Shown in pieces: positions 1-64,000 of a stretch of DNA of 64,000 bases. The notes beneath the pieces were generated by a model. That model saw nothing but the letters and a program-made list of their open reading frames with translations, searched no databases and was not told the DNA's origin. Source of the stretch: Heterostelium multicystogenum (lineage: Eukaryota > Evosea > Eumycetozoa > Acytosteliales > Acytosteliaceae); the NCBI GenBank assembly GCA_003667245.1, contig RCNN01000076.1:1-64000 (forward strand), read 5' to 3'. Position 1 is the first letter of the stretch, and the number at the start of each line of letters is the position of its first letter. Position numbers and translations under genes: made by a program.

Positions 1-1405
1 TTAAACTTGTATTATTTATTCAGTGTATTTTATAAGATCACGATTTGACGAATGGATGTAATGATGCTAATTCTTCCTTTTTTGTAAGAACATTAACTTA
101 TTATTTGAAATCATCACTCCTTGGTATCCAACTGGTGGACAAAATCTATTTGAAATAACAATGTTGAGTGCAACATTCATAGTTGAATTGACAACTAATT
201 TATAAGTAAAGAAAATTAGATGGGATCATTCATGATGTTATAAGTTTAGAGATAACTTACAATCCACCATTACCATGGCAATGGTTTGCATTGAAATGTT
301 CTATTGGGTAACTAATCTGTATCATCTCCAGCAAACACACTATCAGTATATGAGAAACCAATAATAATTATTAATCGAACTACATCAACTTACATATTGA
401 AAATGGTTTGTAATGAGTATTAATATCAAACAAAAAATATAATTCTATTTTAAAATACATTATTTGCTTCCTTCTTTAAAGAATAACATTATGTAGAAGA
501 TATTTCACACCATTCCAATGAATATAATAATATATTTTAAAAATAACTATTTAAAATATGAATATTTCTAATATAATAGTAAAGTTAGTTTCAAATTTAT
601 TTTGGTATTGGCAATCCAATTATTTTTAAATTATTAAAATATAATATCATCCATCAAAAATGTATAAAACACAATTCTACTACCAATGAACTAACAATTA
701 ACAATTAACATAAAAAAAAAACCTATGATTATAATGATAAATCTAGATGTGAATTGTCTTTGTACAATATTACTAATTATTATTCAACATTTAAATGAAA
801 ACAAGAAAAATTTGACATCCAAAAAATACCACTCTTTGTTTAGTGAAATGTATCAATTAGACTTTTAAGATACCATTCTTGATCTTCTTTTTTTTTTAAC
901 AACTCATTTGGTATTGATTTCAAAACCTGCAACAAGACAATCTCGATTTTTAGAATATTTTGTAATTCTACAACATTTTTCGTTATGAACAAATATTTAG
1001 AATACAAGTTGTAGAGCTTAAGATTCAAATCTAAAACCAATAATGGTTCAAAAAAAATCTAAAATTAGAATATTTTTTACCAAAGGTCTATATTTATTTT
1101 TTTACACTTTCTATAACCTACATACAAAATAATAAACATCGGAGGTGGTAGTTTTTTGATTATAGATGACGAAAACAAGATCTTATTTAGTACCTCTTAA
1201 AATATCTTGATACTTAGTCTTTTTTGAAAGAATTGTAATTTTTTTACTATTATAAATAATGAGTTGATTCAAATAGATATATATCATTATTTTCTAAACA
1301 TTCTATTTCTTGATACATCATTTACTATTATCTTTCTACTCATTTAAATAGTATTTTCTTAACAAGGAGTATGGTTGATCATCGTTCTTATTTTAGACTC
1401 TAAAA
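1..1405. other. AT-rich stretch without a supportable gene
   Basis: Very A+T-rich DNA with no open frame that looks coding on either strand. A short GC-richer patch around 110-330 has weak resemblance to IPT/TIG or EGF coding sequence (a Pro/Gly-Gly rich phrase on the plus strand, a His-Gly-Asn-Gly-Gly phrase before a GTAAG on the minus strand). All frames are broken, so it may be a relic of a ComC-type gene like the one that follows. I do not claim a gene here. Confidence 0.6.
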
Positions 1406-4400
1406 ATGAAGAATAATATTTATTCATTACTATTACTATATTCAATTTGTATATGGTTCATGTGTACTTGCAGTACCTAGTTTACCAAATAATGAATGTA
1501 AGTTTAATTTATATTAAACTAAAATTTACTTTATATTTTTCCAACATTGATAAATAAATCCTATAACATTTTCATAACTAGTGAGTTCATTAAGATGGAT
1601 AATTCAACAAGTAAGTGTATATCCATTATAAAATTCAAGTTTGTTTTGAATTAATTATTTAAATAGTATCAAATGAATGTGAATATTAGTGGAACCATGT
1701 GAAGACATTTTAAAGGTCAAATCCAGATTAAAGCTTTTTTGTTTGTTCAGTGGTTGGAGATGTTCAAACAGTAGAGACAATGTAAGAGCAAGATTCTAAT
1801 AAAATGATCAATTACTAATTTAATAACTGTTAGTTCTATCCAAACTAAAATACTCTCGACAATGGAGAGCCAGAAAAAATCACTCAATTGGTTTTCCCAA
1901 ATCTTTTTCAGTATACGTTTCAAACCAAGATAGAATTAAAAAATGAAACATACAACATACTTGATCTTCTTGATAATCAAATCAATGTTAAACTTTCATC
2001 CATTAGATTTAACGATGCTAATCTTTCTATTCCAGTAAATTTTCCTTCTGAACTGAAAGCTTTAAACTTTATGTAAGCTACATAGGATATTTAAATTAAA
2101 CTACTACAACAATAACTAACAATATTATTCAAGGTCTATTAGTGATTGCAAAATATACAATAATATTACCACTTCTACTCTTCTGAACTCCTTTTGCTTA
2201 CTTTCCTTATATCCAACACACTATTTACCTCCAATAATAAACTTAAAATTGATTCTACTCAAAACCATGCTAATTTGGAGAATTTGTAAGTATATATTCA
2301 TTTTAAGGAATTTTTATTAACCATAATCATGAACTTTTTAAAAAGATATGTTATTATGTGAACAACATTGAAACCTATGGTCTAGTAACGATTAATGAAA
2401 ATTCATTCCCTAAACTAAGAACATTGTATGCAATCAATCAATTTCAATATTCCAATATTACTAATATTACTATACGATAAAAATCATATAGAGAATTGAA
2501 TCTAAACGAATTCTGTGATGTTATAGTTGATACCTATATATTAACCTTTTTGTAATTATAAATATTCTTTCTTTTCTTGAATATCAATTTATTTACATAG
2601 AAAATATATTTTAAAAAGAAAACTTGGCAATGCTAATCTTCAAATGAAAAACAATTTAAATTTAACTCAACTGTAAAAGAATTTTAATCATACCTGTACC
2701 ATAGAAGATTAAATATTAACTAATATGAATCAATTTACACTAAAATAGGAGTTTTAGATTCAGTAAATTCTTCGGTTACAGACTTTTCTAATTTTTTATC
2801 TTTACAAATAATGTATTTAAAATTGAAAAGAATAGTATTGTTTGATTTACTACATATTTAAACTTCAAATTTTATAGAAAGAATGGATAACTGTCTTTCA
2901 CCTTTATTAAAAGTTAGGGAAATTTTGCAACTGTAATAGATTATATATTGTTAAAGTTTTTTTAATTTTATACTAAAATTGTACTCAAAACTTCCAATTA
3001 GTTTAATAACAAATACATATGTACCTTTCATTCCCGATGAATCATGGTTCAAAAATGAATTTATTTTGTAAATTTAAATAATTAATCACAATTTTAAGAT
3101 ATTAACTATTATTTTTAATAGATCTTTTGCAATACTAGTAAGTAGTGGATTTTGGGGGAAGCTTTGTATTTATTGGAACCACTTTCAGTCGCCATATATG
3201 GAACCCAAAATCTTACTAGCCAGATTTACGACTCAATGTGCACACTCCCACACTCTTATTAAAAATGTCACTATGACATCTACCTATGTTCCTGATTGCT
3301 TCTGGTGTTATTGGGATGAAGTTGGATATAAACTCCCTGATGGCACTGCTTCTCCACCATCAAACTTTAAGTGTAGTAAGTTTATTAAATTCAACTCATG
3401 TCTGATCTTCTACTAAAATAATATATTGATTTATATAGATGTATCGATAAATACATATGGATATAATACCAATAAAGCTCAAATGAAATTATCATCAATG
3501 GAAATAATCTGGGCTATGGAAATGGTGCCTCTACTATGTTATTTAGAATGATAGCAAACAAAAGATTTATGTAATATTCTCCTACTACTCTTGAAATCAA
3601 TATTTTTGATATTAATAGTCTCCATATTTAAGGTTAATGGTGAGTCAACCATCAGGAAAAATGAATATTAGCTTTAGTGAATCTAGAGGTTTCACTTTTG
3701 AAATATTTTGGGGTCCACCATGTAAGTAGAACTGGAAAGCTTTATTAAATATTATTAATACTGATATTATTATAATTCTTAATAAGTAAATGTACAATAT
3801 ATTCATTCTGAGAATCTGAAAAATGGAGATTTACAATTTTACTCTATATGGTCTGTTCAACTTGTATGCTCCACTCCAAGTTGATGTCGGTGGATTTACA
3901 AAAAAGTGTCAAATTACTTCAAATACCACAACAATATTAACATGTATTCTCGCCAATACCACCACAAACCATACCTCTTTTGATTAATACTCAAGACTCT
4001 ATATCTAGTGTTTCACTCTATAGCACATTAGGTATGCAAATGAATAACCTACTACTAGTCATTTCAATTTGTTAACCATTTTGTATAAAATACTATAGAT
4101 TTTAAAATAACATATTTGTCTCCAGTTTCCACTGAAGAAACTGAGATCACTATTGTGGTAACTATGGTCCAAACCCTTTTAATGTATCTGCCATCATTTC
4201 CGATAGTATCATTTGTATAACTACTTCTTTAAATGCCACTCACCTAAAATGCAATGTTCCAAGTAGATTATTAGCAAATACCGTTTATTCTTTGAAGGTA
4301 TTTGCAAATGGATATAACGATTCAAGAGACATATTCATTTCTAAAGAAGACTGTGGATCTGAATGTAGTGGACATGGTTCATGTGTTTCTGGAACATGCG

Positions 4401-5269
4401 TTTGTAATACAGGATTTAGTGGCTTCTATTGTGAGTCAGAAACCATTCCAGTGGTAGTAGTTCCAAATCCAATAGCCCCCTCACCTACAATAATTGGACG
4501 TGATGGTTTGAACTTTACCTTCAACATTATTGCTATACAGGAGCTAAATCAAGAAGATCAGGTCGTAAAGGAAGTACTTACTAAAGAGTGGGATTTCGTT
4601 TCAGTCTGACACAAACGAAATTACTCGCGCTGTCTATAGACTGAAATTAATCAACCCAACAGACCAAGTAGTTGAATCCACTATTGAGCAATCAGCTTCG
4701 CAAAGAGTGGTGGAGTTTGCCGGACAGTCAATTACTTACCCAGCCTACAGCACAAAGCTTACACTGAATATAGAAAAATGGTCTTTCACAGACAGACTAA
4801 ACAAGATCAGAGTTCTCTTAGAATCAAAATCATCCTCTCATGTAGAGCCGTGCTCTACTAAGCAACCATTAAAATCGACTACAACAACAGTGATACAGGT
4901 ATCGACTTTATCAAAATATCAATTGGTGATGTTTCGTTGTATGGAAGATTCTTACCGTTTGCTGAAGCCGACTCACGTACTGTAGTCATTCGTAACGAAA
5001 TTGTAAACGCGACTGATGATAGTGTAATGATTGGAATGATTCTACCATACTGCACAAATTGTGTCATAGACCCTGACTTTTCAGTATTGGTAGAAAACAC
5101 AAATGAAATGCAAACCGGTGGATGTGAAGACTCCAAGTTTGCAGCATGGAAAATAGCAACCATCGTAGTTGTTTGTGGTGTAGCAGCCATTGCTGCTGTC
5201 ACTGCTGCTGCAATCACATACATAAGAAAACGTAGATATCGAAAGCAAAGTAAAAAATATTCAACATAA
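1406..5269 (+). CDS. ComC-like cell-surface glycoprotein (signal peptide, LRR-like, IPT/TIG, EGF, TM), frame-interrupted
   Basis: This looks like a ComC-type surface protein of social amoebae, a family linked to cell-cell communication. ATG 1406 opens a signal-peptide-like segment (charged Asn/Lys start, then Leu/Ile/Tyr run, Cys-rich end). From about 1600 to 3100 there are short Leu/Asn-rich exons resembling leucine-rich repeats, separated by small GTAAGT introns. Around 3780-4290, IPT/TIG-type sequence is readable after small frame corrections. An EGF module follows at about 4351-4436 (pattern CSGHGSCVSGTCVC, then GFSGFYC). The remaining ectodomain runs to about 5140. A single membrane span (about 5145-5220, Ala/Val-rich) and a short basic Arg/Lys tail end at the TAA at 5269. 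The reading frame changes several times, for example near 4605 and 4910. The C-terminal half is well conserved in character, so I read this as one damaged or mis-sequenced gene rather than several ORFs. A true pseudogene cannot be excluded, and the N-terminal exon structure is uncertain. Confidence 0.6.
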
Positions 5270-5752
5270 ACTAAGCAAATTAGATAAATCTTAAATAAAT
5301 CCAATAAGGCTATAGAAATATTTTTAAAGACAAAAGAAAATTGACTGTAGATTTCATTTTTGAGGTGATTCTACGACTACTATAATAAACTCTAATATAA
5401 CATTTATATAATTAAAATTAAAATATTATGCTCCAAAGAAAATCATTTTTATTTGGTTAGTTTTATATTTAACATATCAGAGTAGTCGTCTGTAGGCATG
5501 AGTTTCAAATTAAACATGAATTGAGTTATATCAATTGTCAGTTTCGATCACTCAAACCTACATCTAACTAGTATTATACTTCCACTGATTAACCAATAGA
5601 AAACAACCATACTGTCTTCACCTTATATCATGATTTTAAACTAAAATGAAGATCTGAAATTTCATTTTGTCAAGTCTTCTCGTTCGGTTTTTAATTTTGT
5701 TAGGAATTTTATTAAATGTATTTTGTCTGTCAATCTTAATATAGTAAGAAAG
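5270..5752. other. intergenic, AT-rich
   Basis: No gene is visible. This is the 3' region of the ComC-like gene and the promoter of the HEAT-repeat gene. Confidence 0.6.
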
Positions 5753-7645
5753 ATGATATTCAAAGAATTGATAGATGCAATAAATAATGACATAGCGATA
5801 CTATCTAAAGAAGGAGGTGTTAGTGCATTCCAAAAAAAAAAGGCTGTTGAAAGATTACAAAAGCTATTGGTAGACAACAAAGAGTTGTACACCTCAGATA
5901 CCGCATGTCAGTCTCAATTGATAGAGTGCGTCGCTTTTTGTCTACTTGCGATGATACATGATTCTCTTGAGAGATGCAGAACGCTGGCCATGGCTATGAT
6001 GAAAGACCTCAGCGAATCGATTGGTGCAGCTTTTTGCCAATCAATGCTGGCGAAGCAAATCGCTTTGAAACTACTGGATCAGCTCGCAAAAGAAGAGGTA
6101 GAAGAGGTGAGACTGGTAATTATCGAGCTCGTGGACTCTATGATTCAGGCATTGAACCCCGACAGTCTTTCAGCATATTGCGAGCAGTTTGTCAACATTT
6201 TCAAGCTCGCTCTCACCGATAGGAATCACCAACAGATCGAGTTGACAACAAAAACTATTATACACCAAACTGACAAGATTCCATCTAGAATGCTCACGTA
6301 CACCGGTCAGTTGATCCCGAGCCTAATTAAAAACCTTACTGATCGACATCAGAAGATAAGATCGCTTTCACTTCTTGCGCTTACAGAGTTTGTCTCAAAG
6401 TGTGGCTCTATCAAGGTGATCGACGCCATTGAGCAGCACCTCACATCACTTTCAACCGACCATTCACCAGCTGTGCGAAACACTCTAGCAATCTCACTAC
6501 AACAATGGATGTGTAGTGATGTCAGGTCTTCATTTAGACAACATAATCCACTGCTCCTAAACTGCCTACTCTCACTATGTGCATCGGATATACCAGCAAT
6601 CCTAGAAACCTCACACCAATCACTTTCTAAAATAGCAGACACTTGTATTAAACAACACCTCCAAGGTCAAGATCAACAACAAGTCAATATAGATTCATTA
6701 AAACTTAACATGGTATCAACCAAATACGATGGAAATAGATAGCAAGTCAAAGATGTATCTAAAAGAGAATGCCAAGAAGATAATGCGATACTATTATTCG
6801 AACTTTCACAACAACGAGTTGGACCCAAACTCTAGAGAAATCAAAGTTGGTATACTTTACCTAATGATTGTGTATCTAGGTGGAGATTCAATGCTACCTT
6901 TTATTGATGCGATTCTCCAAGTCCTTTCCGTTGAAGAGAACGATATGATACCAACTATTCAAGTAAAGGTAGTAGAAATATGCAAGTTGGTAGGTGCCCT
7001 AATGGATTCATCCGTAGTACTGCCACGTCTACTCTCGCTCGTGAAACAGAGATATCCAGCCCGACACACAAAGATACACTGTACAGTCTTCTCCAAGTAC
7101 TCAAGCACATCCTATCGACCTTGCCAACCATTAGCGAACTGGTACTCTACAACCTATTGCACACACAACTCGAATTGGTATATACAGAGCAGCCCAATCG
7201 TTGCCAACTCATTTCCTTAGAGATTCTGACGACTGTATCTAGCAGACTCTCCAAGGAAATTGAAAGCTATCAACCGAAATCACTGACTCTCATTGCCAGA
7301 CTTTTAGTTTTATTGGATGCAAGCTCATCCTCTCCAGCAATGCAACAAACATTTGATTTAATTACTGGAAATATCTCAAAAACAGTATATCAGAGCTTCA
7401 TTGATAACCATACAAATAATATTTTCCAAGACATTGCCAACAAAGATCCAAATCATATACTGCGATACCAATCATATTTTACAACAATCAAACACCTCCT
7501 CAATAGATCAAGGACCTTAAACTCAATACCCAAAACCACCATTGAAGCAATCATACAAATTTTCTCAAAAGTACCTGAATCTAATACCACTCATCCATCA
7601 GTAGCAAGCGTACTTGATCAATTAAAATCATTGTATAATCAATAA
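5753..7645 (+). CDS. HEAT-repeat protein, DNAAF5/HEATR2-like
   Basis: All-helical HEAT-repeat protein of about 630 residues. It resembles DNAAF5 (HEATR2), a cytoplasmic factor for assembling axonemal dynein arms in ciliated organisms. Matching features are repeats of the form LIPSLIKNLTDRHQKIRSLS, a central segment with DHSPAVRNTLAISLQQWM followed by HNPLLLNCLLSLCASDIP, and a later repeat with IQVKVVEICKLVGALM. I chose ATG 5753 because the frame upstream has only a TTG. The frame shifts near 6720-6730 and back near 7070, where AAAG-ATA would read correctly with one more base. No intron is evident. Other HEAT proteins are possible, but the order and spacing of the central repeats favour DNAAF5. 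Dictyostelids have no cilia, so the role here must be inferred. Confidence 0.65.
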
Positions 7646-8602
7646 AACAACTCCTTCAGATTATGTTAGATTTATTTAAATTTCTTTTTAATTCCTATAA
7701 TATAATTCTTATAATATGTATATATTTAGATACTAAACATTTTTAGTCTAATTTGTTATTTTATCTTTTCTTTAATAATATTAGGAAAGTGTGAGAACCA
7801 TGTGATTTGGGTCGCAATCTATATTGATAAGATGTCCCATGCCCATTCGTCTTTCTTTCATCTGTAATCTTGCATGCTCCAGTAATCTTTATGATCATAC
7901 AGGAATAAATCAGCAAAATTAGTTCCAACGGTTTTTTCAAGTCCAAAGATTCTTTTTTTTGAAAAACCTTTTTCAGATCAAATTTTATGGTTCTCAAAAA
8001 TTTATCAAAAAATTGATAAAATTTGAATTTATACATTGTTTTTAAGTGAAGGAATCATCAAGATTAAGCAATTAATTATTATTAGTATTAAATATTAACA
8101 ATAATTAGTTTAAAGTACGTACTATCTTTTGCATTCTCATTTTATCTTATTTGTTGAACTATGCTGTGATGATTGGCGAATCAAATGGTTATTTTATTGG
8201 GCCAAGGTTTATGAAGATGAATTAATAGTAACCTTTAATTTCTATTGGAATCAATTTTAGAGAGATGGATATCAAATATGTCAACTTAAATTGAAAGTCG
8301 ACTCACTGCAAAATACTATTCAATGTTTATAACTCATTGATGTATTGTTTTATGTTTTGTAATTGAATTTAAATAAATATTATTTAATTTAATAAAATTA
8401 GACAATAAATATATCAAATCATTTGAAGATAATTCGAATACTAGCTGTTAATATCCTTATAATAGTTTTGGGCAATCCTTGAGTTTGCATTTTTATTTGA
8501 TTGATGGTCTTTGAAAACATGTTAACACAATCTATTTGAACAAAACTGACATTTTTACATATATCTATTATTTTGTAGATTGTTAATATACAAGAGAATA
8601 CA
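7646..8602. other. intergenic with a GC-richer, unassigned patch
   Basis: Positions about 7780-7960 and 8150-8340 are less AT-rich than their surroundings. A 91-codon minus-strand frame (8036-7761) and a plus-strand phrase with Trp/Tyr-rich content (about 8170-8260) are open, but neither looks like a known family and both are interrupted. These may be decayed coding fragments. The rest is AT-rich promoter DNA of the next gene. Confidence 0.35.
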
Positions 8603-9778
8603 ATGGGAACAACAAAGAATGATCTACGAGCTATGATGAATAAAGCTAAAGCCAGTGCTACATTGACTGAAAAGAAACATCTAAATACCCAATCCAAACA
8701 AATAGACTCGCCTTTTGCAAAGTATGTATGTTGAGGTAATACTTTCGGGTGTAAATGATAAACTAATTTGAATATAGATATAACTCAGCTGGCAAACTAT
8801 CATGTGTCATTTGTAACCTTAATGTACATAGTGAGTCGATGTGGACTGCACATTGCAATTCAAAAAAGCATAAAGAGTCATTAGAACAGTTCAATAAACA
8901 ACAACAGCAACAAAGACAACAACCACCATCAAATCCTAAAAGACAGATAGAATCAACTAGTAATAGTAGTAGCAGTAGTAATGAACATAAAAAAGCAAAG
9001 ACTGATGTAAATAGTAGGAGTAGTAAGAATGAAGACGATGATGTCAAACCAAAAGGATTACCAAGTAACTTCTTTAGTTCCTATACATCCGATGATGAAG
9101 ATGAAAAAGAAGACAGTAAAGAAGCAAGTGCTGATCAACCGAATGAAGATGTAGATCAAGTAAAATCCAATAGTGTAATACCTTCGGGATTCTTTGATAA
9201 CCCAGAACAACAAGTACAAGCAGAAAAAGAGATTGAAGAGATAGAAAAGAAGAATCATTAAAGTATGAAAAATTAAAAATGAATGCACTATAATCATAAT
9301 AATATTAATATAATTGAATGATTCATTACTATTTTAGTGATGGCTTAAAAGAATTTGAAGATGCAATTAAGACTGCAGAGTTAAACAATGCCGCTGGAGT
9401 TCAAAATCAATCGACTATAGCCAATAGCGAACTGCCGACAGATCTGGACCAAGCTGACGACGAAGACGACGGTACCAGCGAAGATAAACTACTGAGTCAA
9501 GTGGAAACAATTGAAAAGAAGTAAGTAACTTGATTACAGAGCTGATTTGTACAAATCCTGCAAATGATGGACTAACTGATAATCAAACCAACAGCGAGGT
9601 ATCATCAAAGATAGACCAATTAAAAAGTTTAAAGAATAAGGTTTTAACACTGAGAAATACTGTGCTCAGCCACAACAACAAAGAAGACAACACCAGTGCT
9701 GAGTACGACGAAGCAGAGGACGAAGACGACGATGTTTTAGACATGGATCAACTATTCAAGTGGGGATCCAAAAAGTAG
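8603..9778 (+). CDS. ZNF830 (CCDC16)-like C2H2 zinc-finger protein
   Basis: Homologue of ZNF830/CCDC16, a nuclear zinc-finger protein associated with spliceosomal complexes and cell-cycle control. Exon 1 (8603-8721) encodes the conserved start (MGTTKNDLRALMNKAK). Exon 2 (8778 to about 9262) carries the single C2H2 finger (C-x2-C ... H-x5-H in KLSCVICNLNVHSESMWTAH then SKKH), a Gln-rich run and acidic stretches with a repeated GLPSNFF/VIPSGFF motif. Exon 3 is 9338-9520. Exon 4 (9595-9778) ends in an acidic segment and LFKWGSKK, like the C terminus of the family. The end of exon 2 fits the next exon only if the A4 run near 9244-9247 is one A longer, which is consistent with the indel pattern in the whole window. 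Introns are 56, 75 and 74 nt. Confidence 0.75.
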
Positions 9779-10484
9779 CAATCCAATCAAAATAAAATTA
9801 CCTTTGGGTCGCATTATTATGTTTGGTTTGGGCGCCTGTGCATTTTGTGCGTCGAACTTTTAGACCAAAAAAACAAAAAAAAATCAGTAAAACTAAATGT
9901 TTGTACCAAAATAGTCTTTCTATGAGAACCCCTGCATATGAAGTACCCACCATTTCCCCAGTGACTCATTCGCTTCTACCATTTTCATTGCCACCACACC
10001 TCTTTTTATTTGTATGTGTGTTTGTTTCGTTTTTTTCAGCAAAGAAAGTAAAATAGTTTGTTAGTTTATCACAAAGAGTGTTTGGGTTATTTATTTATTT
10101 ATTTATTTCGGTTGTTTGTTGTTCACACTTGTTTACTATTCATTCATTCATTGGTTTAGCTCTAATTTGCAGACACACCAATACACATACTAGTCTAGTG
10201 AAGAAGTAACATTAGAAACGACACAGCAGCAGCTACTTTGTCTCAAACTTCACCCTCAACAACAAAGTAAATAACTTTATATATTTTTAAAGTTATAACT
10301 TAATATATCTTTACCAAATGTTTTATCTACCATTTGTATTGGGTAACAGTATTTATGGAATTGATTGTTGTAGTTGTTGATTGTTAATTATCGCATAGTT
10401 AGTCATATAACAGTAAATAAGATAATAATAGATTGATCAATCAAAAAGAATAGTAGTAATAATAATAATATAAGAACAATAATA
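9779..10484. other. intergenic, low complexity
   Basis: No gene is visible. It contains short tetranucleotide runs, (TTAT)n at about 10088-10108 and (CATT)n at about 10139-10153, plus a 77-codon open frame at 9823-10056 that lacks coding character. It probably holds the 3' UTR of the ZNF830-like gene and the promoter and 5' UTR of the SLC19-like gene. Confidence 0.55.
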
Positions 10485-12229
10485 ATGATGAAGAATAACA
10501 ACAGCTATAATAAACACTCTCCAATGGTCAAAAACAATGACTATGATGACAATGCTGATAACTATAGTTATCGTGCTATCAATGATACTGGAGAATCAAT
10601 TCCAATTGGAATTGAAGATAATGATGACTATGAAAGAGAGGAGTCATTGCAAATCGATAATGTCGCCGACGACAACAGCAATGACAACAGTACTGCAGCC
10701 AAGGAATCTGGTTGGATGAGCAAGCTTAAAGAACTTAAACCATTCATTTTGTATTGCTGCTTTTCGTTCCTATTCTCATTTGACCCAAGTGAACCATATT
10801 TAGTTGAATACATGACCAATGTTTTGGATGTACCACCCAGAGTAGTTTACAACGAAATATTCCCATACTGGACATATGCTTACTTCTTCTTTCTCTTCAT
10901 ATTTGGATTCCTGGGTGAAGTCATAGGTTATAAAGTATGAAACGGCAACTCAAGATAACTTTGATTCTCATAGCTAACCATTATATTTAGAGTGTAATTA
11001 TCATAGGAATGATAGCAAAGGGAGCAACTACTGCAATACTTTTATCGACCAATAACATTGGATGGTTGATATTCGAGCAGTTGACAGATGGAATGTCATT
11101 TGCCGCATACATTGTATTTTTTGGCATTCATTTATTTTAGCTTGGATCCTGACGAGTATCAAAAGATGGCGTGCAGAGTCAATGTTGGATATCTAGTTGG
11201 TATAGTGTCATCTGGACTTCTCGGGCAATTGCTTGTTAACCGAGTATCACTTGTGACACTTTTATGTATGGCACTGGGAACCAACATTGCAGCACTGCTT
11301 GTCGCCTTTGTATTCCACAATCACAAAGCATCGACTCGTTTCGCACTCAAAGCATTCATTCATGACTTTGGAAATGCCTATCGCGATACCGACATCATCC
11401 GATGGTATATATGGAGTGGTGTTGCCATTTCAATTCACCAAATCGTACTAACCTGTAAGATTGCTTTTCAATATGCCCATCAATCATAAGTAACTAACCA
11501 AACATGAAAACTGAAATTCAGATTGGCAATCATTATTCCTGGCAACAAACAATGAACAGCAATGGAACGGATACATCTCTTCAAGTGCATACTTTTTTGC
11601 TTCATTTGTAGCAACTATACCTGCAAGACTAGGCAACAGAATTGTATGTATTGATTCGATATATATTCAAAGACACTCACCTGACCTTAACCTATCCATA
11701 CGAATTTAGAATACTATTAAGAACTATATATTGATCGGATTTGGATTGTTAGGTGGATGCTTATTGATTATAATGGGATTGGGTGCCAACATTTATCTAA
11801 GCACAATAAGCTTCGTCGTATACAACTGCTGCTTTGAATTCATGTCACCAATTGTCAATGTTCAAATTGCCAAGAAGTAAGTTAAACAATCAAGTTTGAT
11901 TGGCCAAAATAATTCTAATAGTTTGTTCAACTCTGTCTAGACTGACATCACGTGTGGGATTACTTTTCTCTTTTAACATCATGATTGCACTTGCTGTACA
12001 AGTGTTGATACAGCTATCTGTTAGTAACAAGATGTTCAATCTCGAAATAACACACCAATTCCTTTACTTTGGTGGTTGTCTGTTGCTCCTGTCAGCTGGA
12101 TTTTCATTGCTATTCCTCATACTCTATCTATCCAAAACTTACAAAGAGCACAAGGAATTGGATGCCTTTAGACAACACCTTCTCGACCACAACTCAAATA
12201 ACAACAATAACACTGCCAATATCCAATAA
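10485..12229 (+). CDS. SLC19-family (reduced folate / thiamine carrier) transporter
   Basis: Polytopic plasma-membrane carrier of the SLC19 family, which moves thiamine or reduced folates. After an Asn/Asp-rich cytosolic N terminus of about 75 residues, the first span carries the family hallmark (FSFDPSEPYLVEYMTNVL, then NEIFPYWTYAYFF). Later hallmarks are DPDEYQKMACRVNVGYLVG and a QQWNGYISS segment after the central loop. Exons: 10485-10934, 10991-11454, 11522-11643, 11710-11876 and about 11922-12229. The frame is broken by a T6 run at 11117-11122 that should be T5. A second discontinuity lies at the start of the last exon. The C terminus is an Asn-rich cytosolic tail. Substrate cannot be assigned from sequence. 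Confidence 0.75.
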
Positions 12230-12602
12230 TAATTATAAAATGACAATACAATTAATTTAACACTCTACCAATCCAATTACAATGCATAATAGCATCATGT
12301 AATAGAGAATGGAAGTATGTGTTAAATAAAGATTCAAAATAATAAACTAATTAAAAAATAAAAGGAAAGATAGATAGTTGTGATACTGATAATTAATTTA
12401 ATATCAAAAATGGAGGTGCCCGTTTTTAAAAAACTAATTAAACACACAGTAACGATACTAAATGAAATTTAATTTTAAAAAATAAAAATTTCAATCCCAA
12501 GCACCACCTTGCGTCTCTCGCAGTGTGTGGCGTAGCTGTGGTAAACCGAGCCATAGTCGTATCAAGACTAGTTAATCTCACTATTAGGTACATCACATAG
12601 AA
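12230..12602. other. intergenic and eL18 promoter / 5' leader
   Basis: AT-rich DNA up to about 12490. It is followed by a GC-richer leader of about 110 nt just upstream of the eL18 start, as expected for the transcribed 5' end of a highly expressed gene. No separate gene is visible. Confidence 0.5.
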
Positions 12603-13409
12603 ATGGTATGAGAGAATCCATCATAGATTATTATAGTATATCTACATTATCCATATCACATTAGACATACAGGACATTAGAAGACTTTGATTAGGATATT
12701 GATGAGATGATAGAGAAAGCGACTAAACGAAATAGTCTAACCTAACGACTGATGTCAATGTGTGGGAGAATCAGAGTTGATATTAACATGAGTTGATCAT
12801 TTATAGGCAGTTGATAGATCACACAGATTCGCCCGTAAGACCGGTAGAAAGACCCTCGTCAGCAAGAACCCATACCTTTCTCTTTTGGTCAAGGTAAGAT
12901 TACTCTTAGTACAGCAGAAAGAACACAGATTAACAGGTTGCAACTAGTTATACAAATTCCTTGCCCGTAGAACTGGTTCAAAGTTCAACAAGATCGTTTT
13001 GAGAAGACTCATCCAAACCAGATCAAACAAGATTGCTGTCTCTATCTCCAGAATCGCTAACGCCATGAAGGACAGAAAGGCTGGTAAGATTGCTGTTGTT
13101 GTTGGTTCAGTTGTCAACGACGAGAGACTTTTGGATGTCCCAGCTTTGACTGTCGTCGCTCTTAAGTTCTCAGAGTCTGTTCGTGCCCGTATTGTTAAGG
13201 CTGGTGGTAAGGCTTTGACTTTCGATCAATTCGCCCTCATCAGACCACGTGGTAACAACACTTTCCTTCTCAAGGGTGTTGTCAAGGCTAGAACTGTCTA
13301 CAAACACTTCGGTCGTGCTCCAGGTCTCCCAGGATCAACCGCCCGTCCATACGTTCGTTCCGCCGGTAACAAGTTCGAGCGTGCACGTACCTTCGCCAAT
13401 ACCAAATAA
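12603..13409 (+). CDS. rpl18: 60S ribosomal protein eL18
   Basis: Large-subunit ribosomal protein eL18. Exon 1 is only the ATG (12603-12605). Exon 2 is 12807-12893 and begins AVDRSHRFARKTGRKTLVSK. Exon 3 is 12948-13409. The spliced product is about 183 residues, the usual family length, with the conserved KFNKIVLRRLIQTRSNK and the basic C-terminal FGRAPGLPGS. Codon use is strongly biased to CGT, AAG, GTC and CCA, as in highly expressed dictyostelid genes. The frame is intact, making this one of few long genes here without an indel. Intron 1 is 201 nt and intron 2 is 54 nt. Confidence 0.95.
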
Positions 13410-13704
13410 ATTAACACTTAATATTGCCATTTCATTCAAAATAATCATCCAGCTATTTAGAAAGAAACAATCAATGTATCATTTATTTAGAACAGGTTAT
13501 ATCAAGTCTATATTAGTTCATTCCTTTAAATTACATTTGAATTTATTTATAGTTTCATATGATATGGATTTAGATTGATTACATACAATCCCTAAAAAAG
13601 CTGAGCAAAATGATGAATCAAATATAAACCTATATACAAGTAATAATTATAGTTATTTTATTTAGATTTATAGTTTTTTATGGAGTTGTTGAGGTTGGAG
13701 AGGA

Positions 13705-14436
13705 TTATGAAACAATCTCTGCAATCTTTTTTCCCTTATTCTTTTCGATATACTCTGTGAGTTCATTAATCTTCTTTTCTATCAATATTTGTGCAACAAC
13801 AGGTCTGGTATTCATTCTGTCCAACCATTTCAATACGTTTGGGTATGATTCATGATTTGGAATATGTCCATACTTTAAATAGATTGCCCATGACCAAATA
13901 GCAATATCTGCAACTGAATAGGAATCACCTGCAACCCATTCACGATTGGCAAGTTGATGATCCAAAACCCTATAGAGTCTCTCTGTCTCTTTGAGATATC
14001 TTGCTTTGGCAACTGGAACATCCAGAGATGAAAAGAATGAGTAGAATGTGTGTTGACCTTGAATTGGTCCAAGAGATGCAATTTGCCATGTCAGCCACTG
14101 GACTACTTCGGAATGTTGAAGTGGATGGGTGAGTCTGTCCGGGATGAATTTTTGGTGTTTTTCCGCAAGATACAGTAGAATTGCACCCGATTCAAAGATT
14201 GGAAGCTTGGGTTCGACAGTATTGTCGACAATGCCTGGAATCTTACTGTTTGGGAAGAGTTGTACAAATGATTCTGAGAACTGGTCACCTTTGAAGATAT
14301 CAATTTCATGATAATTATAATCAACATTGAGTTCTCTCAGCAACATGGTCACCTTCCATGGATTGGCAGTATTTGATCCATAGAACTCATATGGTGCATT
14401 TGGGTTTGAGTAGATTTTAGAAATTGAAGTTGACAT
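13705..14436 (-). CDS. glutathione S-transferase family protein, Ure2/YfcG-like
   Basis: Intact single-exon protein of 243 residues with both GST domains. The thioredoxin-like domain has SNTANPWKV at residues 21-29, the cis-proline loop KIPGIVD (P67) and the glutathione-binding FESGAILLYLAEK (81-93). The helical domain has WQIASLGPIQGQ (117-128) and the N-capping SVADIAIWSW (174-183). This motif set matches the nu-class/Ure2-YfcG-YghU group, whose bacterial members act as glutathione-dependent disulfide reductases, better than the classical GST classes. It is convergent with eL18, with 295 bp of AT-rich DNA between them. Cytosolic location is inferred from the absence of a signal peptide. Confidence 0.85.
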   Translation of the reverse strand: MSTSISKIYSNPNAPYEFYGSNTANPWKVTMLLRELNVDYNYHEIDIFKGDQFSESFVQLFPNSKIPGIVDNTVEPKLPIFESGAILLYLAEKHQKFIPDRLTHPLQHSEVVQWLTWQIASLGPIQGQHTFYSFFSSLDVPVAKARYLKETERLYRVLDHQLANREWVAGDSYSVADIAIWSWAIYLKYGHIPNHESYPNVLKWLDRMNTRPVVAQILIEKKINELTEYIEKNKGKKIAEIVS

Positions 14437-14883
14437 TATTATTTTTTTATATATTTTATTCGATTGGAGTATATTGATATTGTATTTATAAAATCAATAA
14501 ATAGTAAGTGACTATTTATAGGATTACATTTTCCAGTTCTTCGTATCTAATATTAAGCAAGAATTAAAAATATAAAGTAGAATTTCATTTTCATTCTCTG
14601 TTATTCTACTATAATTTTTGAAGTTGAGATTCAAAATGAAGCTTTCGAAAAGAATATTAAATAAAAAAAAGAACAAGAGAACAAAAAAAAAAAAACAAAC
14701 ACTTAGTCCTTTTATAGTTTGTTTAAGGAGATGAATTCATTTGATGTATATTTTTTGATAAAAGTAGTTTTATTAAGTACAATTTGAGTGCGAGGTAATA
14801 ACATGTTCGCTATGGTCTTTAGTTGTTTTTTTTTTTGTTTGATTGTTTTATATAAACATCCTAATAAAAGTGTTATAAAACTT
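14437..14883. other. intergenic (GST promoter, calmodulin 3' end)
   Basis: AT-rich with A and T runs. No gene is visible. Both neighbours are on the minus strand, so this holds the GST promoter and the calmodulin 3' UTR. Confidence 0.55.
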
Positions 14884-15733
<850 letters not shown>

Positions 15734-15925
15734 TTTATAATTTATATGTGTATGATGATTTGATGATAATAAATATTGAAAAAGAAATTAGATAGTTTTT
15801 TTTGAATACAAAAAATTAGAGTTGGGTGAATTTGAAAATATTTGATTAATTATTATTATTGATAAAAATAAAAAAATTAATTTTCAAAAAAAATGAAAAA
15901 AAAATGGTGAATCTTTTTTGTTTAT

Positions 15926-15941
15926 TGTGGTGGGTGTCACT
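15926..15941 (-). promoter_or_regulatory. GT-rich G-box-like element upstream of calmodulin
   Basis: A GT-rich run (TGTGGTGGGTGTCAC on the plus strand, so C/A-rich on the coding strand) lies about 195 bp upstream of the calmodulin ATG in otherwise AT-only DNA. It resembles G-box elements bound by the Dictyostelium developmental factor GBF. Function is inferred from resemblance only. Confidence 0.3.
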
Positions 15942-16079
15942 TACAAAACAAAATCTTATAATCTCTCTCTTTTAAAAATTCAAATAAATTAAAGTGTTTG
16001 TTTATTTTTAAATATTTTGTTTTTGATTTTTTTTTAATATTTATTATTTTTTGCCAATTATAATTATTGTTTTTTCAAT

Positions 16080-16256
16080 GGAAGATGCCCCTTTGGCACC
16101 ATCGTGTGTTGCAGAGTTATTTCTTGTGTTGTTGGACATACTACTTTGTGAGATGTGCTACACTCTCTATAGAGAGTCACTTCCTTCGGCATACCACCAA
16201 GGAGTGCCAAACCAAGCAGGGTTTTCTTTCGCCCCTCTCATGTAATTCAATTCACT
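16080..16256. ncRNA. candidate structured non-coding RNA (strand uncertain)
   Basis: A segment of about 175 nt with clearly higher GC content sits inside AT-rich intergenic DNA and does not read as protein. It has nested self-complementarity. TTTGGCAC near 16096 pairs perfectly with GTGCCAAA near 16207. Between them lies the 16-bp palindrome ACTCTCTATAGAGAGT (16163-16178). A further hairpin pairs ACTTCCTT with AAGGAGT (about 16178-16205). I did not recognise U2, U4, U5, U6, SRP, RNase P or U3 motifs, and no CCCATAA element lies upstream. It could instead be an untranslated exon. Confidence 0.3.
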
Positions 16257-17650
16257 ACACTTTACTATATATATTTAATTCATTCCGATCTATGACATTT
16301 TTGACATTCATCTGGGTTGTAACAAACAGTAATTGCGAGGAGCCCTGGGAAATATATCAGACCACCAACATGTGCTCAATCGTAATTAATTCACAAGATA
16401 TCAATAGTTGTCATTAATTAATGTAATAAGATATTTTCCATTATACTACCAGGCTTCCATACATACAAATAATTATCATTGTTAAATATAATATATATTT
16501 ATTATTACTTTATTTATAGTGTGGTTGGTTTGATTTAGAAACTATCTTTTGAAATCATAGATTCATAGTATTCTTAGAGTTATTAATTATACATAGAGAG
16601 CTTTTTATTCATTTACTTGTATAATTCCAAATCATAGAATCAAATAAATTAGTTTAATCAGTGGAATCATCTTAATAGTGATGATTGATTTTTAATTGAT
16701 TGGCTCATTTCTGTTTATTTAGTGAATGCAACGCGTTTTAGAATCATTTGTTTGTCAATTGTAGTGCGAGAATTAGTAAAGCACTATAGTGATGTGATGG
16801 TGATGTGATGATGGATGAACCTTATAATCAAATAGGTTTGAAAATACAGGTGATGCATCACACTATTGTAATTTTGAATATATCAAAAATTAAAATAATT
16901 TCCTAATTAGTAGAATCATCGATTTCTTTTTTTCATGGGTAAAGTGTGAATGAAAAGAATCATCCATTATTTACCACTAACAACACCAATTCTGGTGTTT
17001 GTTGTATGTGTTTTTGTCAGTGTGTCAGAATTTACCCCTCCTCTATACAATAAAAAGAAATCGAAGTTGACTGAAATTGAACATGTTAATTTATTAACAG
17101 TAAATAAATTAATATTAAAAAAAATGGCATTCTCTATCTATCTAGCTATCTATCTTAGGTCAACTATTTTATAGTAATAATAATTATCACTTTAGACAAT
17201 TTCACACACAACCTTTTGTATTATATTTTCATCTGTTGTAATTCACAACCACTCTAAGCATTTAATTAGTTTTTCTTTTCTTTTGTTTCCATCTTTTTCT
17301 TCTTTCTTTGTTAGTTTGAGACATCTTCCAATAGATTTCAAATTTTATTAATAAATAATTTATTCTATATTAAATATACCCAATTAAGAATATTCAAATA
17401 ATCAAAAGTAGTATAGAACTTAGTATTATTAATAGGAATATTAAATTAATTATATATAAAAATAATAATAACAGATTTAAAATTGAAATATTAGATCTTT
17501 TAAAAAACAAATAGTAGTAATAGTAATAATAATATACTAATAATAGTATTTGATTTTATTTATTTTCATATTTATATTATTTATATTTAAAAAAATAATT
17601 TGATCGTTGTTTTTTAAACATACAACTTCCAAAAATAGTACATATTTCTA

Positions 17651-19503
17651 ATGGTTACTTCTCAAGTTATTGAACAAGAGACAAAACTGTCTAAAATAGA
17701 AACTCAATCAAAAATAATAAAGGAGAAAGATTTAATTGGTGTGAAGCCTTTGGAGCTTCAGGAACCATCTAACAATATAAAGAAACAAAAATCTGAAAAT
17801 CACCATCATAAATCCTATGATGAAAATCATAAAAAGAAACACCCTCCAATTTCGGAGCACGCCAATGATAACAATGCCAATGCTATTCGAAATGAAAGTG
17901 AAAATGAAAATGATTCAAAAACACGTTGATACCTGGAAGCCATATATAGAGGTACAACCAACAACCTATAAAAGACCATTTTCCATTTCCACTGCATATC
18001 TTGATCTCGATGATTCACCAGGTACCATTCCGAGTGTACATAAACTGATACATAGAAATAGAATTTTAATATTGGTAAGTATCTATAGATTAGCAATTGC
18101 TACATTCCTCCTATGATTACTCGTAACTAAATAATATTATTATTGCTAGACATTGACACTTCTATATGTATTCATAAGTGAACCAGATCGTTTTTGTTAA
18201 GCATTTAGATTTGTTGAATGTGATTTTCGTTAATCCATTAGTAGTCCTCCCAGAACTTACTATTATGCATAGTTTTTCAATGTTGCTGCCAGTTGTAACA
18301 TGCCTCTATGCCAAGAAAAAGATGTCAAAGAAACTCTATGTTTTGACATATTTCCTCTTACAATTGGCTTCTTCATCGTATTCAGCCATATTTGTTCTAA
18401 GCAACAAGATGCTTCCGATTGGTACTTCATTGTTTTTATCAATGGAGTTGATTTTAATCACTTGGAAGAATCACTCTTATTTCATTGTTAGAAATTACTA
18501 TGATTTTCACAATATGGAGGAGCCAGAGGCAGTGAAGAAAGAGGCCTACCACTTGAAAGTCAATTTTCTGGTATATTGGAGACTTTATTCATTTCCTCGT
18601 TTCACCAACTCTGATCTATGACCAATATCAAGAGGTAAAGGCAGTGCCATATGTCGATCCAAATCCAGTTCCAGTTAGAATTCTAAATTTCATCAAAGAG
18701 TTATATTCTTCATTTTGTATTCTAGTTGTAGTGCACTTTTTAAGTAAGTTTAACAATGACCTTATTACATAGATCTTTCCCATTAATGTGTTTTTGCTTT
18801 ACTAGATGTACAAATAATTATTCCAAACCTTTATAAACCACCTTCCATTAAGACTTTTGCCATCATTATGATTCCTGCTGAAATCAATTTCCAACTTCAG
18901 TATGTAATTTAGTGCACCAATAGCTGATTGATTACCTAACTTATGTATTTGCTTGATTAGATATTATTTGTTATACCATTGTGTATTTTCATTGTTGGCA
19001 GATATCAGTGGTTTTAGAGATAGATTGTCTTTCTATGAAGACTACTGGGCTGCAATTGAGGTTAAGCATATTCTTAGCAAATGGTCTAAACCAGTGCATT
19101 CATGGCTGTTTAGACACGTTCATAACGATTTGTAGGTTATCATCTTTTAAGTCCCCAATGTCGATGACTTATTAATAATCCTATTTTAAATTATACAGGC
19201 GCAGTCTATTTGGATTTAGCAAATGGGCTAGTCTATTCTTGACAATGATCTTCTCTGGATTCTTTTCATGAGTTCATCATCATGGTTACATCAAGAAATA
19301 TCTGTTTCCCATGGTCCACAGCAAACCTGATTGGTTGTGGATGGTTAATCTGGATGGAGTCGACCATAAAAGGATTAGCTAAAAGTACGCCATATCGAAC
19401 ACTTATGAGAATACTCTTGCTCCTTGGACATGGTGGATTCTACTTTGCAATCTATCACCTATGTTATTCTAAAGAGACTTATGGTATAAACACTCTAAAC
19501 TAA
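17651..19503 (+). CDS. MBOAT acyltransferase, sterol O-acyltransferase (ACAT/ARE)-like
   Basis: Multi-pass ER membrane enzyme of the MBOAT family that would esterify sterols (or diacylglycerol) with fatty acyl-CoA for lipid-droplet storage. Exons: 17651-18074, 18150-18743, 18806-18899, 18961-19131 and 19199-19503. The N terminus is a Lys/His/Asn-rich cytosolic tail. Family signatures are FLVSPTLIYDQYQ (about 18588-18626), FRDRLSFYEDYW with KWSKPVHSWLFRHV (about 19013-19120), and FFHEFIIM holding the presumed catalytic His (about 19264). Frame breaks occur near 17910, 18175 and 18570, and in the T4 run at 19263-19266, where T3 restores FFHEF. ACAT/ARE fits somewhat better than DGAT1 (PVHSWLFRHV rather than HKWMVRH), but this is not certain. 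Confidence 0.7.
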
Positions 19504-19596
19504 TTCAATCAAACATATAACAAAATTATAATTATTATTATTTTAAAATAAAATCAAAATAAACTAATCATTCATGGGAACACTGTTTTATTTTGA

Positions 19597-19970
19597 TCAA
19601 CCACTGCACTGGTGGAGGGTTTCATCTGTTTTTGGTAATTCACGAATCATGTAATTTAAACTTTTAAAGTTTGCAAAAAAACAGGATAATCCAAAATAGA
19701 TGCCCACACGATCTCATCTTCACTAAGCAACAGCATCAGTGTATCATTATTATTAAAACAATTTAATATAAATAATAATTATATTAGAAACAAACCACCA
19801 GCAACAATGTTGTCGTTATCATTTATAAATGAAACACTTCTATTTAAAATAGTAACACCATCATCAACTTCATCAACCTCATTTTACTCATAAATACAAT
19901 TATATAGAATTACCAGCATCAAATTAACTGTAAATAATATAACAACTTACCAGATTAAACAGCCTACCAT
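19597..19970 (-). CDS. small unrecognised protein, two or three short exons
   Basis: Minus-strand coding sequence too short for simple ORF detection. The last exon (19722-19597) encodes EDEIVWASILDYPVF, then FKSLNYMIRELPKTDE, and ends at TGA 19597. A T7 run near 19674-19680 must be one base longer to join these two parts. The preceding exon (ending 19792) encodes VDEVDDGVTILNRSVSF and NDNDNIVAGG, and joins across an intron of about 70 nt. A possible first exon starts at ATG 19970 (MVGCLI), but its splice phase does not fit. The product would be about 80-90 acidic residues. I recognise no family. Composition and codon use contrast sharply with the AT-rich flanks. Confidence 0.45.
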
Positions 19971-21549
19971 TTTACCAACCAGAGTAAGAAATCAAAAACC
20001 AACCTACTCTTATTAATAATAATAATAAGCTATTTGACTTTAATATAATAATAATCGTTTAGATTGACATACATCATAGTAGTTATTCAATAGTAATAAT
20101 AACAAAGTTAGAAGTAATCAATCAATCAATCAATCAATCAATCTTCATTTCATTGTTATCTTATCGAATTTTAAAAGGTAATATCAATTATGTAGTAGTT
20201 ATAAATTTAGACTAGTTTTTAAACGTAAAGGAAAAGAAAGGGAATATTAGTTATAAAGTTGGAGTTATAAGTTGTTCAATCAATTGTAGTTGTCGTTTTG
20301 ATTGGTTTTAAAAAGTACAATTTGATTGATCAATAGATTTAAGTGTTGTTAAAGTTACCTGTTTGGTCAAAAACACATACATTGGTTACTCTGTATTACA
20401 GATAAAGTTAGATTTTCTCTTTTTTATTATTTAAGTTAATGATTACTTTAAATCATCTCTCTGTTTGTACCCCTATCTATCTATCTTTACCTATACCCTA
20501 GGTAAATAATTGATAGTTGAATCTTAACCATTCAATTTAACAGACCAATAATATCAGCAATAACAACAACAATAACAAGCACAATAACAAAGATTAAACA
20601 CACTAATATCATAATATCACATCTATGTCATTACCATTTCACTCCAATTAAATTGTAAAACAATAGAGCTATTTAAATGGTATTTTTTTATTGATACAAT
20701 CTGAATAATTATGATTCTTGGCACTCAATCAATATTGATTATACAACCCATATAAATAATAGGTGAAAAAGTATATATTCCAATTCAATTTTGACGACTA
20801 TTTATTGGTACCACACACTTCAGACATAAACACTCACTCACACCTAACAACTAAACAAACACATCACACACATCAAAACACAACACAATTCAACTCTGAC
20901 ACTGTTGAACAGCATCAACACCAAACAACACACGTACTCCAATTTGATTCATTAGGCATTTAGGAGTATGCAACCAATATCTTTCATTTAGTTAGTCATC
21001 TATCTGTTTCATTCACTCATTCATTCATTCATCCACTTCTTTGGATTGTTTATTTATAAAATTAAATATTTTGTTTGTCTTTTTTCAGAGAGTGAGAAAG
21101 AATCAAAATTTCATTATATCATCATCAAATAGCATCATTCTATTAATATTAATAATATAATAATACTATTATTACTATTGTTCAACTTAATAATAATAAT
21201 AATAATAATATAGTTTGGACAAATAATGTTGTTGTACTTGTAGTTTGTAATAATAGTTGTAGTGGTATTTCATAAATTCGAATATATAGATATATAATAG
21301 TATAAAGAAATAAATAGATAGATAGACAGCAGACAGATAGTCTATAGATATAGAAAACAGACATTTTTATGAAATATTATTATTTGTAGTTCTACGACTT
21401 CTTTCCAACAACAACAGCAACAAATAGATAAATTAATAAACAACTTGTTATCAAGATTAATAATAATAATAATTACATATTCCAATCCAATCTACAATAA
21501 TATCTTCACAGTATTACCAAAATATTCAAACCATCAAATAGTAATTGTC
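19971..21549. other. intergenic, low complexity with tetranucleotide repeats
   Basis: AT-rich DNA rich in (ATCA)n, (CATT)n, (GATA)n and (AAT)n runs. No gene is visible. Open frames here (for example 20763-20963) are made of His/Thr repeats from CA-rich DNA and are not convincing. Confidence 0.5.
20116..20143. repeat. (ATCA)n microsatellite
   Basis: About six perfect tandem copies of a tetranucleotide in intergenic DNA. Confidence 0.8.
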
Positions 21550-21857
21550 TCATTGCATTATTATTCTGTTGGTAGTACCAATAAAGTCGTCTTGTTCATT
21601 CAATTCAACAATTAAAGTAGAGCCGGTTGTAGTAACAGCACCCAGCGGCAATTGTGGTGTTGTTGCGAAGTGGTGATATTCACTGGATAGTGGGTGTCTG
21701 CAACAAGTAGGTATTAGTGAGTTTATATACACTAATAATACAAGCAAAAATAACAATAGTGACCAGCTATGAAAATTTCCAACTAAAAAGGATCTTTTTC
21801 CACTTCTCTTTAATTTGAACATACATCTTCCAATCGATTATTTTGCAAACTAAACAA
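21550..21857 (-). CDS. hypothetical small protein, partial structure
   Basis: The exon ending at TGA 21550 encodes HPLSSEYHHFATTPQLPLG followed by GSTLIVELNEQDDFIGTTN, which looks coding. Its 5' side has a good acceptor (TTGTTGCAG). A GTATGT donor lies about 130 nt upstream at 21821, preceded by a 35-nt candidate exon (21857-21823) with TTTAG before it. Read without splicing, the same frame from ATG 21822 gives a hydrophobic span instead. I cannot tell which model is right, and I recognise no family. Confidence 0.3.
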
Positions 21858-22125
21858 TCCTAAATTATAATTTAAACTATTATTCAATCCATTATATTTA
21901 TTCATATTTTTATAAACTAATTTAATTATATTCTTATTAGTATTATTGTTTTTGATAAATCTTTTTTCATAGATCTATTAATATCCATATGTTCAAATAG
22001 ATCCATTTAGTCAATTAATTAATAATAATATATTATCAAATATTTTATGATCTGTTTCCTAACTACTTACTTATCATATCCTAAATTTAAATATTAATAT
22101 TAATAATATAATTTATATTTGGTAA

Positions 22126-24082
22126 ATGGCAGATTTTTGTGGATATCCCAATTTACTCAGTGCTTTATTTCCTAAAGTCATGTTAACAGAATCATTTTCA
22201 CTTCCAACTCTTTTTCAATGGGCAAATAAAACAATTGGACATTCTAAAAACAGCATCAACAACAGCAGTAATAATAAAAATAATATAGATCAAAATATAG
22301 AGGAAATTTCCTGCCAACCTTTAGCATCAAATTCACCTAGAGAAAAGAAACTAAAGAAATCCCACAAATCATCGACTAGCACTTCATACTTTTTGGATAG
22401 AATGATTGTTGACTCACCAACACTTGCATCGAGCAGTTCCTATCCATGTGACATAAATTACGATCCCCTCGATTTGAATGAAGATGGATACATTTCACCA
22501 TCGTCTCTTAAGATGATGTTTGAGCAGCATCATCAGCAACAGCAACAATTAATTTACAATAGTCTCAATAGTATCAGCAGCGGCAACAACAATGACAATT
22601 TCACATCGGACAATCAATACTCTCCACAACAAAAATCAAAACACAGTTTATCGCCATTTTGCTTTTTGAAATCGAATTCAAAGAAGGCTTCCAACTTTGG
22701 CAAGCGATTTGGCAACAAGAAATATATAGTATTGGAGGATTTGCCAATTGAAGTGATCATCCATATTTTAGGATATCTGCCGTTCAGAGACATTGGATAC
22801 ACCCTCCCTTTGGTCAACAAGAATTTCCGAGATATATCCAGTGTTTTTGTTTTGTGGAAAAATCTTTACTTAAAGTATTGGTCGAAGAAGAATACAAAGA
22901 GAAGCTTTAATTTTCACAATGTCCATGGCTATATTCCACCTTCAAATAATATTTTGAATTCACCGGGTCTCACTTCCAACCCCAATAAATTATGCTCCAA
23001 CAAAAACTACAAGAAGATGTACCAAATGAGACACATTGTCGAGAAAAACTGGAAGAAAGGAGTTTGTTCTGTTCAAACCCTATACGGACACCAAGAAGGT
23101 GTTTGGGGTGTTCAATTCCATGGAGACACCTTGGTCAGCGGTGCAGAAGACGGTGTAATGAAGGTCTGGGACACCAAAGAAGGTGAATGCACTCATACTC
23201 TTGTTGGTCACACAGATGTTATTAATTCATTCCACTTTGAAAATGACCGCGTTGTCAGTGGTAGTGATGACTCAACGCTCAAAGTATGGAAAGCAAGCAC
23301 CGGACAATGTATCAACACCTTTACTGGACATGTAGGATCGGTGTGGATGCTAGAGTTTAAGGATCATTTCTTAGTAAGTGGTGGAGATGATCGCTCGGTT
23401 CGTTTATGGGATTTTGCATACTGGTCAGCAGATTCAATCGCATACTGGTCATACCGGAAGAATATATTATGTCCAAATGGGAGACAATATGATTGTAAGT
23501 GGTGCACAGGACAAGTCTTGTAGAATTTGGGATGTACGTTCTGGAAAACCATCGCACACAATGGTTTCTAACTCACCAGTTCACTGTCTTCAAATGAATG
23601 GAGATCTTTGGAGTGGGGGTGATTGGTCAGTTGCTAGCGGCCATAACAATGGAACTATAAGTGTTTGGAATATGAGAACTGGTTCATTACAAGCTGTTCT
23701 CTCAAGTCCTCTGTGTTGTCCAGTCTGGCACATTCAATTCAGACAAAATACAATATACACATCCAGTTGCAATAATTTACATGCTTGGAATCTCAATATG
23801 GCCCTTCCAACCAACCCTAATCAAATGAGTCAATTGACTTGTAGTAAAATTTTTAAAGGTCATACCAAATCGATTAAACATTTCCAAGTAAAGGAGAACA
23901 GAATGGTTAGTGGTGGAATGGACAACAAAATCAAGGTTTGGGACCTCGAAAAACCTGGAAGCAGTTATCTCTATACTTTGGCAGGTCATACTGGAAGTGT
24001 GGACTGGTTAGAGTTTAAAAAAGATAAGTTGATCAGTTGTTCTGCTGATCATACTATAAGAGTATGGAGCTTCTGGGACTAA
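22126..24082 (+). CDS. F-box/WD40 protein (SCF ubiquitin-ligase substrate receptor)
   Basis: Substrate-recognition subunit of an SCF-type ubiquitin ligase, about 651 residues in one exon from ATG 22126. The first 200 residues are low complexity (Asn, Ser, Gln). An F-box follows at about 203-250 (VLEDLPIEVIIHILGYLPFRDI...), which would bind Skp1. Residues about 318-651 form WD40 repeats with eight recognisable blade ends (MKVWD, LKVWK, VRLWD, CRIWD, ISVWN, LHAWN, IKVWD, IRVWS). Eight blades after an F-box is the Fbw7/Cdc4 layout. D. discoideum FbxA has the same type but is much larger. The frame breaks in the T4 run at 23412-23415; T3 restores LWDLHTGQQI. Substrate is unknown. Confidence 0.85.
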
Positions 24083-24464
24083 CTTAAATATATATTTATA
24101 TATGTATATTCTATATAAAAATGTAATAAACCAATATTTTTATATTTATCCTAAATAGACTGCTAGAAGTGTTAGAATAGAATACATTGCTCTAAATATT
24201 TTTTAACTTTGACTCTATTTTGGTAAAAGAGGTTGTATCCTCTATTGTTGGTATTATTTAAAAGTAACTACAAATGCCCAAAATTCTTAGATAAATCAAA
24301 AATTATATATTAATGTTTATACTTAATAACCTGTGCATTCAATTAAATAGATTGATAAGGAATGGCTCGAATGTAATATTAGAATAGAATAAGACAAAAT
24401 TTATTGTATTATTAATGTTGAAAAAATATTGAATGAATGAGCTATAGTTGGTCTACTAAAGCAT
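24083..24464. other. intergenic between convergent genes
   Basis: AT-rich 3' flanks of two convergent genes, with polyadenylation-like AATAAA sequences. No gene is visible. Confidence 0.6.
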
Positions 24465-26847
24465 TTAAAATATCTTTGTTAAGAGCATTTTTGCTACACC
24501 ATAGGTACCTTGACTCTCATCAGTAACATTTATGTTACAAACCTTCTGATCTGGGAGTATATAGTTTCCAGCACAACTGAATTTGATATCACTCTGTAGT
24601 TTGGCTGCAAGTAGTTGTGCTCTTTCCCAATTCAATTGTTGATAGGAACTATTAGTTTTATCTGGAATGCTGAGCCATAATCCAACTTGTCCACCAGGTT
24701 TCAAGATACGATATATTTCCATGATTTCCCATTCAGCAAGAGGAGTTCCTTGCATTGTGACATAGTCAACAATTCCATCCTCGAATGGAAGGATAGTGGA
24801 ATTCTCCCATGAGCTAATAAGTACCAAGTTTGGAATTGGTGTTTTGTCATAGTGTGCACTCTGAGTAGTTTTCGTGTTGATATTGAGTGAGTCAATAAAT
24901 CCAGCTTTTATTTTTTGAACAAAAGTGGGACCTTCTCCACCAAGATCAACATGAAGCTTGTAATCGGATGAAATTTTCAATTGTGCTCTTGTTACTTTTA
25001 ATCCATTGGGAATTAGAGGTGGTGGGATAGCACTTTGATTTGAGACAAGAGCTTTCAAAAAAATTATTAAAGATTTGATCTATCTTGTCAGTTGTTTCAC
25101 CATACTTGTTGGCACCTGAGTAACTTGACAATTTATTCGCAGTAGATTCAATATCTGATCGAGTGTTTACAATGGAGCGAGTAGTATCGTATGCAATACC
25201 AACAAGAGCCATGAGACCTAAGATTGAACCAGAAATAGGTGCTGATGTTATAAAAAGAACAGCCGCAAGTCCACCCAATGCAATCGTACCTGCAAAATCA
25301 GTCCATGAAGTGATACTATTTAAATCACTCAATGGATGTCTGCAAAGTGCTTTCTTGTTGAGATCATCATATGGATACATTGGCTTTAATGTCTCCAACA
25401 TTGTTGGGATAACATCTTTCGATGGAAAAGCTTGAAGAGTGAGATGGAATGAACTGATAGTTGGTGCAGTGATTACAGTTGTCCACTTTCCTGGAGTTGG
25501 ATTACTGACAACCATGTATTGGACTGATGTTCCATTCATTTGAACCACCAATGCTGGTGTATTAGTGTTAGAATTGTAGGAATTATTGTTTGGATCCATA
25601 ACAGTTAGGATGCAACCAGTTGGGAATCCGGATGTTATCATATCATAAAGCACTATGATTAAAGTTGGGGATCCAGCTTGAACATTGATACTTTGTGTTC
25701 TTGTGGTTGTTGAGTTTCCACTGGTGGTAGTACTGTTATTCATTACAGATACATATGAGAATGAATTTGGACCATTCTCAATCGACTTTTCATGGAAAAC
25801 CGGAACAAATGTGACTGCACCACTTCCAACTCCATTGTTTCCATTTGATGATTTATCATTGAAGTTGTCATCCATTGGCCAATATCCAACCAAATTAGGT
25901 TCTGCTCCAGTAATCATGTTGAACATAGTATCGAATATTTGATTTTGAGAAATTGCAATATTCCACAAAGTCACATCTTCAATAATTCCAATTAAAGAAG
26001 GTTCATTTGAATAGTAATTGGCTCCAATCAATAATGGATTGGTTGATGTGGCACTTAAATTTGTTCCAGTAACAGTAATATTGAGTTTAGTTCCATCCAA
26101 CCAAATCTCTAAATTGGTAGATCTTCTGATCACAGCAACACCGTGCCAATCACCATCTAAAACTTGAGTAGCCTGTGAATATCCATGATAGGCTGCATAT
26201 CCATTGTCAATTACAAAATTAATAACACCAGAAACTCCAATGAAACATCTAAATCCACCTCTTGATGGTAATCCACCTTCCCATGGTTTGTTTGTTAAGA
26301 TTGTTCCTGGGACTGATGTTTGAACAAGACAAGTTGCAGAGAAATCACCACCAACTCCAAACTGATAAGCACTGATGTTTGGAATGGAAATCTTTCCACC
26401 TGATCCAATATTTGCACCATAATCAGATGGAATCTCATCGTTGGAGAATGCTGAAAATGCAACACCATCTTTGATCCAATTGAAATCTGGTTCAGAATAG
26501 GTGCTGCTGGGTGAGAATGTGAATACAAAAGTGTTATCATTTAAGACACGATGATAACGGTAAACTGGGATGGCGAGCTCATCGTCATCATCTGGGCAAT
26601 TCCAAACAATTCCATCCAATGTCCAACCAGGATATGTTGGATCACTTGAACTTTTGGAATAAGCATAAAAGTAAGAGCTATTATAGTACCTGTAGATAGG
26701 TGATCCCAAGTCAGAATTTGCTACATAGGAGGTAAAGACAGCAGGTCCTTGATTCCAACCATAACCAGATTTATTGGCAACATCAAACTTGTATTTTCCT
26801 GATGCTCCAATATACTGATAAATCTTGTTAAGTAAAGGTGGTGCCAT
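24465..26847 (-). CDS. DUF5648 + LamG + methyltransferase-like multidomain protein, polymorphic-toxin-like architecture
   Basis: One intron-free frame of about 793 residues once the A7 run at 25057-25063 is reduced by one base. Residues about 15-135 contain two DUF5648-type lectin-like repeats (SPIYRYYNSSYFYAYS and IPVYRYHRVLNDNTFVF). Residues about 165-340 form a LamG/concanavalin-like domain (DGDWHGVAVIRR, EDVTLWNIAIS, GYWPMDDNFND). A beta-rich P-domain-like stretch follows at about 385-475, then a Gly/Ala/Leu-rich hydrophobic segment (about 525-560). The last 150 residues are a Rossmann-type, SAM-methyltransferase-like domain (LHVDLGGEG, ILPFEDGIVDYVT, EIYRILKPGGQVGLW). The C-terminal module resembles effector domains at the ends of bacterial RHS or polymorphic toxins. 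No N-terminal signal peptide is evident. Codon use is host-like. Bacterial origin and any toxic role are inference. Confidence 0.7.
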
Positions 26848-27619
26848 ATCTATTGTTTAAATTCCTAAACAATTATTATGATTAATACTAATACACCTTA
26901 ATAGCTTGTAAAGTAACTTACCTAAATATATTTGATTGTATTAGCTTTCTTGATATATTTGTAAAGTTGTAATGATTTAAATCACTAATTGAGGCCTTTT
27001 ATATCCACTTATCTTGAAATCCCTCAAATGAGTCCCTTGAATAAGTTCCTATGTTTCCTGGTACATATCCCTGTAGATATTTCCTAGAACAAGTAATTGT
27101 CATTGATACCAATGCATATTGATCATTCTGCAAAGTCAATCGAATAGATGTAGATTTAAAAGACATTCTTTCAGTCAAAATCGTTTTATCTCTTGAATTT
27201 GCCTATCAAAATCAGACTGCAAACTTGATCTGTTTGAATTCCCTGACATTTTTTCTTTGTAAAAAATCCCTCTCTTCTGTGTTGAGTTCTCAAAAACATG
27301 AAGAATTATGAGATCGACTTGAGATTCAATCATTAATGATAGATCTTTGCTTAATTTAACCAATCAAAATACAGCACTAAAAACACCAATCATTATGTAA
27401 CCTATGATGTGTTGTGAAGTTATTCATCTTTGCAATTAAAATGATTTCAAAAAAACAAAAAAACACAATATATTTGTCAAATATCCATCATTTTGAAGCT
27501 TATCGATTATCATTGTAAATATGTAGTTATAATAATGATATGATTGAAGTTTTTGGTAAGTCTTATAGAGTTGATAAAAAAACAAACTTGCATTGACAAA
27601 AATTTAAAAGTCAAGTTCA
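26848..27619. other. intergenic, promoter side of the toxin-like gene
   Basis: AT-rich. A 62-codon minus-strand frame at 27363-27175 (charged, Ser/Gln-rich) is open from ATG to stop but has no recognisable features. I do not call it. Confidence 0.45.
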
Positions 27620-27626
27620 CCCATAA
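27620..27626 (+). promoter_or_regulatory. DUSE (Dictyostelium upstream sequence element) of the U1 gene
   Basis: CCCATAA on the transcribed orientation, starting 60 bp before the first U1 base. In D. discoideum this element lies about 60 bp upstream of spliceosomal and other small RNA genes. Confidence 0.85.
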
Positions 27627-27679
27627 TTTTGCAAAAAATTAAAGACAATAAGATGGAGTGGTCTATGATAAAACAATTC

Positions 27680-27846
27680 ATACTTACCTGGTGACGATGA
27701 TTTGGTGATCAACTCAGGCCAAATCGTCTCTCTTCGTCCTTCCTCTTGCACACCTGGGAGGTGTTGGGGCGACTATCCGTAAGGCTAGTCGGTTACCTAA
27801 TTTCTGGTAGTGGTGGAGTTTGCGCTCGTCGCATCTCCACTGTACA
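27680..27846 (+). ncRNA. U1 spliceosomal snRNA
   Basis: RNA component of the U1 snRNP, which pairs with 5' splice sites. The gene begins ATACTTACCTGG, the invariant 5' end complementary to the donor consensus. Stem-loop I has the GATCA loop bound by U1-70K in other species (near 27709). A TTGCAC loop typical of the U1A-binding stem-loop II lies near 27743. The Sm-type site AATTTCTGG lies near 27799. A strong 3' stem-loop IV follows (GTGGAG...CTCCAC). Length is about 165 nt, as in most eukaryotes. The exact 3' end is approximate. Confidence 0.95.
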
Positions 27847-28318
27847 CTAATTTAAAATAAAAGATAAAAACAATCAAATACTTAAAGATATATATATCTA
27901 ATAGATATTATCTTTTCAAAGGTTTACTGCAATATTTATTTATTAACCTAATTTTAAAAAGGTTTCTATGCAAGAAGTGAAACTTTCATTTGTATTATCA
28001 TCGTATTATATTATCTACCTTTATTTCTGAGTAATTATAATAAGAATAATATTAATAATGAATCTTATGATTTTATTACCATTTAGAAATTGAGTTGAAT
28101 TGAGTTGTTGAATTGCTCTCAGCATTCGTTCATTCGTTCATTCATTCTGTATCAAGATCATATTCTTGTGAGAGAAAGCTTTCTCTTTATTTCCGTTGGT
28201 TGTTTCATAAAAACATATATTTTTATTAATATTTACTTGTTTGTATGTTTGTTGGTTTGATAGTTAGTTATTGGTATAGCAAGTGAAGCACCCAAAAGAC
28301 AACCAGCAACCATTCAGG
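27847..28318. other. intergenic, USP48 promoter
   Basis: AT-rich, with (CATT)n runs near 28125-28146. No gene is visible. Confidence 0.55.
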
Positions 28319-31300
28319 ATGAGCAAAACAGGTAGTAAAAGAAAGAAAGAGTACTTGCAAAGTATCAATTCAATTGAGAATGATGTTATGCTTTCATTGA
28401 AAGATGGCTCAATTACAGATGATAATATTAATGATCTATTACATATTGCATTCAATTTAAATGCAGAGTGCGACAAAAGTATGTTGAAATACTAGCTACC
28501 TACCTTCCTACTATATGATATTAATTGTTATTATTATTATCATGTGTATTAATGTATTTTTCCCTATATAGGAAGACCAACTAAAAACTGTAGTGATATA
28601 CCTAATTGCTTTCATAACTTGGGTCAATCATATTTGAATCTAGATGAAAAGGAAGATGAGGACTATGTTTTGGAATCTATTTTAAAGCTGAATCAAACAG
28701 ATATTGTTAGAGGTACAGTTAGAGACTGTAGTACAACACCTGCTGGCTTCCGTAATCTTGGCGCCACATGCTATATGAACAGTGTCTTACAGGTCTTGTA
28801 CATGAATACTCAATTTAGACATAGTCTACTCTCAATAGACGACCATCTATTCGATAACATCAAGAGCATCAACAAAAACTCCAATCAAAACAACAACAAT
28901 GGCAGCAACAGTAGTAATAATGATAGTAGAGATAAAGAAAAATATATCGATAGAATTATTGACAAAGAAGATATTAAGAAGAATGACAATAACAATGACA
29001 AAGTACTCAGACTTCATTATGACGAAGATGATGAAACAGCATGTAATGGACTATTGGTTCATAGAAGCAGTCCAGTAGATGAAAATGAATGCTGCAATAC
29101 AAAGAACAATGGCGGTTCCCTGAAAGATATCGAAATGACAGATGCACGTGAATCAACAGATTCAGAGAATTTGAAAGAAAATTTGGAGGAAGACAGTAAC
29201 AATACCAATAACAGTAGTATAGAACTCAACAAGAGTATAGAAATAATTGAACCAAAGGCACCAAATGATACAGCACACTCCTTCATGTTTCAATTGATTC
29301 TCCTTTTCTATAGTCTATTGTATTCATCCAAGAAGACACTGGATCCAACACCTCTTGTCAACTGTTTACAAATTCCAAGCGACTTGCAACAAGATCCTCA
29401 AGAGTATGCTACCTAATGTGGCCCCGTATATTATTTCCATCGTAATTAACTCATTTAACAATAGGTTCTTCAATTTGTTCATTGGACTACTACAGAATAG
29501 AATTGGAAATCATATCATCGACCAGCTGTACCAAGGAACCTACTACTATGTAACAAAATGTTTAGCTTGCAGTAATCTATCGAGAGTATCCAGTGTATTC
29601 TATGATATTTCAGTCAAAACAGAGGTATATACAGTTGTTTTAATTCCGTGTACGACCATATAGCTAACGATTTATTAATTACTTTAGAAAATGAAATCGA
29701 TCATTGACTCACTTAATGACTATATATCAAAGGAGAAGCTCACTTTCACTTGTAAATATTGTAATAAGCAGTCCGAACACGAAAGATCAATCCAATTCTC
29801 AGCGGATTCATTGCCCCAGAATTTCAACTTGCATTTGATTCGATATGTATTCGATAAAGAAACATTCACTAGAAAGAAGTTGCATGATTCCCTATCAATC
29901 CCTTTGGAGATAGATTTATCAACATTCATATCAGAGGATACAGGGAATACTAATGGTATTGAAAAACACGAGGATGCAGTAATGGATGTGACATGCATAA
30001 AAGAAACAGTGGAGTATTCCAACAGCAATAAAAACAAGGCTAAGGCGACAAGAAAGCCAAAGAACACCAAATCAAGACAGATTGTTGCGAATAAAGCCGA
30101 AAGCGATATTGATAATGAAACTACAGAGGAAGAGAATGATAATATTGTATCAATTGATGATACCAAAAACCAAGAAACTACCAAGACCAAGGAGAAAAAC
30201 AATGACACTCAGTATGAGTTGACAGCAATTTTAATGCACAAAGGAATGGGTGTATCGAGTGGACATTATATAGCTCACATAAAGAATGACATGTAAATAT
30301 TTAACTTTATATTTATAGATAAAGAATATATATTAACCAAATTCTATTAATACATCATGATAGCACTGGAGAATGGTGGGAATTCGATGATGAAAATGTT
30401 AGAGAGTTGTCCGAGGAGCAAATTGGAAAAAATCAGCTTGGAGAAAAGAGAAAACCAAAAGAAATCAAGGAAGGGTAATATTTATTAAAAGATAACAAAT
30501 ATAATTGTACTAACTGTATATGTTCTATTCAAAAGAATAATATCTTCTCAATCAGCATATATGATTATATATTCCAAGAAAAATAGAAAAGTATATGCAA
30601 ACCCACCAAAAGTTCAATAACCAGTCAATTGTTCAAGAGTTTAAGAATCAAGAGGATCTATTTAAAACAAAAGCAGAGACCTTTAAACAAACATTAAATC
30701 ACTCTGTAAAAGTGTGGAGGGAACGTAAGAAACTGTGTACTACTGAATTGGAAACTATCCAGGTTGGTGAAAATGTATGTTTAGATTTGTAATTATTGGC
30801 ATGGAAATAGATTTGCTAATATATTTACTATGGGATTAGGATAAAGAGTATTTTTGGATTTCATCCGATTGGCTACAGAATTATCTGCTTGGTATTGAAA
30901 ATGGACCGATTGATAACTCGCTGCTTTTATGTGAACATCTATTGTTGGATCCAAAGAAACTACCACTTATGAAACGAGTTAGTTCTAAATTTTGGAATAG
31001 TGTTTATAGCACTCAAAGAGGCTCTCCTGTGTTGAATCAAGATAGCTACTGTAAAACTTGTCTATTCAGTCTATTTAGTACTACCAAAGACCAAACGAGT
31101 GAAACTAATTTAAAAGAGTCTATTATTGCCAAAGAAAAGTCCGTGAAAAAATCGTACAAGTGGATATTATATATCTTCTCAATGGTACAAAGGTAAATAT
31201 CAACTCAGTGGAGATTTCTTTTTACTGTAAACTAACTCTAAAAATAGAATGGTCTAAGAAAACCTGTGATTTGAAAACCTTAAAAGAAAAAGGAGCAACA

Positions 31301-32427
31301 CACGATATTGAATGTGAACATGGTACTCTCTCTATTTATGAACAAGATAGAAAGATCATTTCTAAGGAGACATGGGACTATATAGTACCTCTAAATCCAC
31401 CAACCACCATTGAAATGGCAACCGATGTTGAGCCATGTCAGAAGTGCCAGGATGAATATGATGAAAAGAACAAGATCTCAAGTGCCATCAAGAGGGAAAA
31501 AGTTAAATTGTAAGATTTTATTATTCTTAGCTATTGATTTAATATTTTAACAATTATCATCAATATACAGGAAGGAGTTTTATAATCTATTAAAGAATTT
31601 AAAATATAAATCAAAGTTTGAAAATGGACAGTGGTATATAATTTCTAAGGACTGGGCAGACAGTTGGTTTAGATATATCAACGAAGAAGAAAAGTCGGAG
31701 CGACCTTCAAAAATTAACAATCAGCTCTTGAAATGTGAACATAATTCATTGATTTATGATATGTCTGACCTAACCAAATTACGAATAGACCTGGAACTAC
31801 AATCGCATCCACAACAACCTCTGAAATCAATTATTCCTTTTATAGTTGTTCAATCTTCGATTTGGGATCTTCTAGTTGGAGTGTATGATGTTGAGAGCGA
31901 ATCTATCATTAAACTGAACAATGGAGCGCTTAGTATCCCTCATTGCATACAATGCCATGACTCCAATCATAAGCAATTCCTTGAGAATCAATATAATTAT
32001 GAAAAGGAAACTATCTATGTACATCAAATCAAGGAAGGGCAAGATGAAAAAGATGAAAAGCTCTATATCTTTCCATCTAAAGTTAGAAGATGTAAGTTAT
32101 AAACTTTTTGTACTATAGTTGATAAATGACTAACGGTTTCTATAAAAATATTCAGTGTACAAAAGAAGTGAAGTCTCGCCAGTCGATAGTACATATACTA
32201 TTGAACAATTGAAACTTTTAATTTGTTCAATTACACTTGTCCCTACATATCAACAAAAGCTCTATATTAACGATGGTACCCTCCTAAATAGGGATTCAAA
32301 TACACTTGGATTTTATAAGATTATACCAAATCAAGTGATAGTCATGAAAGAAACAAAAGAATTGGATGGATTCTTTATGGAGAATGAATCGGAGTCTGGT
32401 TTTAAAGGTACCATTCTACTTGATTAA
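28319..32427 (+). CDS. ubiquitin carboxyl-terminal hydrolase 48 (USP48) homologue
   Basis: Cysteine deubiquitinase with the USP48 architecture. Exons: 28319-28478, 28572-29403, 29465-29624, 29688-30292, 30364-30474, 30536-30774, 30840-31509, 31571-32091 and 32156-32427. ATG 28319 is the first ATG in frame. The catalytic Cys box is GFRNLGATCYMNSVLQVLY (exon 2) and the His box is GMGVSSGHYIAHI (exon 4) followed by EWWEFDDENV (exon 5). A zinc-ribbon CKYC/CLAC pair and an Asn/Asp-rich insert lie inside the catalytic domain. DUSP-like domains follow (KEYFWISSDWLQNYLLG; GQWYIISKDWADSWFRYI), then a ubiquitin-like domain. The C-terminal FMENESESGFKGTILLD is typical of USP48. Frames break in the A4 run at 30608-30611 and near 31165. 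Nuclear location is inferred from the family. Confidence 0.88.
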
Positions 32428-32529
32428 TAATTTAATTTGGACCGACCTAAATGTATATAAAAAATAAATAATCTTCCTAGAAATTTATTTGTGAAAGTGA
32501 TTTGGGGTTTTTAACCATCTTGTAGTTCA

Positions 32530-33491
32530 TTATCTATAGTAATTATTATGTCTATTGGAGTCTTTAAGTAAAACAGTTCTCTCATGAATCTGTTTATAAT
32601 GGAAATCCAAAGACATTTCAAATTGACCAAACTCGTGGATATAGGACATAAAATAAACAAAAAGTGTTGCTGCTGAAAGAATTTCAAACAAAGCTGCAAT
32701 ATTATCAAACCAATCTCCATCTATAAACTGGCAAATGGCATCTAAATTCATTGGATAAAATATCAGTTAGTATTAATTCATTTAGGTATCTCCAAGAACT
32801 CCAATATTTACATGGTAATATAAAAACTAAACAAAGTCCTGAAATAAATATTCTTAATTTAATAATCTTCCTATTAAATGAGCTTATATTGTAATCCAAA
32901 ATTGTTTGTAGTATGATATACAGCAATCCACCAAAAAAGAAAAGTACTAGAATCAATGACAAACAGGTATTAATAATCTTTGACCAAAATGCTTGGTTAC
33001 ATTTGAGTAGGTGTATACATACAAGCAAATATGACATGGGGAATTGGTAAATTTGTATATTGGAATGAAGCTACTCCGGTAAGTGAGAATGCGCTGATGG
33101 CACCTGTAATGGATGTGATATTATTGAAACTATTCTTTCTTGTGTCAGTCCAGAATGTGTCGAAGCTTGATGTAAAAGGTGAATTGCTAATCATGAATTT
33201 GGTAATAGATTGTTTAATAAATATGATGAATACCATAACCCACGACGTAACTGACAGACCCAGTGTTCCAATACAGCTAAATAGGTGGTTGAATAGAGAA
33301 TGAATATCCATTGCTTTTTCATAAGATATCGTGTTTGACAAGCATACCTTTCTGGTGAATTATTAAGAGTTTTCGGAAATATATGGAATAGTCTGTGTTT
33401 GATGTCCTAGTCTATTGTTCAGAATATAGGTGGTAATCAAGGTTGCAAGTGGAACTACACTTATAATAATAAGTGGGTGTTTTAATTCCAT
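32530..33491 (-). CDS. DRAM/TMEM150 (Frag1/Sfk1) family membrane protein
   Basis: Multi-span membrane protein of the Frag1/DRAM/Sfk1 family, whose members act at lysosomes, Golgi or plasma membrane. The start ATG 33491 is followed by a span, then the family loop TIPYISENS...NSPERY. Hydrophobic spans follow, including LGLSVTSWVMVFIIFI and LSLILVLFFFGGLLYIIL. The conserved last span is LFEILSAATLFVYFMSYIHE with FGQF. A 70-nt intron lies at 32811-32742. Frame breaks near 33362, 33346 and 33025 are each resolved by one base. The final 30 residues are cytosolic and charged. Whether it is a DRAM or a TMEM150/Sfk1 type is not decidable here. Confidence 0.65.
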
Positions 33492-34165
33492 ATCGGATTA
33501 TTATTTATTTATTGAATTCTATAAAGATAGAATATAAAGTGATTCTAGAAGTTGAGTCGTAGAAAGATCAGTATTGTTGGATAATGAACTATTTAATAAT
33601 AGAGAGAATATTGATAACTGGTGAAAAAAAAAAGATCATTAAATTCCTATGTATATATGTTTAATTTGGAATATAATGCAGCTAAATTGAATGTTTTATT
33701 GGTATTATTAATTGTTTTGATTAAATGATGAACTATTATCTGTTAGTATTAGCTGAACTTGATAATGTTGTATAGAAATGTGGGTCGATGGATAGGAATG
33801 ATGATGGTGATGGTGATGATGATGAATGTTGGTGAAGTTGATGCAGATTGATTGATTGATGGATGGATGTGTGTGTGTGTGAAATAATGTGTAAATGTAT
33901 AAAATTTATTCTACAGTTATAATAATAGTTGTAAACAACACACACTTCACTTCATAATCTAATTGAATAAGTGTTTGGATAATGGTATACCAACTTTGGT
34001 TGTGGGTTGGGTTTAATTCATTCATGTTTGTTTGTTTCTTTTTTTTTTTTTGATTTATTTTTATTTTGAATCAAAAACTCTATTTTTGGGTAACAGTGAT
34101 TTCGTACAGATTCTTTTATTTTTGGTGTCCAAAAGGTTTTAACACACCTTTTTCAAGATCAAACT
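33492..34165. other. intergenic, upstream of the DRAM-like gene
   Basis: Contains GT- and GATG-rich simple repeats (about 33790-33880). A 69-codon frame (33945-33736) is made of these repeats and is not a gene. The 3' flank of UBA1 is at the right edge. Confidence 0.6.
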
Positions 34166-37100
34166 CTAGAGAAAAAATCTGACGGGAGGTCCTTTGGTAT
34201 CCTCACCACTATCCGAAAACAAAACGAAAAGGTCAATGTATTGTTTTGTATCTGTATCTTCTAATAGCTGCTTCAATCTATAGATAGAAAGATAGATAGA
34301 TATATGAAGTGATGGAGTGAGTATATGATTAAGTCTGGTTTGAATTTAAATCAAGATGACACTTACTGCATTGATAGTCTCTTTCTGTGGAATGGTAAAG
34401 CAGCCATAAATACCATGGATGTATTCTGATAAATACCTGAGACCTTCAATCCATATTTGTCATTGAAACTAGATAGATTATAGGAGTAGTAATCATTGTT
34501 AGATCAAGTTTGTATCATCGAATATTACTGTGGAGCAAACAAAACTTACTATTGAATAAATTCTTCAACGGTTATCTCTGGTACTTTGATTTCCCATTTA
34601 TCCCAGAGGGTTACGGAGCAGGTGTTGGTAATTCTTATTTTTGGTGCAACACCTGGTTCGCAGACTGAGAAGTAAGGGAGCGCCAAGTTGAGGAAACAAT
34701 TGTTGTAGACTTCCAATGGTTGAAGTTTGGAGACAACTTTGATTAGCTCTAATGCGACCAATCCTGATACGACACTGGTGGTAGTGGCGATGGCAGGAAT
34801 GATCTTACCAGCAATCAACTTTACCTTGTATCGGTCGGATTCCTCAATCTTATATACACGTGCACGCATATTAGCACACGCAGTTATAAAGTCGATATGA
34901 TGATTGGCATCGTTGTCTTTTTCAAAATCCTGTGCGTTCAGCGGTGCAAGGCTGTGTTCCGCTTTCATTTTGATGAGCTGTTGTTCGAGAGTCTTTGTCA
35001 GCTCAATAAACTGGTCGTACGAGAATGTCTCTACTGGAGCAGCAGCCTTTTCATCAGAGATGATAACCTTGTTCTTTGATTTGAATTCCGGTACTACTAT
35101 TTGGTCACAATATGAATAAGCATGTTGTCGGCAATCCTTTGGCAAAGAAATATTGAAATATTTGCCCATAAAGTTGCAGTTTCCACTAAGAAATCCAAAT
35201 GAGAAGCATCATCCTTATTGAAATTGATCAGGGTGGGTGGTCTTTTTGGTAGTGTCCAAAATGGAACTCCTTCTTTTGATTTCATATCCAAAGGATAGGC
35301 CTTAAGCAACTGCAATACATTATGGTTATAAAGCTTTTCAAACTTGATCCTGGCATATTTGACACAGTCCTCAAAGGATTGGGGATATTGTGACATCAAC
35401 TTTGATAATGATTTACAAATAGCAATCTTATTATTTACTTGTGAATTTAATAGTTTCTAAAAGTAGTCGGGCGATCGTTAGTATGTTACGTTGTACAACT
35501 GCCTCTGTATCACACATATAGTTACATTAATATAATCTGGTTCATGGATGAATTTGTCGAGTTCAGATGGGTTGATGCAGAAGAGCTTTTCAAATTTGTC
35601 TCTTGACCACTGGATACAATGATCGATGGTCGATGGGAAAGATTTCAATGTACAGAATGGAGTTTGTTTTTCATTTGGATCCTTGGTGGAGGAGTATGAT
35701 TCGGTCAGGTCTGGAATGATGACTTGAGTGTGTCCTTTGGTACCAAGTGTACCTGATTCTAAAAGTGGCTTGCGGTTTGCCACGCATTTTGTGTCGACGT
35801 AGATACGTGCCTCAACGTTATCGAGTGCACTTACAATGATATCTTGCTTCTCATAGAATTGACTGGTATATATATGCTCAGAGTTGGCATCAAGTTTATC
35901 TTGACGATGATCAACTCTCAGCGATGGATTCATGACTTTTGCAGCTAGGGCTGCAGTCTTTGATTTTGGACTGTTGATATCATGGTTTCTAAAGAGGAAT
36001 TGACGATTCAGGTTTGACTTTTTCAATGAGATCGTTATCGGTGATTGTCACCATTCCATCGTCTCCACATGCAACACCCAAGAGAGCGTAGTTCTTGAGC
36101 ATCTCACAGCCAATGGCACCTGATCCAATCATAAATAGTTTGGTGTTCTCAAGTGTCTTGCATTTCGATAAACCAAGTGCCAAAAGCTGCGATTGAGAAC
36201 GTTTTGATTTGAGTTCTCCGGTTTGCACAAAGTCCACTCCTACTTGCTGCTCATTGATAGATTCCTCGTCCTTATTATACAATTCAAAAGCATCAATATA
36301 CAACCACTGCTTGAGTGGCGAGAATTTACCTGTCATTGACTTTAGACATTCTTGTGCTGTAAAACCACCAATAATTGAAACCAAAGGGCAGATACTACCG
36401 CGCGATGTCATTGCCGCCATCTTGATAATGTTAAAATCTACCTCGGTAACAGTCGAGAGCTTGTTATTAATTTGACATGCGAGGTCATACATGGACTTGG
36501 CGTCGTTTTGATCCCAGGATTTTGGCAAACAACCAAACTTTTCTTTAAACTGAGAGAGTGCCAGTCTTGCTAAATGTCTTTGTCCATTGTCTTTCAATAG
36601 GTTGAAATCTAAATATTCCGGTGATCCAATCGAGTCACTCAATGATTTCTATTATGTTGTTAGTCATCAAAGTCTAATGTAGCCCACAGATTGTGTAACA
36701 TACGAAATTAAAGGTCACAGGTTGCTTGACGTCAGAGATGATACCTCCACGTGTGTATTGAGAGTAGCTGGTAGTGTCGCACTCGATGGCGAAAGAATAG
36801 GGTTGATCACATCGACTTTGTAGGTTTGGTCGTTCAACTCTACCATTCCTTGAATCTCGCGGAATTTAACGAGATCACCCGACTCAAGGCCATGCATTTG
36901 CCCTTCCATGCAGGTGACAATTGCTGGAGATGCATTGGAAATCGATGAGATGAATGTTTCTTTCAAGTCCTCTCCATTCTTATCGTAGACTGTGAATTGT
37001 GCGCCGAAATCGGCGAATACCCAACCGAGCAAACCTGAGGTGTCAGCTGAGAGGAATGCAATGTCATGTTCACGACAGAACTGGTTGATCTGAATCTGCA

Positions 37101-37674
37101 GTGATAGTTCACAGTCGGTGAGAATGATGCACTTGAACTTTGAGAGTCTCTGCACGTCTTGAAGCAGAGGCGAATTAGACCAGCTGTAGACCTTCACATA
37201 AGGATTCAGCTCTGCAATCTTGGGCAGTGTGTATTCCGCTCTGTTGATGTTTGTTTGATCGGTAGATACATCATTAACATCGATGTAGAATTGAGTGGAG
37301 AGATCAAGGTTTGAGATGTTCTGTTGGTCGTGGATGGTCAATGATTTGACACCGGCCAAAACCAAGTTCTTGGCAATTTCCAAACCAACACCGCCTACTC
37401 CACTGAGGAGCACATCACCCTTGGACAGACGCGACATTGCAAAATCGCCTAAGACATATCTCTGTCTACTGTAGAGAGTGTCGTCCAATGAGTAGTCTCT
37501 ATATTTCAGCAGATCATTCATTCCCGATGCAACCATCGGTGTCGATGCAGAGCTGTTTTCCATTTGGTTATTTGATGGTGTCGAAGTAGTAGAAGACATG
37601 GATGGTGAAGGATTTGGCGTCGATGAAGTTGAAGTAGAAGATGATGAAGAAGTTGCAATCATTTCAACATCCAT
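34166..37674 (-). CDS. uba1: ubiquitin-activating enzyme E1 (UBA1)
   Basis: E1 enzyme that adenylates ubiquitin and passes it to E2s. Exons on the minus strand: 37674-36704, 36648-35439, 35399-34550, 34468-34367 and 34277-34166. A Ser/Thr-rich extension of about 55 residues precedes the inactive adenylation domain (GVGGVGLEIAKNLVLAGVKS). The active adenylation domain has GSGAIGCEMLKNYALLG, ITDNDLIEKSNLNRQF and SALDNVEARIYVD. The catalytic Cys is in TPFCTLKSFP (codon about 35654-35652). The C-terminal ubiquitin-fold domain ends DSGEDTKGPPVRFFL. Frames break near 36780, in the T5 run at 36019-36023, near 35515 and near 35155. The apparent 39-nt intron at 35438-35400 is unusually short and its phase is uncertain. 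The DRAM-like gene lies downstream on the same strand. Confidence 0.92.
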
Positions 37675-38582
37675 GGTGAATGAAAAATGGCAATGGCAAT
37701 GGCAAGGCAATGACAATGACAATGAAGATGTATCAATCAATCAATCAATCAACCAATGAACGAGCTAATGTTTTAACTTTATACTCTGATATTTATAACT
37801 GTACAAGTGTTTGTTACCAATATAATGTATAATTTTAAAGATATATAATAGATATATATATTTATATGATCTTATAAATTAATATTATTATGATCACAAT
37901 ACAGTTGATCAGCATATCCACCACAACCTAACCTTTAATTTTAAACACCATTTTTATTATTAAATTTTTATTTATTTACTCTGTGTGTGGTATGTGGGGT
38001 GATAAGGACCCAACAAATCATTTCCAATTTTATTCTTAGAATACTTTTTTATTAAAATAGAACAGCATCTGATTGTCTCAAATAAACAATATTGATTAAT
38101 AATATCGCCAACATCTGCGAGTGATAATATATATATTGGAATTTCACTGATACAGGGATTGTCCATCATATAAGAACAATTATTAATTTTAGGTTGTTAT
38201 TTGATTCAACCAAAATACAGATAGCTGGTTTGTGGATTTATTATGAAATCAATCATAATTGAACTCTGAGGCTAATATATTGATATTCCAGATCTCAAAA
38301 AGGGAATTTTAAAGTTTAGGAAAACTTTATATCTACATGATGAGAGATAAATGTAATTCTTTTTACAGAAATTACTTTCCCTTATTGGGAAGTTAATTGA
38401 ATTGAAATTCAAAAATAGACCATTATCATTATTAAAGTGAACATTAAATTAGAGAACAAAAAGATTGATGGGATCTTTTACCTAATCAACAATCCAACAT
38501 AAACAGCTCCACAACATTTAATAAATAATTTTGGATGTTTTTAATTGATGTTTAATCGGTTGTGACTCACCAAAATTGATTG

Positions 38583-38601
38583 TTAGAGTGGCCCACTCTA
38601 A
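38583..38601. repeat. perfect inverted repeat
   Basis: TTAGAGTGG, one central C, then CCACTCTAA: nine-base arms. It is GC-richer than its surroundings and could be a protein-binding palindrome or a short hairpin. Confidence 0.6.
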
Positions 38602-38669
38602 TTGTTATAATTTTATTGATAATTACCCATAGCTGATTTAGATTTCATTCCATGTCGATCCAAAATGGA

Positions 38670-38725
38670 TGACGATGCATTAATATAAGGGTAATATTAA
38701 AGTAAAAATAAGAAAAGCATCGTCA
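38670..38725. repeat. inverted repeat able to form a 56-nt stem-loop
   Basis: TGACGATGC (38670-38678) and GCATCGTCA (38717-38725) are perfectly complementary across a 38-nt AT-rich loop. A CCCATAG, one base off the DUSE core, lies about 40 bp to the left. The size is like Dictyostelium class I RNAs, but their conserved CCTTACAGCAA motif is absent. Confidence 0.4.
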
Positions 38726-39758
38726 CCAATATTATCTATAAATTGGATCATCACCTATTGAATTTCAGATAGAATAGAATTAAATAAGTATGTATATCAG
38801 AATTTCATTGATCTATAAAATGAGAACATCAATCAATCAATCATTCATTCATTCAAGTTGTCATGAACTATCAAATTTTTACAAATATAAATATCTATTT
38901 AACAAATAACCATCAACCACATAGGTGATGAATATGTATGTGAAATCAAATTGTTACTTCTTGTATTAATGTATAACACACACATTAATCCAGATTTTTA
39001 TACTTTTCAAACTAACTAACCACTAACTTACATTAATATTAATAAATAAATCAAAAATAATTAATATTAATTTTAATAATTATCAAACAATTGTTATTAG
39101 ATTTTATTTAACCAACTATAATAGTTGTTTTAGAATACCAATATAATATATTGTTCACCTTCAATAATACATTATATTATATTATTATTAATTATATTTA
39201 TATATTAATATTTAATAGAATACCTTTTTGCATTTTAATTTATTGTTATAATTTACTTTCTTTCATTATTTATTACTTAATCTAGGTATTTGTACCATTT
39301 GGTCAGTTCGTTAATCGTTTGGTTGGTTTAGTTCGTTAGTTGTTGAGAGTGATTCATTTCCTTCCTTCCTTCCTCCTACCTTATTACTCTCTAAAAGAAA
39401 AAAAGTATTTATATTTTTTTTATCACTATCTTTTGATTGTTACATACATTTATATAAATAACATCATGATGATTGTTATAAAATAATATTCATAAAAAAA
39501 TGTGTTTGATGAATACAAACTTAGATTATAAAATGTATTAATTGCGATGTCATAAAAGACCAAATTTAGTAAATCGGAATCAAACACAATTGATTTTTAA
39601 TAATGATAGATTAATGCATAGTTATATTTTTAACTATTTCTTTGTTATAATAATATAACGATACTTTATTAACAAACATCACTCATTTATCTATCAATTA
39701 AGTTACTAAATAGTAGTTGTTTCTCTCTTACTAATCGATACATTCTAAAGTTTCGAAA

Positions 39759-41494
39759 ATGGAGACCATGGTTACAACTGTTATAAGATCAGGTCTTGAG
39801 TTGTTATATAAAGTTGTAAGTTTTGTCGTATTAAACCGATATATTGGTTAGTTGAATCATTCTAATGACAATGATCGTATGTACAGTCTTCATTCTTTAT
39901 TAAAATATGGCTTCTACCTTTGAATTCTGTCTTGGAATGGTGTAGTGACAGAATCAATCCTTTGTTTGAACCATTGATCACATTCTTGCGAAACAACAAG
40001 TCCAAGATACTTAAAATATCCATCTACAGTGTAATTGCATTCATCTTGATTGGCTCAATCTCGTTGGCCAATTACATTATCATCTACTCTTACTATGTAC
40101 CAAAAGTATCCACCGAAGAGCCTTTATATTTTGAATTTGGGTAATTACAATCTCCTATGGTCTATTGCATCATCTCAAACTAACAAGCTATTGCAGTCGA
40201 AAGATAACTGCTCAATCAGAGATTGCTGTTGAATTCCAACGTAAACAAGCTCTATGATATCTATTTGAATCTTGAAATGCCTGAATCTCCAAAGAACGAA
40301 GCCGCTGGAATGTTTATGGCCTGCTTAGATATTGATAACCAAGACAAGTGGAATCCACAAAAGATACTGCATACATGTAGACCGGGAATTATTAAATATA
40401 GATCAACCATTACCAAACTTGCAAGAACTATTACCTATTTGATACCTAATCTATTTGGATGGACTGAGGAGAAACAGATTCTATCCATTCCAATGGTCGA
40501 GAATCTACTTTCTAAACGTGTAAGTACTTCATAGAGTATTGGTCAATTAGTTATTAACGCTTCAAAACCAAATCATCCAGTTTTATCAAACCATTTCTGT
40601 TAATGTAAACATTCAAAACCCAGAGATTCAAATCTATAAAGCATCTCTAGTTTTCCAAGCTAAACTATCAGGTCTTGAGTAAGTTCAACATTAAAGTTGA
40701 AATATGCTATACCAAAGCTAACTATTTTCAATCAGATATTATCTTTTTAACTATCCATATATTTCATTTGCAATTGGTTTCACATCATTGTTTATATTCT
40801 GGACAGTTTCAACCTTATTCATCATTGTCTCACTTTATCTCTATAGACACTTTAAGAATCCAGCTGTAAATGAATTGGAAGTATTCCCATTCGATGGAAA
40901 TAACAAACTGACTGATGAAGAAAAGAAGAAAAAGAAGGAATTGTATAGTGACTTGGATGAGGTTTTGAATCCTCTTCCTTCTTTATCATTCTCAAGTTCA
41001 AGTTCTTCCACTTCTCCACAAAAGACTCAATACATATGGGAGGAGGAACTCAAAGAATTGGACCATCTTGTAGCAAAGAAACAACAAAAAAATGATTCAA
41101 ACAACAATAATTACATTGGAGGTACCGATGATATAAAATTGGTGCAGATATCACAAAATCAATAATATCACCTCAGGTCAAGATAGAAAAAGTCGAGGAA
41201 TCCTATCCAATATCAGAAAGCTCATCAACTAACGTCAATACAACTACGCCTGGTGAGTTGGAAAGCACTCAGGTTCCTTTGGAGGATAATGCTCTTCAAA
41301 GCTCAATTATTGATTCAGATGCTAGCATGAAAGATGAATCAAGTCTCACCACTCCATCAACAACCGACACTCCTTCACCACCATCCTCAGATGGGGAAAC
41401 CTATGGAAACTCTGGAAATCTAGGTCATGATGAATGGCAATTAGTTGGTAAAGATGATGATGAAATTTCATCCGTAAGAAAAAGAAAGGTTTAA
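39759..41494 (+). CDS. seipin (lipid-droplet assembly protein)
   Basis: ER membrane protein that organises lipid-droplet formation. ATG 39759 starts a short first exon (39759-39815). Exon 2 begins at 39887. The first membrane span is about IAFILIGSISLANYIIIY, followed by the family sequence YVPKVSTEEPLYFEFG. After a 56-nt intron the lumenal beta-sandwich includes YDIYLNLEMPESPKNEAAG and a Phe-Gly-Trp motif in LIPNLFGWTEEK. The second span is IGFTSLFIFWTVSTLFIIV. A long cytosolic Ser/Asp/Pro-rich tail ends in VRKRKV. Frame breaks occur at the CC near 40240, near 40755 and in the A4 run near 41136. Its role fits with the sterol acyltransferase elsewhere in the window, though the genes are not adjacent. 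Confidence 0.82.
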
Positions 41495-41587
41495 CGTATT
41501 TGATCATTACTTTCTTTTATTGTAAATAGATTATGCTTTTTGTACATATAATAAAGACTATAAGAACTTTGTTTACATACTCCTTAT

Positions 41588-42686
41588 TTATTTGAATAAG
41601 CTCATTCCAAAATATAAGAGTGTTGGTACTGTAACTGCAGCAGCTAATGCTAGGTATGCCACTGGATGGTGGAAAATATGGTATATGATTGGGTTGTTGG
41701 ATTCCTCAATGGATGGAATATTTGTTTTATCTAAAACTACTTTGAATAGCTCACTAGTAAGCTCCAATGAGAGCCCCCATAGATTGAAAACCGATGATTC
41801 AATTGGAAGTCTGGTAACTGGTACTCTAAATGAACTGAATAAATATTTTAATGTTGGATTGACAATTCGTCTTTGGGACATTGATGTTAGAGCATGAAAT
41901 TCAATGATTGGATTCCATTTTACATCGGGGCTTTCAATCAAGAAATGATCGATATCCACCCAACCACAATCATCCAATTCATTATCAACTACTTGTATTG
42001 GTGTATCATTTAATTGCAAATATACTATTTGAATGTATTTGTTAATTAACAGTCATTGTAATTACAATCTTGAATCATAGGATCATACCAAAAGTGTAAA
42101 GTACAAGCTGATCAAATGTAATACGATCATCTAAACGACCAAGAAGTGTATAGTTCTTTGGGTCTTTCAAATTGATACCAACTTCTTCTTGTGACTCTCT
42201 TTCAGCCGCATCCTAAAGAATTTAACATTAGGTCATGATTCATGATTACTACAACAATCACTATTTGAGCTTCAACATACTTGTGGTGATTCACCTTTTT
42301 CCAAATGACCACCTGGGAAACAAACCTCACCCTTGCGTTTTCCTCTTTGTGATTTCTTTCCAAAAAAATATGTGCTGTAATATTACCGTTGGTGGTATCT
42401 AAAGCTGAGGTAACATAGTTATTCAAACAAGTGACACTGTGATGGTCTAATCCACAAGAACATGAAAACTTTGAGGTATAACGTAAGTCTCTAAATCTTA
42501 AGATAATCGATACACTCTTCTTACTTTATTCAAGGTGATATTCTGATCTACACTCTTTAGTTTCAGAAGAATAGAAACGGAGGCCTGTCGTCTTTTTTGT
42601 ATATCGTTGACAACTACATACCTATTTGAGCGTAGTTTAGTGATAAATGAATTTAGAAATTTAATTTTATTGTTATTTGAGTACAT
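41588..42686 (-). CDS. Nudix hydrolase with C-terminal membrane anchor (CoA-pyrophosphatase-like)
   Basis: The Nudix box is complete across an intron: GHLEKGESPQ in one exon and DAAERESQEEVGI in the next, satisfying G-x5-E-x7-RE-x2-EE-x-G. It is preceded by GEVCFPG as in CoA diphosphatases (NUDT7/8). The later phrase ESSVFNLWGLSLELTSELF matches that subfamily. ATG 42686 opens an N terminus of Asn/Lys character. Introns are short. The A7 run at 42362-42368 must be one base longer to join the N-terminal frame with the box. The last 25 residues form a hydrophobic segment (LALAAAVTVPTLLYFGM) ending SLFK, which looks like a tail anchor and is not usual in the family. Substrate is inferred. Confidence 0.78.
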
Positions 42687-42941
42687 TCTTTTAGGCTAAT
42701 AAATGACCATGATCTGAATAATGAATGAATACACCATATTTATAATCAATTTGCAAACATCAGTTTAGTTTTTTTTTTTTGTTTTGTTTTGGGAATTTGC
42801 TCCCAAATTGAATTCATCGATTACCAAATTTGGATATCTATTCTTCTTAATTGTTACCCATTATTTTAATTGATAAAGAGATAAAATTAAAATATCTGGT
42901 ATTTAGATCATGATTTTAAATAATATAATACAAAATTCGAT

Positions 42942-45900
42942 TTATTTTCTTAATCCAAATAAACTATTGAAAACATCTGATTTCTTTTCTGGTGACGATA
43001 CTTTGGTAATGTTGGGTGGTGGTGATGGCGGTTGGGTGTTATTGCTGCTTGGGGCCACGACTGGCTGGAATCCAGAATCATCCCCACCGAAATATAGTGA
43101 TTGATAGTATAAACAGAGTTCTTCTTCGAATGGCATCTGTAGTTTGACTGATTTTTCTTTTGCTTCTTTAATTTGCTCTTCGTGATCTGTCGATGGATCC
43201 TTGCCAGAGAGAATTGCAACTACCACCTTGAGGAGCATGGTACGTGGCTGTCCAATGGTAAAGATCTCTGAGAACTTTTCGAGCAGAGCAAGAGCATCGT
43301 TGATTTCACTTAGTACCTTGGAGCGGTTGTTGTTGAGTGAGTTTTGCATTAGTTTAATGAGAATGAGTGGAATCGAAGCATAGGCTTCGAAAGTAGTGAA
43401 ATTGTTTGGCTCACCACGCATCAAAATTGCGTAGGTACGTTTGCAGTATTCATATGCTGTGGATGGATCATTGAGCTGAAGTGATAGCAGTGCCTTTAGG
43501 ATGTTGAAATTCACTTGATAGCTGAGCGACACCTCGGCAGCTCCTATTGAGTTAAATAGCGATTCAATCTCATTGAGTTTGCCTGTGGTAACAGTCAGCT
43601 CACCAAGACGATAATGACTGAATGCAGTAGTTAGAAGGGCCATGATTTGGAGTTGAATATCACCTCGAATACGTGAGCTTTCCAGAGCTTTCTGGGATAA
43701 ATTGACAGCTTGTCGCCATTGTCCCATATAGTAGAGACACATAGCCAACAGGATACTTGATTCCTCCATCATCTTCTTGTCACCAACTTTTCCCGCTGAC
43801 TCTGATGAGATTTGGAATCCAGATTCAGCTTCTGTCCATCTACCGAGTCCAGACATGTAGATACCCCATGATTGATGCGAATTTCCATAGACATATCCAT
43901 TGGTCTCATCTGATCTGGCGAGAATCTCAGCATAGTACTTGAGTGGAGTAGCATGATTTCCGTTGGAACCAAGGACACGTATTCCTATGGAAAATGCCTC
44001 GCTTTGTAGATTCCAGCTCTCAGTTGCGAGCTGAGATGCAACAAATGCACACCATGATGAGGCCTGCTTGGCACAGTCGTGGAAGAAAATCTTAGAGAGC
44101 AGAAACAAGACATAAGATTGCTTCTCTCTTTTCAAATGAGTCGAGGGTTGAGGTAAAGAATTTGGTTAGAGAGTCTTGGCGAGTAACCTTAGGGAGACGC
44201 ACCAATTTACGAGCACCTGAGGGAGCGGGCTGTGGGTTGTTCTGGTTTGGTGGCATTTCTATTCCTAGATGTTTTGAGTGCAGTGAGGAAATGGAGAGAG
44301 GCAGATTGTAGTGCACCCATATTATAGAGGGCAAGTCCAAGTTTTCGGGATATGGAGACTGCTTCCAAAGTTGTCTTCTTTGGATTGGGTGTTGAAGTTG
44401 GTGAACCAGAGGCTGTAGGCGTTGGGAAATTTGAGGTGGAAACACTTCTTCGATGTAGTTTCTTTGGATTGATTTTCTTGCTATCTTCCTCGACCTGCGG
44501 TGAGTCCGTTTGAGAATTGGATATTTCATCAAGACATTTCAATGCCAATTGAAAGAATCGTACTGCCTCTTTGTTGTTGTTGTCAGAGAGTGCAATACCA
44601 CCTGCTTTACTGGCATATTCTACTGTCTTGACATTGTCTTGTGCTTGATGATAATGATGAACGAGTGCTACAAACAGGGAGTGTTGTGGGGTGTTGGTTA
44701 GCTCCATGATATTGGCAATCTTATGGTGGAGCTCACGACGTTGTGAGAACAACATTAAATCGTAGACGACCTCCTGTGTACGAGTATGCTGGAATGAGTA
44801 GATCAACTCTCCATTTGGCGGAGTTGAACGCGATCGTATGAAGTGAAGCTTTCAAGTATTTGCAAGTCGAGAAGCAAGTCTTCTTTGGTAGTAGACTCAC
44901 TTGGTAGGATACGATAGAGATTCTCGCATGTGAAAGGCGTTCCAATGACAGATGCAACCTTCAACTCGAGTTGCTGGGCATTTGAAAGACGATCGATTCT
45001 GCTTGTGATCAAGGAAGTTACAGTTCGAGGAAGTGATACACGGATATGCTCAATTGCTTCGAGTTTCGAGTTGAAACGCAATGTTGCTTCGTCAAAGAGG
45101 TTGGCTGCACGAAGTCCACTAAGCATTTCTTCAATTACAAAATGATTTCCCTGTGATCTGTTGAATATCTCCTCAACAATCTCATCGGGTACACTCTCTG
45201 AATTTAGCATCTGGTTAATCAACTGTGCAGTTTCCTCTTTGGTGCCAAGTGGCTCAAGTTGGATCATTTGAATGCCAGTCAGATTGGTGAATCCAAAAGG
45301 CAATCCTTCCTTCATTGGACGCAATGCGACGACAATCAGATGATTCTCAAGCTGGTGGCAGAGGTTAAGGGTGAGTGTCCAACTTGCACTATCCATATGG
45401 TGTGCATCATCGATGACAATAACAGTTTTTCTTGGGATGAGCATTTGTACGAGACGAAGCATCAGCATTTGTTGGGTTTCAGCACGCTGTGGAGCGGAAT
45501 ATCGACGATTAACTGGTGGTGGATTCACTTTAATGTCTAAAATGGGATTAAGGAGTCCTACATGTGGGCCGAGTTCAAGGAGATTCTTGTATTCTTGGGC
45601 TTCTGATTCTTTCAGTGGTTCGGCGAGTAATTGCTTCCATATGTAGAAGGGAATAGACTCATTCATCTGTACTCCAGTGGCTTTAACAACCTTGAGTCCA
45701 TGACAGTAGGTATATTTGATCTCAGAAATGAATCTAGATTTTCCAAGTCCTGCCTCGGCCTCAATAATCACAACCTGTGTTCCATAACCGTTACGGACAA
45801 GATCAATCATACTGGCGACTTGTTTCAACTGTGGTTGGCGACCAATGATAGCGCGATTTCTCACAGGATGGTTTCTTGGTGATTGGTGATCCAGTGTATA

Positions 45901-48900
45901 CTTTTTTGATTGGCTTGAACACTGGAATTGGAGCTGCTTTACCTTTCACTTTAATTGGATCACTGAGACGAACAAACTCAATGTTCTTTGCATTCTTTGA
46001 GGTCTCTTCGCAGCAGAGTACACCACCCTGACTGTGGCTCATCAGACGTGCAGATAAATTGACCATGTCTCCGACTACAGCATACTCACGACGCTCATCG
46101 CTACCAACATCACCACAGAAGCACTTTCCAGTGGTAACTCCAACCGTAGAAATTACGGTCAGCTTGAAGAGCGATACAACAATCTCCATGGCTGCTTCCA
46201 CAGCACGTGAGGGATCGTCTTCGTGACTGTATGGCGGAACTCCCCAGCATGCAATGAGCACACAACCCTTATCATCAATCATAAATTGACGTACCGTACC
46301 TTCGTATTTGTAGACAATCTTTTGGATTTCGACTACAATCGATTGCAGCTTATTCAAGTCTTTGACTGGATCTGGAACTCCATAGGAAAGGTTGACAAAT
46401 ATAACGGAGATGTGACGAAGCTCGGCAAGATATTCACCATGTCCATGCTTCAGCTGATTGATGACTGCATTTGGAACGAATCTCTTCAATGAATCCTCCA
46501 TGTCCATGAGAAGTGGCAAGTCAAATAGGAACTTGCGATCCATAGAGACCAACATCTGCTCATTGTAATCTGTGGTGGGCTTTTTCTCTTTCTTATCAAG
46601 TAGCACCATAGAGTCTAGCTTGTAATTGGTCTTTCCCTTTGGTCTATTGCAGTTGGCACAGTGCTTAATCACTTCCTGACACTGTGGCGAGATGTAAATC
46701 TCACCGCTTTCTGCTTCTTTCTCACATAGGGTTGCCTGTATCAATGCTTCACCTGCAATGAGGAACTCAACCTTGGAGCTAACACCACCTACGTACAGTC
46801 CACTGATATTTCCACAACCGATACCAATGTGTAGAGTAAGGAATCCACCTGGAACAGGGAAGTTATGGAGCTTACGTTGCAAAGAGAGTGCACACTCACA
46901 TGCGATACGAACACGATTGGTCACATCACCATGTGTAGGCCAATGTGTCAAGACGGCATCACCTGCGAACTTGACGATATCTCCTCCATATCCCTTGACA
47001 ACCTTGATCAAAATTTCGAAATATCTATTCAAATTCCTGGTCAATAGCTCAACACCTTCCTGTCCATGTCCACCAAGTCTTTCGGTCAATGAAGTAAATC
47101 CAGAGATATCAGCAAACAAAACACATGATGAATAGCTAGATTAAATAAGGAAATGGAGAGGTTAGCGAAAGTTGGTATCAAGAGTCTCTGGATGGATAGT
47201 TACTTTTCGATATGAGGTGGTTGAATTGGATCCGCCGATGCTAACAATCCCTTGATAACAAGGTTGGATACATAGGATCCGAGACTATTGATTTGGAGAC
47301 GTTCTTTGTCGTCCGATGGAAGCTTGTCCTGTCTATCCTGATGCGTTGAACCTTCTAGCCAGAATTGATTGAAACTGTTACGCTGTTTCTGGTCGTCGGT
47401 TTGCTTGATGGTTTTCAAGTGCTTGGAGAAAACCGACATCTTGAATGGTTTTGTTTTCTTTCCAGAGGTTTGTTGTGTTGGAAGCTGGCTATTTGTAATG
47501 GCTGTGATAGAGCTGGGATTGATGACAGTGGGTGGGCCTGTTGTAGTGGTGGTAGTTGTAGTATTGTTTGCTGTTGTTGTGGTAGTTGTTGTGGTTGATG
47601 TTGCGGTCAACGATTTCGTTGGTGAGAGTGCCATTTCATTGGATGGGCTGCCTGAGGTATCTGTGATGATCAAAGTAGTTGTAGTGGTAGTTGAGCTTGG
47701 AGATGTTGGTGCATTGTCCTTGGTAATCAAAGTCAATGTAGTTGTAGTATGCTGCTTTTCATCTGATTCTGTCAATGATTTAGCCTGGATAATAGACTCC
47801 ATTGATGGCGATGGCACAATTGCGAATGCCCTTGATGTCCTCACTGTATTAGTGAATGGTACTGATGTTTCATCAAAAGTGGCTTCAGTAGTGGTGCTGC
47901 TGCTGCTGTTGACGCTGTTGGTTGGCGGAGACATAGCCATTGCATTTAGTGCAGCAATTAAATCTGTTGATGAAGTTGATTGTTGCTTTGGAATGGAGGA
48001 AATGGGCAATGGTGGTGTTGGATGTCTTTGCACATGCACTGTTGGCTGCTGCTCATCATCTGAGAAAACTAACGAGTGTTGGTTCAATGATAAATTACTG
48101 CTGCTTTCGATAAAAGATGTATCTGTAGATAAAAATGAATTATCTGTATCGGTTTGGTTTGGAGTTAATGATATTTGATTAGCGTTCCTGTGGCTACCCT
48201 TAACATTAGGTATATCAATATTTGGTGATGCTATATGTTGGTATTGTTGTTGTTGTTGCTCTTGTACTTGTACTTGTTCAGTTTGTTGCTGTTGTTCTTC
48301 TGTTGCGGGTGATGATAATACTGTCGAACCATTGGCATCAGTGCTATTATTGCTACTGCTGATCTCATTGCTACTGCTTGTTGGCTCAGTAGTAGTCGTT
48401 GTTGTTGTTGTGATAGTTGATTCGTTCGATGCTCTTGGTGTGATTTCAGTGCTGACTATTGTTGAAGTACCGGTGGATTCATTTCTAGTGATAGTAAGGC
48501 TTTGCTTTTGAACAGGTTTACCCATGAATGAGTTGAGTAGTATAGTTTTCATAGTTGTAGACCTGCTTTCATTCTTTCCACTTGATTTTGATAGCTTTGG
48601 TGATTTAATAGGTGTTGGAATTGCTGCTTGTGAATTAGCTGTCGATGTAGCAGCAATTTGATCTAAATCAAACAACGACAGTAAGTCAATGGCTGAACTC
48701 AATCACTCGAATCATTGTATTACACTTACCTTTTACAGAGAATGTTAAATGTGTAAATATATTGATACATTGGTTCACTTTTTCAACCAATTCCTGTAGG
48801 TATGACATGAAGATGGTTAGTAACGTCGCTGACATATTATTTATAATCAATGGTAATAACCTACGGAAGTTGAATGTAAAACAATAAGAGATTGTAAGCT

Positions 48901-50170
48901 ATTACTCAATTGAGCGTGTTCATTGATAATAACTTTGAGTAGGTTCGATGTTTCTATAAGTTTAGTACAGAGATTGGGCAGTGTTACATTCTTGGTCTGC
49001 TCTATATACATAGTACCTCGTGGCTTTTGTGATATTACAGGTGGTGATGTTGTTGTAGGCGATGATGGCGTTGTTGTGGTTGTAGGTGTAGATGTAGTTG
49101 TAGATGTAGTATCGCCAACAACAGACAGCATTGGATTGGATGTGGAGGAAAAGGATGATGATCGATTTTGATTGATCCTCTGTTGATTCTTTAGATGCCA
49201 CAATAGGTTGAGCAGTGCAATATGTATCTGATATATATAATCGAAAAAGTTGAGTGACTGCTGTTGCTGCTGCTGTTTTAGTAGTTGATTTGGATTCTGT
49301 GGTGGCGAGCTCGAAGCAGGAATGACTGCTGGCGGCTTGCTACCGCCATGACCTGGCGTGCTGCTGAACGATGATCTTCGGACTTTGGGGGGAGAAGTGG
49401 GCGGAATAGCCGTAATTTCAACTCTATCGGACTTGCCGCTATCGCTTTCGCTGGCCCGAGCTATGAGATGAGCTCGGGGAGGTGGCAAGTGGTGACGCTG
49501 AGGTTGAGTCGGCTGAGGGTGGAAGTGAAGAGGATGGCGGTGATGAGGGGAGTGGTGGTGTTGTCGACACTGGCTTTGGTACACTGAATGTCGGAATTCG
49601 CCAGTGCATGTCAGTCAGCAGAAGTATCAGCTGCTTCCAATGGTGCAAGAGTTCTTTTCTGTGGAGATGATAGTCGTTTTTCACCGGTGCCAATGATGCC
49701 AATGCAGTGCCCTTACGCGCTACATTGTTGTATGACTTTATCGTTGCTATTATATTGGTGATGCTGTCGACGATTGATTTGATGATATCGAGAATCTCCG
49801 AGTGCTCAATGTCCACCCGCACAACCCCAAGGCTATTTTCGTGGGTGGTGGTGGCATTGGACGCCGCTGAAGCGTTGGGGCCTCCCACGGGCGACGACAA
49901 TTCGGCACACCTCGAAGTCATCCTGCGCGAGAACATGACAATCTCCAGCTCGCTGACAGGATCACTTGCCACTATAGACTCATCGATTCGCGCGATATCA
50001 AATAACATTGATTTTCCATATTCAATCGATTTCTTTGAACTATCATTTGTGTTGTTGTTGTTGTGGTTGTTGCTATTGCTAATGTTGTTGTTGTTTGTTT
50101 TGTTTTGAATCAATTTGGGTGATGTAGATATAGATGAGGGTGAAGTAGATATAGATGATTTAGTGTCCAT
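42942..50170 (-). CDS. sgcA: soluble guanylyl/adenylyl cyclase of the sAC/SgcA type
   Basis: Very large protein (about 2340 residues) with the layout of mammalian soluble adenylyl cyclase and Dictyostelium SgcA. Exons: 50170-48865, 48793-48730, 48662-47204 and 47135-42942. The first 1000 residues are mostly Ser/Thr/Asn/Gln low complexity. Cyclase domain C1 (about 47120-46650) has FADISGFTSLTERLGG and DIVKFAGDAVL with the two metal-binding Asp. C2 (about 46430-45950) has ISVIFVNLS, GVTTGKCFCGDVG and EYAVVGDMVNLSARLM. An AAA-type ATPase follows (Walker A EAGLGKS near 45750; Walker B TVIVIDDAHH near 45420), then TPR-like helices to the end. Frame breaks near 49450, in the T6 run at 45902-45907, and near 44835, 44265 and 44130 are each fixed by one base. 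Nucleotide specificity cannot be read safely, so the symbol reflects architecture. Confidence 0.82.
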
Positions 50171-50355
50171 TAAATATATATATATATAGATCTATACTAC
50201 TAATAAAATATATAATTCAAATCAAATAAATAAATAAATAAATAATATAAACAGATTTATTACTACTAATACAAAAAGGTTATAACTCTCGAGATATATT
50301 TGCTATACTTATTAGATAGACATATGTTTAAATTTGGATGAAACTGTTTGACTGA

Positions 50356-50411
50356 TTAATTGATTGATTGATTGATTTATTCGATTATTATTATTATTAT
50401 TATTATTACTG
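50356..50411. repeat. (TTGA)n and (ATT)n microsatellites
   Basis: Tandem tetranucleotide run followed directly by a trinucleotide run in the cyclase promoter region. Confidence 0.8.
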
Positions 50412-51044
50412 TTGTTATTACTGTTATTACTATTATTATAAATCTGTGTTGTTTTTGTTTTTTTGATTGATTTTGATTTGCCTTATCAGATGGGATTGGA
50501 CTGATAGATTACTTTTTTTTTGGTAAAATATTTTTTGTTTTGTTTTTTTTTTTTGTTTTTTCTTTTAATTTTTTGCTAAAGTCTGCAAATAAACACAGTC
50601 AAACTTAGATGACTTTGAATCTAAATCTCAAAAGAAAATATCAAGTGACCGATAGAACATTTCTAACAAGATGAATGGCTAAACTGAAACAACCAACCAT
50701 GGCATCACATTAATAATATTATTAGCTCTTAATATAGAGGAAGAGATTAATATTATTCTTTTTCATTAAAAATAACAGATTATGATATGATATGAATTCA
50801 ATTCAATATCTAAAAGTTAAACTCAACATCATTCATTTAACTTTGGTCAAACTCTCCTCTTTCAAATTTAAGAAATAGTTAAACTTTGAATAGTTAAGAA
50901 ATAACTAAAAACAACATTGTTCAAACTACTTTTGGTAAATCTATAATAGAATGTATTATTTTCATAACAAATTACGCTTCATTGCGAATCGACAGATTTA
51001 GGAAATCTAATGTGAATCATTATAATGAATGTTAGCGCCTATCA

Positions 51045-51083
51045 TATGAATGTTACTGGTGGTTTGGACCAGCTACATTCATA
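51045..51083. repeat. imperfect inverted repeat (hairpin)
   Basis: TATGAATGTTACTGG and CCAGCTACATTCATA pair over 15 bases with two mismatches across a 9-nt loop. A second copy of ATGAATGTTA lies about 22 bp upstream. Neighbouring DNA is AT-rich and non-coding. Confidence 0.45.
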
Positions 51084-52105
51084 CATGATCTTTGAATACT
51101 GAATTTAGTAACCACCATTTCAGTATCAGACTTTCGATTTTTTGTTTGTAATTTGAAATCTCATGCTTTCAACCAATGAACAAGTAATTTTGAAAAAATA
51201 ATGAACAATTAAATAAAACAAAATTCAATAATAAAAGAGATTTACCTTTTTTAGTACTAAATTATAAAAAATATAATATATATAATAATTAATAAAATAT
51301 TTAATATATTATTAGTTGGTTAGTTTACTAAAAAAAAATATACAAAAATAAAAATAATAATAAATAAATAATAACAACAATATAAACTCAAATATCAATA
51401 AATATATATATTGTTTGAAAACAATTCTTTATAAACCTAAACTTATTATAAATTAATTAATAAATCAATTTTAAGTTTATGATAAGAAATAAAAAAAAAA
51501 GTAAAAGTAGAATAGATTTTACTTTACAACAACAACAATAATAATAATAAGAATAAGAATAATAATAATAATAATAACATTAGGAATTTATTAATATTAT
51601 TTTTTAAAATATATATTTTGAATTTATTTAGTTATTTTAAAAATTTTTTAAATAACAAATAGAAGGTTATTATTTGGTTTTTTCGATTTAAAAAATTATT
51701 TGCACATAACACCAAATTTTTCAGGTTTTCTTTTGGTTTAAACCTACGAAGTTGCAACTGGACTCATATATTTGAAAGGTGTGGGAAACATTGTAACCTG
51801 AACAACTGCGTGTCTAAGCTAGAAAACAGACATTACAATTCAATAAAATCAAGGGGTAAATAATTAATATCGTGACAATGATATTTATAAATATAATCCA
51901 TAATTTTTAGATAATTAATTCATTCATTTATTACCCCTATTATAACCAATAAATAATAATATTTATAATTACTACTGTTATTATTATTTTATTAGATTAT
52001 ATTATATTTCCACATATATATTAATATAATAATATTATTATTATTGTATTTTTTTTAATCACTTTGTTAACAAACTTTAATATAATTAAAATATTACATT
52101 GAAAA

Positions 52106-53713
52106 ATGGGAGGAAAAGATCCAACTCAAGGTGTACTTAGTGTATTTGATTTCGTACAATCAAGAAAAATACTATGGACTACAAATTCCAATTCCCAATC
52201 TGATGACCACTATCAACTCATGGTGGTCCTATCAAAAATTCCAAACAGATAAGTTTGATCCAAAAGGATACATGCAAGGAAGGTAAGTCTTAAAATTCCA
52301 AATTTAAAATCAATTTTAATTAACTAATAATTTATATAGAAAAACTGGTTTACATTTAAATTTTATTCCTAAATATAAATTACAAGTTAAAAGAGATGCA
52401 GATGGAGGTACTATTATTCAAGTGGACTACTGGGCAAGAATTAGAAAGACTGGTATTGCTGCTGCTTTTATTACATATGGTCTGACAGCTGCTGTTGGAG
52501 CCGGTACTCTCTCTTACCATTGTATGGAGGCTAAGAACTTCCTAAAAGCCTTCTGGGAGTGGTTCGATGGATCATACCAAGTAGTCAAGGTCGAGGTATT
52601 GATGAACCAAGAGAACATGGGATCCAAACAAGAGAATCTCTCTGGAAGTGGATACTCTACCTCTAGTTCTACGGTAAATAACTACTATAACTATGGAGCT
52701 GGTGCTACAGCCACACAACAAACTCAATCAACCATGCAATCTGGAGTTTTCCCAGGAATGGAAGCAATACTCATACTCGCAATTTGGTTACTCTGGATAT
52801 GGTACTGTCCCAGGTATCAATGTTAGTTCTGACGGAGTGAATGCCAATGCATATGGACAAGAGGGATATGGTCAAAACTGCTGGTGGTGAATTTAATCAA
52901 TCTAATGGATATGGTGGATACGGCCAAGAAGGCTATGGACAAGCTGGTTATGGACAAGCTGGATATGGTCAGGCTGGTTATGGTCAAGCCGGATTTGGTC
53001 AGGCTGGCTATGGACAAGAAGGTTATAACCAAGCTGCATATGGACAGACAGGTCTTGGACAATCTAACTTTTCACAAACTAACACTGTTAGTGGATACGG
53101 TATTAATGCTCAAGGTGGACAACAATTCTCACAACAATCTTCATTCAATCAATCAATGACTGGAACTGGTGTAGGTGGATCAAATACAGACTTCAACTCT
53201 CTATATGGTGGAGATTCTTCAATCCAGAATGACTTTTCTAGTAAACTTACAGGATCAGGTGGACTTGCTGTTCCAGGTACATCAAGTGGTGGTCTCAGTC
53301 CAAATAAATCTCCAACTGGTAGCAGTGGTCTTAGTCCAAACAAATCACCTACCAACTTACCATATGCATCTAACCCACTTCCACCACCCCTTCCTCCAAA
53401 GACGGCTCCCCCAGCACCACCAATTTCATCCTCAGGATCAAAAACCCCAACTGGTGGCATAACAGGAAATCCTTGGCACAGAGAGACATCATCTTCCCAA
53501 CCACAACCAAATACCAACTCAATGCTAAAGCCGAGCACAGCAGAGTTTGTTGAAGGAACACCAGATCCAACCAAAGAGAAAGCAGAAAGCGATAGACTTA
53601 AGAAAGGAGGTCTTGGTTTTGGTTACACATATGACCATCTTAAAGATGAACTAGATAAGAAATATGCCGAAAGAAGAGAACGATTAGGACAAACTGGTAA
53701 TCCAACAAACTAA
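52106..53713 (+). CDS. low-complexity protein with GYGQ repeats (prion-like), unrecognised N-terminal domain
   Basis: Exon 1 is 52106-52282 and exon 2 is 52340-53713. The first 150 residues are folded-looking, including LQIPIPNLMTTINSWWSYQK, GLHLNFIPKYKLQVKRDADG and DYWARIRKTGIAAAFITYG. I do not recognise the family. Next comes a Ser/Asn/Tyr-rich linker, then about ten repeats of GYGQA/E (about 52905-53060). After that there is a Gln/Ser-rich stretch, tandem SPNKSPT motifs, a polyproline PPPLPPKTAPPAPP segment and a charged coiled C terminus (KDELDKKYAERRERLG). Frames break near 52149 (TT should be T), 52757 and 52880. The Tyr/Gly/Gln repeats resemble phase-separating FUS-type domains. Function is unknown. 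Confidence 0.65.
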
Positions 53714-54023
53714 ATAATATCCAAATAACTTTTTTCTATAACAAAAGTCCATACCCATCACAAATAGGTTATACATTATCAACCTAACAAACTCTAATTG
53801 ACTGAAATAATAAAACTACTTATAAATCGTTATATACATGTAATCATTATTTTAAAATAATATTCACTTTGTCATTGGGAAAAATGGTGCACAAACATGG
53901 TTGAACTCTTGGAGGACCAACAACAAGAAAAATACGAAAATATTTGATTAATGATTTATAGTTTTTTTTTTTGGTTTATTGTCTCTTCATTAGCAGGGAA
54001 AGAAGTTTTATTTAACATGTTAG
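53714..54023. other. intergenic between convergent genes
   Basis: AT-rich 3' flanks of two convergent genes. No gene is visible. Confidence 0.6.
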
Positions 54024-54802
54024 TTAAGCGGTGGCTTCCTTGGCTTGGGACTTGGCAGTTCTACGCTCCTTGAGGTTACGGTTCTTCAATCTACGAGCCT
54101 CAGCTTGGTCGTTGATTTGCTTCTCTCTGAGCTTCTCAGTCTTGGACTTAACGATGTATTCGATCAAAGTACGCTTGTTCTTGAAGATGTTACCTTGGCC
54201 TTGAGGTACAACTCACGGTAACTATAGATTTAATGAATGTTAGCTCGTGTTGAGATTGGAGAAATGATTTGGTGTTAACTTACGCGTGTCTGTCGATCTT
54301 CTTGGCTTCACGGTACTTCTTCAAAAGTCTACGCAAAACACGGATTCTACGGACCCAGAGAACCTTAGATGGCAAACGAGCCTCACGGTACCAAGACGGT
54401 TACCCATACCCACGGTGACGACCCAAAAGCTTAGCAGCGTTGTGCTCTCTTTGCTCTTGAACGTGAGTGGACAACAACTGGCTTACGGATGATGAAACCG
54501 TTCTTGACGAGCTTACGGATGTTGTCTCCTGCAATTGTCAAGTTGATAATGTGATTTATTGATTAATAACTAAATTCCTCTAAATTCCAATTTACTACAA
54601 TATCATGCAACTAAATAGACATAATACACCATCGTGATATAATCATCGATCGATAATAATGTAGTAGATTTTGATTATTTAATACATACTTGAGTTGGCC
54701 ATAGAGACTTCTGAGATTTCATTTGGATCAATCCAAAACTCTACCTTTACCACATTTGAGGATAGAGGCAGCTAACCTCTTTTGTAAACGAAGAGAGACC
54801 AT
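54024..54802 (-). CDS. rpl19: 60S ribosomal protein eL19
   Basis: Large-subunit ribosomal protein eL19. Exons: 54802-54690, 54528-54284 and 54221-54024. The N terminus [56 protein letters not shown] and the long basic C-terminal helix ([20 protein letters not shown] ... [10 protein letters not shown]) are all recognisable. The A4 run at 54735-54738 has one base too many. Two further frame slips lie near 54436 and 54195 (GG should be GGG). The protein is about 185 residues after correction. Codon bias is that of highly expressed genes. Confidence 0.9.
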
Positions 54803-56236
54803 TTTGTTTTAATAAGATAACCGGATCTATAATGGATAGAATTGCAATTAGAACACTGATTTGATGATGATTCGTCGACTAAAAGAAACAAAAGCAACAA
54901 CAACAAAAAAAATAAAAATTTGAAAAACAAAAAAATCGTCGAAAAAAAAAAACTTTATTTTTCAACAAGGTTTTGTTACTATAATGAAGAGATAGATAAG
55001 ATGATTGTTATTCTATGTGTATGCAATTGTATTATTATCTTTATAATTGTATAATAGAGTTGCTAGATATCCTGTTGATGCTACCAAATGATTTTGATTT
55101 TCGTAATTATTCTAGCTAGCTGTTGAGATAGTAGAATGTTTGAATCTATCAATTGGTCGTTTATATAGTTGACTGATTGATTCAACTAAACTCTAAACTA
55201 AATAACTATAATTTATAAAATTATCTGTATGATCATCATATTTGTTATTGTTGTTGTATTTTTATAAACTAATAAAGAGTAGAATAGTAATAGTAGTGTA
55301 GTAGTAGTGTAGAAGCTAATGATCTGCAAGATTGTATGCTCATTTATTTGCTTTTGTTTTCTCTTACAAAATAATAAATAAAATAAAAAATTATAGGTAG
55401 TCCACTTACCAACAAAACTTAGTAAAAAAAAAAGGAAGAATTCAACTGATAGTCATACTCATGCACAGCCAAAGCTAAGCGAGTCTCACTTTCGAAAAAA
55501 AATACAAAAAAAAAATTAATTCAAAAAAATTATTGAAAAAAATAAAAAAAAATCAAAAAATAACACTTGATAGTCAAGCCCAAACGTAACTATGTAATTG
55601 GATTTACATAACTTTTACAAAAACAATGTATCAAAAATTCAGTAAATTGTAAAAATAGCCCAATGTATTTTGGTATTAATGTTTATACTAAAAATAAATA
55701 ACTATTAAAGAGAACTTAACATGACATAAATTGTAATCATCTCATCTCCGAAGATCGGATAGGATAATAATATTAAATTTATCTTTAGATATTTTTAAAA
55801 AATATATATATATGAAATTAGAAATATTTATTATAATAAATAGACTTATAGTTGGATAATAAGCTAATACAATACTAATACTATTAGTGTTGGTAGTAGG
55901 GAAATAATGATAATAAATAACGTCCAATGATTATGAATCATTTGTTACTTAATTAATTAAATTTATGTTGTGTTTGTGTTTTTATTGTGAACTTCTAGAA
56001 TACCAAAACCATATGGTGTACTTTACTCCTTGTTATTAGTATAATGAGGATTCAGGATTAATTAATTAATTTGGTTCAAAATTGAAGGGACAAACAAACA
56101 ACTGACATATTTTTGATTTTTCATGTGGGGTATCAACCAACATTGTATTTTGATTTTTTTTGTGTAAAAGTATTTTTATTGCAATTATATATTTCATTTG
56201 ATAATAAAACATATAGATTAGATATAGTATAGTATA
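54803..56236. other. divergent intergenic region (eL19 / U2SURP)
   Basis: About 1.4 kb of AT-rich DNA with long A runs (especially 55430-55560) and GTA/GTAG repeats near 55280-55310. No gene is visible. The 61-codon minus frame at 55927-55742 is Ile/Tyr/Asn-rich and non-coding in character. Confidence 0.55.
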
Positions 56237-59218
56237 ATGAATGAAGACGAAGATGAAGATTTAGATGGAGTCCCAATCACTATGCCATATGGGTTGTCTG
56301 AGGATAGCTTGGCACCTTCCACCATGCAGGTATGAACTTTGAACGTGAACTTCTGAACTTCACTACCGAGACCAATCCAACAACAACAACTACTACAGTA
56401 AAACGATGTCGGATTGTTGTGCGCGGTTTGTAGTTCTGTTATGACATGTTATGCTAGCTATGAGTAGTTGGTTGTTAGATAGCTGCACAGCACCACTATA
56501 GAATTATTGTACTTATTGAATTTGATTTTTACATTGCTTTGCTTGAACGACTGAAGGGTGTAACTGAAAAGAAGTTACAAGAGCTAAAGGACGGAGTCTC
56601 CACAAAGATATCACTGTTGGACAAGCACAAGATTGATGCTGACCGAAAGAAGAAGAGAGGGATCTTGATGAGACTGCCAAGGTGTTCCAGGATTTCGTTG
56701 CTACTTTCGATGGAGATGAAAACACTGGTGCATCGGCAAAGAAGAAGCCAATGTTTGTAAAGGCTGCCACTTTTCTGGTGGATGACGATGGCAATGAGAA
56801 GGAAGAGGAGATACATGAAAGCAACAGGGACAACAAATCATATCCTAAAAGCGAGAGTCTTAAGCCAGCTACACATAGCTCTTCCTCCAACCAACCACCA
56901 CCAATTTTGCGAAAGCAAGGAAAGTCTAGATTGATTGATGAGCTTAAAGAAGAGTTCAAACAGAATCAAGAAGAAAGAGACAAATTGAAACCTAGAGACA
57001 AAGACAGAGACAGACATAGGGATAGCAGGAGAGATAGAAGCCGAAGCAGAAGTAGAGATCGTGACAGAAGAGACAGAGACAGAGACAGAGATCGTGACAG
57101 GGATAGAGACAGAGATAGAGACAGAAGAGACAGAGATAGAAGTCGTAGCAGAAGTAGGGACAGATATCGAGATAGAGATAGGGATAGAGATAGAGATAGG
57201 GATAGAGATAGAGACAGAGATAGGTACTACAATGATCGAGATAGAGATAGAGACAGAGATAGAAGAGACAGAGATCGAGACAGAGATAGAAGTAGGAGTA
57301 GAGACAGGAGATAGAGATAGAGATAGAGACAGGGATAGAAATAGAGATAAAGAAAGAGATAGAGAAAGTAGAGGTGACAATGATATTAAAGAAGATACCT
57401 CCAGTTATACCACCTTATTTATTAGACAACTATCTCATAATATTTTTGGAAGAGGATTTGAGAAAGCAATTTTCAAAAGTTTGGAGAAATCATAATGGTT
57501 AAGATTGTCCCACCAAAAACTCCCCAAACACCATACTGTGCACTTGTCGCATACAGTGATCATAAGTCAGCGAGTGATGCTAAATATTACTTGGATAATA
57601 AGCAAATTTTGGGTAGAGAGATGAAGATTGCTTGGGCAAAGAATCAAGTCCCTGTCCATCTTCACAACCACCCTCAACAAATACAACAGCGTCATCCTCT
57701 TATTTCTCTACACATCAACAATATTTACAACAGCCACAAAAAAATCACAGTAAATATACCCTCAAACAGAGAGATTCAAGACACTATCGATAGGATGGCA
57801 GTATTCGTTGCAAGGGAAGGTTATCCATTCGAGAAGGAGATAATAGAGAGAGAGATCAACAACCCAACTTATAGATTCCTCTATGACCAAACATCGGACG
57901 ATTACCATTATTACTGTTGGAAGGTGTATTCTCTGGTGGATGAGCTGGCCAAGTGTAAATCGACTACTATGCAAATCATAAGAGGGTGGACCAACTTATA
58001 TTCCACCTCCACTGCCACACGATGACACCCAATACAGTTCAATGATCCAGAGGATCATGATAGAGATCGAGTAGGAATAGAGGAGACAGAGACAGAAGTA
58101 GAAGCAGAAGTAGAGAAAGAAGAGACAGAGATAGATATAGAGACAGAAGTAGAAGCAGAAGCAGAGATAGACATAGAGGTAGCGATAGATATTCTAGCAA
58201 GTCGAGCAGGGACGGTGGTAAAAGTTCAAGGTTGAGCAAAGGAAAGATCATTGGAAGTACAGATCGAAATAGATTTTTAGATATTTTAATGTCATTGAAC
58301 ACCTCGAGACAGAGGATCAAAGAAGCAATGGGATTTTCAATTGATTGCTCAGAGTTTTAGCAGTGATATTGTAGATATGATTATTTCAAACGATATATAG
58401 TCAGAGGGGACAGATCTTCAAATTTATGATTGCTCGCCTCTTTTTGATATCAGATATTTTATGCAACTGTACAGTTTCTGTGCAGAATGTTTCATCGTTC
58501 AGAGGTTTGTTTGAAAAAGCAGTTGCCATACTTTTTCGAAAGTCTGAATGAGGCCCTCCGTGGAATCACAGGACGTGTAACAGCTTTCAACTTTAAGGAT
58601 CAAATCATCAAGGTTCTTTCCTACTGGGAGCATTCCTCTATTTACCCAAAGGCATTTATCCAAGGATTGCGATTCACATTCTTAAATACCAACACTATAG
58701 AGCCCGTCAAAAAGATTGATACTCAGATCAACGATGATAACAGTAAAGCAAATGACGACAATGAAGAGTATGATGACGACCTCGATGGTATTCCATTAAA
58801 TCAAACGATATCTCCACCACAAATGAAACAGCAGCATTCAAAAAGACAGTGCAGAGAAGCAAAAGAACACACTTGAGGAGATGGAGAGACTTTGTAAGAT
58901 AAGCGGATTGGTGCGAAATGGCTCACTCGAAGAGATGGAGGCAAGATATAAATTGTACCAAGAGTTTGTACAGGAAGAGGCAAAGAAAGAGCCAACCATT
59001 GAGCTTCAGCCTACTGACTATAAGAAAAATCGACGACGACGTTCAAGAGTACAAGAACCGACTCTTGCTCTCAAGCAAAAATGATTCCAGAAACAATCAA
59101 GGATATTCTCAAGCAATATCGGGATACTCTTATTGCCAACTACTCTAAAACATTCAATATCAGCACAACAGCCACATCGATCGATTCCCAAGCTAACAAA
59201 AAAGCGCGATCATCTTGA
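56237..59218 (+). CDS. U2SURP/SR140-like U2 snRNP-associated splicing factor
   Basis: RNA-binding SR-related protein of the U2 snRNP. Exon 1 (from ATG 56237) is acidic (MNEDEDEDLDGVPI) and ends in a GTATGA donor near 56330. The acceptor of exon 2 is unclear. An Arg-Asp/Arg-Ser repeat region spans about 57000-57370. An RRM follows (SYTTLFIRQLSHN ... PYCALVAYSDHKSASDAKYY ... MKIAWAKNQ). A SURP domain lies at about 57765-57980 (IDRMAVFVAREGYPFEKEI, YDQTSDDYHYYCWKVYSLVD). A second RS stretch covers 58060-58210. A CID/RPR-type region follows (about 58260-58690, with FNFKDQIIKVLSYWEHSSIYP). The last part has an LDGIPL motif and a cwf21-like helix (MERLCKISGLVRNGSLEEME). TGA is at 59216-59218. The frame slips at several points, mostly in repeats. 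RRM, SURP, CID order is diagnostic. It is a functional partner of U1, also encoded in this window. Confidence 0.82.
57000..57320 (+). repeat. degenerate hexanucleotide repeat encoding Arg-Asp
   Basis: Near-tandem GATAGA/GACAGA/GATCGA units inside the U2SURP gene encode alternating Arg-Asp with some Arg-Ser. Because the unit is repetitive, antisense frames stay open (57380-56838) but are not genes. Confidence 0.8.
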
Positions 59219-59820
59219 AACAAATGACATTTCAACCATAAGAAACTCAAGAAATAAGATTGAGAACTGTAATTACACATCAACCTATCAATCAATAAAC
59301 AGCAACAACAATCGCACAACAACAGTAACAACCAATAACCAATGCAATTCATTTTCATGCCATGGCATGATTAATTAATCCGATGACTGACAGTAGTCAC
59401 CCATTATTATAATTCTCAAACAGTAATGAATTTTTTAATTTTCCCTCTTTTTTTATTTTTATTTTGATCCAACAACGACACACGGTTCCAAAAACTAAAA
59501 ATTCAATTTTGGAATCTTGATTGATGTCAATCACAAATTTGTTTAATTTGACACAAATAGATAGATAATTAGTATTTACATAGTTATATATATATATATC
59601 CAGATTTAATATTATTATTACATACATTAGCACAATTCATTTGGAAATTAAAGTGAAATTAAATAAATTTCGTTCAAACTTGGATAAGATTAGATTCCAA
59701 ATTTAATTTTCATTTTTTAAACTACAAATACCATTTGGGGTTAATATCAGAGTAACAACCAATAACCAACTACTAACAACAACAGCAAAAACATAAGTAT
59801 AATAATAGTAATAATTGGTG
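59219..59820. other. intergenic, kinesin promoter
   Basis: Asn/Gln-type CAA repeats at the left edge (3' end of U2SURP), then AT-rich DNA. No separate gene is visible. Confidence 0.55.
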
Positions 59821-62800
59821 ATGAATGAAGCAGCTTCTTCTTCTTCTACATCTTCTCCTTTGATTTTGGCTGCACCAACTGGTACTGCTACGACTATTAC
59901 TCTGGGTAATAATAGTTTGTATAGTAGCGCAACTTCAATGGCTTCTTCAATATCAGGTGGATCCGTTGGTATTGCTAATGGTCTAAGTGGAAGCATACTC
60001 TCTTCAAGCACACACCAGCTACAGCAACAGTCAATGTCTGCGAGTCAGAATCAATCGCAATCCAACTGCATCAGAGTGGTCTGTCGATTCAGACCACTGA
60101 CCGAGTTGGAGCAGAAACGAAACGAGCATTCGATCATACAGTTCATTGATCACCAATCATTCATTGTCAAAGTATTTATTTATCAAGCAAATCAACGTCA
60201 AACTTGACATAACATGTGTTAACGCACCTCTCTAACCATCTACTTTACTAAACTGAAGCAAAAAGACTCACAGCAGCAATACTCTTTTGACAGGACATTT
60301 CACTCGGACGAAGATCAGTCCGTTATATTTCAAGATGTTGCCATTCCTATTGTACAGGGTATGAGTCAGATGGCTAACACAGCTGATTACAGCGCGCAAT
60401 TAGAACTAACTCAACTCATATGTTTTTTTCTGTAGATTTTTTGGATGGATACAACGGAACTATTCTAGCATATGGACAGACTGCTTCTGGCAAGACTTAC
60501 ACTATCTATGGTGAGCCCTCGATGGAAGATGAGTCGCAATCAAAGAATGGACTGATTCCAAGAGTTATTGAGGAGATTTTCACTGGAATTGCCAAGATGA
60601 GACAGAAGAACAATGCGCTCGCTTTTGTACTCAAGATGAGCTGTGTCGAGCTGTATATGGAGAAGATAAACGACCTCTACAATATCAACGGCACAAACTT
60701 GCAGATTAGAGAACATCCTGAGAAGGGAATCTATGTCGAGGGTGTCAATGAAACAGTAATACAGTGTCCTGAGGACGCATTCGAATTCCTCAATATCACC
60801 AACAACAATCGTGCTGTTGCTGCCACCAAGATGAGCCAGGCAAGTTCACGTAGTCATTCGATTCTGATGATTGAGCTATCGCAGCAAAATCTTCTCGACT
60901 TGAGCTCCAAGAAGTCGAAACTATTTTTGGTGGATTTAGCTGGTAGTGAGCGTGCTTCCAAAACTGGAGCTGAGGGAGAGAGAATGGCCGAGGCAAAAAC
61001 CATCAATCAGTCACTCTCTACTCTTGGAACTGTCATCAACTCACTCACCCACGCTAATAAGACACACGTGCCATATAGAAACAGTAAGCTGACGAGAGTA
61101 CTGCAGGAGTCGCTGGGAGGTAACTCAAAGACAACTCTCATTATCGCGTGCTCTCCAAGTAACTACAACGAAAGCGAAACAGTATCCACCATTCAATTTG
61201 GACTGAGAGCAAAGAAGATTACCAATAAGCCCAAGATCAATAAGGAGATTACCGTGGTAGAGCTGAAGCAACTCTTGGAGAAAGCGAACTTTAGAATCAA
61301 GGAATTAGAGGAATTCATTGTTCTTTTACAAAATGAGATGCTTCTACAGAAACAGTTTATAGAAACGTTAGAGAAAGAAAAGCAAGAGGCGATCGATAAC
61401 CAAATAGTTTTAGGTAGCGCGAATGGAGCAATAGGAGACCAAACTGAGGATACAGCATTGTCTTTGACCTGCAATAAGAAACTTAAGAGAGAACTATCAA
61501 ACAGCTCCACTTTAAAAGTTCAAAGACTGCGAGATAGAGCATTCAAACCAATGAATTTGAAGGATTTATCAAACAATACTGTCAACAGCAGCAATGGCAA
61601 CAAAAATGGAGCGACAGAGACAAAGCCAAGCAAGATACCCTCTCTTTCGATCAAGAGTCAACAAAATGCCACCGACAATGAACAACAAAATGATACTTAT
61701 GAATATGAGAGTGGTGACGACCAACTCTCCAATAGTAACACTAGTGATGGAAGTAAGAACGAGAGCGATATCGAGGAGGATCGATTGAATATCAATGGAG
61801 CACTCGACACATCTAAGCTAGATGAAATGTTGAGCCATTCATTCCTTGTACTCAATAAGAACCAGCAACAACGACAAGAGTTCCTGCTACAGGAGAAACT
61901 ACTTCAATTAGAATTAGAGCAAGAACAAAAACCAGGATCAAGAACAAGATCCAGATCAAGATGAAGCTTCACCCCCATTATATCAACCTTCTCCACCCAT
62001 TTCACCCAGAGCACTTCCAAGACTCCAACAATCACCTCCACACTCTCTCTCCCAATTCTTTCTCAACAATGATGCTACTACCAACACTCTCAATCTCAAG
62101 AGAACAATCTTTCGACAACAACATCATCCCCGCCACAAGACAAGCACTTACCGACTCCCTCAATGAAATTATTGTTTCTCATAAACTAGAGGATAGCTTC
62201 AAACAAACAATTGCATCATCATCAACAACTACAACAACAACAACCTCAAATGTAGAAATCATTAACAATACCTCTACCTCCACATCTTCTTCTACAACTC
62301 CGACTACCTCCATCCCAACCTCACCCAAGCAACAATCTCCAATACCATTTAGACTCTCCTCCCCTTCATCCAATAAACAGACCAATCAAAATCAAATAGA
62401 TGACTCGGATGATGAATTCATGCAGTCTTCGTCATCTACACCTCCAAGAAAATCGATCAACAAAACTCAACCCAATAACCCTGCGACCTCAATCGCTCAT
62501 GGCTCTCCCAGCTCCAGCGGACAATCATCAACAAAACCAACTAAATTTAAATCAATCGTCCTATATCTATCGATAATCTTTGTCCTCCTTGCAGTAGGAG
62601 CAAACATGTATATTAATCCAGCTCAAATATCTGACAAAGACGTACTTCAAAATCACCTGTATAAGCTTGGAATTGTAAATACCGAAGATCCCCCAACACT
62701 AGATCAACTCAAGAAATACTACAAAACATCACTACTCAAATAGTAAGTTAGTCTGCGACATTATCCAAAACGATATCAAACTAACCATTATGTCCAAAGT

Positions 62801-63624
62801 CACCCAGATAAAAATATTAACTGTTTAGATTGTACTTCAAAAATACATGAGATACAAAAATCATATGACGCATTGTATCTCCACTATAGTAGTAAGTATC
62901 TTAGTTTAGATTGTCTGGAATGCTATATCACTAAACCTGGCACATGCAGATCCATCATTGTTTACTATTTTAGTTGAAAAACTACCATTCAAGATAGTTT
63001 TTTAGAAACAATAGTAATAATGTTGACTTTGACTCGATGATGAGTGAAGTTAAGCAAATTGCAAGTAGCGAATCATCGTCCTCTATAGAAAACAAGGCAC
63101 TGGATTTTGGAGTCGAAACTGTTGGAACTAAAGTCAGTCCAAACAAAGGTAGAAGAAAGATACCAAGGACCTTGAACAAGAGAAATCACTTTTCAAATCT
63201 TTGCATGAACAAAAGGAATCTGAATTGAAAAGGACAAGGAATAATCTGGAAAAGGAAAAGGAACTATTTGAGAGTAGAAAAACCCAACAGGAAACCGAAA
63301 TCAGCCAAAGACTCGCCCAAATTGAAAGCAGGGAAAATGAACTAAAACAACTGCAGGCTCAATTAGAGGCTGAAAAATCACAAATCAGTCAACATGAAAC
63401 AACTACGAACCATTAGCGACCAAACTTCATATGAAAAGCAGTCAACTGTGTCCACAAAAACATCCTCAACCACCTCGTCAAATCAACAAGAAATAATAAC
63501 AACTAACAACGACAACAACAACCAAATAATTGCGCCAAGTAAAGATCCACTTCCACTTCAATGGATCAAGAAAGTCGTTAATTGGTTCAAGAGTTTATTT
63601 GGAAGCAAAACAACAACAAATTAA
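59821..63624 (+). CDS. N-terminal kinesin motor with transmembrane segment, J domain and coiled coil
   Basis: Exons: 59821-60171, 60259-60358, 60436-62742, 62800-62891 and 62974-63624. A Ser/Thr/Gly-rich start precedes a complete kinesin-1-like motor: IRVVCRFRPLTELEQKR, P-loop GQTASGKTYT (about 60476), switch I SSRSHSI, switch II LVDLAGSE, then HVPYRNSKLTRVLQESLGG. A neck and coiled coil follow to about 61400, then an acidic/Ser/Gln-rich linker. The A5 run at 61927-61931 should be A4; a second slip lies near 62097. After correction the same frame runs on through a Thr/Ser-rich region to a membrane span (KSIVLYLSIIFVLLAVGANM, about 62554-62613). A J-domain follows (LDQLKKYYKTSLLK, then HPDKN across an intron, then KIHEIQKSYDALYLHY). 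The end is a Glu/Lys-rich coiled coil and a basic amphipathic tail. No AT-rich spacer separates motor and J domain. It could still be two genes. Confidence 0.7.
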
Positions 63625-63928
63625 ACCACCAGCCAACTAACCCTGATAGCTCGAATTAATAAATTACAATGTATATATTAATATAATAGTTTATAGAAAT
63701 AATGAATCAAACACAATTAAATTACAACATTATTATACGCTGTATCTCTTTTTCCTTTCTTAACCGAACCTATTAATTCTCGGGACTTTTAGGACTGACC
63801 ATCACACCTGGCAAATTAAAGTATCACATGATTTGTAATCTAGAAAATCAGCTTTGTTTTTAATAATACTGAATATGAACAGAGGATACACTCATATCGG
63901 TTTTTAAATTTATTTAAGGTCTATTTAT
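63625..63928. other. intergenic between convergent genes
   Basis: AT-rich 3' flanks. No gene is visible. Confidence 0.6.
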
Positions 63929-64000
63929 TTAGTCCTTCTTGACTTGGACGGTCTTGTTAACCTGGTCTTTGTGGACGTGGGATAACACGGATCTTACGGT
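63929..64000 (-). CDS. 3' end of a highly expressed gene, cut by the window edge
   Basis: The last 23 codons before TAA (63931-63929) end VNKTVQVKKD. Upstream, a different frame (RKIRVIPRPQRPG) has the strongly biased CGT/AAG/ATC/CCA codons of highly expressed genes. The two probably join through a one-base error near 63958. The product is small and basic, perhaps ribosomal, but too little is present to name it. Confidence 0.45.
   Translation of the reverse strand, partial: TVRSVLSHVHKDQVNKTVQVKKD

Follow-up and report, generated by a model that had tools for sequence, protein, structure and literature searches.

A gene of Heterostelium multicystogenum very likely joining a kinesin-1-type motor, a membrane span and a J domain

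In Heterostelium multicystogenum, a gene at 59821-63624 very likely encodes a kinesin motor, a membrane span and a J domain in one protein. The gene lies on the forward strand of the window, by which we mean the whole stretch of 64,000 nucleotides that was analysed (contig RCNN01000076.1, positions 1 to 64,000). In order, the predicted product has a kinesin-1-type motor, a linker of low complexity and a single membrane span, followed by a J domain and a coiled coil.

Gene layout and colinearity with Heterostelium album

The features of the locus are collected in Table 1. Four apparent frame changes interrupt the reading, all of them after the motor: two inside the exon from 60436 to 62742, and two more inside the exon from 63006 to 63624. 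The first agrees with the position near 61930 given in the first-pass annotation. A second slip had been placed near 62097, but homology to an H. album protein (P0003, below) puts that frame change at about 62033-62061 instead; those near 63150 and 63396 had not been described.

Table 1. Features of the kinesin gene (exons 59821-60171, 60259-60358, 60436 to 62742, 62800-62895 and 63006 to 63624)
Feature	Position	Strand	Basis
Exon 1: low-complexity N-terminus and motor start (IRVVCRFRP)	59821..60171	+	ATG at 59821; spliced translation; P0003 68% over 59902-60174
Exon 2 of the motor	60259..60358	+	GT-AG boundaries, frame; P0003 81% over 60250-60360
Exon 3: remaining kinesin-1-type motor, neck, short coiled coil, linker start	60436..61929	+	PF00225; solved kinesin-1 relatives; P0003 82% over 60426-61940
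Linker, next frame (PPISPRALPRL...SPPHSL), open from 61918	61918..62061	+	P0003 685-746, 56%; codon score
Linker end, membrane span and first half of J domain, third frame	62033..62742	+	P0003 733-992, 54% over 62033-62740; codon score
Membrane span (FKSIVLYLSIIFVLLAVGA)	62546..62602	+	Hydrophobicity peak 2.28
J domain per PF00226, intron-split; HPD at 62801-62809	62696..62875	+	30.3 bits, cut-off 27.8; profile comparison P 9.3e-9
Intron within the J domain, between LLK and YHPD	62743..62799	+	GTAAGT...AAAG, frame kept; the H. album model has its last codon here
Exon 4: HPD loop and helix III	62800..62895	+	Spliced translation
Probable second intron	62896..63005	+	GT-AG, frame fit; no frame scores as coding hereabouts
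Post-J linker	63006..63147	+	Codon score
Coiled coil, another frame	63153..63395	+	Codon score; weak match to P0006 C-terminus
C-terminal part, with amphipathic helix (PLQWIKKVVNWFKSLFG) at the end, then stop	63397..63624	+	Codon score; hydrophobic moment 0.62

At the level of predicted sequence, comparison with H. album PN500 shows a gene continuous from the motor into the first half of the J domain. Protein P0003 of that species (992 aa) covers this part, linker and span included, in a single chain, and is colinear with three frames of the locus (residues 157-706, 685-746 and 733-992). The middle match, at 61891-62061, starts before the open part of its frame and hence contains two TAG stops, and the codon score over 61910-62089 favours this middle linker frame. 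A search with the span/J region, run against 470 candidate proteins with lengths of about 635-2020 aa, gave P0003 as its sole match at E up to 0.01. The identity with P0003 starts at 94.8% (379/400) in the motor, falls to 53% (182/343) in the linker and rises again to 75% (48/64) in the span and half J domain, as expected if the tail is under selection.

P0003 ends at SLLK, precisely where the H. multicystogenum exon stops before its intron. We infer from this coincidence that the H. album annotation ran into the stop of the intron and misses the HPD exon; the public model thus appears to break off within the J domain, at the end of an exon.

Breaks of reading frame also occur in conserved genes of the same assembly. 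Abutting matches in different frames, with profile positions continuing, are in our reading present at 5 of 9 Hsp70-family loci (contigs 209, 480, 511, 108 and 307, and not 212, 145, 50 or 508). The broken gene on contig 480 ends in HDEL, and by this ending is taken as the putative ER form. Within the window, the ubiquitin-activating enzyme E1 gene (34552-37740, minus strand) is broken into four ORFs, and at least one of its frame changes leaves no room for an intron, ThiF profile positions 4-57 and 57-185 falling in overlapping ORFs of different frames; the F-box/WD40 gene (22126-24079, plus strand) likewise changes frame between overlapping ORFs. Because conserved genes such as the Hsp70s, the HDEL form included, and ubiquitin E1 are broken in the same way, assembly error is the economical reading and the likely source of the frame changes at our locus.

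A further neighbour, at 42942-48702 on the minus strand, is spread over ORFs of several frames. Scanning of two of them showed a cyclase catalytic domain with an AAA ATPase domain after it, a combination that we take to resemble soluble adenylyl cyclases.

Motor class and orthology with Kif7

The N-terminal kinesin motor, which the first-pass annotation had described as complete, is matched by PF00225 over its whole profile (354.6 bits, positions 1-327 of 327). Solved structures gave 156 matching chains, and in the top 60 of these the first 26 are all kinesin-1 motors or kinesin-1 chimaeras. The long coiled-coil stalk of conventional kinesin, on the other hand, was not seen on reading the translation and the hydrophobicity scan; a short coiled coil, the low-complexity linker and the span are found instead. 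The predicted protein is therefore filed as a Kif7-type kinesin and not as a conventional kinesin-1.

To place the motor, 7980 candidates were scored, of which 7829 passed E 1e-30 and the best 120 were listed. Ten relatives were taken as dictyostelid (P0003-P0011 and P0013), P0005 and P0006 being placed among them by the tree, while P0012, which carries a sand-fly label, was left out. In a tree built from 16 motors, only 5 of which are outgroup rows, H. multicystogenum and the ten relatives group at 100/100, and H. multicystogenum pairs with H. album at 100/98. Protein P0009 (1250 aa) is the only D. discoideum-named entry among the best 120 of the 7829 matches, and our locus is in turn its best match in the H. 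multicystogenum genome, with 364.1 bits vs 206.8 for the next; a second weak match of P0009, on contig 215 (E 2e-4), has six stops inside. Its record is titled hypothetical protein. From its length and tail make-up, which agree with what we take to be those of Kif7 (1255 residues), P0009 is presumably D. discoideum Kif7 (K7), and on the motor comparisons the H. multicystogenum gene is the predicted orthologue of this presumed Kif7.

The motor region is 58-62% identical in four Dictyostelium relatives, over 89-94% of the query region. The tail span also sits at a like relative place (0.71-0.80 of the length in the long-ended relatives), with a similar length after it. The D. discoideum protein differs, however, in having neither HPD nor a Pfam J domain, while that of H. 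multicystogenum has both. The D. purpureum model, P0013, has a long stretch ahead of the motor, from residue 1 to about 230, that is absent in the other relatives, and is perhaps two gene models fused.

Parts of this architecture are known from other systems. J proteins that cross the ER membrane once and hold their J domain in the lumen, ERdj1/DNAJC1 for example, share a cytosolic part, one span and a J domain with the present protein, but have no motor. A Galdieria sulphuraria protein holds a motor and a J domain in one chain, together with an AAA domain; it is a myosin, however, not a kinesin, and its description in that report mentions no span (PMC2375034). The KASH proteins nesprin-4 and UNC-83 also tie kinesin to the nuclear envelope by binding one, whereas in H. 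multicystogenum the motor itself would be the membrane protein (PMC11816917). Kif9 of D. discoideum is likewise a nuclear-envelope kinesin whose span lies at the C-terminus, but its motor is internal and of the kinesin-13 type, the span has about 23 residues, and no J domain is mentioned in the review's account of it (PMC11816917). We rejected Kif9 as a relative, given that our motor is kinesin-1-like and that the nearest D. discoideum protein is an N-terminal-motor kinesin.

Membrane span, J domain and C-terminal end

The read-through protein has one hydrophobic peak, the only one above 1.6 (mean Kyte-Doolittle 2.28), at about 62546-62602. The span proposed in the first-pass annotation thus holds, although it lies a few bases before the 62554-62613 assigned to it. 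A single tail span is present in 8 of the 10 relatives as well as in H. multicystogenum, the models of P0004 and P0006 being without one; P0003 has a second hydrophobic peak inside the motor. Beyond the span there are 260-321 residues in seven relatives, and 41 in the H. album model. The motif LGI follows 28-42 residues past the span start in 7 of the 9 span-bearing sequences, H. multicystogenum included, P0007 and P0008 being the exceptions. A membrane anchor is thus well supported, and the relatives support both the anchored architecture and its perinuclear membrane location.

Basic residues are more numerous before the span than after it in seven of the nine sequences and equal in two, a charge rule that is weak, with ties in two species. 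Since it favours the N-terminal side of the span, the motor would be cytosolic and the J-domain end would lie on the lumenal side, with BiP. The post-span tail of P0005 (EukProt) has 15 cysteines with CxxC-like spacing, as against 0-3 in the other seven tails counted, which is compatible with a lumenal site.

A J domain with HPD split across an intron, also claimed at first pass, is recovered by PF00226 with 30.3 bits, or 32.4 when a shorter piece is scanned, where the curated cut-off is 27.8, the match covering only profile positions 13-53 of 63. After splicing of the 57-base intron, HPD is intact in the loop between helices II and III, as is the basic helix II (KKYYKTSLLK). A profile of H. 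multicystogenum and H. album compared with six J domains of the same genome gave P 9.3e-9; ten loci had been fetched for this alignment and four were dropped for a stop within the extracted stretch.

The related kinesins give a different picture. HPD occurs in the tail of none of the ten relatives' models, a count in which P0003 stops just short of the site and P0004 and P0006 lack the span; P0004 does have an HPD, but inside the motor. The PF00226 search of related kinesins suggested in the first-pass annotation found no J domain in any of the 8 relatives scanned at full length with E up to 1 (P0004, P0005, P0007-P0011 and P0013) or of 5 tails scanned alone (E up to 10).

A possible bridge to the J domain comes from T. 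lacteum, whose post-span stretch DILGIKS..PTLEELKL...DINQSYELLID is weakly J-like and can be laid in register against J domains (P 0.0026, hhalign probability 11.6%). Its AlphaFold model (mean pLDDT 43.7, pTM 0.35), of which only the post-span helices were used, places these at 851-860, 869-888 and from 893 onward with pLDDT 64-76. The H. multicystogenum and T. lacteum tails match at E 7e-4, where the best shuffle reached 3e-3 for that query and 7e-4 across nine queries, as low as the match itself; such comparisons of single tail sequences were weak. With the T. lacteum tail as query, H. multicystogenum, D. purpureum, D. discoideum and D. citrinum ranked above all 900 shuffles; with the P0005 and P. 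violaceum tails, a shuffle came first after self. By profile, group 4 tails showed no J similarity (P 0.12 with J domains, P 0.25 with H. multicystogenum); group 4 tails and T. lacteum together gave P 0.0033 and P 0.0009, respectively, at probabilities of only 10% and 23%. An ancestral J domain whose HPD was lost outside this lineage would fit best, and alternatively the J domain may be confined to the Heterostelium lineage.

The coiled coil past the J domain weakly resembles the C-terminus of P0006, at E 6e-7 by pairwise BLAST without composition correction, a level easily reached by coiled coils. The model of P0006 (EukProt) holds the motor and this weakly similar coiled coil, at residues 564-645, and has no span/J stretch, either through skipped exons or through true loss. 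The H. multicystogenum protein ends in an amphipathic helix (hydrophobic moment 0.62), a feature not kept in all relatives, with moments of 0.23 in P0005 and 0.37 in P0013.

Alternative readings and proposed function

Two neighbouring genes, one for a kinesin with its end near 61964 and another for a membrane J protein that begins at 61961 or later, would agree with the uncorrected sequence, where the frame of the motor stops at 61964 and the next long frame is opened by an ATG at 61961. We consider this arrangement highly improbable. The first-pass annotation had named orthologues encoded as two genes as the observation that would speak against a fusion; P0003 instead crosses both parts as one chain, which favours one gene, and, more widely, seven other relatives hold motor, tail span and those 260-321 residues in one protein. 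The codon score stays gene-like across the motor/linker joint, and GC in windows from 61950 to 62549 is 0.375-0.45 vs 0.205-0.225 in the upstream spacer (windows 59400-59749). Motor and tail are therefore not separated by an AT-rich spacer, in agreement with the earlier description of 61930-62560 as coding-like. Stand-alone relatives of the J/coiled-coil end (279 aa) were sought among proteins of about 153-488 aa, and 0 of 937 candidates matched at E up to 0.01, so that neither a split-off second half in H. album nor a separate J-protein ancestor was found. The span/J region has no paralogue among its matches in the H. multicystogenum genome, all three of which are the locus itself.

One gene could also be real and yet a decaying copy, its tail with the J domain no longer made. 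That all four apparent frame changes lie past the motor would agree with decay, but the same breaks affect the five Hsp70-family loci, the HDEL one among them, as well as ubiquitin E1 and the F-box/WD40 gene, and HPD, span and codon usage are intact; we regard decay as improbable. It is also rather unlikely, in our judgement, that the product is an anchored kinesin whose J domain is cytosolic or Hsp70-independent, with a structural or dimerising role and HPD as a remnant. The seven relatives that keep an anchored motor and a long end without HPD point in this direction, as do the coiled coil after the J domain and the weakness of the charge rule. The intact HPD and basic helix II speak against this reading, and so does the 75% identity to H. 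album over the span and half J domain.

Taken globally, we think it probable that the gene encodes a single-span kinesin of the ER or nuclear envelope, orthologous to Kif7, with the motor cytosolic and the J domain probably lumenal and recruiting BiP. Mechanistically, the single span would hold the kinesin-1-type motor in the ER/nuclear-envelope membrane, on its cytosolic side, and the roughly 280 post-span residues (J domain, coiled coil and amphipathic end) would most likely be lumenal. With its HPD, the J domain would then recruit and activate BiP, the Hsp70 of the lumen, at whatever site the motor moves or tethers. The genome does contain an Hsp70 gene with an HDEL end; BiP as the partner, and Hsp70 activation by the predicted J domain, are putative.

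D. discoideum Kif7 moves at 0.14 µm/s and is developmentally regulated, and kif7 nulls are described as having no vegetative defect (PMC7140473); a developmental defect is reported only under competition or overexpression challenge (PMC2396615). A 2025 study places K7 in perinuclear regions consistent with the ER-nuclear envelope system, and refers to an earlier report of K7 at a membranous perinuclear structure (PMC12676778), a location that a built-in span would explain. By term search, Kif7 is absent from a 2025 nuclear envelope review in which Kif9 is discussed (PMC11816917). No description of a protein with both a kinesin motor and a J domain was found in the literature searched, in which subscription papers are thinly covered.

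As a tentative proposal, to which we give less than even weight, a motor spanning the ER/nuclear-envelope membrane that couples cytosolic microtubule force to a lumenal Hsp70 may be ancestral in dictyostelids, several lineages having kept the anchored motor and lost HPD. The J domain would load BiP at kinesin-pulled sites, or chaperone load would regulate the motor.

Kinesins usually reach membranes via adaptors, and it is unusual for the motor to be a membrane protein in its own right. The membrane-protein kinesin of Dictyostelium discussed in the literature, so far as these sources cover it, is Kif9 (PMC11816917, PMC7140473). Should Kif7 prove to be another, there would be a simple physical reason for its location at perinuclear membranes. 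A J domain beyond the membrane, if true, would directly link the microtubule system to a lumenal chaperone, and the D. discoideum version without HPD and the H. multicystogenum version with it would form a natural pair in which to see the effect of the J domain.
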